NCBI GenBank assembly: GCA_913065005.1 | Contig: CAJYAJ010000005.1 | Location: 1 to 50,738 of the forward strand | DNA: 50,738 bases | Reading direction: 5' to 3' | From: an uncultured Verrucomicrobiota bacterium | Lineage (GTDB): Bacteria > Verrucomicrobiota > Kiritimatiellia > Kiritimatiellales > Pontiellaceae | Part shown: positions 1 through 50,738 of the stretch, piece after piece | Position numbering within the stretch: the stretch's first letter is position 1 | Layout: each line of letters begins with the position of its first letter | Made by a program: the position numbers and the translations under genes | The notes under the pieces: generated by a model | What the model was told of the DNA's origin: nothing | The model's database searches: none | The model's input: the letters and a program-made list of their open reading frames with translations, nothing else

Positions 1-352
<352 letters not shown>

Positions 353-506
353 TATTTTTTTCCCGATGGGAGAAAAAGTTTGAATGCTACCAATTGATAG
401 TAGCGGTTTGCAAAAGGCCGCTATGAAGATTGACGGGCTCAGACGTAAGGTATACAGCGCGTTGCTGTTATTTCAATACTATGCTTTTGTCCCTAATTTG
501 AATTTT
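353..506 (+). other. 23S-5S internal transcribed spacer
   Basis: Spacer of about 150 bases between the 23S and 5S genes. It contains two adjacent inverted repeats: GCTAC/GTAGC near 386-405 and AGCGG/CCGCT near 401-424. They could form alternative hairpins during rRNA processing. No tRNA is present. An open frame of 69 codons runs through it and into the 5S gene and is not considered real. Confidence 0.6.
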
Positions 507-620
507 TCCGGTTACTATAGCGCGAATGAAACACCTGTTCCCATTCCGAACACAGAAGTGAAGAGTCGTAGCGGCGATGGTACTGAGGGGTAGACCTCGG
601 GAGAGTAGCACGTAGCCGGT
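507..620 (+). rRNA. rrf: 5S ribosomal RNA
   Basis: About 113 bases with the standard 5S core: CCCATTCCGAACACAGAAGTG at about 540-560, then CGTAGCGGCGATGGTACTG and GAGAGTAGCACG. The ends CCGGTTAC (508-515) and GTAGCCGG (612-619) pair as helix I, which sets the boundaries to within a base or two. It is followed directly by a T-rich run and an intrinsic terminator. Confidence 0.95.
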
Positions 621-631
621 TTTTCTTTTTT

Positions 632-667
632 AGACCCTGTATCTTGGATGCAGGGTCTTTTTTTTAT
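632..667 (+). terminator. Intrinsic terminator of the rRNA operon
   Basis: Perfect 8-base stem AGACCCTG (632-639) and CAGGGTCT (651-658) around an 11-base loop, followed by an uninterrupted run of T. It lies just after 5S and only about 26 bases before the rdgB start codon. Confidence 0.9.
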
Positions 668-692
668 ACTCTCTGTGAAAAGGAGATTGTTC

Positions 693-1286
693 ATGCAACT
701 GGTACTCGCTACTCGCAATGCAAATAAATTAGAGGAAATCCGAGATGTACTTGGGTTGAATCCGCATACGGTTAAGTCTTCGTTTGACTATCCACAGATT
801 CCCGATGTGGTAGAGGATAAAGATACACTCGAGGGAAATGCGATTAAGAAGGCGACCACAATTGCCGCCGCAACGGGCTGTTGGGCGTTGGCGGATGATT
901 CGGGATTAGAAGTCGATGCGTTAGCGGGAGCTCCCGGGGTCTATTCGGCGCGGTATGCGGGTGAACACTGCTCCTATCTGGACAACTGCAACAAACTCCT
1001 GTTTGAGATGGAGGGAAAAACCAACCGTCGGGCTCGCTTTCGGACTGTGTTGGCCTTGGTCAATCTGGTCGGCGAAGTGCGAACCTTAGAAGGAGCCATG
1101 GAGGGAACAATCCTCACAGAGATGCGAGGTGAAGGTGGCTTTGGGTATGATCCGGTTTTTATGCCGGAAGGATATGATTTAAGCTATGCCGAGTTTGACC
1201 CAGCCGAGAAAAATCGTATTTCGCATCGAGGCAAAGCACTTCACGCCGCTATCGAACAGTGGGGTGCACTGTTTGCACAGATCTAA
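693..1286 (+). CDS. rdgB: XTP/dITP pyrophosphatase (non-canonical purine NTP pyrophosphatase)
   Basis: RdgB/HAM1 family enzyme, 197 residues, the usual family length. It hydrolyses dITP, XTP and related damaged purine nucleotides to monophosphates and so keeps them out of DNA and RNA; cytoplasmic. Visible motifs are the N-terminal TRNANK substrate loop (residues 7-12), the acidic ADDSGLEVDALAGAPG block with D68 and D69, FGYDPVF, and the C-terminal ISHRGKA. The ATG at 693 follows AAGGAG; a longer frame begins at 648 inside the terminator loop and is rejected. There is almost no room for a promoter between the rRNA terminator and the start, so it may depend on read-through or on a promoter overlapping the terminator. 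Confidence 0.93.
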   Translation: MQLVLATRNANKLEEIRDVLGLNPHTVKSSFDYPQIPDVVEDKDTLEGNAIKKATTIAAATGCWALADDSGLEVDALAGAPGVYSARYAGEHCSYLDNCNKLLFEMEGKTNRRARFRTVLALVNLVGEVRTLEGAMEGTILTEMRGEGGFGYDPVFMPEGYDLSYAEFDPAEKNRISHRGKALHAAIEQWGALFAQI

Positions 1287-1347
1287 TTCTTCCGATTCCC
1301 GGTTTCCATGTGCGCTCAAGCGACTTATAGTACCCACTCAACGATAG

Positions 1348-2709
<1,362 letters not shown>

Positions 2710-2732
2710 AAACTTCAATGAATCGAAAATAC

Positions 2733-2759
2733 AAAGGCGGCCCACAGCCGCCTTTTTTT
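2733..2759 (+). terminator. Intrinsic terminator after purB
   Basis: Nine-base stem AAAGGCGGC (2733-2741) and GCCGCCTTT (2747-2755) with a five-base loop and a trailing T run. It ends the rdgB-purB stretch. Confidence 0.9.
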
Positions 2760-2849
2760 GTGCCTACACCATAACTTGACTGATAGTCCATAGACTTATG
2801 ATTTACGCCTTCATGGGAGAATGCGTGGTTTCTTGATAAACTTTTTGAA

Positions 2850-3287
2850 ATGAGGCCACGCCAGAGGCAGGCGGTTATTGAGGGACTTCCTTGGGCTAAT
2901 GAGTTCGCAGGTGTTTCCGATTATATGCTGAAGAAGCGGATTGAGGATTGCCGTCTTAAATGTACAAAGGCTCGTATGAGTCATATATATCGTCGCCTAC
3001 ATCCCGATAAACCCTCATATACAATTACAGGAAGTGGTGGTGGAACTCATGTTTATCATTGGGAAGAGCACCGAGCACTGACTAATAGAGAGCGGGCACG
3101 CCTTCAAAGTTTTCCTGATTGGTTTGAATTTAAGGGTCCAAAAGAACAAGTTCGGAAACAAATTGGGATGGCTGTTCCTCCTGAGGGTGCGAAAAAAATA
3201 TTTGAGGCAATTCTTAAGACATTTGCAGGAATTGAATATGATTGGATTGAGTCAAATCACTTTAGATTTATATTTCGTGAGAAATAA
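2850..3287 (+). pseudogene. C5 cytosine DNA methyltransferase, C-terminal fragment
   Basis: 145 residues matching only the last third of a Dcm-type C5 cytosine methyltransferase: target-recognition end, then motif IX (RALTNRERARLQSFPDWFEF, about residues 70-89) and motif X (QIGMAVPP, about 103-110). The S-adenosylmethionine site (motif I), the catalytic PCQ (motif IV) and ENV (motif VI) are absent. The same frame stays open upstream only to a TGA at 2799-2801, with no fit to the missing domains. It should be inactive on its own. Together with the overlapping minus-strand frame it looks like the relic of a restriction-modification locus between purB and accB. A separately encoded N-terminal half elsewhere cannot be excluded. 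Confidence 0.8.
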
Positions 3288-3519
3288 TATATTGTAACTC
3301 ATTTATAGCCTCAGGTGAGAAGCGTAGGGATTGACTCTTTTTTCCTGTGATTTTTCTGATTTTCGATCCGTATGTATCTAGTTGCAATAATCTTTCGCCA
3401 TCTTCGTTTGTGATAATCGAATACGTACATTCAACCTCAGAGTGAGTAGAATTTTTTATAGTGATTTTTCTAATTTTATAAATGATGGATTTTGAGACAG
3501 GTAAATAAATGATTTGGTT
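3268..3519 (-). pseudogene. Small conserved-looking frame facing the methyltransferase fragment
   Basis: On the minus strand an open frame runs from after a TGA (complement of 3520-3522) to a TAA at 3268-3270 and overlaps the methyltransferase 3' end by 20 bases, tail to tail. Its last 70 or so codons read like real protein: VECTYSIITNEDGERLLQLD, then TYGSKIRKITGKKSQSLRF, then SPEAINELQYIISHEI. I recall short bacterial proteins of about 75-80 residues with the same LQLDTYGS...GKxSQS pattern, but could not search. No ATG, GTG or TTG lies in the frame upstream of the conserved part, so the start appears lost, or a rare start (ATT) is used. It is called a remnant for this reason. Confidence 0.55.
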
Positions 3520-3675
3520 TCAATGGAATTTAAATTGTGCAGAAGTTTTTTGTTAAAATGAGTGTGTGTTGTGATGTTGGGGGATGAATCTGGCGGGGAA
3601 AGGGCTGGGCAAGGTGGGGTTAAATGGTGTTTTATATTCTTTATTGTAATTTGATTCTTATTTAGGAGGACTGTG
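3520..3675 (+). other. Intergenic region upstream of accB
   Basis: A+T-rich stretch with a G-rich island (about 3585-3625) between the methyltransferase scar and accB. The ribosome-binding site AGGAGGA (3664-3670) of accB is at its end. A promoter for the accB operon is expected here, but I could not pick a convincing -35/-10 pair. An open frame of 99 codons on the minus strand (3456-3755) runs through it into accB and is judged spurious. Confidence 0.4.
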
Positions 3676-4134
3676 ATGGATATCAGCGAGATCAAACGGA
3701 TCGTGAAACTGATGGAAGAAAAAGGGCTTACTGAGTTTTCGATGAAGGATGCCAATGGGGAACTGCTGTTGAAACGGGGTGGCGGGGAACCACAGGTGGT
3801 TTATTCGGCTCCACCGGCGGTGGCTCCGGCTGCACCGGTTCCGGTGGCGGCTCCTGTTGAGGCGGCGGCTCCGGTGGCGGAGAAACCTTCTAATTTGATT
3901 GAGATCACGTCTCCGATTGTGGGGACGTTCTATCGGAAACCGGCGCCTGATCAGCCGGCGCATGTGAATGAGGGCGATTCGGTTACGACGGAGTCGGTGG
4001 TTTGCATTGTTGAGGCGATGAAGGTGATGAATGAGATCAATGCGGAGGTGTCGGGAACCATCAAGGAGGTGCTGGTTGAGGATGGGGATCCGGTACAGTT
4101 TGGTCAGCCGTTGTTTAAGGTGGATCCTAAGTAA
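3676..4134 (+). CDS. accB: Biotin carboxyl carrier protein of acetyl-CoA carboxylase
   Basis: 152 residues; carries biotin between the carboxylase and transferase subunits in the first step of fatty acid synthesis. The layout is typical: N-terminal helix DISEIKRIVKLMEEKG, an Ala/Pro-rich flexible linker (about residues 37-72), then the biotinyl domain with VEAMKVMNEI, where K116 is the biotinylated lysine. The ATG at 3676 is five bases after AGGAGGA; an in-frame GTG at 3673 is too close to that site. It is followed nine bases later by accC, the usual accBC pair. Confidence 0.96.
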   Translation: MDISEIKRIVKLMEEKGLTEFSMKDANGELLLKRGGGEPQVVYSAPPAVAPAAPVPVAAPVEAAAPVAEKPSNLIEITSPIVGTFYRKPAPDQPAHVNEGDSVTTESVVCIVEAMKVMNEINAEVSGTIKEVLVEDGDPVQFGQPLFKVDPK

Positions 4135-4142
4135 GGGGCAAG

Positions 4143-5516
4143 ATGTTTAATAAAGTACTTATTGCCAATCGGGGTGAGATTGCGTTGCGAATTATTCGTG
4201 CGTGTAAGGAGTTGGGCGTTCAGTCGGTTGCGGTTTATTCGGAGGCGGATGCGGATTCGTTGCATGTGCAGATGGCGGATGAGGCGGTTTGCATTGGTCC
4301 GGCGGCGGCGACGGATAGTTATTTGAAGGTGACGAATATTATCGCGGCGGCGGAGCTGACGGATGCGGATGCGATTCATCCGGGCTATGGTTTTTTGGCG
4401 GAGAATGCGCCGTTTGCTGATATTTGTGGGAATTGTAATATTACGTTTATTGGTCCTTCGGGGGATTGTATTCGTAATATGGGTGATAAGGCGATTGCGC
4501 GGGATACGATGAAGGCGGCGGGGGTGCCGATTACGCCGGGTTCTGAGGGGATTTTGCCGAATTCAGATGCGGCGTTGGCGTTGGCGCGGGAGATGGGCTA
4601 TCCGGTTTTGATGAAGGCGGTGGCTGGCGGGGGCGGTAAGGGCATGCGTGTGGCGCGGAGTGATGAGGAGCTGGTGCAGGGCTTTATGTCGGCGCAGGCG
4701 GAGGGTCAGGCGGCGTTTGGTAATCCGGATTTGTTCATGGAAAAATATATTGAGTCGGCGCGGCATGTTGAGGTGCAGATTATTGGTGATAAGCATGGAA
4801 ATGTGTGCCATGTGGGGGAGCGGGATTGTTCGATCCAGCGGCGGCATCAGAAGTTGGTTGAGGAGGCGCCGGGGCCGACGTTGACGGATGATGAGCGGAA
4901 GGCGTTGGGCGATGCGGCGGTGAAGGCGGCGCAGGCGGTGGATTATGATAGCGCGGGTACGCTTGAGTTTTTATATGACGAGATCGCGAAGCAGTTTTAT
5001 TTTATGGAGATGAATACGCGTATTCAGGTGGAACATACGGTTTCGGAAGAGGTGTCGGGAATTGATTTGCTCAAGGAGCAGATTTGTGTGGCGGCGGGTG
5101 AGAAGCTGTCGTTTACGCAGGATGAAGTGGTGATTCAGGGGCATGCGATTGAGTATCGGGTGAATGCGGAAGATCCGTATCGGAATTTTACGCCTGCACC
5201 GGGGCCGGTTGAGGCGGTTCATTTTCCGGGGGGACCGGGAATTCGAATCGATTCACATGTCTATTCGGGGTATATGATTCCTCCGTATTATGATAGTATG
5301 GTGGGTAAGATTATTGCGCGGGGACGGAATCGGACTGAGGCAATTGCGCGCTTGAAGCGGGCGTTGGCTGAGTTTACGATCAATGGACCTCATACGTCGG
5401 TGCCGTTGGGCTTGGCGTTGATGGATGATCCGACGTTTATTTCGGGTGCGTATAATACGGCGTATTTGGAAACATTTATGAATGACGTCTTTTTGAAGGA
5501 TGTGCAGGATGATTAA
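4143..5516 (+). CDS. accC: Biotin carboxylase subunit of acetyl-CoA carboxylase
   Basis: 457 residues, family length about 450. Carboxylates the biotin on AccB using ATP and bicarbonate. ATP-grasp fold: N-terminal MFNKVLIANRGEIALRIIRA, IHPGYGFLAEN, the glycine-rich ATP loop GGGGKGMR (about residues 161-169) and the catalytic EMNTRIQVEHTVSE (about 289-302). The accA and accD subunits are not in the window. It shares an operon with accB upstream and probably with the Asp23-type gene 11 bases downstream. Strong G excess on the coding strand (31 G and 12 C in 4861-4920). Confidence 0.97.
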   Translation: MFNKVLIANRGEIALRIIRACKELGVQSVAVYSEADADSLHVQMADEAVCIGPAAATDSYLKVTNIIAAAELTDADAIHPGYGFLAENAPFADICGNCNITFIGPSGDCIRNMGDKAIARDTMKAAGVPITPGSEGILPNSDAALALAREMGYPVLMKAVAGGGGKGMRVARSDEELVQGFMSAQAEGQAAFGNPDLFMEKYIESARHVEVQIIGDKHGNVCHVGERDCSIQRRHQKLVEEAPGPTLTDDERKALGDAAVKAAQAVDYDSAGTLEFLYDEIAKQFYFMEMNTRIQVEHTVSEEVSGIDLLKEQICVAAGEKLSFTQDEVVIQGHAIEYRVNAEDPYRNFTPAPGPVEAVHFPGGPGIRIDSHVYSGYMIPPYYDSMVGKIIARGRNRTEAIARLKRALAEFTINGPHTSVPLGLALMDDPTFISGAYNTAYLETFMNDVFLKDVQDD

Positions 5517-5527
5517 AGGAGATGGCA

Positions 5528-5956
5528 ATGGATAATCAAACAGGTAATGCGGTGGCCGATACGCGTGATTTTGCAATCACGGATACGCCCGGTGAGGGAA
5601 TTGGTCAAATCCGAATTAATAATAATGTGATTGCGGTGATCGCACATGAAACGGCGGAGAAGGTGCCGGGTGTGGTTGAATTGCAGGGTTCGTTGGCGGA
5701 CGATATCGCGGGCATGATTGGTAAAAAAGCGAAGGATCGTGGCATTCGGATTGAAAAAGAGAATGAGGAGTTGTTGACGATTGATCTGACGGTGGTGTTG
5801 GAGTTTGGCGTTAAGATTCCTGAAATTTGTTTTCAGTTACAAACGGCGGTAAAGAGTGCGGTTGAGGAGATGACGGGCCAGCAGGTGTTTGCGGTGAATG
5901 TGGTCGTGCAGGGGATTCGGAGCCAGCGTGAAACGAAGCATGAGGAAATAGGGTGA
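5528..5956 (+). CDS. Asp23/Gls24 family envelope stress protein
   Basis: 142 residues of the Asp23/Gls24 (DUF322) family. These proteins sit under the membrane and are tied to envelope or alkaline stress in Firmicutes; the role in Gram-negative PVC bacteria is not established. Family pattern: GQIRINNNVIAVIAHETAEK, then VPGVVEL, and a C-terminal VNVVVQGI. The ATG at 5528 is six bases after AAAGGAG; the ATG at 5522 is too close to it. The downstream gene overlaps its stop and encodes a membrane protein with a related domain, so the two probably work together, as Asp23 does with its anchor AmaP. Confidence 0.82.
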   Translation: MDNQTGNAVADTRDFAITDTPGEGIGQIRINNNVIAVIAHETAEKVPGVVELQGSLADDIAGMIGKKAKDRGIRIEKENEELLTIDLTVVLEFGVKIPEICFQLQTAVKSAVEEMTGQQVFAVNVVVQGIRSQRETKHEEIG

Positions 5957-6501
5957 ATCGTCGGTCAAGTACCTTTTGGGATGTGATTGCCACGTTGCTT
6001 TTATTGGTGATTGGGGGTGCACTTCTCTATGGAAATTTGATTGATCGAAGTTTTGGTGATCAAATTCTTTTTTATCTTCAGGCTCCGCTGACGGGTGCGT
6101 TTGTGGGCGCGTTGATGGTGCTTTCTGTGCTGTTGCGTTGGATGGGTGGCTTGGGTTCAAAGGCGGATGGCTTTATTAATTTTGAATCGGGTGAGGGATC
6201 GGTTGGCATTAATGTGCGGGCGATTAAGGATTTTGTGGAGCGAACGGCGTTGGAGTTTACAGCGGTTAAGAGTGTAGATTCAACGTTGCAGAGTCGTCGC
6301 AAAAAATTGGAAATTACGTTGCGGGTGAAGGTGCAGGCGGGCAATCCGATTCCGGAGTTGTCGCAGGTGATGCAGCAGCGTATTCGGGAGAGTATGAATG
6401 ATTCGCTTGGGATTGATCAGATTGAGCGTATAACGATTCATATTTCTGAGATTGTGGGTGAGGCGGTTGAGTCGCATGATCAGGTGGATGTGCTAGATTG
6501 A
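5953..6501 (+). CDS. amaP: AmaP-like membrane anchor of an Asp23-type protein
   Basis: 182 residues. Two hydrophobic segments (about residues 9-28 and 37-57) are followed by a soluble part with the Asp23-like pattern SVGINVRAIKDFVERTAL and a C-terminal IERITIHISEIVGE. This is the architecture of AmaP, the alkaline shock response membrane anchor. The GTG start at 5953 overlaps the previous stop (GTGA), so translation is coupled to the Asp23-like gene. The symbol is assigned by architecture and context rather than by close sequence identity. Confidence 0.7.
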   Translation: MNRRSSTFWDVIATLLLLVIGGALLYGNLIDRSFGDQILFYLQAPLTGAFVGALMVLSVLLRWMGGLGSKADGFINFESGEGSVGINVRAIKDFVERTALEFTAVKSVDSTLQSRRKKLEITLRVKVQAGNPIPELSQVMQQRIRESMNDSLGIDQIERITIHISEIVGEAVESHDQVDVLD

Positions 6502-6505
6502 GTGT

Positions 6506-7285
6506 ATGCGGTTAGAGGGTAGATGGAGGAGAAAGGGTGTGCTGTTAGCCACCCTTTTTTTGATGGCTAGTGGATGTGTGAGGTTTCATGATGTGGAGCC
6601 TCCTGTGGGGGTGGCTTGGCATACGTTTTATGAGCCGATGGAGAGTTTGGCGTTGCGGTCGTTTATGGAGGCGGGCTTGGAGGAGGCGTGCGAGTGGTTG
6701 GGTTCGCCGGGTTGGCCGATGATGGAGGTTAAGCTGCGGCGATCTCGTAAGTGTTCCGCGTGGCGTCATCTGCGGATTGCAGAGGATTTTTCGCTGACGG
6801 AGCGGGTGCCGAATACGTCGGGTGATGTGGTGATTTATTTGGGTGTTGATGAGGATTCGGATGAGGTTTGGTTTTTGTTGGCGCATGAGGTGGTGCATGT
6901 ATTGAATCCGGCGGTGAAGGATTGGTATATGGAGGGGTTGGCGTCGTATTTTGCGATTACGTTTTGTGAAGGTCGGCTTGGTTCTTCGGGGGGATGGCGG
7001 ACGCGTTTGGAACAGATGGAGCATGAGCCGTATGCGTGCTCGTATCGGATGATGCGGGATGTGGCGGAGGTGGCGCCTGAGGCGGTGCGTCGTATGGGGG
7101 CTTTTGCGGTTGTGGATGAAGTCGGGGCGGATTGGCAACGGATTGATGTGGATGGCTGGTTGGCTTCGATGTCGGTGGAGGAGCGGGCGCGGGTACTGGA
7201 GAAAATGAAACCGTATGTGGAGCAGTTAGCGGTGCGTCCGGTGGATGAGGTGGCTTTTACGGTGCCGGAGGTGTTGGGATGGTGA
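6506..7285 (+). CDS. Lipoprotein with a zinc metallopeptidase-type HExxH motif
   Basis: 259 residues. Signal peptide with Arg/Lys n-region and lipobox MASGC (C24), so probably lipid-anchored. HEVVH at residues 127-131 followed by E143 in the pattern EGLASYF gives the three ligands and catalytic Glu of a gluzincin-type peptidase. Specific family not recognised. The ATG at 6506 lies four bases after the AmaP stop without a clear ribosome-binding site, suggesting coupled translation in the same operon. It may be a membrane-associated protease or an inactive relative; the motif supports activity but the substrate is unknown. Confidence 0.65.
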   Translation: MRLEGRWRRKGVLLATLFLMASGCVRFHDVEPPVGVAWHTFYEPMESLALRSFMEAGLEEACEWLGSPGWPMMEVKLRRSRKCSAWRHLRIAEDFSLTERVPNTSGDVVIYLGVDEDSDEVWFLLAHEVVHVLNPAVKDWYMEGLASYFAITFCEGRLGSSGGWRTRLEQMEHEPYACSYRMMRDVAEVAPEAVRRMGAFAVVDEVGADWQRIDVDGWLASMSVEERARVLEKMKPYVEQLAVRPVDEVAFTVPEVLGW

Positions 7286-7360
7286 GCAGGGGATGGGGTT
7301 CGCTCTTGAAATTGATGGGGTCACGTGTGAAGTTATGCGTACGTTTACAGGAGGTAAAAG

Positions 7361-8266
7361 ATGGCGGGTAAGCAAAAGGGGTTAGGTCGTGGGCTGGATG
7401 CGTTGATTAAAGATGGCGCAACGAAGCGAGAAGAGGTAGAGGCTGGAAAGGCGGGGGGTGCGCTGCGGGTGGCAATTTCGCAGGTTGTTGCGAGTCCGTG
7501 GCAGCCGAGATCAATTTTTGATTCTGATGCGTTGGGTGAGTTGGTTGAGTCGGTTAAAGTGCATGGTATTTTGCAGCCTTTAATTGTGCGGGAAGTGAAT
7601 GATACATTCGAGCTGATTGCGGGGGAGCGGCGGTTGCGTGCGGCGGAGGCGGCTGGTTTGAAGAAGGTGCCTGTGATGGTGATTGAGGCGTCGGATGAGA
7701 AGGCGTTAGAGTTGGCCTTGATTGAGAATTTACAACGGGAAGATTTGAATCCGATTGAAGAGGCGGAAGGATATGCGTTGTTGCAGAAGCAGTTTGGATT
7801 AACGCAGGAGCAGGTGGCTGAACAGGTGGGTAAGGCGCGGGCGTCGGTGGCGAATGCGTTGCGTATGTTGGATTTATCGGATGTGATTCGTAAGCAGGTT
7901 TCTGATGGATTGCTGAGTGTGGGGCATGCGAAGGTGTTGATGGGGGCTTCTTCTTCGGTGGATCGGGAGCGGTTGGCTACGCAGGCGATTAAAGAGGGTT
8001 TAACGGTTCGTGCGTTAGAGCGGTTGGTGAAGAAGCTGGGTTTGCCGCCGAAAAAGCCACGGGCTGAGAGGAGTGATTTGCCGACCGATTATTTGAAAAG
8101 TTTGACGGATGATCTGCATCGTTTGTTTGGCACGCAGGTTCGTATTTCACCTTCTAAGACGTTGGCGAATGGGCGGCGTGTGAAGGGGTCTTTGGAAATC
8201 GATTATCATGATAATGATGAGTTGGACCGGTTGTTGCAGCTGATGGGATATGAGAGTGAGCTCTGA
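7361..8266 (+). CDS. parB: ParB/Spo0J chromosome partitioning protein
   Basis: 301 residues, typical for chromosomal ParB. Order: basic N-terminus KQKGLGRGLDALI, the CTP-binding/ParB nuclease-like domain with PWQPR, GILQPLIVR and the GERRLRAA motif, then LALIENLQREDLNPIEEAEG, and the helix-turn-helix (LTQEQVAEQVGKARASVANA) that binds parS. It acts as a CTP-dependent clamp that loads at parS and spreads. The start follows AGGAGGTAAAAG. No parA is adjacent in the window, which is unusual; parA may be elsewhere. A CACGTG core at about 7321-7327 does not match parS outside the centre. Confidence 0.94.
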   Translation: MAGKQKGLGRGLDALIKDGATKREEVEAGKAGGALRVAISQVVASPWQPRSIFDSDALGELVESVKVHGILQPLIVREVNDTFELIAGERRLRAAEAAGLKKVPVMVIEASDEKALELALIENLQREDLNPIEEAEGYALLQKQFGLTQEQVAEQVGKARASVANALRMLDLSDVIRKQVSDGLLSVGHAKVLMGASSSVDRERLATQAIKEGLTVRALERLVKKLGLPPKKPRAERSDLPTDYLKSLTDDLHRLFGTQVRISPSKTLANGRRVKGSLEIDYHDNDELDRLLQLMGYESEL

Positions 8267-9404
8267 GGTGGCAGAACAGGAGTATGAGGATCTCCAGGCG
8301 CTTGAATATGAGGGTGCGCAGCATCGGTTATTTGCGTGGCAGATAGGCTGTTTGTTTGGGTTGTTAATTGCGTTTTTGTGGAGTGGTTTTTCTGTGGTGC
8401 TTGCTGAGAATTTAACGATTCGGTGGGGGGCAGATCTGTGGTTCTGGGTGAATATGGCCTATACGGCTTTGGTGGTGTTGGGGATTTCCGTTTTTCTGTT
8501 TCCGTTTTCTTATTATGGGGGTTATGTGCTGGAGCATCACTATGGGTTGTCGAACCAGACGGTGGGTGATTGGAGTGGTGATTATCTAAAATCGGTGCTG
8601 ATGAATTTGGTGATTGCGAGTGTATTGGTGAGTGTGTTGTATGCGTTTTTGCGTTGGATTCCGGAGATCTGGTGGTGGGTGGGTACGGGATTCTATATCG
8701 CATTTTCGCTTTTGTTTTCGTTTTTGGCGCCGGTGGTAATTCTTCCTTTATTCAACCCGTTTGAGCCGTTGGAAGATGGGGCATTGGAGGAGCGGGTGCG
8801 TTCGGTGGTTGCTTCGGCGGGTATTACCCTTTCGGGGGTCTATTGTTGGGGGGTAGAGGAGAAGACCAATACGGCGAATGCGGCGTTTGTGGGAGTGGGA
8901 AAAACGAAGCGAATTATTTTGAGTGATACGTTGCTGAAGGCGTATTCGGATGAGGAGATTTTGGCGGTGGTGGCGCATGAGGCGGGGCATTGCCGCAATC
9001 GGGATATGATGCGCTTGATGGGTGTGCATGCGGGGTTTGCGTTGGCTGGATTTTATGTGGTGGATCTGTTTTTGCATGGGTTGATCCGTTGGGTGGGGCT
9101 GAGTTCGATTTCGGATATTGCGGGTGCGCCGCTGTTTTTCTTTGGGGTCATTCTTTTTTCGATGTGTATGATGCCGGTAGCGAATGGGTATTCTCGGCGT
9201 CGGGAGTTTGCGGCGGATGCGTATGCGGTTGAGGCGATGGGTTCAGCAGAGGCATTGGTTTCGGCGTTAGAAAAGTTGTCTAGACAAAATCTATCGGTGC
9301 GCGAGCCAAAGCGGTGGGTGGAGTGGTTTTTACATTCGCATCCTTCGCTTAAGCGGCGGGTGGAGCGTGCTCGTTTGCGGGCGGCTGAGCTTGCTTCTGG
9401 TTGA
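8250..9404 (+). CDS. Membrane zinc protease, M48 (Ste24-like) family
   Basis: 384 residues. Several membrane segments precede the zinc motif HEAGH (residues 243-247, in VVAHEAGHCRNRDM), with further membrane segments and the third ligand region in SRRREFAADAYAVE. This matches Ste24/CAAX prenyl protease 1 (M48A) rather than the shorter HtpX type. In bacteria such enzymes are thought to take part in membrane protein quality control; the substrate here is unknown. The ATG at 8250 overlaps the parB end by 17 bases; GTG codons at 8256 and 8268 are alternative starts. Confidence 0.85.
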   Translation: MRVSSEVAEQEYEDLQALEYEGAQHRLFAWQIGCLFGLLIAFLWSGFSVVLAENLTIRWGADLWFWVNMAYTALVVLGISVFLFPFSYYGGYVLEHHYGLSNQTVGDWSGDYLKSVLMNLVIASVLVSVLYAFLRWIPEIWWWVGTGFYIAFSLLFSFLAPVVILPLFNPFEPLEDGALEERVRSVVASAGITLSGVYCWGVEEKTNTANAAFVGVGKTKRIILSDTLLKAYSDEEILAVVAHEAGHCRNRDMMRLMGVHAGFALAGFYVVDLFLHGLIRWVGLSSISDIAGAPLFFFGVILFSMCMMPVANGYSRRREFAADAYAVEAMGSAEALVSALEKLSRQNLSVREPKRWVEWFLHSHPSLKRRVERARLRAAELASG

Positions 9405-9499
9405 AGCAGGTGCTGTTTTTTTCCTTTTTTGAGGTAGGTTTTAGGGGCATTCAATCGCTTTTGAATTGAGATGAGGATAGGTTTTTCGAGGAGGTTGCA
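9405..9499 (+). other. Intergenic region with a short inverted repeat
   Basis: Contains the inverted repeat ATTCAA/TTGAAT at about 9449-9466 and ends in GAGGAGG, the strong ribosome-binding site of the next gene. It probably carries the promoter of the small HTH-like gene and uvrA, but no clear -35/-10 pair was identified. Confidence 0.35.
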
Positions 9500-9760
9500 A
9501 TGGATGATACGAATAGTCGGGCGATGGGGCTTCAGCCGTTACATGAAATCATGGATGAGCGGGGTTGGAGTAATCATGATATCGTTCGGGCGGCCCCGCC
9601 GGGATTTATTACGCATAAGCAGGTTCAGAAAGCGCGTAAGGGGCGGTGGTTGACTGCGAATATGCAACGTAAAATTGAGCAGGCAGTGAATGCGTGTGCG
9701 GCTCCTGATTCATATACGTTGGGGGAGCTGTTTACCTATCGGGGCAAACGAAAGTTGTAG
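9500..9760 (+). CDS. Small HTH-like protein of unknown function, upstream of uvrA
   Basis: 86 residues, not recognised as a named family. The stretch LHEIMDERGWSNHDIVRAA followed by ITHKQVQKARKGRWLT and NMQRKIEQAVNAC resembles a Cro/XRE-like helix-turn-helix with a basic recognition end. The C-terminus TLGELFTYRGKRKL is basic. A very good ribosome-binding site (GAGGAGG) precedes the ATG. Its stop is seven bases before the uvrA start, so the two are almost certainly co-transcribed and may be translationally coupled. It could be a DNA-binding regulator or a ribosome/nucleoid-associated protein. Confidence 0.7.
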   Translation: MDDTNSRAMGLQPLHEIMDERGWSNHDIVRAAPPGFITHKQVQKARKGRWLTANMQRKIEQAVNACAAPDSYTLGELFTYRGKRKL

Positions 9761-9767
9761 GAGTCGT

Positions 9768-12584
9768 GTGGCAAGGCAGTGGATTCAGGTAACGGGTGCT
9801 CGTGAGCATAATTTAAAGAACGTGGATGTGAAGTTGCCGCGCAATGAGCTGACGGTGATTACTGGCTTGAGTGGTTCGGGAAAGTCGTCGTTGGCGTTTG
9901 ATACGATTTATGCGGAGGGGCAGCGAAAATATGTGGAGAGCCTTTCGGCTTATGCGCGGCAATTTTTGGGACAGATGCAGAAGCCGGATGTGGATGGTAT
10001 TGAGGGGCTGTCTCCGGCGGTTTCGATTGAGCAGCGAACGGCGGGATCGAACCCGCGATCGATTGTGGCGACGACGACGGAGATTTATGATTATCTGAGG
10101 TTGCTGTTTGCGAGTATTGGGAAAGCGCATTGTTATGCGTGCGGGAAACCGGTGACGAGTCAGAGCGCGGAGGAGATGGTTGAACAGTTGATGGCGTTGG
10201 ATTCGGGTCGTCGATTAATGATTCTTGCGCCGCTTGTTCGGGGGCGCAAGGGGGAACATGTAGAGGTGTTTGAACAGGCGCGGCGGCGTGGTTTTGTGCG
10301 TGCGCGTGTGGATGGTGATTTGGTTGAGTTGGAATCGGTTCCGAAGCTGGCGAAGACGCGGAAGCATTCGATTGAGGCGGTGGTGGATCGGTTGGTGATG
10401 GATGCGGAGGTGCGTTCGCGGTTGACGGATTCGGTGGAGTTGGCGTTGAGGGAGGGCCATGGCTTGATGGTGGCGTTGGTGGAGATGCCAGATGGGGCTT
10501 GGGAGGAGCATGCGTATTCGGAGCAGAATGCGTGTACGGATTGTGAGATTAGTTTTGATCCGTTTGAGGCTCGTCATTTTTCGTTTAATAGTCCGTATGG
10601 GGCGTGTACGACGTGTCATGGGTTGGGGACGCAGTTAATTTTTGATGAGAGTTTGATGGTGCCGGATCGATCGGTGGCTTGGACGAAGGCGATTCATCCG
10701 CTGCGGTATGGGGGCCGGCGGGTGGTGATTTATTATAAGAAGTTGTTGGAGGGGTTGTCGCAGGCATATGGAATTGATGCGAATGTGCCGTATGAGGCGT
10801 TGTCGGATGAATTTCGGGAGGTGTTGTTGCGGGGATCGGGTTCGGTGGAGATCGAATATTATATGCGCCGTCGGTTGCAAAGACGTCCGTTTGAGGGTGT
10901 GATTCCGATGCTAATGCGGCGGCTGGAGGATAATGAGAGTGAGGGGATGAGTCATTGGTTGCGGGACTATATGATTCGTCAGGCGTGTCCGGGTTGTGCG
11001 GGGGCTCGATTGCAGCCGGCGGTGTTGGCGTGTCGGGTTCAGGGGCGAAATATTCGGGAGATTATTGGGGATTCTGTATGGGATGCGGCGCACTTCTTTG
11101 AGGGGTTGAGGTTGTCGGATCAGGAGGAGTGGATTACGCGGGATATTTTGAAAGAGATCCGTTCGCGATTGGGTTTTATGGTGGATGTGGGTTTGGATTA
11201 TCTGACGTTGGATCGGGAGAGTGGTTCGTTGTCGGGTGGGGAGGCGCAGCGGATTCGGTTGGCTACGCAAATTGGTGCGGGGTTGGTGGGGGTTGTTTAT
11301 GTGTTGGATGAGCCGAGTATTGGGTTGCATCAGCGAGATAATGATCGATTGATTCAGACGTTGCGTGAGTTGCGTGATTTGGGCAATACAGTGATTGTGG
11401 TTGAGCATGATGAGCAGACGATTCGGACGGCGGATTATGTGATCGATATGGGGCCGTTGGCTGGCTTTGAGGGGGGCGAGGTTGTTTTTGCGGGTCCGAC
11501 GAAAAAATTGTTAGAGGCGGATACATTGACGGCGGCTTATTTGCGTGGAGATCGAGTGGTGGAGGTGCCGGCAAGGCGGAATCGTTCGAAGCGGGGTTGG
11601 TTGGAGTTGAAGGGGGCTACGGCGAATAATTTAAAGCGGGTGAATGCAAAGTTTCCCATCGGTTTGTTTACGTGTGTTACGGGGGTTTCTGGAAGTGGGA
11701 AGAGTACGCTTGTTGATCAAACGTTGAAGCGGATTTTGGGGCAGCATTTCAATGGGTCGAAGGATTTGCCGGGGGCGTATAAGGAGGTGCGGGGGTTGGA
11801 TCTGGCGGATAAGATGATTGTGATTGATCAGTCGCCGATTGGGCGAACTCCGCGGTCGAATCCGGCGACGTATACGGGTGCATTTACGGAGGTTCGGACG
11901 CTTTTTGCGTCGTTGCCGGCGTCAAAAATACGGGGCTATAAGCCGGGTCGCTATAGCTTTAATGTGAAGGGGGGGCGTTGTGAACGGTGTAAGGGCGATG
12001 GGATTCTAAAGATTGAGATGCATTTTTTACCGGATGTGTATGTGCCGTGTGAGCAGTGTCAGGAGAAGCGATATAATCGGGAAACGTTGGAAGTCACGTA
12101 TAAGGGATTAAATATTTCGGAAGTGCTTAGTTTGAGCATTCAGGAGGCGACGGATTATTTTGAGGCGGTTCCAAAAATTGCTCGAAAATTACAGATGTTA
12201 TGTGAGGTGGGTCTGGGGTACTTGAAGTTGGGTCAGCCGGCAACGACGTTGTCGGGTGGTGAGGCGCAGCGGGTGAAGTTGGCAAGTGAGTTGAGCAAGC
12301 GCTCAACGGGACGCACGATCTATATTCTTGATGAGCCGACGACGGGGTTGCATTTTGCGGATGTGCATAAACTGCTCGAGGTGCTGGAACGGTTGCGAGA
12401 TGAGGGAAATACGGTCATTGTGATTGAACATAATCTGGATATGATTAAGCGGGCTGACTATGTGGTGGATATGGGGCCGGGTGGCGGCATCAATGGGGGT
12501 CGTTTGGTGGCGAGTGGTACTCCTGAACAGGTGGCAGCTTGCGAGGCTTCTTATACGGGTCAGTATTTGAAAGAGTTACTTTAA
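9768..12584 (+). CDS. uvrA: Excinuclease ABC subunit A
   Basis: 938 residues, family length about 940. UvrA recognises bulky DNA damage and loads UvrB in nucleotide excision repair. Two ABC ATPase modules are visible: Walker A GLSGSGKSS near the N-terminus and GVSGSGKST in the second half, with LSGGEAQR signatures and LDEPSIGLH / LDEPTTGLH Walker B regions. Zinc-finger cysteine pairs are seen in CTDC...CTTC and CERC...CEQC. The GTG at 9768, four bases after AGGAG, gives MARQWIQVTGAREHNLKNVD, the canonical N-terminus; the longer frame from 9690 is rejected. Its TAA shares four bases with the convergent pdxB stop. Confidence 0.98.
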   Translation: MARQWIQVTGAREHNLKNVDVKLPRNELTVITGLSGSGKSSLAFDTIYAEGQRKYVESLSAYARQFLGQMQKPDVDGIEGLSPAVSIEQRTAGSNPRSIVATTTEIYDYLRLLFASIGKAHCYACGKPVTSQSAEEMVEQLMALDSGRRLMILAPLVRGRKGEHVEVFEQARRRGFVRARVDGDLVELESVPKLAKTRKHSIEAVVDRLVMDAEVRSRLTDSVELALREGHGLMVALVEMPDGAWEEHAYSEQNACTDCEISFDPFEARHFSFNSPYGACTTCHGLGTQLIFDESLMVPDRSVAWTKAIHPLRYGGRRVVIYYKKLLEGLSQAYGIDANVPYEALSDEFREVLLRGSGSVEIEYYMRRRLQRRPFEGVIPMLMRRLEDNESEGMSHWLRDYMIRQACPGCAGARLQPAVLACRVQGRNIREIIGDSVWDAAHFFEGLRLSDQEEWITRDILKEIRSRLGFMVDVGLDYLTLDRESGSLSGGEAQRIRLATQIGAGLVGVVYVLDEPSIGLHQRDNDRLIQTLRELRDLGNTVIVVEHDEQTIRTADYVIDMGPLAGFEGGEVVFAGPTKKLLEADTLTAAYLRGDRVVEVPARRNRSKRGWLELKGATANNLKRVNAKFPIGLFTCVTGVSGSGKSTLVDQTLKRILGQHFNGSKDLPGAYKEVRGLDLADKMIVIDQSPIGRTPRSNPATYTGAFTEVRTLFASLPASKIRGYKPGRYSFNVKGGRCERCKGDGILKIEMHFLPDVYVPCEQCQEKRYNRETLEVTYKGLNISEVLSLSIQEATDYFEAVPKIARKLQMLCEVGLGYLKLGQPATTLSGGEAQRVKLASELSKRSTGRTIYILDEPTTGLHFADVHKLLEVLERLRDEGNTVIVIEHNLDMIKRADYVVDMGPGGGINGGRLVASGTPEQVAACEASYTGQYLKELL

Positions 12585-13735
12585 AAGCAGATTCGGAAAC
12601 CTAGTTGACTTAGTTTGTGTTCGGTTTGTTCGGTTGCGTTATGTAGTCGAAGTTGAGTGGCGTTAAATTCTCGGCGAAGGGGATAGTTTTTGCGTAGTTG
12701 ATCGAAGTGAATGGCGCGTTCGATTTCATCGATGGGTAGGTTGGAGCGTAGTTGCTGATCGTCGTGCTCGATGGAATAGACGGTTTGTATGATATGGTGA
12801 AGTAGGGCTTCTTCGGTTTCAAAAGGATTTGCATCGATTTCGAGATAGGGAATGGGTGCTTCGGGTATATCGGCTTCATAATCCCAGCGGGGGGTGAGGT
12901 TGTATTTCTTGCAGAGGGCTTGGTAGCAAGCGAGGGTTCCGTTGAATTTTCCTTCAAAGGAGTGTCCGGCAATGTGGGGGGTGGCGAGGGAGGCTTGTTG
13001 GATGCAGTCGGGTCTGATTTGGGGTTCGGGATTCCAGACATCTAGTACGGATGCTGTTAGCATGTGTTGCTCTTGGGTATGAAGCCATGTGTCATAATCA
13101 CAGATGCCACCTCGGGCGGCGTTCATGAAGATGGCACAGGGCTTTAGGGATTCAAAAAAATCGTATGAGGCAAGATGAGCGGTTGGCCAACTGCCTTCTT
13201 TGGTGAGGGGGGTGTGTAGGGTTACAATATCGCATTCGGGCAAGAGGGATGGTAGAGGGGTTTGGGGGAAGGCAGGTTCTTGTGCGGCTCGTGGGGGGTC
13301 ATTTTGAAGGATATTTAGTTGGAGGGCGTGGGCTTTTTTGATGACCGCACGACCGACATTTCCGCAGCCAATGATGCCGATGGTTTTTTGGTTGAGGGAA
13401 AAGGATTTTTTTTGGGTGAGATGAAGGAGTGCGGCGGTTATGTATTCGGCGACGCTGTTGGCATTGCATCCGGGTGCTGCACTCCAGCTGATGTGGTTTT
13501 GATCGAGCCAATCGGTATCAAGATGATCGGTTCCGGCAGTAGCGGTTCCGACAAATTGAACGGGGGTTCCTTCTAGGAGTGCGGCATCGACTTTTGTTTT
13601 AGAGCGAATGATGAGGGCGTCGGTTTGTAGCAGGTGTTCGCGGGTTATGTCCCGATCGGGCCAAACGGTACATTCGCCAAGGGTTTGGAAGGCTGATTTT
13701 CCAGAAAGAACGGTTTCTGCACAAACAATATTCAT
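12581..13735 (-). CDS. pdxB: Erythronate-4-phosphate dehydrogenase
   Basis: 384 residues, matching PdxB (about 380). D-2-hydroxyacid dehydrogenase superfamily; oxidises 4-phosphoerythronate in the DXP-dependent pyridoxal phosphate pathway. Visible are the N-terminal catalytic-domain start MNIVCAETVLSGKSAF, FVGTATAGTDHLD, APGCNANSVAEYITAAL, the NAD-binding GIIGCGNVGRAV, the catalytic Arg region NAARGGICD and the catalytic His in TPHIAGHSFEGK. The C-terminal extra domain fits PdxB rather than SerA. It is convergent with uvrA with a four-base TTAA overlap at the stops. No other pdx gene is near. Confidence 0.9.
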   Translation of the reverse strand: MNIVCAETVLSGKSAFQTLGECTVWPDRDITREHLLQTDALIIRSKTKVDAALLEGTPVQFVGTATAGTDHLDTDWLDQNHISWSAAPGCNANSVAEYITAALLHLTQKKSFSLNQKTIGIIGCGNVGRAVIKKAHALQLNILQNDPPRAAQEPAFPQTPLPSLLPECDIVTLHTPLTKEGSWPTAHLASYDFFESLKPCAIFMNAARGGICDYDTWLHTQEQHMLTASVLDVWNPEPQIRPDCIQQASLATPHIAGHSFEGKFNGTLACYQALCKKYNLTPRWDYEADIPEAPIPYLEIDANPFETEEALLHHIIQTVYSIEHDDQQLRSNLPIDEIERAIHFDQLRKNYPLRREFNATQLRLHNATEQTEHKLSQLGFRICF

Positions 13736-13767
13736 GGGGGTTCGTTTCGTTGAAAGAGTCGGTTTTT

Positions 13768-14118
13768 TTAATTTTTTTGATTTCGTTTTTGATCAAGCCA
13801 CTTGCGAAATTCTTTATCTTTTTCAGCGGGATGCTGCTGAGAGTGTTGGTGGTGACGACCGTGTGTTGCATTCTTTTTCCATAAATGAGTGAACCAAAAT
13901 TTTGCGGTTGCAACTAATATAAGCAAGAAGGTGAGTAGAGCTGTGATAAGCGCACAAATGATTCCTTTTTGTTGATATATTCCGGTTCCATCTTCTTGAG
14001 AAAAGAAGGAGAGAGAAATGAGTGAACCGGAAACAAAAATAATAATGCAGACAAATGAGGCAACGGGATCGGGTCTCATTGTGAAGTGGGGTACTTTACC
14101 TTTAGGAGTCATACTCAT
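13768..14118 (-). CDS. Small membrane protein of unknown function
   Basis: 116 residues, not recognised. Two hydrophobic segments (about residues 18-40 and 52-75) are followed by a basic, His/Gln/Lys-rich tail (HGRHHQHSQQH region). It lies 32 bases upstream of pdxB on the same strand and could share its transcript. No clear ribosome-binding site precedes ATG 14118 or the alternative ATG at 14112, so the start is uncertain. Confidence 0.55.
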   Translation of the reverse strand: MSMTPKGKVPHFTMRPDPVASFVCIIIFVSGSLISLSFFSQEDGTGIYQQKGIICALITALLTFLLILVATAKFWFTHLWKKNATHGRHHQHSQQHPAEKDKEFRKWLDQKRNQKN

Positions 14119-14242
14119 ATTTCAGACTAGCATAGAAAAAATAAAACGAATTTGAAGCGGTAATTAGATTTTTATTTTTGGTCAGATTGATACCTTTCAC
14201 CTGCTTTGCACTATTTCGAGTGAAGGCGGAGGTCTATTTATA

Positions 14243-15025
14243 ATGGATTGGTTTAAAATAAGTTTACTGGCTGTTATTCAGGGGATTACGGAGTTTCTTC
14301 CTGTGAGTAGTTCGGGTCATTTAGTTATATTTAAGCATGTGGTTGGCTTGGACGTTGTTTCGGGTGCGACCTTGGAAATTGTATTACATGCGGGCACATT
14401 GGTTTCTATTTTAATTTTTTATCGCAAACGAATTGGGGCGTTGTTGCGTGGGTTTATTTCGGGAGAGCATGCGTCTCGGCGGTATGGCGGGTTGGTTGTT
14501 GTGGGGATTTTGCCTGCGATTTTGCTCGGTTTATTTGCGCGGCATGGCTTGGAACGGTTGTATGAGCGTCCGGTTTGGGCGGGACTTTTTCTACTGGTTA
14601 CGGGCGGATATCTGCTAGGGACAAGTGGTGTTAAAGCCACATCGGGTACGTTGCGACCTGTATCGGCTGTCTGGATTGGGTTGGCGCAGATGGTTGCTTT
14701 GTTGCCGGGTATTAGTCGGTCTGGATCAACGATCTGTACAGCGCGTCTATTTGGGATTGCACCGAAAAAGGCGGCTGAATTTTCTTTTCTGATGTCGATC
14801 CCTTTGTTGGCGGGGGTTGTGCTTTATGAGGGGGTTCGTTGGATTCGTTCGGATGCGATTGCTTGGGTTGATGGATGGGCGTTGGGATGGGGATTTATTT
14901 TATCGGCGGCGGTGGGCTATGGGGCACTTCATTGGTTGGTGTCTATGCTGGAGCGGGGTCGATTTTGGCATTTTGGCATCTATTGTTTGGTGGTGGGTTC
15001 GATCAGTCTTTGGTTATTACGTTAA
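14243..15025 (+). CDS. uppP: Undecaprenyl-diphosphatase
   Basis: 260 residues, BacA/UppP family polytopic membrane protein. Removes a phosphate from undecaprenyl diphosphate to recycle the lipid carrier of cell wall and LPS synthesis; some bacitracin resistance follows from high levels. The two signature motifs are present: QGITEFLPVSSSGH (about residues 12-25) and PGISRSGST (about 154-162). The start follows GGCGGAGG. It precedes the riboflavin operon but has its own transcript unless it reads into the riboswitch promoter region. Confidence 0.95.
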   Translation: MDWFKISLLAVIQGITEFLPVSSSGHLVIFKHVVGLDVVSGATLEIVLHAGTLVSILIFYRKRIGALLRGFISGEHASRRYGGLVVVGILPAILLGLFARHGLERLYERPVWAGLFLLVTGGYLLGTSGVKATSGTLRPVSAVWIGLAQMVALLPGISRSGSTICTARLFGIAPKKAAEFSFLMSIPLLAGVVLYEGVRWIRSDAIAWVDGWALGWGFILSAAVGYGALHWLVSMLERGRFWHFGIYCLVVGSISLWLLR

Positions 15026-15055
15026 TGTGATGGTAATGATTGAATTCAATTCTGC

Positions 15056-15084
15056 TTGCCCAGACTCTCGCATTTATCCATATT
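15056..15084 (+). promoter_or_regulatory. Probable promoter of the riboflavin operon
   Basis: TTGCCC (15056-15061), exactly 17 bases, then CATATT (15079-15084). Each box matches the sigma-70 consensus at four of six positions. The predicted transcription start, about seven bases after the -10 box, falls at about 15091, the first base of the FMN riboswitch. A perfect palindrome ATTGAATTCAAT (15039-15050) lies just upstream and could be an additional site. Confidence 0.6.
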
Positions 15085-15090
15085 TTGCGA

Positions 15091-15211
15091 ATCTTCAGGG
15101 CAGGGTGTAATTCCCGACCGGCGGTAAAAGTCCGCGAGCGAGGCGCTAAGAGCTGAGCATGATGCAGTGCAATTCTGCAGCCGACCGTATAGTCTGGATG
15201 GAAGAAGATAG
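15091..15211 (+). promoter_or_regulatory. FMN riboswitch (RFN element)
   Basis: The conserved aptamer blocks appear in order: ATCTTCAGGGCAGGGTG, then AATTCCCGACCGGCGGTAAA, GTCCGCGAGC, a variable stem with AATTCTGCAGCCGACCG, and TATAGTCTGGATGGAAGAAGAT. Binding of FMN represses riboflavin genes by early termination or by hiding the ribosome-binding site. It lies 80 bases before ribBA, the first gene of the operon. Confidence 0.95.
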
Positions 15212-15237
15212 TGCAAGGTTTGTGTTTCTCGATGGAA

Positions 15238-15270
15238 CACGCCCTGAAGGCTTGCTGTATTTAGGGTGTG
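15238..15270 (+). promoter_or_regulatory. Hairpin between the FMN aptamer and ribBA
   Basis: CACGCCCT (15238-15245) pairs with AGGGTGTG (15263-15270), eight pairs including one G-U. There is no T run after it, so it is not a normal intrinsic terminator. The ribosome-binding GGAG (15282-15285) lies outside the stem. It is a candidate part of the expression platform, more likely acting at translation than termination. Confidence 0.45.
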
Positions 15271-15290
15271 AAATGAGTTTTGGAGAAGAC

Positions 15291-16496
15291 ATGAATCAAT
15301 CGCCATTTGATCCAATAGATGAGGTGATCGAGGCCTTTGCAAACGGTGAAATCGTTGTGATGAGTGACGATGAGGATCGTGAAAATGAGGGCGACTTAAT
15401 CTGTGCGGCCGAGAAGGTTACCCCTGAAATCATCAATTTCATGATTACGCATGCGCGTGGTTTGGTGTGTGTGCCGATGGAGGAGGGGCGTTTACGGGAG
15501 TTGGGCCTTTCGCGGATGACGCCTGCGCATGCGTCGGATAAGTATCACACTGCTTTTATGGATTCGGTTGATGTGCGTGAGGGGACGACCACGGGCATCA
15601 GTGCTTCGGATCGGGCTGCGACGGTATTGGCTTTGATGGATGTGCAGAGTGGTGCTCAAGATTTTATTAAGCCGGGTCATTTATTTCCTTTAAAAGCGGT
15701 AAAGGGGGGCGTGCTGGAGCGGGCGGGCCATACAGAAGGAACGGTTGATTTGGCGCGTATTTGCGGATTAAAGCCGGCGGGTGTGATTTGTGAAATCCTG
15801 AAGGAGGATGGCGCGATGATGCGGTTAGAAGATTTGCGATCATTTTCGAATGAACATGGTTTAAAAATGACGTCGGTGGCGGAGATTGTGAAGTATCGTC
15901 ATCGTTATGAAAAACTAATTTCGTTGGAGCGGGAGATTCAATTGCCGACACAGGCGGGTGCTTTTCGGTTGAGGTTGTATAGTTCGAAGGCGGATCAGAA
16001 AGATCATTTGGCGTTGGTGTGCGGTGAGTCGGATGGAAAGAAACTTCCGTTGGTTCGGGTGCATAGCGAATGCATGACGGGGGATATTTTCCATTCCATG
16101 CGTTGCGATTGCGGATCGCAATTAGAGGCATCCATGCAGGAAATCCAGGCGTATGGATATGGGGCGGTGGTCTATGCTCGACAGGAGGGTCGGGGTATCG
16201 GATTGGCGAAGAAGCTTCATGCGTATGAATTACAGGAGCAGGGGTTGGATACGGTTGAAGCGAATCATGAGTTGGGGTTTGATGCAGATGAGCGGGATTA
16301 TGGTATTTCAGCGCAAATTTTGCGGGATCTCAAGATGGAGCGGGTGAAGTTGTTAACGAATAATCCTGCTAAAATTTTGGGGTTAGAGGTGTATGGTATT
16401 GAGGTGGATGAGCGGGTTTCTTTGATCTTGCCTCCGTCTGAGTATAACGGGTTTTATATGGCGACCAAGCGCGATAAAATGGGACATATCATTTAA
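15291..16496 (+). CDS. ribBA: Bifunctional DHBP synthase / GTP cyclohydrolase II
   Basis: 401 residues. The N-terminal RibB half makes 3,4-dihydroxy-2-butanone 4-phosphate from ribulose 5-phosphate: DDEDRENEGDLI acidic loop, HARGLVCVPM and HTEGTVDLARICGL. The C-terminal RibA half opens GTP: zinc cysteines in HSECMTGDIFHSMRCDCGSQ, then ARQEGRGIGLAKK and LLTNNPAK. Both active sites look intact. ATG 15291 is five bases after GGAG; longer in-frame starts at 15159 and 15273 would run back into the riboswitch. First gene of an FMN-controlled operon with ribH, nusB, ribD and ribE. Confidence 0.96.
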   Translation: MNQSPFDPIDEVIEAFANGEIVVMSDDEDRENEGDLICAAEKVTPEIINFMITHARGLVCVPMEEGRLRELGLSRMTPAHASDKYHTAFMDSVDVREGTTTGISASDRAATVLALMDVQSGAQDFIKPGHLFPLKAVKGGVLERAGHTEGTVDLARICGLKPAGVICEILKEDGAMMRLEDLRSFSNEHGLKMTSVAEIVKYRHRYEKLISLEREIQLPTQAGAFRLRLYSSKADQKDHLALVCGESDGKKLPLVRVHSECMTGDIFHSMRCDCGSQLEASMQEIQAYGYGAVVYARQEGRGIGLAKKLHAYELQEQGLDTVEANHELGFDADERDYGISAQILRDLKMERVKLLTNNPAKILGLEVYGIEVDERVSLILPPSEYNGFYMATKRDKMGHII

Positions 16497-16508
16497 TAGG
16501 AGTATGGG

Positions 16509-17018
16509 GTGAAGGGGATTCAAGAAAAGATAGCTCCGATTGCAGACCTTGAGGTGCATCAGCGGATCGGTAAGCTAGATGGATCTGGGTTGCGTTTCGG
16601 TTTGGTTGTGGCTCGGTTTAACGATCAATTAACCGATGTGTTGGCGCGTGAGGCGCTTCGGGCTTTAGAAGCGTGTGGAGTTAAGTCGAATCAAATCGAG
16701 CTGGTACGGGTGCCGGGTGCGTATGAAGTGCCGGTGGTGATCGAGAAGATGGCAGCGGGTGGAAAGTTTGATGCGTTGATTGCATTGGGTGTAGTGGTTG
16801 AGGGCGAGACGCAGCATGCGCAGATGATTATTGAGACGACGGGAGCATCGTTTTTAGAAACCGCTTGCCGGCACGATATTGCTGTGATCAATGAGATTGT
16901 GGGAGCGCGGACTTGGGAGCAGGCTGAAGTGCGTTGTCTTGCGGGTCAATCAAGCCGGGGTTGGTATGCAGGATTAGCTGCAGTGGAGACCGCACAGGTG
17001 TTGCGGTTGGTTGGATAA
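16509..17018 (+). CDS. ribH: 6,7-dimethyl-8-ribityllumazine synthase
   Basis: 169 residues with GTG start behind TAGGAG. Joins the RibA/D pyrimidine product and the RibB butanone phosphate to give lumazine; forms large icosahedral or pentameric assemblies in the family. Motifs: LVVARFNDQLTDVL substrate region, VRVPGAYEVPVV, ALGVVVEGETQH with the catalytic histidine region. The first 20 or so residues are an extension before the core starts at LRFGLVV. It is 12 bases after ribBA in the riboflavin operon. Confidence 0.95.
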   Translation: MKGIQEKIAPIADLEVHQRIGKLDGSGLRFGLVVARFNDQLTDVLAREALRALEACGVKSNQIELVRVPGAYEVPVVIEKMAAGGKFDALIALGVVVEGETQHAQMIIETTGASFLETACRHDIAVINEIVGARTWEQAEVRCLAGQSSRGWYAGLAAVETAQVLRLVG

Positions 17019-17021
17019 ATC

Positions 17022-17477
17022 ATGAAACAGTCTTCTTTACAGGGGCGTCGGCAGACGCGTGAATGGATTATCCAGTTTTTGTTTCAGCAAGATTTTAATC
17101 CCGAACCGATCGATCAAGCGTTGTCTTATTTTTGGGAGGAGAAGGCTCCGGTGGAACGTGAGCAGTTGTTTGCGGAGCGGATGATTCGGGGTGTCATTGA
17201 GCATCAGCGGGCATTGGATGAGATGCTGTCTCAGTATGCAAAGAACTGGAGCTCAGATCGCTTGGCGGCAGTTGATCGAACGGTGATGCGTCTGGCCCTC
17301 TATGAAATGCTGCATTGTGATGATACGCCGCCGGTAGTAGCGATTAATGAGGCGGTTCATTTTGCGAAAGATTTAAGTAGTTTTCAGTCAGGGCGGTTTG
17401 TGAATGGAGTGTTGGATCGCATTCGGAAGGAGCTGGATCGACCGGCTCGAACGCCGAATCGACCTACGGAAGAATGA
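17022..17477 (+). CDS. nusB: Transcription antitermination protein NusB
   Basis: 151 residues, all-helical NusB family: RRQTREWIIQFLFQQDF at the N-terminus and the C-terminal VVAINEAVHFAKDLSS...FVNGVLDRI. With NusE (S10) it binds boxA RNA for rRNA antitermination. It starts three bases after ribH, and ribH-nusB is a common pairing in bacteria. Here it lies inside the FMN-regulated transcript, so its level may follow flavin status unless an internal promoter exists. Its last bases overlap ribD by ATGA. Confidence 0.93.
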   Translation: MKQSSLQGRRQTREWIIQFLFQQDFNPEPIDQALSYFWEEKAPVEREQLFAERMIRGVIEHQRALDEMLSQYAKNWSSDRLAAVDRTVMRLALYEMLHCDDTPPVVAINEAVHFAKDLSSFQSGRFVNGVLDRIRKELDRPARTPNRPTEE

Positions 17478-18478
17478 GTGTAGATGAGCGATTTATGCAG
17501 CTGGCCTTGGAGGCGGCTCGGCAGGGAGAGGGGCTCACGCGCCCGAATCCTCCGGTGGGTGCTGTGTTGGTTCGTGAAGAGGTGGTTTTGGCGACTGGAT
17601 GGCATGCGGTTGCAGGTGGTGATCATGCGGAGCGGGCGTGTTTGAATGCGGTTGCGGGTGAGGATTTATCAGGTTCAACGCTCTATATTACACTCGAGCC
17701 TTGTTCTACATATGGTAGAACGCCCCCTTGTTCTGCTTTCATTTTGGAACATCAACTTCAGCGGGTCGTTGTGGGCACATTGGATCCGAACCCGGTACAT
17801 GCGGGACGGGGTATTGAGCAGCTTAAAGAGTCGGGTGTTGAGGTTTCAGTGGGTGTGTGCGAAGAGGACGCGCGGTGCTTAATTGAACCCTTTGTTTCGT
17901 GGATGGTGCGGAGGCGTCCGTTTGTTACATTGAAATTAGCGGTGACGTTGGATGGTCGCATGGCGGATGCGGCTGGCTCATCGAAATGGATTAGTGGTGG
18001 GGCGGCTCGAGAATGGGTTCAAGGACTTCGGAGGAAGGTGGATGCTGTAATGGTGGGTGCGGAAACGGTTCGTCGAGATGATCCTAGTTTGTTGCCTCGT
18101 CCGGCGGAGGGGCGATCTCCTTGGCGAATTATTATGGGAGAAGATATTCCCGATGAGGCGTGCGTGGTTTCGGATGAGGCGGCAGATCGGACGTTAATCC
18201 GAACGGGTGAGTTGGGGCCGGTTCTGGCGTCGTTGGCTGCGGATTATGATGTAATGCATCTACTCTGCGAGGGTGGCGGGGGAGTGGCGGCTCAGTTGTT
18301 GGAAGCGAATTTGGTGGATGAATTAGTTATGATCGTGGCCCCGAAGATTTTGGGGGCGGATGGGCGTCCTTGCTTTAATTTTGTGGGCCGTTCGATGGAG
18401 TCGCTTTTTAAGGGGCGGTTGGTTGATTCGGAACGGTTGGGTGAAGATATGGTTATGCGAATTCGGTTTGGAGAGTAG
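17474..18478 (+). CDS. ribD: Bifunctional riboflavin deaminase / reductase
   Basis: 334 residues. N-terminal deaminase with zinc ligands H51 (HAE, catalytic E53), C77 and C86 (EPCSTYGRTPPC). C-terminal reductase with KLAVTLDGRMA, SKWISG, and LLCEGGGGVAAQLL. It carries out the two steps after GTP opening. ATG overlaps the nusB stop by four bases, and ribE begins two bases after its stop, so the block is translationally coupled. Slightly shorter than the 360-residue norm, in the reductase half, but no key motif is missing. Confidence 0.94.
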   Translation: MSVDERFMQLALEAARQGEGLTRPNPPVGAVLVREEVVLATGWHAVAGGDHAERACLNAVAGEDLSGSTLYITLEPCSTYGRTPPCSAFILEHQLQRVVVGTLDPNPVHAGRGIEQLKESGVEVSVGVCEEDARCLIEPFVSWMVRRRPFVTLKLAVTLDGRMADAAGSSKWISGGAAREWVQGLRRKVDAVMVGAETVRRDDPSLLPRPAEGRSPWRIIMGEDIPDEACVVSDEAADRTLIRTGELGPVLASLAADYDVMHLLCEGGGGVAAQLLEANLVDELVMIVAPKILGADGRPCFNFVGRSMESLFKGRLVDSERLGEDMVMRIRFGE

Positions 18479-18480
18479 AT

Positions 18481-19107
18481 ATGTTTACGGGCATTATTGA
18501 GCGAGTTGGACGTGTTGAACGGTTGGAGCGAAGCGGTGAATCGGGGCGGTTGGTTGTTTCGGTCTATCCGGAATTTGATCGGGCGATTGAATTGGGTGAG
18601 AGTATTGCGGTGAATGGCACCTGTTTAACGGTGGCGGCGATAGAGACCTCGAGTTTTGTGTTTGATGTGTTGGCGGAGACGTTTGATAAGACGAGTTTGG
18701 GTGAGCTTCAGTCGGGGGGGCGTGTGAATTTGGAGTTGGCGTTAGCTTTGGGAGCGCCATTGGGTGGACATTTGGTTTCTGGGCATGTGGATGAGACGGG
18801 TCGAGTGCTATCCGTTGAACAAGTGGATCGCGATTGGAAATTCCGTTTTTCCGTTTCTTCGGCTTTGTTGCCGCTGTTGGTTATGAAGGGATCGATTGCG
18901 ATTGATGGAACTTCTTTGACGGTGGCGGAACTTCATGAGGATGGATTTTCGGTTCATATTATTCCGCATACCTTTTCGGAAACGCTCTTTTCGGATTATG
19001 AGGTGGGCCGTTGTGTAAATTTAGAGGCCGATTTGCTGGGGAAATATGTGCAGCGAATTATGGAGTTGGGTGGTGGCTCGATTTATCGAGGTGATTCGGC
19101 GTCGTGA
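18481..19107 (+). CDS. ribE: Riboflavin synthase, alpha subunit
   Basis: 208 residues with the expected internal duplication of two barrel domains: MFTGIIERVGRV start, then SIAVNGTCLTVA in the first half and SIAIDGTSLTVAELHEDGF in the second, plus GGHLVSGHVDETG. It dismutates two lumazines to riboflavin and RibD/H substrate. It completes the riboflavin set in this operon; FMN/FAD synthetase (ribF) is not in the window. Its TGA overlaps the GTG of the next gene. Confidence 0.96.
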   Translation: MFTGIIERVGRVERLERSGESGRLVVSVYPEFDRAIELGESIAVNGTCLTVAAIETSSFVFDVLAETFDKTSLGELQSGGRVNLELALALGAPLGGHLVSGHVDETGRVLSVEQVDRDWKFRFSVSSALLPLLVMKGSIAIDGTSLTVAELHEDGFSVHIIPHTFSETLFSDYEVGRCVNLEADLLGKYVQRIMELGGGSIYRGDSAS

Positions 19108-19958
19108 ATCAGCGATCGGTATTAATTACGGGATGTTCTTCGGGTATTGGTTGGGCGGTGGCGGAGGAGATGGCGGCTCGGAATTGGCGCATTTTTGCGA
19201 CGGCTCGAAAACCGGAAGATTGGCAGCGTATTGAGGCTGAGGGTTGGAATGCGGTTGCTTTGGATGTGACTTCATCGGCTTCCATTGAACAGGCTGTAGC
19301 CACGGTATTGGATGCGACGGATGGCGCGTTGGATGGGGTGGTAAATAATGCGGGTTTTGGTATGCCCGGTGCGATTGAGGATTTATCTCGTGAAGCGATG
19401 CAGCTGCAGTTTGAGGTGAATCTTTTTGGAGCGGTTGAGTTGACGAATCGTTTGTTGCCTTCATTGCGAAAGCGGCCGCAGGGTCGGGTGGTATATATTA
19501 GCTCGTTGGTGGGTCGCATGTCGTTGCCGTTTATGGGGATTTATTCGGCGTCGAAGTTTGCATTAGAGGCGGTGGCAGATGCGCAACGAATTGAGCTTTC
19601 TATGACGCCGGTTCGGGTGGTTTTGATTGAACCGGGACCGATTGAAACTCGTTTTTCTGCGACCTGTGCACGAGTTGGTGAATCGGAGTTGGAGGCGGAT
19701 GGATCGCGATTTCGTTCGGCGTATGAACGCTATTTTAAGCAGCGTCGAGATGGGGGCATGAGCGAGGATCGATTTCGACTTCCTCCGGAAGCGGTGGCGA
19801 AGAAGGTGGCTCATGCGTTGATTTCGGATCGCCCGAAGGTTCGGTATCCGGTAACGCTACCGACGTATGTAGCCGATTTTCTGGTGCGATTTGTGCCGGT
19901 GAGTTGGCGAGATGCAGTGATGCAGCGGCAGGTGAAGAAGCGGTTTGGTTCTGATTAG
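19104..19958 (+). CDS. Short-chain dehydrogenase/reductase
   Basis: 284 residues, classical SDR. Nucleotide-binding TGCSSGIG (residues 8-15), NNAG, and catalytic S (ISSLVG) with YSASK. The N-terminal TGxxxGIG plus an Arg after the second strand (FATARKPEDW) suggests NADPH use. The C-terminal extension after residue 200 resembles SDRs acting on lipids or retinoid-like molecules, but the substrate cannot be told. GTG start overlaps ribE by four bases, so it is co-transcribed with riboflavin genes without an evident pathway link. Convergent with the TPR gene, sharing TTAG at the stops. Confidence 0.88.
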   Translation: MNQRSVLITGCSSGIGWAVAEEMAARNWRIFATARKPEDWQRIEAEGWNAVALDVTSSASIEQAVATVLDATDGALDGVVNNAGFGMPGAIEDLSREAMQLQFEVNLFGAVELTNRLLPSLRKRPQGRVVYISSLVGRMSLPFMGIYSASKFALEAVADAQRIELSMTPVRVVLIEPGPIETRFSATCARVGESELEADGSRFRSAYERYFKQRRDGGMSEDRFRLPPEAVAKKVAHALISDRPKVRYPVTLPTYVADFLVRFVPVSWRDAVMQRQVKKRFGSD

Positions 19959-21094
19959 CGCTGGCGCGCGGTTTCGATGTGGCTGAGCAGGACGGCGGCT
20001 CGTGCGTCTTGTTGGGTGGCGAGTTGTTGTGCTTCAGCTTCGGCTTGATCGAGTTGGTTGGCGCGATAATGCGCGAGGGCTAGCATATAGCGGGCGTTGG
20101 CAAAGGTGTTGTCTAGGTCGAGTGCTTTTTGGCAGGCGGCAGCGGTGGCGGTGAAATTGTTTAGATAGTAGTGCGCGAGACCGAGGTTGTAATAAGCGTC
20201 TCGTTGTTGCGGGTCTTGTTGGATGGCTTCACGAAAGAGGTTGATGGCATCGGTATATGCGTTGCTCTCTAGTTTTTCGGTGCCTTTTTGTATGAGGGAT
20301 CGCACTTGGGCTGGATGAAGTGTTTGTTCTGTTTGCGTGAGCTGAAGGGTTATTTCGTCGAGCATGGTTTGGGCTTGGGTGTGGCGCGGTGTTTCTTGGT
20401 TGCTGGAGGCTAGGTAGGTTGTTAAGTAGTTTTGAGCTGCTTCTAGATCGTTAAGATAGTTTTTGCTAATCATGGCGAGATTAAAATAGAGGGGGAGATG
20501 AGCTGGATTGACGTTGGTTCGTTGATCAAATTGCGCTCGAATGGCGGCTGGATCATCGCCGTTTTGGAGGCGAATGAGAGCGTGAGCGGTGAAGAGAGTG
20601 GGGTGGTTCAGCTTTTTATTTTGGGCGGCTTCTATTTGTTGGAGGGCTTCTGGGAGGGCTCCTTTTTGAAGATGGTAGAGTCCAAGAAGTGCGTGAATGG
20701 TTGGGTGATCTGGATTTTGATTTTGAAGGTTTTGGAGGACGAGGTTGGCTTCTTCCAGTTGGCCTGCATCGAGGAGGGAAACGGCTTGGTTGAAAAGAAG
20801 CGTGGTGGAGCTTCCTCCGAGTTCAATGGCTTTATGAAAGTGCTGGGCGGCTGCTTGGGGTTCATTGAGTTCCCAAAGAATTAGACCAAGTTGATTGGAG
20901 CGTTGAATTTTAGCCTTGATGGAAATGGTTTCTCTTAATGATTTTTCTAGCAGCGAGCGGGCTCGAATGAGATCTTGTTCTTGGAGTGCTTTTTGCGCTT
21001 TTTGATGTTCCCGATCACCCGCTTCATTTCCGCATCCTACGAAGAGTAGGAGGAGGGCGGTGAGACCTATAAAAGCATAGAGAATCGATTTCAT
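19955..21094 (-). CDS. TPR-repeat lipoprotein
   Basis: 379 residues. Signal peptide MKSILYAFIGLTALLLL with lipobox FVGC, so probably an outer or inner membrane lipoprotein. The rest is a series of tetratricopeptide repeats, for example NQLGLILWELNEPQAAAQHF, ALLGLYHLQKGALPEALQ and YNLGLAHYYLNNFTATAAAC. These form protein-binding scaffolds. ATG 21094 overlaps the yjbQ stop (ATGA) and follows AAAGGA; the frame extends seven codons further but that start is inside yjbQ. Rich in Gln, Ala and Asn, as expected for a minus-strand gene where the plus strand is G+T-rich. Confidence 0.85.
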   Translation of the reverse strand: MKSILYAFIGLTALLLLFVGCGNEAGDREHQKAQKALQEQDLIRARSLLEKSLRETISIKAKIQRSNQLGLILWELNEPQAAAQHFHKAIELGGSSTTLLFNQAVSLLDAGQLEEANLVLQNLQNQNPDHPTIHALLGLYHLQKGALPEALQQIEAAQNKKLNHPTLFTAHALIRLQNGDDPAAIRAQFDQRTNVNPAHLPLYFNLAMISKNYLNDLEAAQNYLTTYLASSNQETPRHTQAQTMLDEITLQLTQTEQTLHPAQVRSLIQKGTEKLESNAYTDAINLFREAIQQDPQQRDAYYNLGLAHYYLNNFTATAAACQKALDLDNTFANARYMLALAHYRANQLDQAEAEAQQLATQQDARAAVLLSHIETARQR

Positions 21095-21486
21095 GAGGGC
21101 GTTCCTTTCATCCATATTTGGCGGGTTCTAGGGCCGTCAAATTCGCAGAGATATACGCTTTGCCATGTGCCTTGTTGCATGCGTTTGTTTTCTACGAGTA
21201 GGGTTGCGGAAGATCCCATCATGCTGGCTTTTACATGGGCGGCACTGTTGCCTTCGGCGTGTGCATAGTTGTTTTCCCATGGGACCATGCGATCGAGAAT
21301 TTTTTCCATGTCGGCGGTTACATCTGGATCGGCATTTTCATTGAGGGTGATGCCGGCGGTAGTGTGGGGAATGAATAGGGTGAGAATGCCATTTATAAAA
21401 TCGTGTTCTTGGATGTATTGATTGACGAGGGAGTCCACGTTTATGAAGTCGGTTCTGGATGTTGTCTGTACATTAAATTGTTGCAT
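21091..21486 (-). CDS. yjbQ: YjbQ/UPF0047 family protein
   Basis: 131 residues, the family's normal length. Signature HTTAGITLNENADPDV (about residues 42-57), PWENNYAHAEGNSAAHVKAS and a C-terminal FDGPRTRQI. Conserved His residues form a metal-like site. YjbQ-type proteins have shown weak thiamin phosphate synthase activity, but the physiological role is unknown. It is the first gene of a two-gene unit with the TPR lipoprotein and is divergent from the CNNM genes. Confidence 0.92.
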   Translation of the reverse strand: MQQFNVQTTSRTDFINVDSLVNQYIQEHDFINGILTLFIPHTTAGITLNENADPDVTADMEKILDRMVPWENNYAHAEGNSAAHVKASMMGSSATLLVENKRMQQGTWQSVYLCEFDGPRTRQIWMKGTPS

Positions 21487-21614
21487 TTCCCTATCTTAGT
21501 TAATTCTATTTAGATTTGAAGCTGAAAGTATGGTGAGCATGGAAAAGGGATGAGAAGGCGTTGCGAATAGGCATTAAATGAGTATCTTAGTAGCTAAATT
21601 GGCGTGAGTTAACT
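21487..21614. other. Divergent intergenic region, yjbQ / CNNM genes
   Basis: 128 bases between divergent genes, expected to hold promoters for both. No convincing consensus pair was found. The plus-strand gene starts at ATG 21615 without a visible ribosome-binding site. Confidence 0.35.
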
Positions 21615-22874
21615 ATGGAATCGATTGAGTGGAATTGGATATTGGGCTGGATAGTCTTGTTGTTTCTATCGGCTTTCTTTTCGGGTTCTGAGACGGCTCT
21701 TTTTTCTCTTCCGCGGGATCGAGTGGTGGAATTGCGTCGAGGTTCGGTTTCATTGTCGCGGCTATTGGATGTGCTTGATAAAAATCCGAGTGGGTTGCTG
21801 GTGGCGATTTTATTCGGCAATTTAACGGTTAATATTCTTTTCTTTTCGATGAGTACGGTATGGGCGTATCGCACGGTTGCTATGTGGGGTGCGGGTGGGC
21901 AGGTGCTTATAGGATTAGGGGTGTTGATTAGTATTTTATTGGTGGGTGAGATGATTCCGAAGGCGATTGGTATCAGTTTTCCTGAGGCGGTCGTTCGCTC
22001 GGTGGCGCGTCCTTTGCGACATTGGTTTCATCTGTTAGGCCCTCTTCGGCATGGATTGGAAAAGGTAAGCGGTTGGATGATGCCGCCGCATCGGCCGTTG
22101 GATTTGCATCCGGATGAGTTGAAGTTGTTGATTGATTCTACGGTGGGAGGTCAGGGGTTCGGTCGGCAGGAAAAAGCGATTGTGGAAGAGATTATGAATC
22201 TGCCGGAGGCGCGGGTGCGAGCATTGATGGTGCCTCGTGTGGAACAGACGTTTTGGAATGGCGATTGGTCTGTTGAGAGGGCGTTGGCTTTTATGATGGA
22301 GCATCCGATGGAGGTTGTGCCGGTTTATATGCATCAGGAGGAGCAGCTAGCAGGGTATGTGGAGGTGAGTGTTCTGTTTGCAGAATCTAGAAAAGAGCGG
22401 GCGTTGATTGAGCTGGTTGAGCCGTTAATTTTTGTTCCGGAAACGATGCGGGCGGATCGGATGCTAGAACTGTTTATGGATCAGTCGGTGCGTATGGCGG
22501 CGGTAGTGGATGAGTATGGCGGATTGGCCGGAACGCTGACGGTTGAGGATTTATTGCAGGAGGTAGTAGGGGAGTTTGATGCGCAGGAGATGCCGGCGGT
22601 GGAGGCATTGGGGGAGTCGATGTATCGGTTAGAAGGCCGTTTGAGTGTTCGCGAGTGGCGTGATTTATTTATGGGTTATATTCCGGCGCAGGCGGTGGAT
22701 GAGTTAGCGCTTGATACGGTAAGTGGGTTGGTTATTTCTTTGTTAAAACGGATTCCGCAGGTGGGCGATCGGGCGCGGTTGGGCAACCTTTGCTTTACGG
22801 TTGAACAGGTTCGTTCGAATCGAATCGAGTCGGTTTTGTTGGAGTTAGATGTGGGAGTGGATGAATCGAAATGA
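21615..22874 (+). CDS. CNNM/CorC-type membrane protein with CBS and CorC_HlyC domains
   Basis: 419 residues. CNNM membrane domain (about residues 10-170, SAFFSGSETALFSL, with LVGEMIPKAIG), CBS pair (about 200-325, ending VVDEYGGLAGTLTVEDLLQE) and CorC_HlyC domain (about 335-415). Members are linked to magnesium or cobalt efflux and to membrane stability; older annotation as hemolysin is misleading. It has all three modules and overlaps the second CNNM gene by ATGA. Confidence 0.9.
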   Translation: MESIEWNWILGWIVLLFLSAFFSGSETALFSLPRDRVVELRRGSVSLSRLLDVLDKNPSGLLVAILFGNLTVNILFFSMSTVWAYRTVAMWGAGGQVLIGLGVLISILLVGEMIPKAIGISFPEAVVRSVARPLRHWFHLLGPLRHGLEKVSGWMMPPHRPLDLHPDELKLLIDSTVGGQGFGRQEKAIVEEIMNLPEARVRALMVPRVEQTFWNGDWSVERALAFMMEHPMEVVPVYMHQEEQLAGYVEVSVLFAESRKERALIELVEPLIFVPETMRADRMLELFMDQSVRMAAVVDEYGGLAGTLTVEDLLQEVVGEFDAQEMPAVEALGESMYRLEGRLSVREWRDLFMGYIPAQAVDELALDTVSGLVISLLKRIPQVGDRARLGNLCFTVEQVRSNRIESVLLELDVGVDESK

Positions 22875-23854
22875 GTGTTCTTTTTCTGCTGCTAGTTGGA
22901 TTCATTTTATCGGCTTTTTTCTCGGGTGTGGAGACGGGAAGCTATTCATTGAATCGCATTCGTTTACGGCATGATGTTCGCGAAAAAGAGCGATCGGCGT
23001 TGCGATTAGAGGCGTTACTAGCGCATCCCCATCGGTTTATTTTTACGATGTTGATAGGCAATAATTTGGCGATCTATTTAGTTTCTCAACAGACCACTCA
23101 ACTCTATCTAAACCGGGGTATGCAATCGGATTATCTGTGGGGGGGCTTCCTTCCTTGGAACGCAGAAACGGCGGCCACCGTTACGTTGATGATTCCGCTC
23201 TTTTTATTGGCAGAGATGGGACCGAAGAATTTATTTCGGACGAATGCCGATCGATTGATGCGCGGGTTATCGGTGCCGATGCAGATGGTTTCATGGATGA
23301 TTTTTCCGTTGGCGTGGCCACTCGAGCGATTTTTCCGTCTTTTTTTGCGAGATGAGCAGATGAGGCAGTCGGGTTGGGGGGGCTATTCGAAGGTGATGTT
23401 GATGGAGCAGTTGGCGGAGGGGCGGCAGCGGGGTGTGATTAGTTCGTATCAGTCGCGAATGATGGATCATGTGATTGCGATGCATCAGTTGCCTGTGCGG
23501 TTGTTGATGCGTTCGGTTAAGAAAAGTTTAACGTTACCGGAAGAGGCGACGGTTGGGGATTTGAGAAGGGCGGTGGGTCGGCGGTCGGGGTCGGAGCTTT
23601 TTTTGATGAAGCAGCATCAGGTGGTTGGAATTGTTGGATTGCAGGAGGTAATCGCGCGGCAGCTTCCGGATGAGGCTCCTTTGCGGCCGTTGGCGCAGGA
23701 TGCGCTTTCGATTGAGATGGGGCGGAATGTTAAGTCGGCGTTTTATCGGTTGCGAAATAATCCGCGTCATGTGGCGGCGGTGGTGGATGGGCGAGGGCAT
23801 TTGGTCGGAAGCATTCGGATTGATGATATTGCGCGCTATATTGCTAAACGATGA
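22871..23854 (+). CDS. Second CNNM-family membrane protein, without CorC_HlyC domain
   Basis: 327 residues. CNNM membrane domain (SAFFSGVETGSYSLNRIR, then MLIGNNLAIYL and LLAEMGPKNLF) followed by one degenerate CBS pair ending VDGRGHLVGSIRIDDIARYI. No CorC_HlyC domain follows. Its four-base overlap with the previous CNNM gene suggests the pair forms a heteromer, but this is inferred from layout only. Confidence 0.87.
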   Translation: MSVLFLLLVGFILSAFFSGVETGSYSLNRIRLRHDVREKERSALRLEALLAHPHRFIFTMLIGNNLAIYLVSQQTTQLYLNRGMQSDYLWGGFLPWNAETAATVTLMIPLFLLAEMGPKNLFRTNADRLMRGLSVPMQMVSWMIFPLAWPLERFFRLFLRDEQMRQSGWGGYSKVMLMEQLAEGRQRGVISSYQSRMMDHVIAMHQLPVRLLMRSVKKSLTLPEEATVGDLRRAVGRRSGSELFLMKQHQVVGIVGLQEVIARQLPDEAPLRPLAQDALSIEMGRNVKSAFYRLRNNPRHVAAVVDGRGHLVGSIRIDDIARYIAKR

Positions 23855-23905
23855 TCGGGATGCTTTGTGGATTGCTTCTTTAGAAGAATGACTTATTCTC
23901 TGGGT

Positions 23906-24874
23906 ATGTCTAAGATTTCTCGTTCGACGTTTACAGTGGTTGCTCTTGCTGGTGTATGGGTTCCTTTTCATTCTGCTTTTGCAGGCTCGGGGTCGACGGT
24001 GGAGCTATCTGAGATTGCTCGACTCTATTCGATGCGAATGCAAATGGTTTCAAATAAGATTGTGTTGAAGAATCGGTATAACACGTTAGAGATTGAGGAA
24101 AATGGACGGCGGGCTTGGATTAACGATGTGATGTTTTGGTTGCATGAGCCTTGCCGTCGTTCGGGGCGGACTTGGGCGATTCGGAAAGCCGATTTTCAGT
24201 ATGGAATCGACCCAGTGCTTCGTTCGTATACGCATGCACCGAAGCGCACTCCAATGGTGGTGGTGATTGATCCGGGGCATGGTGGAAAAGATAGTGGTGC
24301 GGTGGGATTGAAAAAGGTATTTGAGAAGCAGCTGGTATTGGATATTTCGTATCGGATGAAGAATCTTCTCGAGTCGCATGGGTTCAAGGTGGTTATGACG
24401 CGGAGTGGAGATCAATACCCTTCGTTGGATGATCGGGTGGATTTGGCGCGGAAGGTGAAGGCGGATCTATTTTTGAGTATTCATGCGGATGGAGCAGCTT
24501 CATCCGCTGCACATGGGGTGGAGACGTTTATCACAACGGCGGCAGGATTTGATTCAAGTAATCATTATGGCAAGGGCGGTGATCGGTCGTCGGTATTAAA
24601 TAATCGATATGATGCGGCGAATGCGATGTTGGGGTATGCGGTTCAGAGTAATTTATTAAAAATGAGTGGTCGAAGTGATCGAGGCGTGCGACGGGCGCGG
24701 TTTGCGGTGATCAAAAAGGCGCCATGTCCGGCGGCGTTGGTAGAGTGTGGGTTTTTGACGAATCCGGAAGAGGAGCGTTTGTTGAGAACGGAGGCTTATC
24801 GATCGCGGGTTGCTCAAGGGATTGTGAATGGGGTTCGTGCGTATCGCACTCTGGTTTCTCGCGCAAAGCGTTAA
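23906..24874 (+). CDS. N-acetylmuramoyl-L-alanine amidase (Amidase_3)
   Basis: 322 residues from ATG 23906. Signal peptide MSKISRSTFTVVALAGVWVP followed by FHSAFA, so exported. The C-terminal catalytic domain has the Amidase_3 zinc site: VIDPGHGGKDSGAVG (first His), FEKQLVLDIS (Glu), SIHADGAA (second His), and CGFLTNPEEERLL near the end (catalytic Glu). It cleaves the amide between muramic acid and peptide, usually in daughter-cell separation. Earlier in-frame starts exist at 23867 (GTG) and 23888 (ATG). The stop shares four bases (TTAA) with the convergent lptF stop. Confidence 0.9.
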   Translation: MSKISRSTFTVVALAGVWVPFHSAFAGSGSTVELSEIARLYSMRMQMVSNKIVLKNRYNTLEIEENGRRAWINDVMFWLHEPCRRSGRTWAIRKADFQYGIDPVLRSYTHAPKRTPMVVVIDPGHGGKDSGAVGLKKVFEKQLVLDISYRMKNLLESHGFKVVMTRSGDQYPSLDDRVDLARKVKADLFLSIHADGAASSAAHGVETFITTAAGFDSSNHYGKGGDRSSVLNNRYDAANAMLGYAVQSNLLKMSGRSDRGVRRARFAVIKKAPCPAALVECGFLTNPEEERLLRTEAYRSRVAQGIVNGVRAYRTLVSRAKR

Positions 24875-25953
24875 CGCATGCGCCGAATCAATAGGCTTCC
24901 GATCAGGATGAAGAGAAGGGTGGGGCTCCAACAGCCTATCCAGGGTTCAATCCATTGCGTGCGGGCTAGATATTCGGTTAGAAATTGGGTTCCGTAGTAG
25001 CCAAAGAAAAGGGTGATGGCGAGTAGGGTGCCTACCAATGCCCCGCGTCGACCGGTGTGGGCGCCTACGGGGATGCCAAGCAGGACGGCAAGTAGGCAAC
25101 TAAAGGGGGTGGCTAGTTTGTGATGGAGGTCGACGTTGTACCCTGCGAGTGTTTCAGTAGATAAAAATTGATGGGTTTGGATGTAGGCGTTGAGTTCGAT
25201 GGCTGAGAGATGAGCGGTGTCTTTTGATTCCCCTAAAAAATCTTCGGGAATTTCGGGCAGGGATCGCATTTCAAGAATCTGAAAAGATTCAGCGGGTCCG
25301 AGTAAATTATTTCGTTCGTTGAAGGCTTGAAGGGTTCCTTCTTCAAACCACCAGCGTTGATCTAGCCAGTAGGCTTTTTTGGCGGTGATTTTTTTTGCAT
25401 CGGTTCCGTCAGATCGTTGTTGACGTAAGGTTACGCCTTGAAGCGTGTAGCCGCGGGTGTCCATTTTTTCAATAAACCAGGTGTGGCCAACGGTTGGATT
25501 ACGATAGGGAATGTTTTCAAGTTGGGGGCGGATGTCGGTATCGTGCTCTTGCTGGAGGAGTTCATGGGCACGGTAGCTATAGCGTGGGCTCATCCATTCG
25601 TTTATGAGGGAGGTGGCAAGAAGGCAGCTAAAGGCAATCCAGAGATAGGGTTGCATGAGGGAATGAATACCGATTCCGCTGGCTCGCATGGCAGTGATTT
25701 CGCTGTGACGAGTTAATTGGCTTAGACTGTAGAGCGTGGCTAAGAGAAGGCAGATGGGTATGATGATGACGATCATACTGGGCAATTGCCAGCTGTAGTA
25801 GGTGGCTATGGTTTTGGCCGATGTGCGGTACCGATAAAAATCTTCTCCCATATCCATTAAGTCGGCGATGATGAATAGCAGACTGAATGCGAGTAGCAGG
25901 AAAAATAGAGGCTGCAGCATATGATTAAAAAGATGTCGAAAGAGTATTTTCAT
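24871..25953 (-). CDS. lptF: LptF/LptG family LPS export permease
   Basis: 360 residues. YjgP/YjgQ family: an N-terminal membrane cluster (residues 13-33, 56-78), a periplasmic beta-jellyroll-like middle (about 130-260), and three C-terminal membrane segments. In Lpt systems LptF and LptG form the inner-membrane channel, with LptB as ATPase. Only one permease gene is here, so F versus G assignment is tentative. The longer frame starts with TTG; ATG 25953 is preferred. It is divergent from zwf with about 93 bases between. Confidence 0.82.
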   Translation of the reverse strand: MKILFRHLFNHMLQPLFFLLLAFSLLFIIADLMDMGEDFYRYRTSAKTIATYYSWQLPSMIVIIIPICLLLATLYSLSQLTRHSEITAMRASGIGIHSLMQPYLWIAFSCLLATSLINEWMSPRYSYRAHELLQQEHDTDIRPQLENIPYRNPTVGHTWFIEKMDTRGYTLQGVTLRQQRSDGTDAKKITAKKAYWLDQRWWFEEGTLQAFNERNNLLGPAESFQILEMRSLPEIPEDFLGESKDTAHLSAIELNAYIQTHQFLSTETLAGYNVDLHHKLATPFSCLLAVLLGIPVGAHTGRRGALVGTLLAITLFFGYYGTQFLTEYLARTQWIEPWIGCWSPTLLFILIGSLLIRRMR

Positions 25954-25995
25954 ACACGGGTGAAAGGTATCGTGAAAAGTGAGTGCTCGCAAGCG

Positions 25996-26024
25996 TTGAA
26001 AAAAAATCCTGATAGGCTTAGATT
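25996..26024 (+). promoter_or_regulatory. Possible zwf promoter
   Basis: TTGAAA (25996-26001), 17 bases, TAGATT (26019-26024), about 22 bases before the zwf ATG. The ribosome-binding site AAAGGAGAG begins at about 26034, near the predicted transcript start, so the leader would be short. Consensus fit only; no experimental basis. Confidence 0.4.
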
Positions 26025-26046
26025 GAAATTTCTAAAGGAGAGAAGT

Positions 26047-27567
26047 ATGAAGCAGCTCGTCGAGCAACAAATCTGTGAACCGGTAACGATTGTAATTTTT
26101 GGTGCATCGGGCGATTTGACGCATCGTAAATTAATACCTGCGCTGTATGCGGCGTTTCAGCAAAAATTGTTGCCGGAGCAGTTTTCGATCGTTGGATTTG
26201 CGCGACGTGATTATGACACACCCTTGTTTCGAAGTATGATGGCGGATGCGGTTGTGAAGTTTTCTCGTTTAGATGTCGATGAGGCATTGGTAGGGGCTTT
26301 TGTTGAGCATATCGATTATTTCAAAGGGGATCTCTCGAATCCAGAGGCGTATCAAGCCTTGCGAACTCTGTTGGCTGAGCCCTCGCGTTATCCAGAAAAT
26401 CGGATGTATTATCTTTCGATTATCCCTGATTTATTTGAAACGGCGGTGCGTTCTTTGAAGGAGGCTGAATTGATCTCTCCCCCGCATACACAACCGTGGA
26501 CGAGAGTGGTGGTGGAAAAGCCGTTTGGGCGCGATGTGGCATCTGCAAATCGATTAAATAGAGAGTTGTTGCGGTATTTGGATGAATCTCAGGTGTATCG
26601 AATCGATCACTATCTGGGCAAGGAGACGGTGCAAAATATTCTTTCGTTTCGATTTGCGAATGCCATTTTTGAGCCGGTTTTTAATCGGACCTACATTGAT
26701 CATATTCAAATCACGGCATCTGAAACGGTGGGTATGGAAATGGGACGGGGTGGGTATTATGATGAGTATGGCGCGTTGCGCGATATGGTGACGAACCATT
26801 TATTACAGTTACTGTGTTTGGTTACCATGGAAGTGCCGAGCGATCTTTCGGCGGATGCAATCCGGAACGAGAAAGTAAAGATTCTGCGGAATGCTAAGTT
26901 GGATTATAAAGAGCAGATTTCAGATGCGGTATTTCGGGGGCAATATGCACGGGGTATCAATGAAGTTGGCGAGGTGATTAAAGGGTATTTGGAAGAGGAT
27001 CGAATCGATCCGCAGTCGGATACAGAGAGTTTTGTGGCGATGCGCTTGATGATTGATAATTGGCGCTGGGCGGGGGTTCCAATCTTGTTGCGTACGGGAA
27101 AACGGATGGCAAAAAAGACGACTGAAATTGCGGTTCAGTTTAAGGTGCCGCCGCTGGAGCTTTTTCAGCAGGTGGAGTGTGATGGGGATGTATGTGATAC
27201 GACACGGATTAAGCCGAATACGTTGATTTTCCAAATCCAGCCAAATGAAGGCATCTTTCTACGTTTGGGCACCAAGCGTCCGGGTATGCGTTTTGTAGTG
27301 GAAGATGTGAAGATGGATTTTTCGTATTCAGGGACGTGGGATGGAACTTTACCAGAGGCATATGAACGGCTTCTTTTAGATATTTTATATGGAGATTCAA
27401 CGCTGTTTACCCGTTCGGATGAGGTGGAGGCAGAGTGGAGTTTGGTTCAGCCGATTTTGGATCGGTTGGCTGAGTTGAAGCCGTATTCTTATGAGCCGGG
27501 TGCATGGGGTGTCTCGGAGGCAGCTCATCTTTTTCATGGGTGTGAAGGATCATGGCGGAATCATTAG
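26047..27567 (+). CDS. zwf: Glucose-6-phosphate 1-dehydrogenase
   Basis: 506 residues, family length about 490-510. First step of the oxidative pentose phosphate route, giving NADPH. NADP-binding FGASGDLTHRKLIPALY (about residues 20-36), substrate site RIDHYLGKETVQN with the catalytic Lys and His, and the later RTGKRMAKK region. ATG 26047 follows AAAGGAGAGAAGT; the open frame extends back over the lptF 5' end and this is rejected. cutA overlaps its end by 16 bases. Confidence 0.96.
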   Translation: MKQLVEQQICEPVTIVIFGASGDLTHRKLIPALYAAFQQKLLPEQFSIVGFARRDYDTPLFRSMMADAVVKFSRLDVDEALVGAFVEHIDYFKGDLSNPEAYQALRTLLAEPSRYPENRMYYLSIIPDLFETAVRSLKEAELISPPHTQPWTRVVVEKPFGRDVASANRLNRELLRYLDESQVYRIDHYLGKETVQNILSFRFANAIFEPVFNRTYIDHIQITASETVGMEMGRGGYYDEYGALRDMVTNHLLQLLCLVTMEVPSDLSADAIRNEKVKILRNAKLDYKEQISDAVFRGQYARGINEVGEVIKGYLEEDRIDPQSDTESFVAMRLMIDNWRWAGVPILLRTGKRMAKKTTEIAVQFKVPPLELFQQVECDGDVCDTTRIKPNTLIFQIQPNEGIFLRLGTKRPGMRFVVEDVKMDFSYSGTWDGTLPEAYERLLLDILYGDSTLFTRSDEVEAEWSLVQPILDRLAELKPYSYEPGAWGVSEAAHLFHGCEGSWRNH

Positions 27568-27887
27568 AGCTCTCGGTTGAGTGGGTGTATGTTACGGCGG
27601 GAAGCGAGGAAGAAGCGGTTTTGTTGGCTCGTACACTTGTGATGGAAAAGTATGCGGCGTGTGCCAATATATTGGGGCCTATTCGGTCGTTTTATCGATG
27701 GAACAATGAAGTTCGTGAGGACGCAGAGGTGGCGTTGGTTTTTAAAACAACTCGTGAGATGCTTCCGGTATGTAAGCAACGGTTGATTGAATTGCATAGC
27801 TATTCGTGCCCGTGTGTTCTTTCTTTCTCGGCAACTGGGGGCACAGATGCGTTCTTAAATTGGGTGAAACTACAGCTGCTCAACTAG
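27552..27887 (+). CDS. cutA: CutA1 divalent-ion tolerance protein
   Basis: 111 residues, slightly over the core. Trimer-forming ferredoxin-like fold; family members bind copper and have been tied to metal tolerance, although the function is not settled. Pattern: VYVTAGSEEEAVLLARTLV, YAACANILGPIRSFYRWN and the C-terminal FLNWVKLQ. The start codon lies inside the zwf end, indicating coupling. Its TAG shares CTAG with the convergent phospholipase-like gene. Confidence 0.92.
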   Translation: MAESLELSVEWVYVTAGSEEEAVLLARTLVMEKYAACANILGPIRSFYRWNNEVREDAEVALVFKTTREMLPVCKQRLIELHSYSCPCVLSFSATGGTDAFLNWVKLQLLN

Positions 27888-28795
27888 CGGAATTCAAGCC
27901 CGATGCCTGCATATTGTGTTCGTAGATGATAGGTGGAAAGCTCTTTTCCATATCCATCAAAATAGAAAAGGGAAAAAGGGATTCCTTCGATTTGTTTGGT
28001 TAGCGTTATACGGCCAGTTAGGTTTTTTAAAGAGTCGGCATCGGCTATTCCAGTTTTAAGTTCAAGACGGGCTGAAAAGTTGAGTAGCGTTTCGCGCATA
28101 GAGAGGAGTTCATAGCTAAAACGAAGACCGTCATAATTTTTGATCGTGGTGAGATTTGGATTTTCTCTCCAAAAGAGGTCATCTTCTCGATCTGTTCGGA
28201 ATGCTTGTTTAGGAAGGTATTTTCGAAAATTAAGGGATATTCGTTGCTTCATGTTCTGGGTTTCATTGAGGGCTAGTTCAGCACTTTTAAAGGTGAAAGA
28301 GAGATAGTCCCATCCACGGCTTACCTGTGTGAGTGCATATTCTCGACTTGTTTTGCTCACTAATTCATCGAAGGCGTCTTTCCCATCACTTGCATCTAGG
28401 GTTTGTCCGTTTGATTCGTGATAGTAGCCGAGTTGAATTTCGCCTTTTTTTGCATGCTGGAATCGATAGCTGATACCTGGATTTTGGCGCCGAGAGAAAA
28501 CAGGGGCAGATTCGTATATGCTATCGGAGACAATATAAAAATCGTAAAGGCCATCATAGGAGAAAAATATTTCAGAGGATGCGTTAAACGTATGGATGGG
28601 ATATTGGATGGAAAGAAGAAATTCAAGATGGGGGTCGTCAGTTAGGACATTATTTCCGGTGGGAATGACATAGGAGAAGTAGTTGGGGTTGTGGCTTGTC
28701 AATTTAGGATGGAGGGAACTGGGTAAATTATAGGTGAAGGCGAGCGTTGTTTGAAACAGAATGAAAAGCATGATAACGAGGGAATGTATCTTCAT
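27884..28795 (-). CDS. pldA: Outer membrane phospholipase A-like protein
   Basis: 303 residues. Signal peptide (cleavage after about A19, FQTTLA), then alternating beta strands as in a 12-strand OMPLA barrel. The catalytic block HESNGQ (H126, S128) matches the His and Ser of OMPLA (HxSNG). The third position, Asn156 in the E. coli sequence SRSWNR, appears as D163 in SRGWDY. OMPLA hydrolyses phospholipids that reach the outer leaflet of the outer membrane. The change at the Asn could alter activity; see the finding. It is divergent from truA. Confidence 0.78.
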   Translation of the reverse strand: MKIHSLVIMLFILFQTTLAFTYNLPSSLHPKLTSHNPNYFSYVIPTGNNVLTDDPHLEFLLSIQYPIHTFNASSEIFFSYDGLYDFYIVSDSIYESAPVFSRRQNPGISYRFQHAKKGEIQLGYYHESNGQTLDASDGKDAFDELVSKTSREYALTQVSRGWDYLSFTFKSAELALNETQNMKQRISLNFRKYLPKQAFRTDREDDLFWRENPNLTTIKNYDGLRFSYELLSMRETLLNFSARLELKTGIADADSLKNLTGRITLTKQIEGIPFSLFYFDGYGKELSTYHLRTQYAGIGLEFR

Positions 28796-28912
28796 TTAAA
28801 ATATCCTTATTTATTATTAAGTAATTAATATATTTAATATTCTATGGGGTTGTAAAGCACCTTTTTCAAATCTGAGCTTGCAGGGGGATTGGCAAATCGG
28901 GAGATTGGGCTA
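28796..28912. other. Divergent intergenic region, pldA / truA
   Basis: A+T-rich, with repeated TTAATATATTTAATATT-like sequence at about 28824-28845, suited to promoters in both directions. Exact elements not resolved. A TTG at 28889 follows AGGGGGAT closely and could start truA eight codons earlier. Confidence 0.4.
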
Positions 28913-29656
28913 ATGGGGTATAGATATTTATTGAAGATTGCATATGAGGGTACGCATTTTGCGGGTTGGCAGGTGCAGCCTAATCAACTGACTGTGCAGG
29001 GCGAGTTGGAGCGGTTACTGGCTGAAATGACGGCGGTTGAGTCGGTTCGATTAGAGGCGTCTGGACGAACGGATACAGGGGTTCATGCGCGAGCTCAGAT
29101 GGCGCATGTGGATTTGTCTAAGGCGATTGATCCGGTCTATTTCCGACGGGGTTTAAATGCTCAGTTACCGGGCGATATACGGGTTGTTCGTATACAACGA
29201 GTATCAGATTCATTCCATGCGCGTTTTGATGCGCAGAGTAAAGAGTATCGTTATTTTATATACAATGGACTGATTGTGCCGCCGCCGTTGCGTCACTATC
29301 GGTTGCAGGAAGGTCGGCGATTGGATGAAACGCGGATGCAGCGGGCCGCGAATCAATTGATCGGTACGCACGATTTTGCTTCTTTTGCTTCGAAACGATG
29401 TGGAGAGGATGAGGATACGGTGCGGACGTTAACGCAATTAAATATAACGCGTCGGGGGGCGGAGGTCATGGTGCAAGCGAGGGCGAATGGATTTTTATAT
29501 AAGATGGTTCGTAGCCTAACTGGATTTTTGATGGAAGTGGGAATGGGTCGTGTGGAGCCTGCGGTTACGCAGTCTATTTTGGAAAAGCAACAACGAACCG
29601 CGCAGGTGCGGACGGCTCAGCCGCAGGGACTCTTTTTGTGGAATGTGAGTTATTAA
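28913..29656 (+). CDS. truA: tRNA pseudouridine(38-40) synthase
   Basis: 247 residues. Makes pseudouridine at positions 38, 39 and 40 of the anticodon stem-loop. Catalytic Asp is D54 in ASGRTDTGVHARAQ; other conserved parts are the N-terminal IAYEGTHFAGWQVQP and the C-terminal FLYKMVRSLTG. ATG 28913 gives a normal N-terminus; a TTG start eight codons earlier is possible. It ends five bases before a convergent tRNA-Lys. Confidence 0.95.
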   Translation: MGYRYLLKIAYEGTHFAGWQVQPNQLTVQGELERLLAEMTAVESVRLEASGRTDTGVHARAQMAHVDLSKAIDPVYFRRGLNAQLPGDIRVVRIQRVSDSFHARFDAQSKEYRYFIYNGLIVPPPLRHYRLQEGRRLDETRMQRAANQLIGTHDFASFASKRCGEDEDTVRTLTQLNITRRGAEVMVQARANGFLYKMVRSLTGFLMEVGMGRVEPAVTQSILEKQQRTAQVRTAQPQGLFLWNVSY

Positions 29657-29661
29657 AAAAG

Positions 29662-29737
<76 letters not shown>

Positions 29738-29907
29738 ATTTGTTTAGATCCCTCTCGAAATCGAACGTTTTCATAAGAAAGCGCTCGTTTCTACTGAATT
29801 GACCTTCGTGACGCAAGTGCGAATTAACAACGAATGATCATTTATCAATCGTTCGACTGGTAGATTTGTTTACGGTCGTATAAACTTTTTTTTATTTGGG
29901 GGGCATA
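29738..29907 (+). promoter_or_regulatory. Structured leader upstream of glgC
   Basis: 170 bases between tRNA-Lys and glgC. A weak promoter-like pair TTGACC (29799-29804), 17 bases, AATTAA is followed by a hairpin CGAATGAT (29831-29838) / ATCGTTCG (29848-29855), and then GTTTAC...GTATAAAC (29868-29885) with a T8 run reaching to about 29893, terminator-like. The ribosome-binding GGGGGG comes directly after. Could be a transcription attenuator; inference only. The tRNA-Lys promoter on the minus strand must also lie here. Confidence 0.4.
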
Positions 29908-31143
29908 ATGAATGTTGTTGGACTCATTTTAGGAGGGGGAGCTGGAACGCGTTTGCAGCCGCTAACGCGGGAACGATCCAAGCCGGCGGTTCCTGTGGCA
30001 GGTAAATTCCGATTGGTGGATATTCCGATCAGTAATTGTATTAATAGTGGGATTCGAAACATTTTTTTGCTGACGCAGTATAATAGTGTTTCTTTGCATC
30101 AGCATATTGCTGCTACCTATCGTTTTGATCAATTTAGTGGGGGGCATGTTCGTGTTTTGGCGGCAGAGCAAACGCCTGATTCGGATGTATGGTTTCAGGG
30201 AACGGCGGATGCAGTTCGACGTTCAATGCGATACTTCAAAGACGATCGGCCAGATTTAGTGGTGATTTTATCTGGAGATCAACTTTACCGAATGAATGTG
30301 CAGGAGGTGATTGATACGCATTTAAAGAGTGGTGCTGAGATTACGGTTAGTACGACGCCGGTGGACCGTGAGGCGGCTCGATCGCTCGGAATTATGCAAG
30401 TGAACGACCAGGGTCAGGTTGTGCAGTTTGTGGAAAAGCCGGCTGAGAATGCCGTGTTGGATGGGTTGGCTGTGAATGATCGGCAGGATGCTTTTCTGGC
30501 AAGTATGGGCATCTATGTATTTAATATGGATGTGCTTTGTTCGTTACTCGAGCAGAATAATCAGACCGATTTTGGGAAGCATATTATTCCGGAAGCGATT
30601 CATTCGCATCGTGTATTTAGCCATGTTTTTGAGGGGTATTGGGAAGATATTGGTACGATTCGATCATTTTGGGCAGCTAATTTGGCGTTAACAGAACCGG
30701 TGCCGCGCTTTTCGTTTTATGATACGGATCAATTAATCTATACGCGAATGCGCTATTTGCCCCCGTCGAAAGTTAACTCTTGTGAGTTGGTGCAGTCGTT
30801 GATTTCAGATGGATGTATCTTATCGGGTGAGCGTATTTGGCGGTCGGTGGTTGGGCTCCGTTCGATTGTTGGCGAAGGCTCCGTGGTGGAAGAGAGCATA
30901 CTGATGGGTGCGGATTTTTATGAGCAAAACTTTGAATCGTATACCAGCGAAATTGCATTAGGCATTGGGAAAAATTGTACTATTCGGAAAGCGATTTTAG
31001 ATAAAAATGTGCGTATTGGTGATGGTGTTTTCATTACGCCTGAAGGTAAGCCGAGTGAAGTGGATGAAGATCTTTTTTGTATTCGTGATGGCATTGTGGT
31101 GATTCCAAAAAATACGGTGATTCCAGATGGAACGCATATCTAG
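29908..31143 (+). CDS. glgC: Glucose-1-phosphate adenylyltransferase
   Basis: 411 residues, in the family range. Makes ADP-glucose for glycogen. N-terminal GGGAGTRLQPLTRERSKPAV, then PAVPVAGKFRLVDIPISNCI, GTADAVRR, the substrate region VEKP, and the C-terminal left-handed helix repeats (SVVEESILMG, CTIRKAILDKNVRIG). ATG 29908 after GGGGGG is preferred; a TTG four codons earlier is in frame. No other glycogen gene is in the window. Confidence 0.96.
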   Translation: MNVVGLILGGGAGTRLQPLTRERSKPAVPVAGKFRLVDIPISNCINSGIRNIFLLTQYNSVSLHQHIAATYRFDQFSGGHVRVLAAEQTPDSDVWFQGTADAVRRSMRYFKDDRPDLVVILSGDQLYRMNVQEVIDTHLKSGAEITVSTTPVDREAARSLGIMQVNDQGQVVQFVEKPAENAVLDGLAVNDRQDAFLASMGIYVFNMDVLCSLLEQNNQTDFGKHIIPEAIHSHRVFSHVFEGYWEDIGTIRSFWAANLALTEPVPRFSFYDTDQLIYTRMRYLPPSKVNSCELVQSLISDGCILSGERIWRSVVGLRSIVGEGSVVEESILMGADFYEQNFESYTSEIALGIGKNCTIRKAILDKNVRIGDGVFITPEGKPSEVDEDLFCIRDGIVVIPKNTVIPDGTHI

Positions 31144-31294
31144 TTTTTGCCTTTGTTTGAAAGGGTGCTTGTCGCGTGTGGATTTGATCGCTAGATTTTC
31201 CACCTTAGTTGCGTAAACGCAGAATCCGTGCCGGAATATAAATGGGATTTCGGGCTATAACGATTTTGTTCGCATGGAAAATAAAGGAAGAAAA
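31144..31294 (+). other. Intergenic region upstream of the NYN-like gene
   Basis: About 150 bases with no recognisable hairpin-T terminator for glgC. Presumably contains the promoter of the four-gene run starting at 31295. AAAGGAAG before the ATG is the ribosome-binding site. Confidence 0.3.
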
Positions 31295-31873
31295 ATGGGA
31301 TTATTAAGTCTTTTTAAACCAAGTAAGAGTGTGGTGGTTGTGGATGTGATTTCACTGTTTAACGCACTGGGCATGAAGGGGGATATTTCTCCGCGCACTC
31401 AGTTGCAGGTATTACGTCGATTAACTCGTTTTGCGGAGCGAGAGGAGGTCGAATTAATTGCTGTATTAAGTGGGGAGCCTCTGCACAAGGCACCGAATAG
31501 AAAAAAATTCGATAGTATTTTGGTTCTCTACAGTAAGTCATCAGCCAAGCATGCTGGATTTGTTGCTCAAACGGCTGTGAAGCGGGGTGCTTTGTTGCTT
31601 ACGGATGATGTGAAGGCCGAGAAGTCGGCGGGTGCATCGGTTGAGAAAATGCGTTTATCAACCTTCCGGAAAGCGTTTGATATGAGCGTGGATGGTGAAT
31701 CAGGAGATGGAGGAGACTCCGGACGGGGTCGACGTCGGCGTCGGACTCGTAAGCCGCGTGGCGAACATGGTGAGAATAGCGCTGGAAATGAAGAATCTGT
31801 GCCGTCGGAAAATCGCCCGGCAACAGAGGGTGATTCAGACGCGATCAATGAATTGATTGATTTGGTGGATTAA
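31295..31873 (+). CDS. NYN/PIN-like domain protein with basic Arg-Gly-rich tail
   Basis: 192 residues. The N-terminal part (SVVVVDVISLFNALG, LTRFAEREEVELIAVLSGE, ILVLYSKSSAKHAGFVAQTA, LLLTDDVKAEKSA) has the alternating strand/helix plan and acidic residues of NYN/YacP-like nucleases, but without a clear full set of catalytic Asp residues. From about residue 143 the tail turns Gly/Ser/Arg-rich (GRGRRRRRTRKPRG) and then acidic. Probable RNA-binding protein. Starts at ATG 31295 behind AAAGGAAG. HAD gene follows after five bases. Confidence 0.5.
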   Translation: MGLLSLFKPSKSVVVVDVISLFNALGMKGDISPRTQLQVLRRLTRFAEREEVELIAVLSGEPLHKAPNRKKFDSILVLYSKSSAKHAGFVAQTAVKRGALLLTDDVKAEKSAGASVEKMRLSTFRKAFDMSVDGESGDGGDSGRGRRRRRTRKPRGEHGENSAGNEESVPSENRPATEGDSDAINELIDLVD

Positions 31874-31878
31874 TTCTC

Positions 31879-32547
31879 ATGTCTAAGGCGCGTCGCACGC
31901 TTTATTTCGATATTGATGGAACATTAATGGTGGCGCGCGGTGCGGGTAGAATTGCTTTCTCTCGAGCTTTTGAAGATGTATACGGACGTCTGATTGATAT
32001 TAGTCACGTCAATTTTGCAGGCGCGACAGATATGGGTGTGGTGCAGGATTTATTGCGAGAGCAGGCGTTGGTTAGTTCGGTCGATCAACAAATTCACTTC
32101 TTTGAGCGGTTAGCTTTTCACTTGGAAACGAATCTGAAGAAGCGTCCTCCACATCTCTTGCCGGGGGTGCTCTCTTTTTTAAAGCAGGTGGCTCCGGTGT
32201 GGAATTTTGCTTTGGTTACGGGAAATACACGTGCGTGTTCGGCTTTAAAATTGCGTTATTCGAAGTTGGATCCCTATTTTGATATCGAGATGGGTGGATA
32301 TGGCGATGATGATGCTTGTCGAAATCGGATGGCTGCGTTGGCGATTGAACGCACGGGTCCGCCGGAACGGGGTTATTTATTGGGTGATACGCCAAAAGAT
32401 ATCAGGGCAGCAAAAGCAAATAAGTTGATATCGGTCGGTGTTTGTACGGGTGCTTTTACGCGTGAGCAACTGATGCTTGAGAGCCCTGATATGATCTTAG
32501 ATTCATTTGAGCAGGCAGACGTTTTATTAGCGGAGCTTTGTGCGTGA
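31879..32547 (+). CDS. HAD-superfamily hydrolase
   Basis: 222 residues. Motif I YFDIDGTLM (nucleophile D11), motif II FALVTGNT, motif III with K at about residue 174-175 and motif IV GDTPKDIRAAK. Helical cap between motifs I and II places it in subfamily I (phosphoglycolate phosphatase/beta-phosphoglucomutase-like). Specific substrate not known. The stop overlaps the GTG start of the SrkA-like gene. Confidence 0.85.
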   Translation: MSKARRTLYFDIDGTLMVARGAGRIAFSRAFEDVYGRLIDISHVNFAGATDMGVVQDLLREQALVSSVDQQIHFFERLAFHLETNLKKRPPHLLPGVLSFLKQVAPVWNFALVTGNTRACSALKLRYSKLDPYFDIEMGGYGDDDACRNRMAALAIERTGPPERGYLLGDTPKDIRAAKANKLISVGVCTGAFTREQLMLESPDMILDSFEQADVLLAELCA

Positions 32548-33539
32548 GTGGTGTTTTTGATTCCCTTACTCCTGAACGAATTCTCGAGGCCGTTGAAGAC
32601 GAAACTGGCCAGTCGTTTACGGGGTTAACCACGCCGCTTCCGAGTTATATTAATCGGGTGTATGAGTTGGAAAATTATGCGGGCGAACGGTTGATCGCAA
32701 AGTTTTATCGGCCGGGCCGATGGAGTCGTGCTGCGTTGGAGGATGAACATCGTTTTCTGCTGGATTGTGCTGCGACAGAAATTCCAGTGGTGGCACCGGT
32801 GATCTTGGAAAATGGGTCCTCAATTGGAAAATGGGAAGAGATTCACTTTACGCTTTTTCCTAAGCGTTCCGGGCGTGAGATGATGTTGCAATCAGATGAG
32901 GGATGGCGGCGTTTAGGGAGCCTGATTGGGCGGATGCATGCGGTGGGTTTGGAGCGTGATGCGGAGCATCGATTGGTTATGCATCCGGAAACGACGACGA
33001 TTCCGGAGCGGGATCAATTGCTGGATGGCGGATGGATGTCGGATCATATATCAGCCTCTTTCCGCTGTGTGGTTGATCGCATTATTGAGATTGCCTTGCC
33101 GCTGTTTGATGAGGTTTTTTTACATCGGATTCATGGGGATTGCCATCGGGCTAATATCTTGGAGCGCCCGGACGAGGGCCTGATGATGATTGATTTTGAT
33201 GATATGGTAATGGGACCAGCAGTGCAGGATTTATGGCTTTTATTACCGGGGTATGCACATGAATGTAGGCGTGAGATTGATTTGATCTTAGAGGGGTATG
33301 AATCGTTTGTGGATTTTGACGATCGCCAATTGCGTATGATGGAGGTGTTGCGGGCGATGCGAATGGTCTATTTCTTATCTTGGTGCAGTACCCAAGCAGG
33401 GGATTATCGATTTCAGACCCTTTTTCCGGATTGGGGGAGCGATCACTTTTGGCAGCGGGAGATTGCGGATTTACAGAAGCAATTACATATCATTGAGCAG
33501 GATTCATATTGGAAAGCAGGGGGTGGGAATGAGTATTAA
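32544..33539 (+). CDS. srkA: SrkA/RdoA-like stress response kinase
   Basis: 331 residues; E. coli SrkA (YihE) is 328. Choline-kinase-like fold protein Ser/Thr kinase that counters cell death under stress in E. coli. Motifs: YINRVYELEN strand, RLIAKFYRPGRWS, catalytic loop IHGDCHRANIL and metal-binding MIDFDDMVMGP. GTG 32544 overlaps the HAD stop (GTGA) and follows GGAG; a TTG two codons earlier is the alternative. The CpXC gene overlaps its end by 11 bases. Confidence 0.85.
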   Translation: MSGVFDSLTPERILEAVEDETGQSFTGLTTPLPSYINRVYELENYAGERLIAKFYRPGRWSRAALEDEHRFLLDCAATEIPVVAPVILENGSSIGKWEEIHFTLFPKRSGREMMLQSDEGWRRLGSLIGRMHAVGLERDAEHRLVMHPETTTIPERDQLLDGGWMSDHISASFRCVVDRIIEIALPLFDEVFLHRIHGDCHRANILERPDEGLMMIDFDDMVMGPAVQDLWLLLPGYAHECRREIDLILEGYESFVDFDDRQLRMMEVLRAMRMVYFLSWCSTQAGDYRFQTLFPDWGSDHFWQREIADLQKQLHIIEQDSYWKAGGGNEY

Positions 33540-34209
33540 GCGAAGTGTGAATATTGCGTGTCCGGGATGTGGAACTACACAAGATATCACTTTGGTGGAG
33601 GTGCTGAACGCTCAGACCGATCCCGATTTGAAAGAAGATTTAATGCATAACAGACTTAATCGAGTGAGTTGTTCCGATTGTGATATCGATTTCCGAGTGG
33701 ATTTGCCATTGCTTTATACCGATGCAAAGGCGGGATTGATGATTCATTGGGTTCCTGAAAATGACGATGCGAATCGAGAACAAATTCTAGAGGAGTTTGA
33801 TGAGGTAATTGAGCGCATGAATGCGGAGGCGGGAGAAGAAGTTTCTGTACCGAACGTGCGATTGGTGATGAACCGGGTTGAGCTGGTTGAATTAATTTAT
33901 ATGATAGAAGCGGGCATGAATCAGCGGGTGGTTGAGTATGTAAAGTATAGTATTTACACGCGTAATCAGGAGAAGTTGGATCCAGAGCGGCATCGGATGT
34001 TATTGAATGTGGAAGATTCAACGGATGATGAACTGCTGTTTGTGATGCAAGATGTGGATGATCGAGAGTTGGGTCAGGTGCTGCGTTATGGTCGGTCGGC
34101 TTATGAATCGTTGCTCGAACTTTTTGCGGATGAACCGGAAGAGTTTATGGAGATGTTTCCGGGGCCATGTATCAGTGCGCGTGATGTATTGCTCGAAGAT
34201 AGAGCGTAG
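33529..34209 (+). CDS. CpXC domain protein
   Basis: 226 residues. N-terminal zinc-ribbon-like C11-P-G-C14 and C48-S-D-C51, the CpXC signature, followed by a helical/acidic region rich in Glu and Asp with VRLVMNRVELVELIYMIEA. Family function is unknown. ATG 33529 lies inside srkA after GGGTGGGA; the longer frame from 33463 is rejected. The two genes are thus coupled, hinting at a kinase plus metal-binding partner, which is inference. Confidence 0.72.
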   Translation: MSIKRSVNIACPGCGTTQDITLVEVLNAQTDPDLKEDLMHNRLNRVSCSDCDIDFRVDLPLLYTDAKAGLMIHWVPENDDANREQILEEFDEVIERMNAEAGEEVSVPNVRLVMNRVELVELIYMIEAGMNQRVVEYVKYSIYTRNQEKLDPERHRMLLNVEDSTDDELLFVMQDVDDRELGQVLRYGRSAYESLLELFADEPEEFMEMFPGPCISARDVLLEDRA

Positions 34210-34232
34210 CGCTTTTCGATTCCGTGCAGTGA

Positions 34233-34742
34233 TTAACCGAATTGCTGATGATATTCGTTCAGAATAGATTGTGCGATTTCTTGAGGGGATCGGTCATCGG
34301 TTTGGACTTGAAACGGGATGGTGTCGTAGAGCGGTTGACGTTGAGCTAAAAGTGCTTGAATCTGTTTTTCTTTATCTCCGGCAAGAAGAGGTCGATTTTG
34401 ATCGTCTCGAACGCGTTGCAGAATGGTTTGGGGGGTAGCGGTGAGGCAGGCAACGAGTCCGTGTTGAGCAAAATCAGAGAGATTGTCTGGGTTGAGGACT
34501 ATGCCGCCGCCGGTGGAGATGATGCTTCCATGTGTTGGAGCTAGTTGCTGAACTAGAGCGCGTTCGAGGTTTCGGAAGTGGGCTTCTCCGTGGTCGGCAA
34601 AGATCTGTGGGATGGATTTTTTTTCGGTGGTTTCGATGAGAGGGGCCATATCGAGGAGGGGAACGTGAAGTTGGGCTGCGAGGTGTGCGCCTACGGTTGT
34701 TTTACCGGTGCCCATAAAACCAACTAGAATAATGTTTTTCAT
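34233..34742 (-). CDS. aroK: Shikimate kinase
   Basis: 169 residues, family length. Phosphorylates shikimate in aromatic amino acid and chorismate synthesis. Walker A GFMGTGKTTVG (residues 8-18), shikimate-binding MAPLIE (normally DxD), FRNLE, and STGGGIVL, then RPLLAG lid. The usual DTD of the shikimate site is MAP here (LLDMAPLIE keeps one D), so one acidic contact may be replaced. ATG follows AGGAG. Chorismate from this route feeds the MqnA step encoded further on. Confidence 0.92.
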   Translation of the reverse strand: MKNIILVGFMGTGKTTVGAHLAAQLHVPLLDMAPLIETTEKKSIPQIFADHGEAHFRNLERALVQQLAPTHGSIISTGGGIVLNPDNLSDFAQHGLVACLTATPQTILQRVRDDQNRPLLAGDKEKQIQALLAQRQPLYDTIPFQVQTDDRSPQEIAQSILNEYHQQFG

Positions 34743-34763
34743 TCCGATACTCCTATCTGGATA

Positions 34764-34790
34764 TAAAAAAACGCTCCCGAGGAGCGTTTT
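34764..34790 (-). terminator. Intrinsic terminator between the 60-residue gene and aroK
   Basis: Stem AAAACGCTCC (34768-34777) and GGAGCGTTTT (34781-34790) with a 3-base loop. On the minus strand it is followed by a run of T (plus-strand A run 34764-34770). It separates the small basic protein gene from aroK. Confidence 0.85.
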
Positions 34791-34812
34791 GCAAGCGTTC
34801 GTTGAAGGTGTT

Positions 34813-34995
34813 TTAAACGCCTTCGGTGCGAACAGCGGTTCGGATCTCCTTGGTGTTCATATGGAGTAACTGCTCTTCGGTGTAGCCGGCTTCTGATAGC
34901 CGTCGCTTTTGTTCCAGTACCCGACGACGTTTTAGTCGTGGCTTTTTAACCGGACGCCGCAATGGCTTTTTGCGCATGGCTCTTCTAATTCTCAT
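34813..34995 (-). CDS. Small very basic protein, ribosome-associated candidate
   Basis: 60 residues, about one third Lys/Arg, concentrated in the first 31 residues; the C-terminal half (AGYTEEQLLHMNTKEIRTAV) is a short acidic/polar helix. The ribosome-binding AGGAGA is about ten bases before ATG 34995, and a terminator follows, so it is a single-gene unit. Size, charge and own strong signals suggest a ribosomal or nucleic-acid-binding protein, but I do not recognise a named family. Confidence 0.75.
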   Translation of the reverse strand: MRIRRAMRKKPLRRPVKKPRLKRRRVLEQKRRLSEAGYTEEQLLHMNTKEIRTAVRTEGV

Positions 34996-35084
34996 GATTC
35001 TTTATCTCCTGTGCCAAAATTGATCGGACAACCTAGCGATAGTGGAGGGGAGGCGCAATCTTTTATCACTAGTTTTTAGAGTAC

Positions 35085-35603
35085 TTATCTTCTTTTTTCA
35101 GAATATGGTGGGGCGAGGAGGGTAGTGGACGCTTCTGGAATCTGTGTCCAGCAGGTGGCGTTGATTTCTAAGTGAACGAGTCCGCAGGTGGGCAGATCAC
35201 CCAGAAAGGTTCTGGCAAGCCGACTGGCGAGTTGACTGATGGAGGGGTTGTGCCCGATGAGGAGTAAGATGGTAATAGCATTGGATTGCTCCTCAATCCG
35301 TTGGAGAAGGGTGCTAGCGTATGCGCCGTAGAGGGTGGGTTCTATTCTTATATTGGTTGGAGGAAGCTGGAGTTTTTCGAGTGTTTGTTGGGTCCGTTGG
35401 GCGGGACTGCAGAGAATGCGATCTGGCGTGCCGATCGTGGTTTGAATGTAGTGTCCGATCTGATGGGCATGGTCTTTTCCGCTGGGGAGTAGCAACCGAT
35501 CAATATCGGCTTTTGATGTGCTCATTCCTTCTGATTTTGCATGCCGAAGTAGTAGCAATTGTTTCTTGAGGGGCCTGTTCAATGGGCGCCTTTTTTTAGG
35601 CAC
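35085..35603 (-). CDS. sixA: SixA-like phosphohistidine phosphatase
   Basis: 172 residues. Histidine phosphatase superfamily: LLRHAKSEG near residue 17-25 carries the catalytic RHxK of the SixA branch, second catalytic His in LIGHNPSIS. E. coli SixA acts on phosphohistidine of HPt or PTS proteins. The first 15 residues are a basic extension (KKRRPLNRPLKKQ) that overlaps the tauE end by 25 bases; a start further in may be used. Confidence 0.88.
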   Translation of the reverse strand: MPKKRRPLNRPLKKQLLLLRHAKSEGMSTSKADIDRLLLPSGKDHAHQIGHYIQTTIGTPDRILCSPAQRTQQTLEKLQLPPTNIRIEPTLYGAYASTLLQRIEEQSNAITILLLIGHNPSISQLASRLARTFLGDLPTCGLVHLEINATCWTQIPEASTTLLAPPYSEKRR

Positions 35604-36400
35604 ATCATGATGGCTCCTAAAATAACGAGTCCGAGAACGATCGATCGTAATAATAGATCGGGTAATTTAACGGAGAGTCGGCTGCCAAAGTAGACGCCAA
35701 GGGTTGACCCGAGTGACATGATGAGTGCGGTTGGCAGGTCGAGTTCGCCGCGAGCTCCAAATGTGATGGATGTGATGGCCGTCATAACGAAGGCGAGGAA
35801 GATGGCGCTTCCAACCGTTTGGCTGGCGGAGAGTCCAAATAAAATAATGAGAATGGGAACAACAAGCACTCCTCCGCCAATGGCGGTGGCTCCAACGAGA
35901 GCGCCGCAGATGGCTCCAACTAAGATCGCTAAACCGCTTCTTACCCGCGGATAGTGGTAGAGTTTCTGCGCGATTTGGCTTTGTGCAGGGGCGCCTTTTT
36001 TCTGCGAAATCATGTTCCATATCATGAGGATGATCCCGAAGAATATGACGCCAATAATAAAGCTTTCTAGGTGGGCTTTGAAGGCTTGATCTGCACCTTT
36101 GAGGCTGATCCAGCCGGATGTAAAAAGTGTTGCTGGAATGGCGCCGGTAAGAAATTGTTTCGAGAGTGACCAGTCAATGGTTTTCAATTTAATATGGTGG
36201 ATCATGGCGGTAATTTTGGTGAGAAACGCATAAAGCGTAGTGGTGCCTACCGCGACTAATGGGTCGACTTTCAAAAGCACGGTAAGGGCGGGTAAGATTA
36301 AAACGCCTCCGCCGATGCTGGTTAGACCAATACAGAATCCGATAAAGAGTCCGAGCAGGAGTCGGATGAGAATGGCTCCAATTTCTACATTATCAAACAT
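35579..36400 (-). CDS. TauE/SafE (TSUP) family anion exporter
   Basis: 273 residues, eight or so membrane segments in two repeat halves. Each half starts with a glycine motif: GLTSIGGGVLILPAL (about residues 25-39) and GATAIGGGVLVVPIL. TSUP members carry sulfite, sulfoacetate or related organosulfur anions. The direct neighbourhood of sulfite-reducing cysJIH further up the same strand makes a sulfur-anion role plausible, though three unrelated genes lie between. Confidence 0.82.
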   Translation of the reverse strand: MFDNVEIGAILIRLLLGLFIGFCIGLTSIGGGVLILPALTVLLKVDPLVAVGTTTLYAFLTKITAMIHHIKLKTIDWSLSKQFLTGAIPATLFTSGWISLKGADQAFKAHLESFIIGVIFFGIILMIWNMISQKKGAPAQSQIAQKLYHYPRVRSGLAILVGAICGALVGATAIGGGVLVVPILIILFGLSASQTVGSAIFLAFVMTAITSITFGARGELDLPTALIMSLGSTLGVYFGSRLSVKLPDLLLRSIVLGLVILGAIMMCLKKGAH

Positions 36401-36414
36401 GAGGGAGTCCTACC

Positions 36415-37581
36415 TTAGTGTGCCAAAGATGCCGAGACAATTTGTTGGAGTACTTGGCAGGTTTTTAGATATTCATCTATGAGGACATATTCGCTCAGTT
36501 GATGAAAGTTGTGTGCGCCTGTGCCCAGCGTGACAGTGGGGAGCCCTTTTTCATTAAAGTTGTTTGCATCGAGTCCGGCATCCATCACGAGTGGGTTGGG
36601 TTTGAGTCCGATCTGTTCAACGGCTTTCTGGGCGATTTGCACGCAGGGTTCTGATTTTTTTAAGCGGAAGGCGCGGTAGGCGCTTTCGGTTTTGAAGATC
36701 ACATTGCCTGTTTTCCCGTCGCTGTTCTGGGTGGTTTTTGCGGCGCGATCAAACTCATTTTGATAGGTACGGATGATCTGTTCAAGAAAGGGTTGGCTAT
36801 GGCTTCGGCACTCGCCTGTGAGGATGAGGTGATCCATCACTTGATTGCTGGCTTCGCCGCCATTGATGGCGCCTATATTGGAAGTTCCGCATCGATTTCC
36901 TTTTTCTATTTTTCCGAAATAGCCTTTATCTGAGATGGTGGAGATGGCTTTGGCTGCGATTAGTCCAGCGGAGACCCCTTTGTGGGGTTCGAGTCCGGCA
37001 TGGGAACTTATCCCAGTTATGGTGGCTTGCCAGCGAGCAGCGCTCATGGCGCCAATGACGATTTCATTGGGCTCTTGTCCGTCGAGGTTGAAGCCCATAG
37101 CGGGGTTGCCTAAATCGCTGAATCGAACCATGCGTGAACCATGGAGCCCGTTTTCTTCGGCAATGGGAAAAAGCAGGGTGATAGGTGGCCGTGGTGTTTT
37201 TTCTGCCAGCAAGGTTTCTGCGAGAGTTAGAATGGCGGAACAGCCCGAGCGGTCATCTCCTCCGAGACCTGTTTTCCCTTTGGCGATAATCCGTTTTCCT
37301 TTGATAAGGGGTTCGGCTCCACGACAGAGAGGAACGGTATCCATATGTGCGGAGAACATGATGCGCGGTGCCTTCACCGTGCCGGGAATTTGAACAATGA
37401 GATTGCCGATCTCAAAACCCATACCTAATCGTTTGTGGGCGTCGTCATGTTTGATCCAGCTTTTCTTGCAGCCGGCTGCGACCAGTTTTTTCGTCAGATA
37501 TTCAGCGACCAGCCGTTCGCGACCGGTAGGACCTTGGATGGCGAGTAATTCAAGTAGATTTTGAAGGGCTCTCTCTTTCAT
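36415..37581 (-). CDS. M20-family zinc peptidase, PepT-like
   Basis: 388 residues. Two-zinc peptidase: SAHMDTVP (first His, Asp), GKTGLGGDDRSGCS (bridging Asp), AEENGLHGSR (catalytic Glu then Glu ligand), LDGQEPN (Asp) and the C-terminal GAHNFHQ (last His). Arrangement fits peptidase T and related M20B enzymes. Cytoplasmic. ATG follows AAAGGAA. Confidence 0.87.
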   Translation of the reverse strand: MKERALQNLLELLAIQGPTGRERLVAEYLTKKLVAAGCKKSWIKHDDAHKRLGMGFEIGNLIVQIPGTVKAPRIMFSAHMDTVPLCRGAEPLIKGKRIIAKGKTGLGGDDRSGCSAILTLAETLLAEKTPRPPITLLFPIAEENGLHGSRMVRFSDLGNPAMGFNLDGQEPNEIVIGAMSAARWQATITGISSHAGLEPHKGVSAGLIAAKAISTISDKGYFGKIEKGNRCGTSNIGAINGGEASNQVMDHLILTGECRSHSQPFLEQIIRTYQNEFDRAAKTTQNSDGKTGNVIFKTESAYRAFRLKKSEPCVQIAQKAVEQIGLKPNPLVMDAGLDANNFNEKGLPTVTLGTGAHNFHQLSEYVLIDEYLKTCQVLQQIVSASLAH

Positions 37582-37630
37582 TTTATTCCTTTCGATTCGA
37601 TTTGTATGATTAACGTTTTACCGTAACCGA

Positions 37631-39397
37631 TTATTGTATGGCGTCTAGCTCTTCCCACCGTTGGTATGCGTGTTCCAGCTCTAGAGGAAGAGATTCGGCG
37701 CGTTGATTGGCAGTAGAGATATCTTCTTTGTTGTTACGGTAGAAGGCGGGATCACTCATTTGAATTTGAAGCTGTTCCAGTTCTGTTTCGAGTTTTTCGA
37801 TGGTGGCAGGAAGGGTGTTGAGCTCTTCTTTTTCACGATTGCTGAGTTTGCGTTTACCTGTTTTTTGCGTGGATGATAGCGCGATGGGTTTGGATTGGAT
37901 GGGTTCTGGTTTGATCCGTTGATCTAGCCAGTCATCATACCCTCCGACATAGGTTTTTAGAACGCCGTTGCCTTCAAAGACAATGGTGCTGCTTACCACG
38001 TTATTGAGAAAGGTGCGGTCATGGCTGACGAGTAGGAGGGTGCCATCATATTGAACCAGAAGTTCTTCGAGGAGTTCGAGGGTCTCTACATCAAGATCAT
38101 TGGTCGGCTCATCGAGGACCAGCACATTAGCGGGTCGGGTGAAGAGTTTAGCGAGGAGCAATCGATTCCTTTCGCCACCAGAGAGGACACGTGCTTTTTG
38201 GCGGGCCCGATCGGGCGCAAAAAGAAAATCTTGAAGATAACCGAGTACATGTTTGGAGCGTCCGTTGATGGTGATGGATTCTTCGGGGCTGACGTTTTCG
38301 GCAACGGTTTTTTGATCATCGATGGTGGCACGATGTTGATCAAAATAAGCGACTTCGAGTTTAGTGCCATGTTTGACGGTGCCTTGTTGGGGTTCTAGTT
38401 GGCCGAGCAGGAGTTGGATGAGTGTGGATTTTCCGCACCCATTGGGTCCGATGATGCCGATTTTATCGCCCCGCATTATATCGGTGTGGAAGCCAGTTAC
38501 AATCGGAAGATGTTCATAGGCATAGGAGAGGTTGTTGACGGCAACTACTTTACGTCCAGATAGTTCGGCTTCGTTGAGGTTGAGTTGAGCGGTTCCGGAA
38601 CGTTCACGTCGTTGCCGCCGTTCAAGCCGCATTTGTTCAAGTGCACGAACTCGTCCTTCATTTCTTGTTCGTCGGGCTTTAATACCTTTTCGAATCCATG
38701 TTTCTTCTTGGGCAAGTTTTTTATCGAACTGTGCCCATTGCTCTGCTTCGCCGTCGAGCAGGGCTTGTTTGCGTTTTAAATAGGTTTCGTAGTCGCAGGC
38801 CCATGAGTGGAGATTGCCGCGATCGAGTTCGATTATGCGGGTGGCGAGTTTGCGGAGAAAGGTTCGGTCGTGCGTTACCACGATGAGGGAGCCGCGGAAG
38901 CGTAGGAGAAATTGCTCGAGCCATTGGATTGATTCTATGTCGAGGTGGTTGGTGGGCTCGTCTAAGATGAGTAAATCGGGTTCGCATACCAGTGCTTTAG
39001 CTAGCAGAGCACGGCGCTTTTGTCCGCCAGAGAGCTGTTTAAAGAGAAGAGGGTTTTCCAAGCCGACAATTGAGATGGCGCGATCGATGGCTTGTTGGGT
39101 TTCCCAGGATTCTTCGTCTTCGGTGAAGTCGCTTCGAAGGAGATCTTCGATGGTGCCTTGCAGTTGATCGGGGACATTTTGCTGGAGGGCGCGAATTTTT
39201 AGACCGGGCTGCGGGATTAGTGAACCTGCATCAGATTCAAGTTCACCGGCTATGATCTTCAGTAGGGTGGATTTGCCTTCCCCATTTCGACCGACCATAA
39301 AGATACGTTCGTTGCGTTCAATCTGTAATGTGGCTTGATCGAGAAGTAGGGGGCCGCCGAAGGCTTTACTGATTTGTTGAATGCTGAGAAGTGCCAT
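37631..39397 (-). CDS. uup: ABC-F family ATPase, Uup-like
   Basis: 588 residues. Two ABC cassettes with Walker A GRNGEGKST and GPNGCGKST, signatures LSGGQKRR and LSGGERNR, Walker B LDEPTNHLD and LDEPTNDLD, no membrane segment. A C-terminal coiled coil (LPATIEKLETELEQLQIQMS) identifies Uup rather than EttA. ABC-F proteins act on stalled ribosomes; Uup is also linked to precise transposon excision. Starts nine bases after the cysH stop. Confidence 0.9.
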   Translation of the reverse strand: MALLSIQQISKAFGGPLLLDQATLQIERNERIFMVGRNGEGKSTLLKIIAGELESDAGSLIPQPGLKIRALQQNVPDQLQGTIEDLLRSDFTEDEESWETQQAIDRAISIVGLENPLLFKQLSGGQKRRALLAKALVCEPDLLILDEPTNHLDIESIQWLEQFLLRFRGSLIVVTHDRTFLRKLATRIIELDRGNLHSWACDYETYLKRKQALLDGEAEQWAQFDKKLAQEETWIRKGIKARRTRNEGRVRALEQMRLERRQRRERSGTAQLNLNEAELSGRKVVAVNNLSYAYEHLPIVTGFHTDIMRGDKIGIIGPNGCGKSTLIQLLLGQLEPQQGTVKHGTKLEVAYFDQHRATIDDQKTVAENVSPEESITINGRSKHVLGYLQDFLFAPDRARQKARVLSGGERNRLLLAKLFTRPANVLVLDEPTNDLDVETLELLEELLVQYDGTLLLVSHDRTFLNNVVSSTIVFEGNGVLKTYVGGYDDWLDQRIKPEPIQSKPIALSSTQKTGKRKLSNREKEELNTLPATIEKLETELEQLQIQMSDPAFYRNNKEDISTANQRAESLPLELEHAYQRWEELDAIQ

Positions 39398-39406
39398 GGG
39401 TTTAAG

Positions 39407-40111
39407 CTAGATGCCGCCGCCTTGATTGAAGTCGAGGTGCAATCCGCATTCGCGTTTGAGTCCGTGGAAGCGGGTTTCTTCGGCGGTCATATTTTCTGCT
39501 AATGGGATGGAAGTGTGCCAATCGCCTACCGAGACATATCCTTTTTCTTTTAAGGGGTGTGGGGGTAAATCGAAGGCTTTTAGATAGGCTTCCACTTGTT
39601 GATCATCCCAATCGATGATGGGATAGATTTTGATCCAGTTGTTCTGTTCTTCTATGGCGGGACGTTCGCTTCGGCTTTGCGATTGTTTGCGGCGAATTCC
39701 GGAAATCCACGCCGTGGCTTGGAGCTCTTCGAGAGCTCGTTGCATGGGTTCGACTTTATTGATCTGATTATATTTTTCAAGACCTATTTCGCCTTGTTCC
39801 CATAGGTTGCCGTATTGCTCTTCTTGTTGTGCGGCGGGTATGTTGGAGCGATATGTTTTAATGTTTAATTGGAGTTGATCGGTTAGTATTTTTGCGTAGG
39901 CGTAGGTCTCTGGGAAGAGGTGTCCGGTATCGATAAAGATGATCGGAATTTCAGGAAGTTGTTGCTTCACCAGATGAAGCATGACGGCGCTTTGGATGCC
40001 GAAGCTGGTGCTCATGATTAAGCCAGATCCGTATTGGTTTTGCGCATGAGCAATCCGTTGATGTGCGCTCATGTGCTCGAGTGCTTGTGCCGTACTGAGA
40101 TCGAGGGTCAT
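39407..40111 (-). CDS. cysH: Phosphoadenylyl-sulfate (PAPS) reductase
   Basis: 234 residues. Reduces PAPS to sulfite. P-loop-like STSFGIQSAVM, the LFPETYAYA region, and the catalytic C-terminal KRECGLH. The protein has just this one Cys; APS-type reductases have additional CC...CxxC cysteines for an iron-sulfur cluster. So it is the PAPS type and needs APS kinase (cysC) elsewhere. ATG overlaps the cysI stop by four bases. Confidence 0.93.
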   Translation of the reverse strand: MTLDLSTAQALEHMSAHQRIAHAQNQYGSGLIMSTSFGIQSAVMLHLVKQQLPEIPIIFIDTGHLFPETYAYAKILTDQLQLNIKTYRSNIPAAQQEEQYGNLWEQGEIGLEKYNQINKVEPMQRALEELQATAWISGIRRKQSQSRSERPAIEEQNNWIKIYPIIDWDDQQVEAYLKAFDLPPHPLKEKGYVSVGDWHTSIPLAENMTAEETRFHGLKRECGLHLDFNQGGGI

Positions 40112-41814
40112 TGAGCCAGTCCGGTTTTGAATTCTCGACCATCATATACGGCAGGTACTACGTTGGTTCGAATCAGAAAGTCGCCGAAGCCTTCTTCGGC
40201 TTCGCGTTCTGAGGCGTAGCGTTCGAATAGGGGGTCGATTTCAGCAAGAATTTGATCTTCATCGATATTTTCTCGATAGAGTTGTACGAGGCGAGTGCCT
40301 TTGCCGTCGCCTCCTAAATAGAGATTATATTTGCCGGGGGCTTTTCCTACAAAGGCGATTTCGGCGAGATAGGGACGTGCACATCCGTTGGGGCAACCGG
40401 TCATGCGAATGGTGATGGGTTGTTCGGCAAGCCCGTGTTTATTGGCTAGGTTTTCTAGTTTTGTAATGAGATCGGGCAAATATCGTTCCGCTTCTGCCAT
40501 GGCGAGTGTGCAGGTGGGCAGGGCGACACATGCCATGCTGTTTTCTCGCAACCGGCTGACGTCGCGCAGTAAACCGTGTTCGCGGGCGAGGGCTTCAATG
40601 GCTTCTTTTTTCTTGGTTTCAACTTCAGCAATCACCAGATTTTGGGTGGCGGTCATGCGGAAGTCGCCGCCATGAAGATCGGCAATTTGTAGCAATCCTT
40701 GTAGCATTTGCGGTCCATCGGGTTTGTCTGTGATGCGGCCGTGCTCGATGAAGAGCGTTAGGTTGGAGGTGCCGTTGGCATTCTCGGTCCAACCGAAGCG
40801 ATCGGAGTGCATCGTGAACGTGTAGGGCTCTTCGGGCGCAAAGGTGATGCCGGATCTTTTTTCGACTTCGGCTTTGAAGAGGTCGACGCCCATGCGGTCG
40901 ACGGTATATTTGAGTCGGGCTTGTTTGCGATCGGTTCGATTGCCGTTGTCGCGTTGGGTGGTGACGACGGCTTCGGCAATCGGGCAAATCTGATCGGGGG
41001 TGATGAAACCTAAGTTTTTGGCGATTTGTGGATAGGTGCCGGGTGTGCTGTGGCTGCATCCCATTCCCCCCCCGACGAGGACATCATAGCCTGCGAGTTC
41101 GCCGTCTTTGACGATGGCAACAAAGCTGAGGTCGTTGCCGTTAACATCGACATCGTTGTGAGGAGGCACGGCTACGGCAATTTTAAATTTACGGGGCAGA
41201 TAAGTGGCACCGTAGATCGGTTCAATCTCTTCTTTCACATCTGCGATCTTCTCTTGGTCGAGCCAGATCTCATGATAGGCTTGTGTGGCAGGAAGCAGGT
41301 GGGTGCTGATTGAGGTTGCATCTTCGTAGACGCGTGCGTGAAGGCTAGATTCAACGGGATTGCTGTTACATAGCACATTGCGGTTTACGTCTCCACAAGC
41401 AGCGATGGAGTCGATGAAGGCTTTGTTGATGCCTTGAATGAGGGGTTTCACATTCTTTTTGAGAATGCCGTGATATTGGAAGGTTTGGCGGGTGGTGAGT
41501 CGGAGGCCTCCGCCGGTTAGTTCGCGTGCAATGGCATCGATGGCTTTCCATTGTTCGGCACGAATGACGCCGCCGGGTACGCGGGCTCGCAGCATGAAGG
41601 TGAAGAGGGGCTCTAATTTTTGCTGACGTCTTTCGTCGCGAATGTCGCGGTCATCTTGTTGATAGAAGCCGTGAAATTTGGTGAGCTGTGTATCGTCTTC
41701 TTCAAGCGATCCCGTGATGGCTTTGTGTAAGCCCTCTTCGATGGTGCCTCGGAGGTTACCACTTTTTTCTTTGATGCCTTCGACGGGTGTTAAGTCTGCT
41801 TCTTTTTCACTCAT
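40108..41814 (-). CDS. cysI: Sulfite reductase (NADPH) hemoprotein, beta subunit
   Basis: 568 residues, E. coli CysI 570. Reduces sulfite to sulfide with siroheme and a 4Fe-4S cluster. The four cluster cysteines appear in CVALPTC and TGCPNGCARP (C-x5-C ... C-x3-C). Duplicated ferrite reductase-like halves; DDRDIRDER and RLTTRQTFQYHG early. Starts 12 bases after cysJ. Siroheme synthesis genes are not in the window. Confidence 0.96.
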   Translation of the reverse strand: MSEKEADLTPVEGIKEKSGNLRGTIEEGLHKAITGSLEEDDTQLTKFHGFYQQDDRDIRDERRQQKLEPLFTFMLRARVPGGVIRAEQWKAIDAIARELTGGGLRLTTRQTFQYHGILKKNVKPLIQGINKAFIDSIAACGDVNRNVLCNSNPVESSLHARVYEDATSISTHLLPATQAYHEIWLDQEKIADVKEEIEPIYGATYLPRKFKIAVAVPPHNDVDVNGNDLSFVAIVKDGELAGYDVLVGGGMGCSHSTPGTYPQIAKNLGFITPDQICPIAEAVVTTQRDNGNRTDRKQARLKYTVDRMGVDLFKAEVEKRSGITFAPEEPYTFTMHSDRFGWTENANGTSNLTLFIEHGRITDKPDGPQMLQGLLQIADLHGGDFRMTATQNLVIAEVETKKKEAIEALAREHGLLRDVSRLRENSMACVALPTCTLAMAEAERYLPDLITKLENLANKHGLAEQPITIRMTGCPNGCARPYLAEIAFVGKAPGKYNLYLGGDGKGTRLVQLYRENIDEDQILAEIDPLFERYASEREAEEGFGDFLIRTNVVPAVYDGREFKTGLAQ

Positions 41815-41826
41815 AGTCAGGTTCCT

Positions 41827-43620
41827 TTAATACACATCTTTTTGGTATCGCCCATCCCGCCGAAGTTGATCGAGGGTCTCGGCGGCTTGTTCGGGGGTTT
41901 GATTTCCTTGTTCTTCAATCACGGCTAAGAGTGCCTGATGAACATCTTTTGCCATGCGGCTTTCATCGCCACAGATATAGATGTGGGCGCCGCGATTCAT
42001 CCAGTTCCAAAGTTCTTCGGCTTGTTCGAGGATGCGATGTTGAACGTAGATTTTTTCAGCTTGGTCGCGAGAGAAGGCGAGGTCGATTCGTGTGAGGATG
42101 CCTTCGTCCATCCATGTTTGCCATTCGGTTTGATATAAAAAATCTTCCGTGAAGTGGGGATTGCCAAAAAAGAGCCAATTATCCCCTGTGGCTTCGGTGG
42201 CGGCGCGTTCTTGCACAAATGCTCGAAATGGAGCGATGCCGGTTCCGGGACCGATCATAATGATGGGGGTGTCTGGATTGGTTGGAAGCCGAAAGTGGTC
42301 GCTGGCTTCAACATAGACTGATATTTCGGCACCGGGCTGAAGCTGGCTTAGGTGACCGGAGGCCCCGCCGAGGTGGTGAAATCCGTAGGCTTCATATTCG
42401 ACAACGCCTACGGTGAGGTGGACTTCTTCTTCGACCTCTGCTTGTGCTGAGGCGATGGAGTAGAGTCGGGGGGTAAGTTTGCGAAGGGTGCTGATGAGGG
42501 CATCAGCGGTGAGTGTGGTGGGGTATTCGTGAATGACGTCGATGATTTGCCGGTCGGTGATGTAGGCTTGAAGTTTTTCTGCATCGCTTGCAATGGCACG
42601 CAGTTCGGCTTGGTTGGTGAGTTCGGCATAGTCTTGGACAAAAGCGGGGTGAAGTTGGGTTAGTTCATAGGTTTGTTCAAGTGCTGATTGAATCGATTGT
42701 TTTTCATCATTTATTTCAACGGTATCGGTGGGACGAATGCCTGTTTTTTCTAGCAACCCTTCAACGAGTTCGGGGCTATTTTTAAACCAGACGCCTAACG
42801 AATCACCTGCTTGGTAGATTAGCCCGGATTCTTCGAGGTCGATTTCGATATGGCGAATGTCTTTTTCTGAATGACGTCCGGTGATTTTTTGGTTGGTGAG
42901 GAGTTGGGTTTGAAGGGGCTTCTTGCGGGTGTATTTCACACTTGCTGCTGGGGCTGCAAAGGAAATGGGTGCCGTTGCAGTTGCGGGTGCACTTGGTAGG
43001 ATTTCTTTGAGCGTGGCTATGCTAGAGGCGATCCATGCTTCGGCGTCATCATCAAAGTCAACGTCGAGGTCAATTCGGTCAAACAGGCGTTTGCCGCCAA
43101 GCTCTTCGAGGCGGGTGTCAAAATCTTTTCCTGTTTTGCAGTAAAACTCATAGCTGCTGTCTCCAAGTGCGCAGACGGCAAAGCGTGTTTCTTTGAGTTT
43201 TGGGGCTTTGCTTCCATTGAGAAAGTCGACGAAATTAAGGGCGTCGTCGGGCGGATCTCCTTCGCCTTGCGTGCTGACAAGCACGACTAAGTTTTTGGTT
43301 TTTTTGAGATTTTTCTCTTTAAATTTTCCCATGGAGACGAGGTCGGTTGCGATGCCTTCGGCTTGGGCCGCTTCGTTGAGTTCTTCGGCGATTGAGCGGG
43401 CATTGCCGGTTTGAGAGCCGTATAAAATCGTGAGGACGTGATCGCCACCGACTTCTGTGGTCGTTGGCACGATGCCTCCTTGTGCTGCGATGCCGGTGAG
43501 ATATCCGCCAAGCCAGCTCTGTTGGGTGGGTGAGAGTGAGCCGGTTAATTGATGCAGTTGTGCGATAATCTGTGGATCAATTCCAATAGAATCGCTATTT
43601 TGGTTTTGCGGTTGTGCCAT
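41827..43620 (-). CDS. cysJ: Sulfite reductase (NADPH) flavoprotein, alpha subunit
   Basis: 597 residues, E. coli CysJ 599. Brings electrons from NADPH to CysI. N-terminal flavodoxin domain (about residues 66-205, TILYGSQTGNARSIAEELNE), FAD-binding middle (RLYSIASAQ), then NADPH-binding GPGTGIAPFRAF and the C-terminal RYQKDVY. First gene of cysJIH. The upstream 174 bases are A+T-rich with repeated TACG-containing elements. Confidence 0.95.
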   Translation of the reverse strand: MAQPQNQNSDSIGIDPQIIAQLHQLTGSLSPTQQSWLGGYLTGIAAQGGIVPTTTEVGGDHVLTILYGSQTGNARSIAEELNEAAQAEGIATDLVSMGKFKEKNLKKTKNLVVLVSTQGEGDPPDDALNFVDFLNGSKAPKLKETRFAVCALGDSSYEFYCKTGKDFDTRLEELGGKRLFDRIDLDVDFDDDAEAWIASSIATLKEILPSAPATATAPISFAAPAASVKYTRKKPLQTQLLTNQKITGRHSEKDIRHIEIDLEESGLIYQAGDSLGVWFKNSPELVEGLLEKTGIRPTDTVEINDEKQSIQSALEQTYELTQLHPAFVQDYAELTNQAELRAIASDAEKLQAYITDRQIIDVIHEYPTTLTADALISTLRKLTPRLYSIASAQAEVEEEVHLTVGVVEYEAYGFHHLGGASGHLSQLQPGAEISVYVEASDHFRLPTNPDTPIIMIGPGTGIAPFRAFVQERAATEATGDNWLFFGNPHFTEDFLYQTEWQTWMDEGILTRIDLAFSRDQAEKIYVQHRILEQAEELWNWMNRGAHIYICGDESRMAKDVHQALLAVIEEQGNQTPEQAAETLDQLRRDGRYQKDVY

Positions 43621-43794
43621 CTCTATTCTCTTTTTACAAAAGGGTTTCTTAACGCTGTTTTTTTGTTTCTAGATCTAATACGTTTTTATCGTGCATAAAA
43701 TTACGTTAATTTATTTAGGAAGCAACTTTAAAAGCAAAAAACTGTACACAAAATACGGAATTAAAATACGTACAAAATTATACGGATTTAAAAT
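43621..43794. promoter_or_regulatory. Divergent control region, cysJIH / menaquinone operon
   Basis: A+T-rich. Inverted repeat AAATTA-CGT-TAATTT (43698-43712). Two near-identical direct repeats, TACGGAATTAAAAT (43754-43767) and TACGGATTTAAAAT (43781-43794), 27 bases apart, with another AAAATACGTAC between. The second repeat touches the mqnD start codon, and no ribosome-binding site is visible for mqnD. It looks like a regulator-binding area for one or both operons. Confidence 0.5.
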
Positions 43795-44571
43795 ATGATG
43801 GAAATAGCGTTTTCGCCTTGCCCTAATGACACCTTTATTTTTAATGATTTGGCGCATCAATCAGATATAGCGGCGCATCTATATGACGTGGAACAGTTGA
43901 ATCGATTGGCTTTCGAGGGGCGCTATGATGTGACGAAGTTGTCTTTTCATGCATGGCTTTTGTTGCGAGAGACGTATCAGTTGCTGGAGGTGGGTGCCGC
44001 ATTGGGTCGAGGTTGTGGGCCGTTGGTTATCACGCGAGAAGCTGAACCCCTGCCGGAACGTCCACGGGTAGCGTTACCGGGGGAGCTGACAACGGCACAT
44101 CTTCTCTATCGGTTGTGTTATGGGGATGGGGCGGAGAAGGTTTTTATGCCCTTTCATGAGATTATGGATGCGTTGGCTGCGGGTGAGGTGGATGCGGGTG
44201 TGATTATTCATGAAGGTCGTTTTGTTTTTAAGGAGCGGGGGTTTCATTGCGCGCAGGATTTAGGGGGGTGGTGGGAAACCGAAACGGGCTTGCCGATTCC
44301 GCTGGGTTGCATTGCGGTTCGCAGAAATCTGGGTAAGGAAGTGATTTCAGATATCGAACAACGTCTGAAAAACTCCATAGAGCTTGCCTTTGCGTATCCA
44401 GAAAAAACGCAGGATTATGTTCGTGCGCATGCTCAGGAGTTGGATGATGGAGTCATGGAAGAACATATAAAGACATATGTAAATACGTTCACGCGGGGGC
44501 TGGGTGAGGAAGGTCGTGCGGCAGTGACGGAGTTGGAAAAACGCGCCTTTGCCGCCGGAGTGATTTCATGA
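43795..44571 (+). CDS. mqnD: 1,4-dihydroxy-6-naphthoate synthase
   Basis: 258 residues (family about 270-290). MqnD of the futalosine route converts cyclic dehypoxanthinyl futalosine to 1,4-dihydroxy-6-naphthoate. N-terminus MEIAFSPCPNDTFIF is diagnostic; also GRGCGPLVI and ETGLPIPLGCIAVRR. Two adjacent ATG codons (43795, 43798) without a ribosome-binding site. Its stop overlaps the next gene by ATGA, starting a five-gene run. Confidence 0.93.
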   Translation: MMEIAFSPCPNDTFIFNDLAHQSDIAAHLYDVEQLNRLAFEGRYDVTKLSFHAWLLLRETYQLLEVGAALGRGCGPLVITREAEPLPERPRVALPGELTTAHLLYRLCYGDGAEKVFMPFHEIMDALAAGEVDAGVIIHEGRFVFKERGFHCAQDLGGWWETETGLPIPLGCIAVRRNLGKEVISDIEQRLKNSIELAFAYPEKTQDYVRAHAQELDDGVMEEHIKTYVNTFTRGLGEEGRAAVTELEKRAFAAGVIS

Positions 44572-45998
44572 TTGGAGTGCTTTTTGCGACGCAGATGGAG
44601 GCGGCCGCCTTCCAGAACCGAGAGGTTCCTGATGATGTCGTGGTGAAAGTTGCCGATGAGATGGGGCTGGAGGCGGCTCGTATTGCGGCAGAAGAGTTGG
44701 TTGAAGCGGGGGCGACTACAATCATTAATGCGGGCGTGTGTGCGGCATTACATAATCGAGTTGAACGAGGGTCTGTGTATCGGATTTCGACGGTGATTAC
44801 GGAGGAGCTGAAGGCAGCTGTTAATGTGGGTGTTGGGCTCGGACTCAAGAAATTGGTGAGTGTGGAGGAGCCGTTGTATCAGGCGGATCGCAAACAGGAG
44901 TTGGCTCGACAGTATGATTTGGTTGATATGGAAGGCTATGCGGTTGCGCGGGTTTGTGAGGCGCATCAAATTCCATGTATTTTATTAAAGGGCGTCACTG
45001 ATTTTGGCGATGCGATGGCGAAAGAGGATATCCAAACCCATATTGCGCCGGTCTCTGAAACGGTGGCCGAAGCGATTTTGTTTGCTTTGGATGGAATGAA
45101 ATCACGTTCTGATAACCGAGGGGATAGCACCGAGACAGATTTGAAGGGACGTGATCATGCTGAGGGTTTGGTGAAGCGACTTCATCGTTTTACAAAAGTG
45201 GAGCATCTCATTTTTTCATTACCGCTTTTATTTGCCGGTGCTTGGTTGGGCGCGAAGGGGTTCCCTTCTCTCTCTGTTTTACTTTGGATTACGTTGGCGG
45301 GATTGGGAGCGCGCACGTTTGGTATGGCTCTCAATCGTATTTTTGATCGTAAGATCGATGCGGTTAATCCGCGCACAGCTGGGCGAGAATTGGCTGCGGG
45401 GGCGTTGTCACTTAAGCAGGGCTATGGAGTGGCATTGTGTGGGGTCGTTCTTTATTTCATCGCCTGTGCTGGATTAGGTGAGTTTGTTCTTACGTTGTCT
45501 CTTTTTCCGCTTATCCCGCTCACGATCTATTCGTTGTTGAAACGATTCACGCCGCTTTGTCATTATGGCATTGGGGTGGCGTTGGGGTTTGCTCCTTTAG
45601 GTGCCTTTGTTGCGGCGTCGGGTGATTTAGCATTTTCATCGGAATTGATTTTGTTGTGTCTGTTTACGTTTTTTTGGATCAGTGGATTTGATATTATTTA
45701 TGCGTTGATGGATCGGGAATTTGATCAAACGCATGGCGTGAAGAGTCTGCCATCGGCGTTGGGTGAGAAGGGGGCGCTAGCCGTGGCTGCGTTCACTCAT
45801 TTAATCGCCTTCGCTTTGTTAGTCTTATTGTGGATGGGCTTCGGTGGAGCGCTTTCCTTGTTGTCTTTAAGCGTTGCGGCGGTTGCATTTGGTGCGGCTT
45901 ATGTTCCAACGATTCCGATAGCCGTTCGCTTTTTTCCCATATCGGCGGTTGCGGGAATTGCGGGTGCGCTCGTTGTTTTATTAGGAGGTATATCATGA
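44568..45998 (+). CDS. mqnBP: Fusion of futalosine hydrolase-like nucleosidase and UbiA-type prenyltransferase
   Basis: 476 residues, two enzymes in one chain. Residues 1-175: compact nucleoside phosphorylase/nucleosidase fold with E11 (QMEAAAF), VDMEGYA (E122) and catalytic-type D145 (GVTDFGD), fitting MqnB that releases hypoxanthine from futalosine; the usual N-terminal glycine loop is shortened. Residues 176-200: charged linker. Residues 205-476: UbiA membrane prenyltransferase with both Asp motifs, N256-RIF-D260-RKI-D264 and D375-IIYALM-D382-REF-D386, fitting MqnP that prenylates 1,4-dihydroxy-6-naphthoate. Overlaps mqnD and ubiX by ATGA on both sides. No frameshift or stop separates the halves. 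Confidence 0.88.
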   Translation: MIGVLFATQMEAAAFQNREVPDDVVVKVADEMGLEAARIAAEELVEAGATTIINAGVCAALHNRVERGSVYRISTVITEELKAAVNVGVGLGLKKLVSVEEPLYQADRKQELARQYDLVDMEGYAVARVCEAHQIPCILLKGVTDFGDAMAKEDIQTHIAPVSETVAEAILFALDGMKSRSDNRGDSTETDLKGRDHAEGLVKRLHRFTKVEHLIFSLPLLFAGAWLGAKGFPSLSVLLWITLAGLGARTFGMALNRIFDRKIDAVNPRTAGRELAAGALSLKQGYGVALCGVVLYFIACAGLGEFVLTLSLFPLIPLTIYSLLKRFTPLCHYGIGVALGFAPLGAFVAASGDLAFSSELILLCLFTFFWISGFDIIYALMDREFDQTHGVKSLPSALGEKGALAVAAFTHLIAFALLVLLWMGFGGALSLLSLSVAAVAFGAAYVPTIPIAVRFFPISAVAGIAGALVVLLGGIS

Positions 45999-46573
45999 AT
46001 CTAGTGGTGGCATTAACGGGAGCGTCGGGCTCCTATGCAGCAAAAGCGATTGTCGAGCGTTCGAAGTGGCCTGTTACGCTGATTGCAAGCAAGATGGGTA
46101 GAATGGTCTATGAGCAAGAGGCAGGCCCTTTCGAAGAGTTGGAAGAGATGGTGGATCAGGTTTGGCAGGATGGAAATCTTGCCGCGACAGTTTCATCGGG
46201 ATCCGTGCCGACCGTGGGGATGGTCGTTGCACCTTGTTCGGCAAACACGTTGGGAAAAGTTTCAGCGGGGATTGCAGATTCGTTGGTTTCTCGATCGGCG
46301 CATTGTCATTTAAAGGAAGGACGGCGAGTGGTATTGTGTGTGCGTGAAGCACCTTGGTCGCCTATCACCGCGCGAAATGCGGCTTCGTTTTCGGCGGCTG
46401 GAGGAACGGTTATGCCCATCTCGCCCCCCTACTATATGGGTAAGGGGCGAATGCCCCATGAAATTTCAGTGGCTGAGATGCTTGGTTTTTATGCCGACCA
46501 TGTCTTGGCGTTGTTCGGACAGGAAGCTCCGCAAACCTGGGCGGATGTTCGAGAATGGGGGAAGAAGTCGTGA
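45995..46573 (+). CDS. ubiX: UbiX-type flavin prenyltransferase
   Basis: 192 residues. Makes prenylated FMN for a UbiD-type decarboxylase. Motifs: ALTGASGSYAAKAI (FMN phosphate), VAPCSANTLGKVSAGIADSL, and LCVREAPWSPI. In the futalosine route UbiX/UbiD relatives (MqnM/MqnL) decarboxylate the prenylated naphthoate; the UbiD partner is absent here. ATG 45995 overlaps the fusion gene stop and follows TAGGAGG; a longer frame from 45830 lies in that gene and is rejected. Confidence 0.92.
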   Translation: MNLVVALTGASGSYAAKAIVERSKWPVTLIASKMGRMVYEQEAGPFEELEEMVDQVWQDGNLAATVSSGSVPTVGMVVAPCSANTLGKVSAGIADSLVSRSAHCHLKEGRRVVLCVREAPWSPITARNAASFSAAGGTVMPISPPYYMGKGRMPHEISVAEMLGFYADHVLALFGQEAPQTWADVREWGKKS

Positions 46574-47289
46574 GTGATGCATCGCGTGATACGTTAATTT
46601 CAGCGAATGAAAACCGTGAAATGTTTGACCGCATTGCGGGCACCTATGATACGGCAAACCGAGCTATTTCACTGGGTCTTGATATCGGTTGGCGACGAAA
46701 AACCATCGAGATGTTGGCTCCGAGAGAAGAAGGGCTCTATCTTGATGTGGGCACCGGCACTGGGGATTTGGCGATGGAGTTATTGGCTCAAGTGCCTAAA
46801 GCACAGGTGGAAGCGATTGATCCATCTGAAAAAATGTTAGCCGTTGCGCGCGATAAAGCGTTGCAGCTCGGCGTGAGTCGGCGCCCGCGTTTTCAAAATG
46901 CAGATGCATTGAATTTACCGATGCCTGATGTCTTGTTCGATGGAATCGTATGTGGATTCTGCTTCCGAAACATTGAGCATCGCCAGCGGGCTTTATCGGA
47001 AATGTTTCGCGTGATGAAGCCGGGTGGGAAGTTGTTGATATTGGAGGCAACGTATCCGGAGAATGTCTTGGTTCGGTTGGGATATAAACTGTATACGCCG
47101 TTGGTGCCGTTGATCGGAAAACTTTTTGGCGATGGAGATGCGTATTCGTATTTGCTCGATTCGATCGAAGATTTTCCGCGACGCGATACAGTGACGGGAA
47201 TGTTCCGGATTGCGGGCTTTCAAGGTGTCTCTTCCACTCCCTTGGCAATGGGTACGGTCTCTATCTTTGAAGGAAGGAAGCCTGCCTAA
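46570..47289 (+). CDS. menG: Demethylmenaquinone methyltransferase
   Basis: 239 residues from GTG 46570 (overlaps ubiX TGA by GTGA, after GGGGGAAGAAG); ATG 46555 is an alternative five codons earlier. UbiE/MenG family SAM methyltransferase: MFDRIAGTYDTANRAISLG, DVGTGTGDLAMELL, and NADALNLPMPDVLFDGI. Methylates the quinone ring in the last step of menaquinone synthesis. The context, inside the mqn operon, favours menaquinone over ubiquinone. Confidence 0.93.
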   Translation: MSDASRDTLISANENREMFDRIAGTYDTANRAISLGLDIGWRRKTIEMLAPREEGLYLDVGTGTGDLAMELLAQVPKAQVEAIDPSEKMLAVARDKALQLGVSRRPRFQNADALNLPMPDVLFDGIVCGFCFRNIEHRQRALSEMFRVMKPGGKLLILEATYPENVLVRLGYKLYTPLVPLIGKLFGDGDAYSYLLDSIEDFPRRDTVTGMFRIAGFQGVSSTPLAMGTVSIFEGRKPA

Positions 47290-48047
47290 TGAAACCCGTG
47301 CGTTTCGCAGCAGCAGCTTATAGCAATTCTGCACCCTTGGTCGCTTGCTTGTCGCAAGTTGATCCGAATGTGGAAGTGTTTCATGGAGTGCCTTCGATGC
47401 ATTTGAAAGAGCTCCTCGCTGGACGAATTGACTGTGCTCTTATTCCGGTGGCGCATGCCATTCAACATCCGGAGTTAACGATTTTAGATCGGGTTGGAGT
47501 GGCTGCTGATGGAGCGGTGCGTAGCGTGTTGTTGAAATGTCATAAACCTGTTGATCAGATCATTACGGTCGCTCGTGATGTAGCATCAGGGACCTCCAAT
47601 GTATTAGCCGAGCTGGTGCTTGAACATCATGTTGGGGTGTCGGTTGAAATGGTTGATGATACCGTCGGTGCTGATGCTGAAGTGGTGATTGGTGATCGGG
47701 CTCTTTTGAGTGAGCCCGCTAGTGCCGGTGATATGGACCTGGCAGCCGCGTGGAAAGAGTTAACGAAGTTGCCTTTTGTTTTTGCTTTATGGGCTGTTCG
47801 CTCGGATTTCGATGAGGTGGAGCATATCGATGTTTTAACGCAGCACGCAGCTCAAATGGGAGTAGAGCGGATTCCTGCATTGGCTGCCGGATATGCAGAG
47901 CAGTTGGGAAAAACCGCTGGTTTTTGGAAAGAGTATTTGGAAAAATCAATTCACTTTCAATTAACGGATGCCGATCGGAAAGCTATTAAGCAGTTCAAAA
48001 CTATGGCGGCCGTGCACGAAGTGCTGACGGCACAGATGGAAAATTAG
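47289..48047 (+). CDS. mqnA: Chorismate dehydratase
   Basis: 252 residues. First step of the futalosine route: chorismate to 3-enolpyruvylbenzoate. Periplasmic-binding-protein-like fold with AAAAYSNSAPLVACL, DCALIPVAHAI and GVAADGAVRSVLLK. It is fifth in the operon, sharing one base with the menG stop. Its TAG shares TTAG with the PEP-CTERM gene stop on the other strand. Confidence 0.92.
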   Translation: MKPVRFAAAAYSNSAPLVACLSQVDPNVEVFHGVPSMHLKELLAGRIDCALIPVAHAIQHPELTILDRVGVAADGAVRSVLLKCHKPVDQIITVARDVASGTSNVLAELVLEHHVGVSVEMVDDTVGADAEVVIGDRALLSEPASAGDMDLAAAWKELTKLPFVFALWAVRSDFDEVEHIDVLTQHAAQMGVERIPALAAGYAEQLGKTAGFWKEYLEKSIHFQLTDADRKAIKQFKTMAAVHEVLTAQMEN

Positions 48048-48889
48048 ATCCGGAAAAAACGTCGGATGCCGACGGTGCTTGAAGTCGCGAGCAAAATCAT
48101 TACCAACGAGCCCGGTTCGGGAATAACATCGTAACCGATGTCCTTAAATTGAGCGATGGTGGTTTCGCTGACAAACGTGGGTTCGTTCAGCCAGCCGGTC
48201 ATCAGTTCAAACGCGATATCTTGCCCTTCTGGGTCGGTAATACCAGTGAGCTCAGCGCCATTTTCGACTTCATTCCAGTGTCTTCCGGCGGTGCCGAGGC
48301 CGCCTTCTTCCTCGATGGGAATGAAAGTGGCAGTTGGGTCGAACTCATTTTGGTAGGCGGTCAGGGCGTGAATACCCGTGTATTGATTCGCGGCGGAAAG
48401 CACGGGGTTGTAAACCGTTGCCGTATCAGAGTCGAAGAGGTTCCAGACGGTACCGAGCCCGATGACATGCGCCATTTCGTGTTGGATGAGGGCACTGAAG
48501 GTTCCATTATTGATGAGCGTATCGACGTCTTCAATATCGAAGGTCATTGAGCCGTCCACTGCCCATAAAACATCGGAGGGATTAACATCGCCGTTCAGTA
48601 AAACATTTCCGTAAACATAACCGGATGGACTGGCTGATCCCAACACACCGCCCGGTCCATCGTTTGTTGCAAGGGTGGCGTTAATGTTAATTCCATCCAG
48701 CAGGGGAGAGTTGAAACGATAATCGATAATAATGGATTCCCAGAAAGTAACCGCCTCGGTGAAAGCCGATTGGTATTGAGCACCGAATTCGTTATTAAAC
48801 TGCAGGTCAATGGAAAAAGCGCCATACGCGGAATGTATGAATAGATTTAACGACAGTCCTGCTAGAAGAGAGCTTGTGTAGATTTTCAT
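48044..48889 (-). CDS. PEP-CTERM exoprotein with leishmanolysin-like zinc protease motif
   Basis: 281 residues. Signal peptide MKIYTSSLLAGLSLNLFIHS, cleaved about AYG-A. Metzincin-type site H137-E138-M-A-H141 (IQHEMAHVIGLGTVW), third His H204 in GTAGRHWNE and Met-turn M230 in FELMTGWL, an order typical of leishmanolysin-related (M8) enzymes. C-terminal sorting signal: VIPEPGSLVMILLATSS, then the basic IRRFF, for exosortase. Start ATG 48889; a GTG four codons earlier is possible. No exosortase is in the window. Confidence 0.8.
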   Translation of the reverse strand: MKIYTSSLLAGLSLNLFIHSAYGAFSIDLQFNNEFGAQYQSAFTEAVTFWESIIIDYRFNSPLLDGININATLATNDGPGGVLGSASPSGYVYGNVLLNGDVNPSDVLWAVDGSMTFDIEDVDTLINNGTFSALIQHEMAHVIGLGTVWNLFDSDTATVYNPVLSAANQYTGIHALTAYQNEFDPTATFIPIEEEGGLGTAGRHWNEVENGAELTGITDPEGQDIAFELMTGWLNEPTFVSETTIAQFKDIGYDVIPEPGSLVMILLATSSTVGIRRFFRI

Positions 48890-48901
48890 CAGATATCGCA
48901 C

Positions 48902-48974
48902 ATTAAAAGTTTAGTTTAAGGAAATAAAATTACAAGCGACAACGGCGATGAAAGGTTTACAAGCTTAGATCAGC
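48902..48974. other. Intergenic region, PEP-CTERM gene / lgt
   Basis: Short A+T-rich gap between two minus-strand genes. It should carry the promoter of the PEP-CTERM gene. No clear terminator for lgt: an imperfect GCTTAG...CCTAGC pairing at about 48963-48979 overlaps its stop. Confidence 0.3.
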
Positions 48975-49820
48975 CTAGCAAATTTTTTTCTTTCGCAGCA
49001 GTATCAACGTGCCGACCAGTAGCATAACCAACGAATAGAGTTGCCCTTTCGTCAGCCATTCAAAATAGACGGTACTATCTGGCTCTCTAAAAAACTCGAT
49101 GGCTATACGGGCAGTGGCATAGAGAAGTAGATAGCATCCGCTCATGACGCCGGGCTTTTTTCCCCACCGTGTTTTGCGAAGCAGCAATAAGATTCCAAAA
49201 ACCAAAAATCCTTCGCAGAGAGCTTGATAAAGTTGCGATGGATGACGAGGGGAGAGATGCCCACTTGTGACCAGTTGTTCAATTAAGTTCGTGTCGTACT
49301 CTCCATATCGCAGCCCAACTTCTTGTGGAAAGATAATAGCCCACTTGGTATTTGATACACGGCCCCACAATTCACCATTAATGAAATTGGCAATACGACC
49401 AAAGCCGATACCCAACGAAACGGTCATCGCTAAATGATCGCTGATATTCCAAAATACATAGCCCTGTTTTTTTGCATACCAGATAAGGAAGAAGACGGAG
49501 CCAATAAAGCCCCCATGACTTGCCATGCCGCCTTCCCAAATTTTGAACAGTGATAGTGGGTTGGTGATGAACGCGTCATAATTATAAAGAAGCTGATAGC
49601 CTAAACGTCCGCCTAGAAAGACTCCAAAAAAGGCAAAGAGGACAATAAAATGACTCACTTGATCTGTAGGGACTGAAAAGGAACCACTCCGTGACCATCG
49701 GCGCAGTAATAAAAAACTACCCAAAAAACCAAACAAATAGGCAACTCCATACCACCGCACCGCCAACGGACCGAATAGCGGAAGAATCACCGGATCTATA
49801 TGGTGAATGAGGAAATTCAT
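48975..49820 (-). CDS. lgt: Prolipoprotein diacylglyceryl transferase
   Basis: 281 residues with about seven membrane segments. Adds diacylglycerol to the lipobox Cys of prolipoproteins. Start region PLAVRWYGVAYLFGFL, catalytic-region GGMASHGGF, and the Lgt signature GRIANFINGELWGRVS. It serves lipobox proteins such as those at 6506 and 21094. An inverted repeat GATAC/GTATC (49821-49836) abuts its start codon; no ribosome-binding site is apparent. Confidence 0.95.
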   Translation of the reverse strand: MNFLIHHIDPVILPLFGPLAVRWYGVAYLFGFLGSFLLLRRWSRSGSFSVPTDQVSHFIVLFAFFGVFLGGRLGYQLLYNYDAFITNPLSLFKIWEGGMASHGGFIGSVFFLIWYAKKQGYVFWNISDHLAMTVSLGIGFGRIANFINGELWGRVSNTKWAIIFPQEVGLRYGEYDTNLIEQLVTSGHLSPRHPSQLYQALCEGFLVFGILLLLRKTRWGKKPGVMSGCYLLLYATARIAIEFFREPDSTVYFEWLTKGQLYSLVMLLVGTLILLRKKKIC

Positions 49821-50149
49821 GATACGAGACTGTATCGAAAGCCTCGCTGAAAAGAAGTTATTTTATATGGATAATTATTCTCTGAATGGAATTCTCATAG
49901 AATCCTAATTGGTCAAATACATCGAAACATACTATGCTTTATCTGTTTTAAAAATTCGGGCGGGTTTTAAATAATTATAAAAACTAGCTTGATTAGAAAT
50001 TTGATGTAGGTAATAAATAAAAACTTAACAAGTAATTAAGCAAAAAAAGATGGAAATATATGGGTGAAAAACCTTGTATTAAAATTGAAATTATAGGAAA
50101 TATATCAATCTAAGCGGAGTGGGTCTGCTTACAAATAAGGAGTATAGTT
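49821..50149 (+). other. Long A+T-rich intergenic region before the terminal secreted-protein gene
   Basis: 329 bases, strongly A+T-rich, between divergent lgt and the last gene. Seen in it: inverted repeat GATAC/GTATC at 49821-49836; TTAAAA/TTTTAA flanking a G+C patch at about 49950-49975; and a 5' leader hairpin at 50112-50130 with ribosome-binding AAGGAG at 50137-50142. No open frame, tRNA or mobile element seen. A single promoter could not be chosen. Confidence 0.5.
50112..50130 (+). promoter_or_regulatory. Leader hairpin upstream of the secreted repeat protein
   Basis: AAGCGGA (50112-50118) pairs with TCTGCTT (50124-50130), seven pairs with one G-U and a five-base loop. It ends six bases before the ribosome-binding site. 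Position and shape fit a 5' stabilising or regulatory hairpin of an abundant mRNA. Confidence 0.45.
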
Positions 50150-50738
50150 ATGAAAAAATTAGGTATTACATTAGCGGTAGTCGCTTTTGCAGCCGTTGCT
50201 GCTCAGGCTCAAACTAACAGTTCCAACATAGTTGGATACAACAAAGACGTTCACGTTGGTGGATTTTTGATCTCGGCAAATCAATTTAGTGGAACCACAC
50301 CCACAGAGGTTTACGGTGATCAATTACCATCTGGATCTAAAATATATACATTTGACGGAACTGGATATTCAGCTGCAACATATGGTCCTGTTTTTGTTCC
50401 CGGCACTGGCTTGGTAACAAAATGGAATTTGGAGTTGGATTTAAGTGCTGGTACTGGTTATTGGGTTGAAAGTTCAGCTGCTGCAACAGCCATCATTGCT
50501 GGGGAAGTCAATACAGCGACATCAGTAACTAATAACATTGGAAGTGGTTTCTCAATTGTTTCATATCCTTACCCGGTTGAACGCACTATAACTGAATTAG
50601 GTTTGAGTCCTGCGTCTGGTGACAAAATTTATATATTTGATGGAACTGGTTATGAATCATCAACTTACGGTCCTGTTTTTGTCCCAGGAACAGGTCTAGT
50701 AACGAAATGGAATAATGACCTAACGATTTCTGTTGGAA
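50150..50738 (+). CDS. Secreted protein with two internal repeats (partial, cut by window end)
   Basis: At least 196 residues with no stop before the edge. Signal peptide MKKLGITLAVVAFAAVAAQA, cleaved about A20, then NSSNIVGYN. Two copies of a repeat offset by 95 residues: FDGTGY at 68-73 and 163-168, and YGPVFVPGTGLVTKWN identical at 78-93 and 173-188. The DNA of the repeats differs at silent sites, so the duplication is not recent or was under selection. Strong AAGGAG site. Family not named; I associate NIVGY-type exoproteins with Kiritimatiellota-like genomes from memory only. Unlike neighbours it lacks G/C skew and is poor in Arg and Lys. Confidence 0.8.
   Translation, partial: MKKLGITLAVVAFAAVAAQAQTNSSNIVGYNKDVHVGGFLISANQFSGTTPTEVYGDQLPSGSKIYTFDGTGYSAATYGPVFVPGTGLVTKWNLELDLSAGTGYWVESSAAATAIIAGEVNTATSVTNNIGSGFSIVSYPYPVERTITELGLSPASGDKIYIFDGTGYESSTYGPVFVPGTGLVTKWNNDLTISVG

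What the first reader, a model, noticed from the sequence alone, without database searches (positions are those of the whole stretch)
2850..3519. Restriction-modification scar with an overlooked, tail-overlapping small frame
The plus strand keeps only motifs IX-X of a C5 cytosine methyltransferase. On the minus strand a frame with protein-like sequence (LLQLDTYGS, GKKSQSLRF) ends inside it, overlapping 20 bases, but has no standard start codon. Both appear to be parts of one invading defence locus that has decayed from both sides between purB and accB. The small frame may mark a recurring partner of such methyltransferases.
Basis: partly seen in the sequence, partly recalled or inferred. Interest (0 to 1): 0.55.

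Follow-up and report, generated by a model that had tools for sequence, protein, structure and literature searches.

The report
Restriction-system remnant with unnamed small partner
Between two housekeeping genes lies the broken stub of a foreign DNA-methylating enzyme next to a small, start-less gene; the small gene belongs to an unnamed protein family that repeatedly sits beside bacterial restriction (anti-virus) systems.

Summary
The + strand holds the C-terminal part of a C5 cytosine methyltransferase. Homology starts at 2802, before the ATG at 2850. The minus frame 3268-3519 overlaps its tail by 20 bases and has AAA where the family starts with ATG. The stretch is absent from the closest relative and looks like the remnant of a horizontally acquired restriction-modification (R-M) island. 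The minus frame belongs to a real family (about 77-85 aa, under purifying selection, no matching model in Pfam, NCBIfam, PADLOC or PHROGs) found across phyla. A C5 methyltransferase lies in 17 of 38 fetched loci against 0 of 40 control stretches, and in 3 of 6 held-out members. Partners differ: Mza/paraMORC operons, FokI-type enzymes, PLD or SNF2 helicases, GmrSD. So the 'recurring partner' guess holds for R-M systems broadly, but 9 of 38 loci show none of my markers, some lying beside housekeeping genes. No intact purB-accB version and no intact tail-to-tail pair was found. Fold and function stay open: a PC4/PUR-like nucleic-acid-binding reading has weak support from one model and none from a second. 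The window copy is probably dead.

The parts
1363..2709 (+). purB (left flank, intact)
   Evidence: ORF; 94% identical copy in closest relative G022
2733..2755 (+). terminator-like hairpin after purB, probably native
   Evidence: relative L038 also has a hairpin plus T run after purB (read)
2710..3555 (.). lineage-specific stretch with no nucleotide match in closest relative G022, which has about 261 bp of unrelated sequence here
2802..3287 (+). C-terminal remnant of a C5 cytosine methyltransferase (about residues 238-387 of a 466-aa relative, plus tail); N-terminal catalytic half absent
3268..3519 (-). open frame of the small R-M-associated protein; conserved part runs from about codon 12 (3486) to the stop
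3487..3492 (-). columns where the family has ATG-Ala; here AAA TCC (start codon lost)
3268..3287 (.). 20-base tail-to-tail overlap of the two frames
3556..3672 (.). native accB leader; nucleotide homology to relative G022 resumes here (88% identity)
3673..4134 (+). accB (right flank, intact)

Best explanation
The interval holds what is left of a horizontally acquired restriction-modification island inserted between purB and accB in this lineage only. Two pieces remain: the last third of a C5 cytosine methyltransferase, and a nearly whole small gene that lost its start codon and ribosome-binding site. Both are cut on their outer sides and meet tail to tail. The methyltransferase stub cannot methylate, because the SAM-binding and catalytic half is gone. 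The small frame is probably not translated. In intact loci the small protein is an accessory of several kinds of R-M or defence operon, often co-directional with the next defence gene at spacings of about 15-90 bases, so it is likely made together with them. My mechanism for the family (inferred, not shown, about 0.35) is that it binds DNA or RNA, probably as a PC4/PUR-like beta-sheet dimer, and either helps the ATPase, helicase and nuclease partners engage DNA or controls their expression. In most of the Mza operons examined it stands just before the GHKL ATPase gene.
For: Insert: about 0.97 kb between purB and accB here against about 0.38 kb in the closest relative (purB 94% identical), without either piece; two other relatives with both flanks on the locus have 0.29 and 0.34 kb (L053 partly N). 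Base composition: small frame 31% GC, MTase part 42%, purB 51%, accB 55%. Family reality: invariant Q, T, Y, Q, L columns in 28 and 33 aligned members; dN/dS 0.02, 0.09 and 0.15 in 3 of 4 close pairs tried, the fourth saturated. R-M association: C5 MTase 17 of 38 loci vs 0 of 40 control stretches from the same genomes (Fisher p 5e-7; 0 of 31 and p 7e-6 with full-length controls only), Vsr 10 vs 0, Mza core (Z1) 8 vs 0, any marker 29 vs 0. Held-out members not used to find the association: MTase in 3 of 6 (L112, L113, L114), and L115 has an NgoFVII-type PLD nuclease. Counted by 70%-identity clusters, 9 of 17 have an MTase locus. PADLOC names MzaB, C, D, E in L019 directly downstream of the small gene, with no model for the small protein itself.
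Against: No intact copy of this island was found in any relative, so 'one locus' is inferred. The closest MTases (FokI-type loci L006 and L009; G009 Mza) and the closest small proteins (L004, L005) lie in different system types, so the two pieces could have arrived separately. No homologue of any of 20 partner proteins is left in the 50.7-kb window. The marker proteins and the MTase profile were partly built from the test loci (7 of its 9 sequences), which favours the test set; the held-out six are free of this for MTase. Many loci are related (14 actinobacterial members form one cluster). 9 of 38 loci have no marker, and several sit by chlL-chlN, carA-carB, ureC or a biotin-dependent carboxylase gene. 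Fold evidence is weak and did not repeat with a second model.
Confidence: 0.72

Rival explanations
1. Two unrelated arrivals: the MTase stub and the small gene came in at different times into an insertion-prone interval and happen to meet tail to tail.
For: The nearest relatives of the two pieces lie in different system types. Another species of the genus (G023, L072) has an unrelated intact C5 MTase-Vsr pair directly after purB, so the site has taken R-M genes more than once. The closest relative has unrelated AT-rich sequence there.
Against: The two families co-occur far above background, both are cut on outer sides only, and they overlap by 20 bases.
Confidence: 0.2
2. The small protein is an R-M control or regulatory factor (an operon-first transcription regulator, like a C protein or the sigma factor MzaA) rather than a subunit of the enzyme.
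For: In L003, L019, L020, L026, L028 and L029 it immediately precedes the GHKL gene. The literature places a sigma factor MzaA in only a few such systems (PMC9523054). An Xre HTH gene precedes it in L003, L019 and L020.
Against: In L006 it lies between a GmrSD protein gene and a small HTH gene, in L009 after the MTase, and in L013 between Vsr and an AlbA_2 protein gene, so it is not always first. The separate HTH genes already fit the regulator role.
Confidence: 0.25
3. The small family is a passenger that moves between operons and has no function in restriction, tolerating many neighbourhoods.
For: One copy in each of 29 of 29 genomes searched, very different neighbourhoods including carA-small-carB and chlN-small, and rare, patchy occurrence (1 of 387 own phylum, 1 of 297 phylum of G415, 9 of 200 family of G426, 4 of 341 class of G417).
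Against: Strong purifying selection, conserved place in Mza operons across phyla, and enrichment with R-M genes.
Confidence: 0.15
4. The small frame is a translated, functional orphan gene in this organism, starting at a rare codon such as ATC or ATT at 3486-3481.
For: 83 codons open in 31% GC DNA, and all family columns conserved at 90% or more are kept except M, A and one Q to R.
Against: No ATG, GTG or TTG before the core, no Shine-Dalgarno-like run, and the partner MTase is broken. A young insertion explains an open frame as well.
Confidence: 0.08

Closest known systems
Mza (mzaABCDE) / paraMORC restriction systems (Iyer et al. 2008, PMC2292703; Nat Commun 2022, PMC9523054)
   Same: 8 of 38 small-gene loci hold the GHKL ATPase and Z1 helicase core, most with MzaD and AIPR genes and a C5 MTase.
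   Different: The small protein has no PADLOC model and is not named in the passages I read. PMC9523054 states that its analysis leaves out small ORFs. The window keeps no Mza gene. The G009 Mza operon in the same genus lacks the small gene.
Type IIS R-M with a FokI-type cleavage domain (PF09254)
   Same: L006 and L009 carry FokI-domain enzymes, C5 MTases 74-75% identical to the window's stub, and the small gene.
   Different: No nuclease piece remains in the window, and gene order differs.
HaeIII-named C5 methyltransferases on Geobacillus plasmids
   Same: 75-76% identity over 103 residues of the stub; one record bears the name haeIIIM.
   Different: The window copy lacks the N-terminal half. 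The plasmid collection gave only two small-gene records, neither among the 15 MTase records listed.
PC4-like / Pur-alpha nucleic-acid-binding proteins, including YdbC-type bacterial PC4 and the nickase AcrIIA22 (PMC8545432)
   Same: First model has strands followed by a C-terminal helix. Its VIA list holds Pur-alpha (Z 4.6, 2.5 A, 50 aligned; Z 4.3, 3.7 A, 57), PC4 (Z 3.9, 3.9 A, 52) and a bacterial PC4 homologue (Z 3.6, 4.0 A, 54), mixed with COMM domains. Profile alignment with 21 clostridial PC4 proteins scored above all 200 column shuffles in local mode.
   Different: hhalign probability only 3-4%, no Pfam PC4 hit, and a second model (L006) gave no such match.

Membership tests
C5 cytosine DNA methyltransferase (PF00145) | C-terminal conserved block of the family | tested here: met
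   profile 228-324 of 324, E 8.5e-18
C5 cytosine DNA methyltransferase (PF00145) | complete enzyme with N-terminal SAM-binding and catalytic motifs | tested here: not met
   no homology before 2802; residues 1-237 of the 466-aa relative have no credible counterpart in 2600-3700
Small R-M-associated family (defined here) | conserved core with invariant Q, T, Y, Q, L and near-invariant V, G, R, K, S | tested here: met
   all kept in the window copy
Small R-M-associated family (defined here) | starts with Met-Ala after a ribosome-binding site | tested here: not met
   AAA TCC at the Met-Ala columns, no Shine-Dalgarno-like run
Mza system | MzaB-E genes beside the element | tested here: not met
   no tblastn hit of Mza proteins in the window at E 0.01; L029 as positive control gave hits
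PC4/PUR-like fold | beta-sheet plus C-terminal helix matching PC4/PUR structures | tested here: inconclusive
   weak matches with the window model, none with the L006 model
PC4/PUR-like fold | sequence homology to PC4 (PF02229) | tested here: inconclusive
   no PC4 hit in 29 members; hhalign local score 17.3 vs 200 shuffles, none higher, but probability 3-4% and the global mode not separated, 42 of 200 shuffles at or above
PC4/PUR-like fold | binds single-stranded nucleic acid | not testable with these tools
   needs a binding assay

The most novel reading that the evidence does not exclude
The small frame marks an unnamed, widely scattered protein family that acts as a shared nucleic-acid-binding part in several otherwise unrelated restriction systems (Mza/paraMORC, FokI-type, PLD- or SNF2-helicase, GmrSD). 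It would be a common plug-in that defence models have overlooked because of its size.
Probability: 0.3. Interest if true: 0.68.

Novelty: new variant of a known kind. Interest (0 to 1): 0.48.

Why it matters
The remnant itself is ordinary: R-M islands come and go. The family behind the small frame is what could matter. If a small protein is needed by, or regulates, several kinds of restriction system, then defence-system models and reconstitution experiments that leave it out are incomplete. Mza-type systems are recent and poorly understood in the papers I read, so a conserved extra gene just before the ATPase is a direct, testable lead.

Tried and rejected
Chance open frame: rejected (homologues; selection). 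Housekeeping gene of this lineage: rejected (only the own copy among 58 relatives, 288 phylum genomes and 387). Viral or phage gene: three viral-contig scans with the small protein or its alignments gave no relative, nor did two phage-collection searches. Known family: nothing credible in Pfam, NCBIfam, PADLOC or PHROGs. Solved structures by sequence: only short chance matches to proteasome chains and one other protein. Mobile-element signature: no flanking direct repeats found. DUF3276 (bacterial PUR-like) as a comparison set: none of 145 phylum genomes, so no profile comparison with it. The viral structure library gave no match with E <= 0.001.

Fold: I guessed PC4 from the strand-strand-helix pattern before the fold search, so the first search was not blind. 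The second model did not repeat it, and I keep the fold as inconclusive. The VIA lists cover only Foldseek's own top chains.

Not in print, as far as searched: (open-licence full texts only). I saw no description of the small protein in PMC2292703 (part 2 of 4 of the text and passages), PMC8011034 (listing abstract and passages), PMC9523054 (section 11 and passages), PMC5379612 (passages) or PMC8545432 (passages). The original mza paper was not read; its gene names come from PADLOC and PMC9523054. Figures and supplements were not seen.

A4 also left out L116. In one search, 4 close pairs were tried and one was saturated. In one search only 15 of 33 records were listed. In one search, 9 of 40 controls were shorter than 19 kb; the test was repeated on the 31 full ones. 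L010 could not be searched.

Full report
What is there. Between purB (ends 2709) and accB (starts 3673) the window holds two gene pieces. On the + strand, frame 2802-3287 is the C-terminal part of a C5 cytosine methyltransferase: Pfam PF00145 positions 228-324 of 324, E 8.5e-18, with many PADLOC MTase_II models. A 466-aa relative in the same genus aligns from its residue 238 to 387, starting exactly after the stop that opens the frame, at 64% identity. Intact C5 MTases in L006 and L009 are 75% and 74% identical over the last 99-104 residues. On the - strand, frame 3268-3519 is open for 83 codons and overlaps the MTase tail by 20 bases.

The stretch is foreign. In the closest relative (G022, purB 94% identical) purB and accB are about 0.38 kb apart without either piece. 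Nucleotide homology stops at the end of purB and resumes at 3556. The purB terminator at 2733-2755 is probably native, since another relative also has a hairpin there (sequence printed). The small frame is 31% GC and the MTase part 42%, against 51% for purB and 55% for accB. The site seems prone to such events: G023 has an unrelated intact C5 MTase and Vsr directly after purB.

The small frame is a real family. tblastn found two distant homologues in chromosome-sized 'plasmid' records, and one scan of 84,980 species genomes gave 30 loci from 36 pattern matches, in Acidobacteriota, Desulfobacterota, Bacillota, Cyanobacteria, Alphaproteobacteria and Actinomycetota (record titles; group names recalled). 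The proteins are about 77-85 aa. Q, T, Y, Q and L are invariant, and V, G, R, K and S nearly so. Close pairs show purifying selection (dN/dS 0.02, 0.09, 0.15; one more pair saturated). No curated library has a matching model. It is rare: 1 of 387 genomes in the own phylum, 1 of 297 in the phylum of G415, 9 of 200 in the family of G426, 4 of 341 in the class of G417, each count including the query genome. Each of 29 genomes holding it has one copy.

The window copy is broken at its start. The family's Met-Ala columns read AAA TCC and no ribosome-binding run precedes them, while L006, L009 and L029 have both. Everything from about codon 12 on is conserved. L005, one of the two closest relatives, is broken too (an internal stop).

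Neighbours. I tested 38 loci (30, 2, 6 held-out) against 40 control stretches from the same genomes (671 kb of test DNA, 645 kb of control). C5 MTase: 17 of 38 vs 0 of 40; Vsr 10 vs 0; Mza core 8 vs 0; GHKL ATPase 12 vs 0; PLD or SNF2 helicase 8 vs 0; GmrSD/DUF262 4 vs 0; DUF6551 7 vs 0; FokI 2 vs 0 (domain names). Of the six held-out members, three have an MTase. L115 has an NgoFVII-type PLD nuclease, L116 is joined to part of an AspBHI-type domain, L114 also has an HNH protein, and L111 has only DUF6551. Nine loci show none of the markers (L005, L007, L008, L010, L015, L017, L018, L023, L116; L116 has the AspBHI piece, which was not a marker). Some of these sit by housekeeping genes: chlL-chlN in L007 and L010, carA-carB in L018, ureC in L015, a biotin-dependent carboxylase in L008. 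The partner claim is therefore statistical, not universal.

Layouts. In Mza-type operons L003, L019, L020, L026, L028 and L029 the small gene stands 15-33 bases before the GHKL gene. In L006 it lies between a GmrSD gene and a small HTH gene that precedes the MTase and the FokI-type enzyme. In L031 and L033 it directly precedes the MTase. In L004, among the closest relatives, it precedes a large GHKL protein and a helicase, with the MTase convergent beyond. No locus shows the window's overlapping tail-to-tail layout, so an internal deletion in an L004-like island, a natural overlap in an unseen island, and two arrivals all remain possible.

Fold and function. The window model has mean pLDDT 83 and a strand-strand-strand-helix pattern. 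Its structural neighbours mix Pur-alpha, COMM and PC4 proteins at Z 3.4-4.6, none with strong statistics. A model of the intact L006 member has pLDDT 86 but finds none of these. A profile comparison with 21 clostridial PC4 proteins aligns the last strand and helix; its score beat all 200 shuffles in local mode but not in global mode, at 3-4% probability. I keep nucleic-acid binding as the most likely role because of these hints and the company it keeps, at about 0.35.

Verdict. The island itself is ordinary and probably dead. The unnamed small family beside several kinds of restriction system is the part worth following.

Noticed in passing
L072 (G023) 301-1996: An unrelated intact C5 methyltransferase and Vsr gene lie directly after purB in another species of the genus: a second R-M arrival at the same place.
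   Followed up: partly
L116 9246-9926: The small domain is joined in frame to a truncated AspBHI-type restriction N-terminal domain (profile 13-82 of 185); it may be a deletion chimera or a true fusion.
   Followed up: partly
L007, L010 (cyanobacteria), L018, L015, L008: Solitary small-family genes beside chlL-chlN, between carA and carB, before ureC, and after a biotin-dependent carboxylase gene; no R-M marker nearby.
   Followed up: partly
L012, L014, L022, L025, L032, L111, L113: A DUF6551 protein of about 269 aa recurs near the small gene in Actinomycetota (7 of 38 loci).
   Followed up: no
L069 (G009) 7711-16318: A full Mza-like operon in the same genus with an MTase 64% identical to the window's stub but without the small gene.
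   Followed up: partly
L003, L019, L020: Nearly identical Mza islands (over 96% protein identity for the partner proteins compared) in records named Acetoanaerobium, Clostridium and Desulfobulbaceae: recent transfer or misbinning.
   Followed up: no
window 15087-15213: FMN riboswitch; also a partial 23S rRNA at 1-352, 5S at 507-621 and a tRNA at 29665-29737.
   Followed up: no
L035 (G022), between purB and accB: About 261 bp of unrelated AT-rich sequence with a short protein-like stretch in place of the island; possibly another decayed insert.
   Followed up: no

Follow-up and report, generated by a model that had tools for sequence, protein, structure and literature searches.

Does one gene of this locus encode two enzymes of menaquinone (vitamin K2) synthesis as a single membrane protein, and what would such a protein do? 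In the 50,738-nucleotide stretch analyzed here (the window), positions 44568-45998 of the forward strand form a single ATG-initiated frame of 476 codons (476 aa), which the initial annotation had described as an uninterrupted single-chain fusion of two futalosine-pathway enzymes. The Pfam domains and the same architecture in relatives confirmed this description, and the gene really does encode two menaquinone enzymes on one chain. Domain 1 (residues 1-175, 44568-45092) is a nucleosidase of the MTAN/PNP fold, residues 176-205 (45093-45182) form a partly disordered linker of variable length and sequence, and domain 2 (residues 206-476, 45183-45995) is a UbiA/MqnP-type prenyltransferase with nine membrane helices. 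The start of the frame is supported by its 4-base overlap (ATGA) with the upstream mqnD gene and by an M-I/T-x start conserved in 31 of 31 fusions.

The window comes from a fragmented MAG whose mqnE::mqnC gene is frameshifted at a G8 run, and assembly or sequencing might have joined two separate genes here. The chance of this is practically nil, and we rejected it because many independently assembled genomes, including the single-contig 4.1 Mb genome G384, carry the same unbroken fusion, which also excludes a hidden stop or frameshift between the halves. Full-length fusions were found in 29 of 193 genomes of the class sample, that is, in 17 of 18 of the window genus (window genome counted) and in 12 others from eight family groups (f4, f12, f19, f20, f28, f31, f84 and f86), so the domain pair that had been proposed for a search of PVC genomes is spread across Kiritimatiellia. 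All 11 window-genus genomes of the 388-genome phylum sample, the window genome again counted, have it at full length. The carriers in the genus include G436 (7.4 Mb, 5 contigs) and G441 (8.7 Mb, 6 contigs), and the MAG records L037-L039, among them 'Kiritimatiellaceae bacterium MED670', have the fusion as well. A GTDB-wide scan gave fusion matches in close relatives only. The closest MqnP outside the class, from the Gemmatimonadota MAG L040, was considered as a further case and rejected, being single-domain. Among cultured relatives, Pontiella strains F21 and F1 make MK-6 to MK-9, and Kiritimatiella glycovorans has no quinones (PMC7356697).

The gene lies in a tight operon on the forward strand, in the order mqnD, fusion, ubiX, ubiE and mqnA, each gene overlapping the next. 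The product of mqnD (1,4-dihydroxy-6-naphthoate synthase, 43795-44571; PF02621, 242 bits) is 44-88% identical to those encoded directly upstream of the fusion in relatives. Downstream, a ubiX-like flavin prenyltransferase gene (MqnM role, 45995-46573; PF02441) overlaps the fusion stop, again by ATGA, and is preceded by a Shine-Dalgarno-like AGGAGGT at about 45984; its product scores 108.6 bits with TIGR00421 against a cut-off of 108.9. It is followed by the ubiE/menG methyltransferase gene (46555-47289; TIGR01934, 208.8 bits, above the cut-off) and by mqnA for chorismate dehydratase (47289-48047; PF02621, 131 bits). Elsewhere in the genome, mqnE and mqnC are located on contig C9, and a UbiD nearest to the menaquinone-decarboxylase model on C1. 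The pathway set is therefore complete (mqnA, mqnE, nucleosidase, mqnC, mqnD, mqnP, ubiD/X and ubiE), with the mqnE::mqnC frame broken once. The statement that the two fused steps are not consecutive and that the gene adjoins mqnD was likewise borne out.

In domain 2, the UbiA Pfam match (PF01040) covers residues 218-444 with 159 bits (cut-off 34.2), and both Asp-rich motifs recognized in the initial annotation, N256xxxD260xxxD264 and D382xxxD386, are invariant in the 31 aligned fusions. Together with the nine membrane helices, this makes domain 2 a UbiA-type enzyme. The structural comparison agrees, with a Z score of 32 over 264 residues and 34% identity to Aeropyrum pernix UbiA (4od4; VIA-align). 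Of the more specific models, only that of the subfamily, TIGR01475, scored above its cut-off (217.8 bits). The cut-off of the specific MqnP model was not reached (182 bits at best versus 430), and it is the operon, with no other candidate in the genome, that supports the MqnP role. The possibility that the window genome has another menaquinone prenyltransferase was considered and rejected: apart from the fusion, one UbiA match was confident, and this is a HAD-UbiA protein from another family (PRK08238); a third match (C1:6819-7016) is below the cut-off. This leaves the fusion as the only MqnP candidate found. UbiA enzymes have both their N-terminus and their active site on the cytosolic side, and the nucleosidase is therefore expected to be cytosolic and held at the membrane.

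The AlphaFold model of the fusion (pLDDT 89.9, pTM 0.60) consists of two confident domains, including the UbiA helix set, and a disordered linker with pLDDT below 50 at residues 183-198. Among the 31 fusions, the linker spans 18-43 residues between fixed points. When the window gene was compared with that of L037, dN/dS was 0.046 in the nucleosidase, 0.081 in the UbiA domain and 0.90 in the linker; with L038, the corresponding values were 0.09, 0.18 and 1.12. Both domains are under strong purifying selection and the linker is nearly neutral.

Domain 1 matches PNP_UDP_1 (PF01048) with 52.8 bits (cut-off 25.1) and has the fold and the catalytic Glu/Glu/Asp of the MTAN-like PNP/UDP phosphorylase superfamily. 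The residues singled out at the outset, E11 (44598-44600), E122 (44931-44933) and D145 (45000-45002), are invariant in the alignment of 31 fusions and are the counterparts of the catalytic Glu/Glu/Asp in MTANs. By VIA-align, the domain superimposes on the H. pylori MTAN/aminodeoxyfutalosine nucleosidase with a Z score of 26 (1.4 Å over 176 residues) and on Chlamydia CT263 with a Z score of 24. The supposition that its N-terminus is short was not upheld: the sequence is intact from M1 to about residue 22, and the alignment instead shows an internal deletion. Compared with the fusions of other families, in which the nucleosidase is of near-standard length, that of the window genus has a shorter stretch from strand 1 to strand 2 (alignment columns 23-72) and has lost part of a middle loop.

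Curated models leave the substrate of domain 1 unfixed by sequence, because it stays under every equivalog cut-off (29-52 bits). With the MqnB futalosine hydrolase model (TIGR03664), the window domain reaches 29.4 bits where 124.7 are required, and the fused relatives reach 44.7-52.8 bits; with the MTAN model, the window domain scores 38.9 bits against 169. Of the description as MqnB-like, the nucleosidase fold of the pathway therefore stands, but TIGR03664 is missed and the structural neighbors are MTANs or aminodeoxyfutalosine nucleosidases. In Campylobacter, Helicobacter and Chlamydia, aminodeoxyfutalosine is stated to be hydrolyzed directly (PMC3937554). In the window genome (79% complete), the search for an adenosine or aminofutalosine deaminase found none: it has no A_deaminase protein, and the amidohydrolase adjoining mqnE::mqnC, the only one in the genome, was considered as an aminofutalosine deaminase and rejected, being a dihydroorotase. 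Since no deaminase was found, aminodeoxyfutalosine is the likelier substrate; since the domain also falls under the futalosine-hydrolase cut-off, canonical MqnB is not the favored identity. Fold neighbors and the missing deaminase thus point to an aminodeoxyfutalosine nucleosidase resembling Helicobacter MTAN and Chlamydia CT263, a reading that is favored and not proven.

A true MqnB, hydrolyzing futalosine after a deaminase step, shares the same fold and residues, and partial matches of 29-64 bits to the NCBIfam futalosine hydrolase model are in its favor. In addition, A_deaminase (PF00962) family genes are present in 10 of the 14 other fusion genomes, where the futalosine route is possible. 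Nevertheless, they are absent from the remaining 4 of 14 (G139, G274, G277 and G422) as well as from the window genome, where a dihydroorotase is the sole amidohydrolase, and the structural neighbors are of the aminodeoxyfutalosine type, so that we consider a true MqnB unlikely.

A separate complete mqnB elsewhere had been named among the findings that would refute the fusion reading; none was found in the window genome, but a separate MTA/SAH nucleosidase (MTAN) above the cut-off lies at G000:C36:1-747 (locus L046), where it is cut by the contig end. This enzyme could in principle supply the nucleosidase step, as Campylobacter MTANs hydrolyze aminodeoxyfutalosine (PMC3937554). Domain 1 would then be regulatory or serve MTA/SAH recycling outside the pathway, with the separate MTAN making dehypoxanthinylfutalosine. 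We regard such a division of labor as very unlikely, because the catalytic triad is invariant in a domain with a dN/dS of 0.046, and the domain is encoded directly 3′ of mqnD in the mqn operon wherever upstream DNA was examined, except in L039. Moreover, G301 (87% complete) has the fusion, and no other PNP-family protein was detected in it.

The most interesting part of the system, in our opinion, was outside the view of the initial annotation, namely a second fusion, MqnE::MqnC. When the class was searched with the MqnC model, single frames of ~735 aa proved to contain two full-length matches, and either half covers both related models from end to end. Taken alone, the C-terminal half exceeds the MqnC equivalog cut-off, and the N-terminal half reaches near 300 bits with the same model. 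The latter is probably MqnE, since the operon has it as its second CofH-like protein and TIGR03700 selects it as the best stretch in G274. CxxxCxxC clusters are kept in both halves. In all 29 genomes with the nucleosidase::MqnP fusion, MqnE is joined to or abuts MqnC, in a single frame in 27 and in two frames in the window genome and G363. The window gene (G000:C9:28290-30463; locus L045:1791-3982) is split at the G8 run, whereas its congeners have a single ~735-aa frame; in G363, the two halves are in neighboring frames. In the families outside the window genus, both fusions share a strand and a stretch of about 10 kb with ubiD and mqnA, as in the gene row of G420: mqnD, nucleosidase::mqnP, ubiX, ubiD, ubiE, mqnA, mqnE::mqnC.

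All sampled Verrucomicrobiota genomes from outside the class that have MqnE and MqnC encode them as separate proteins, and G279 has them adjacent and unfused. A third fusion type, MqnA::MqnC (622-623 aa), was found in G251 (L051:270-2135) and G345 (L109:676-2547) of families f30 and f35, which have a single-domain MqnP and neither of the other two fusions. Separate tandem mqnE- and mqnC-like genes and an mqnA-like gene were also observed in L052 (G098:C65:6000-11000), from a genome without an MqnP match. In f16/f17 genomes, for example in L070 (G121:C1:1806000-1824000), radical-SAM proteins match MqnC with about 320-345 bits; they were dropped as unfused controls, as no mqnA, mqnD or mqnP was beside them in the one locus read. 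In the window genus, a gene for a small DUF2237 protein (about 121 aa), possibly an accessory gene, directly follows mqnE::mqnC (L058:7649-8011 and L045:3978-4340; PF09996 tested in L058).

Taken as a whole, the evidence makes it probable that the gene product is a membrane-bound enzyme with two activities of the futalosine pathway and a flexible linker, which arose by stop loss and travels together with MqnE::MqnC; both activities, the substrate, the membrane side and the single origin are what we infer from the evidence above. The cytosolic N-terminal domain would remove the base, most likely adenine from 6-amino-6-deoxyfutalosine and less likely hypoxanthine from futalosine, giving dehypoxanthinylfutalosine, and the C-terminal domain would prenylate 1,4-dihydroxy-6-naphthoate. 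The flexible neutral linker would let each domain act on its own substrate while keeping the nucleosidase at the membrane. The fusion probably has a single origin in Kiritimatiellia, through loss of the stop between the mqnB-like and mqnP genes of an mqnD-mqnB-mqnP-ubiX operon. The MqnP tree is compatible with a single event, as one branch (1 change), at the weak support of 58/44, separates the fused proteins from the others. G251 has its nucleosidase and MqnP genes unfused, side by side in one reading frame and separated by two stops. A triple MqnD::nucleosidase::MqnP fusion suggested by a 737-aa open frame in that genome was rejected, as the DNA has separate mqnD, nucleosidase and mqnP genes with stops between them.

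With MqnE and MqnC on chain 1 and the nucleosidase and MqnP on chain 2, the pathway would pass from chain 1 (E) to chain 2 (nucleosidase), back to chain 1 (C), on to D and again to chain 2 (P), and the two fused proteins therefore hold interleaved, alternating steps. One may speculate that the nucleosidase is tethered next to MqnD, and that MqnD joins the two fused chains in one assembly. The futalosine pathway of Kiritimatiellia would then run on two interlocking fusions with MqnD between them, in a membrane-held assembly handing intermediates to and fro between the chains, from E to the nucleosidase and then to C, D and P, and alternate steps would be joined because the partner docks between them. 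This remains tentative, and on balance we think it somewhat unlikely. To the explanation that the fusions are by-products of gene order we give a nearly even chance: overlapping operon neighbors lost a stop, the halves work independently, and the benefit is equal expression at most, without channeling. It is compatible with the bifunctional enzymology and competes only with the assembly. The in-frame neighbors of G251, the adjacent unfused MqnE and MqnC of G279, the neutral linker of variable length and the fact that each fusion joins operon neighbors all favor it, whereas near-universal retention in nine family groups and co-occurrence with MqnE::MqnC suggest a benefit, though simple inheritance predicts the same. 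The interleaved pattern fits a two-chain assembly with hand-over and also stop loss between operon neighbors followed by inheritance.

We found no report of a nucleosidase-MqnP or MqnE-MqnC fusion in the open-access literature. If physical association lies behind the two conserved fusions, a menaquinone-making enzyme complex is to be expected. The fusions also offer a simple view of how an entire pathway can be packed into a short operon, and they provide a sequence marker for menaquinone-making Kiritimatiellia.

Among the closest known systems, domain 1 resembles Chlamydia trachomatis CT263 (PDB 4qaq), an MTAN-fold nucleosidase of the futalosine pathway that is likewise compact and shares the DMEG...SD/TD catalytic region, with 24% identity and the Z score of 24 given above. 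The gene for CT263 (201 aa) also overlaps mqnD (PMC3937554), but CT263 is stand-alone and soluble, whereas the window nucleosidase is fused to a prenyltransferase. The MTANs of Helicobacter and Campylobacter share the fold and the catalytic Glu/Glu/Asp with domain 1 (Z about 26), but they are single-domain proteins of about 230 aa with 18-20% identity and also recycle MTA/SAH. MqnB futalosine hydrolase (TIGR03664) has the superfamily and the pathway step in common with the fusion, which falls far below its cut-off. Domain 2 is complete and shares both Asp-rich motifs with MqnP/UbiA (TIGR01475; A. pernix UbiA 4od4); known MqnP is single-domain, and the fusion adds the N-terminal nucleosidase. 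For MqnE::MqnC, the bifunctional FO synthase FbiC/CofGH provides a precedent of two related radical-SAM enzymes on one chain, in line with the match to the CofGH model. It belongs to another pathway, in which CofG and CofH combine to form a single product, whereas MqnE acts before and MqnC after the nucleosidase.
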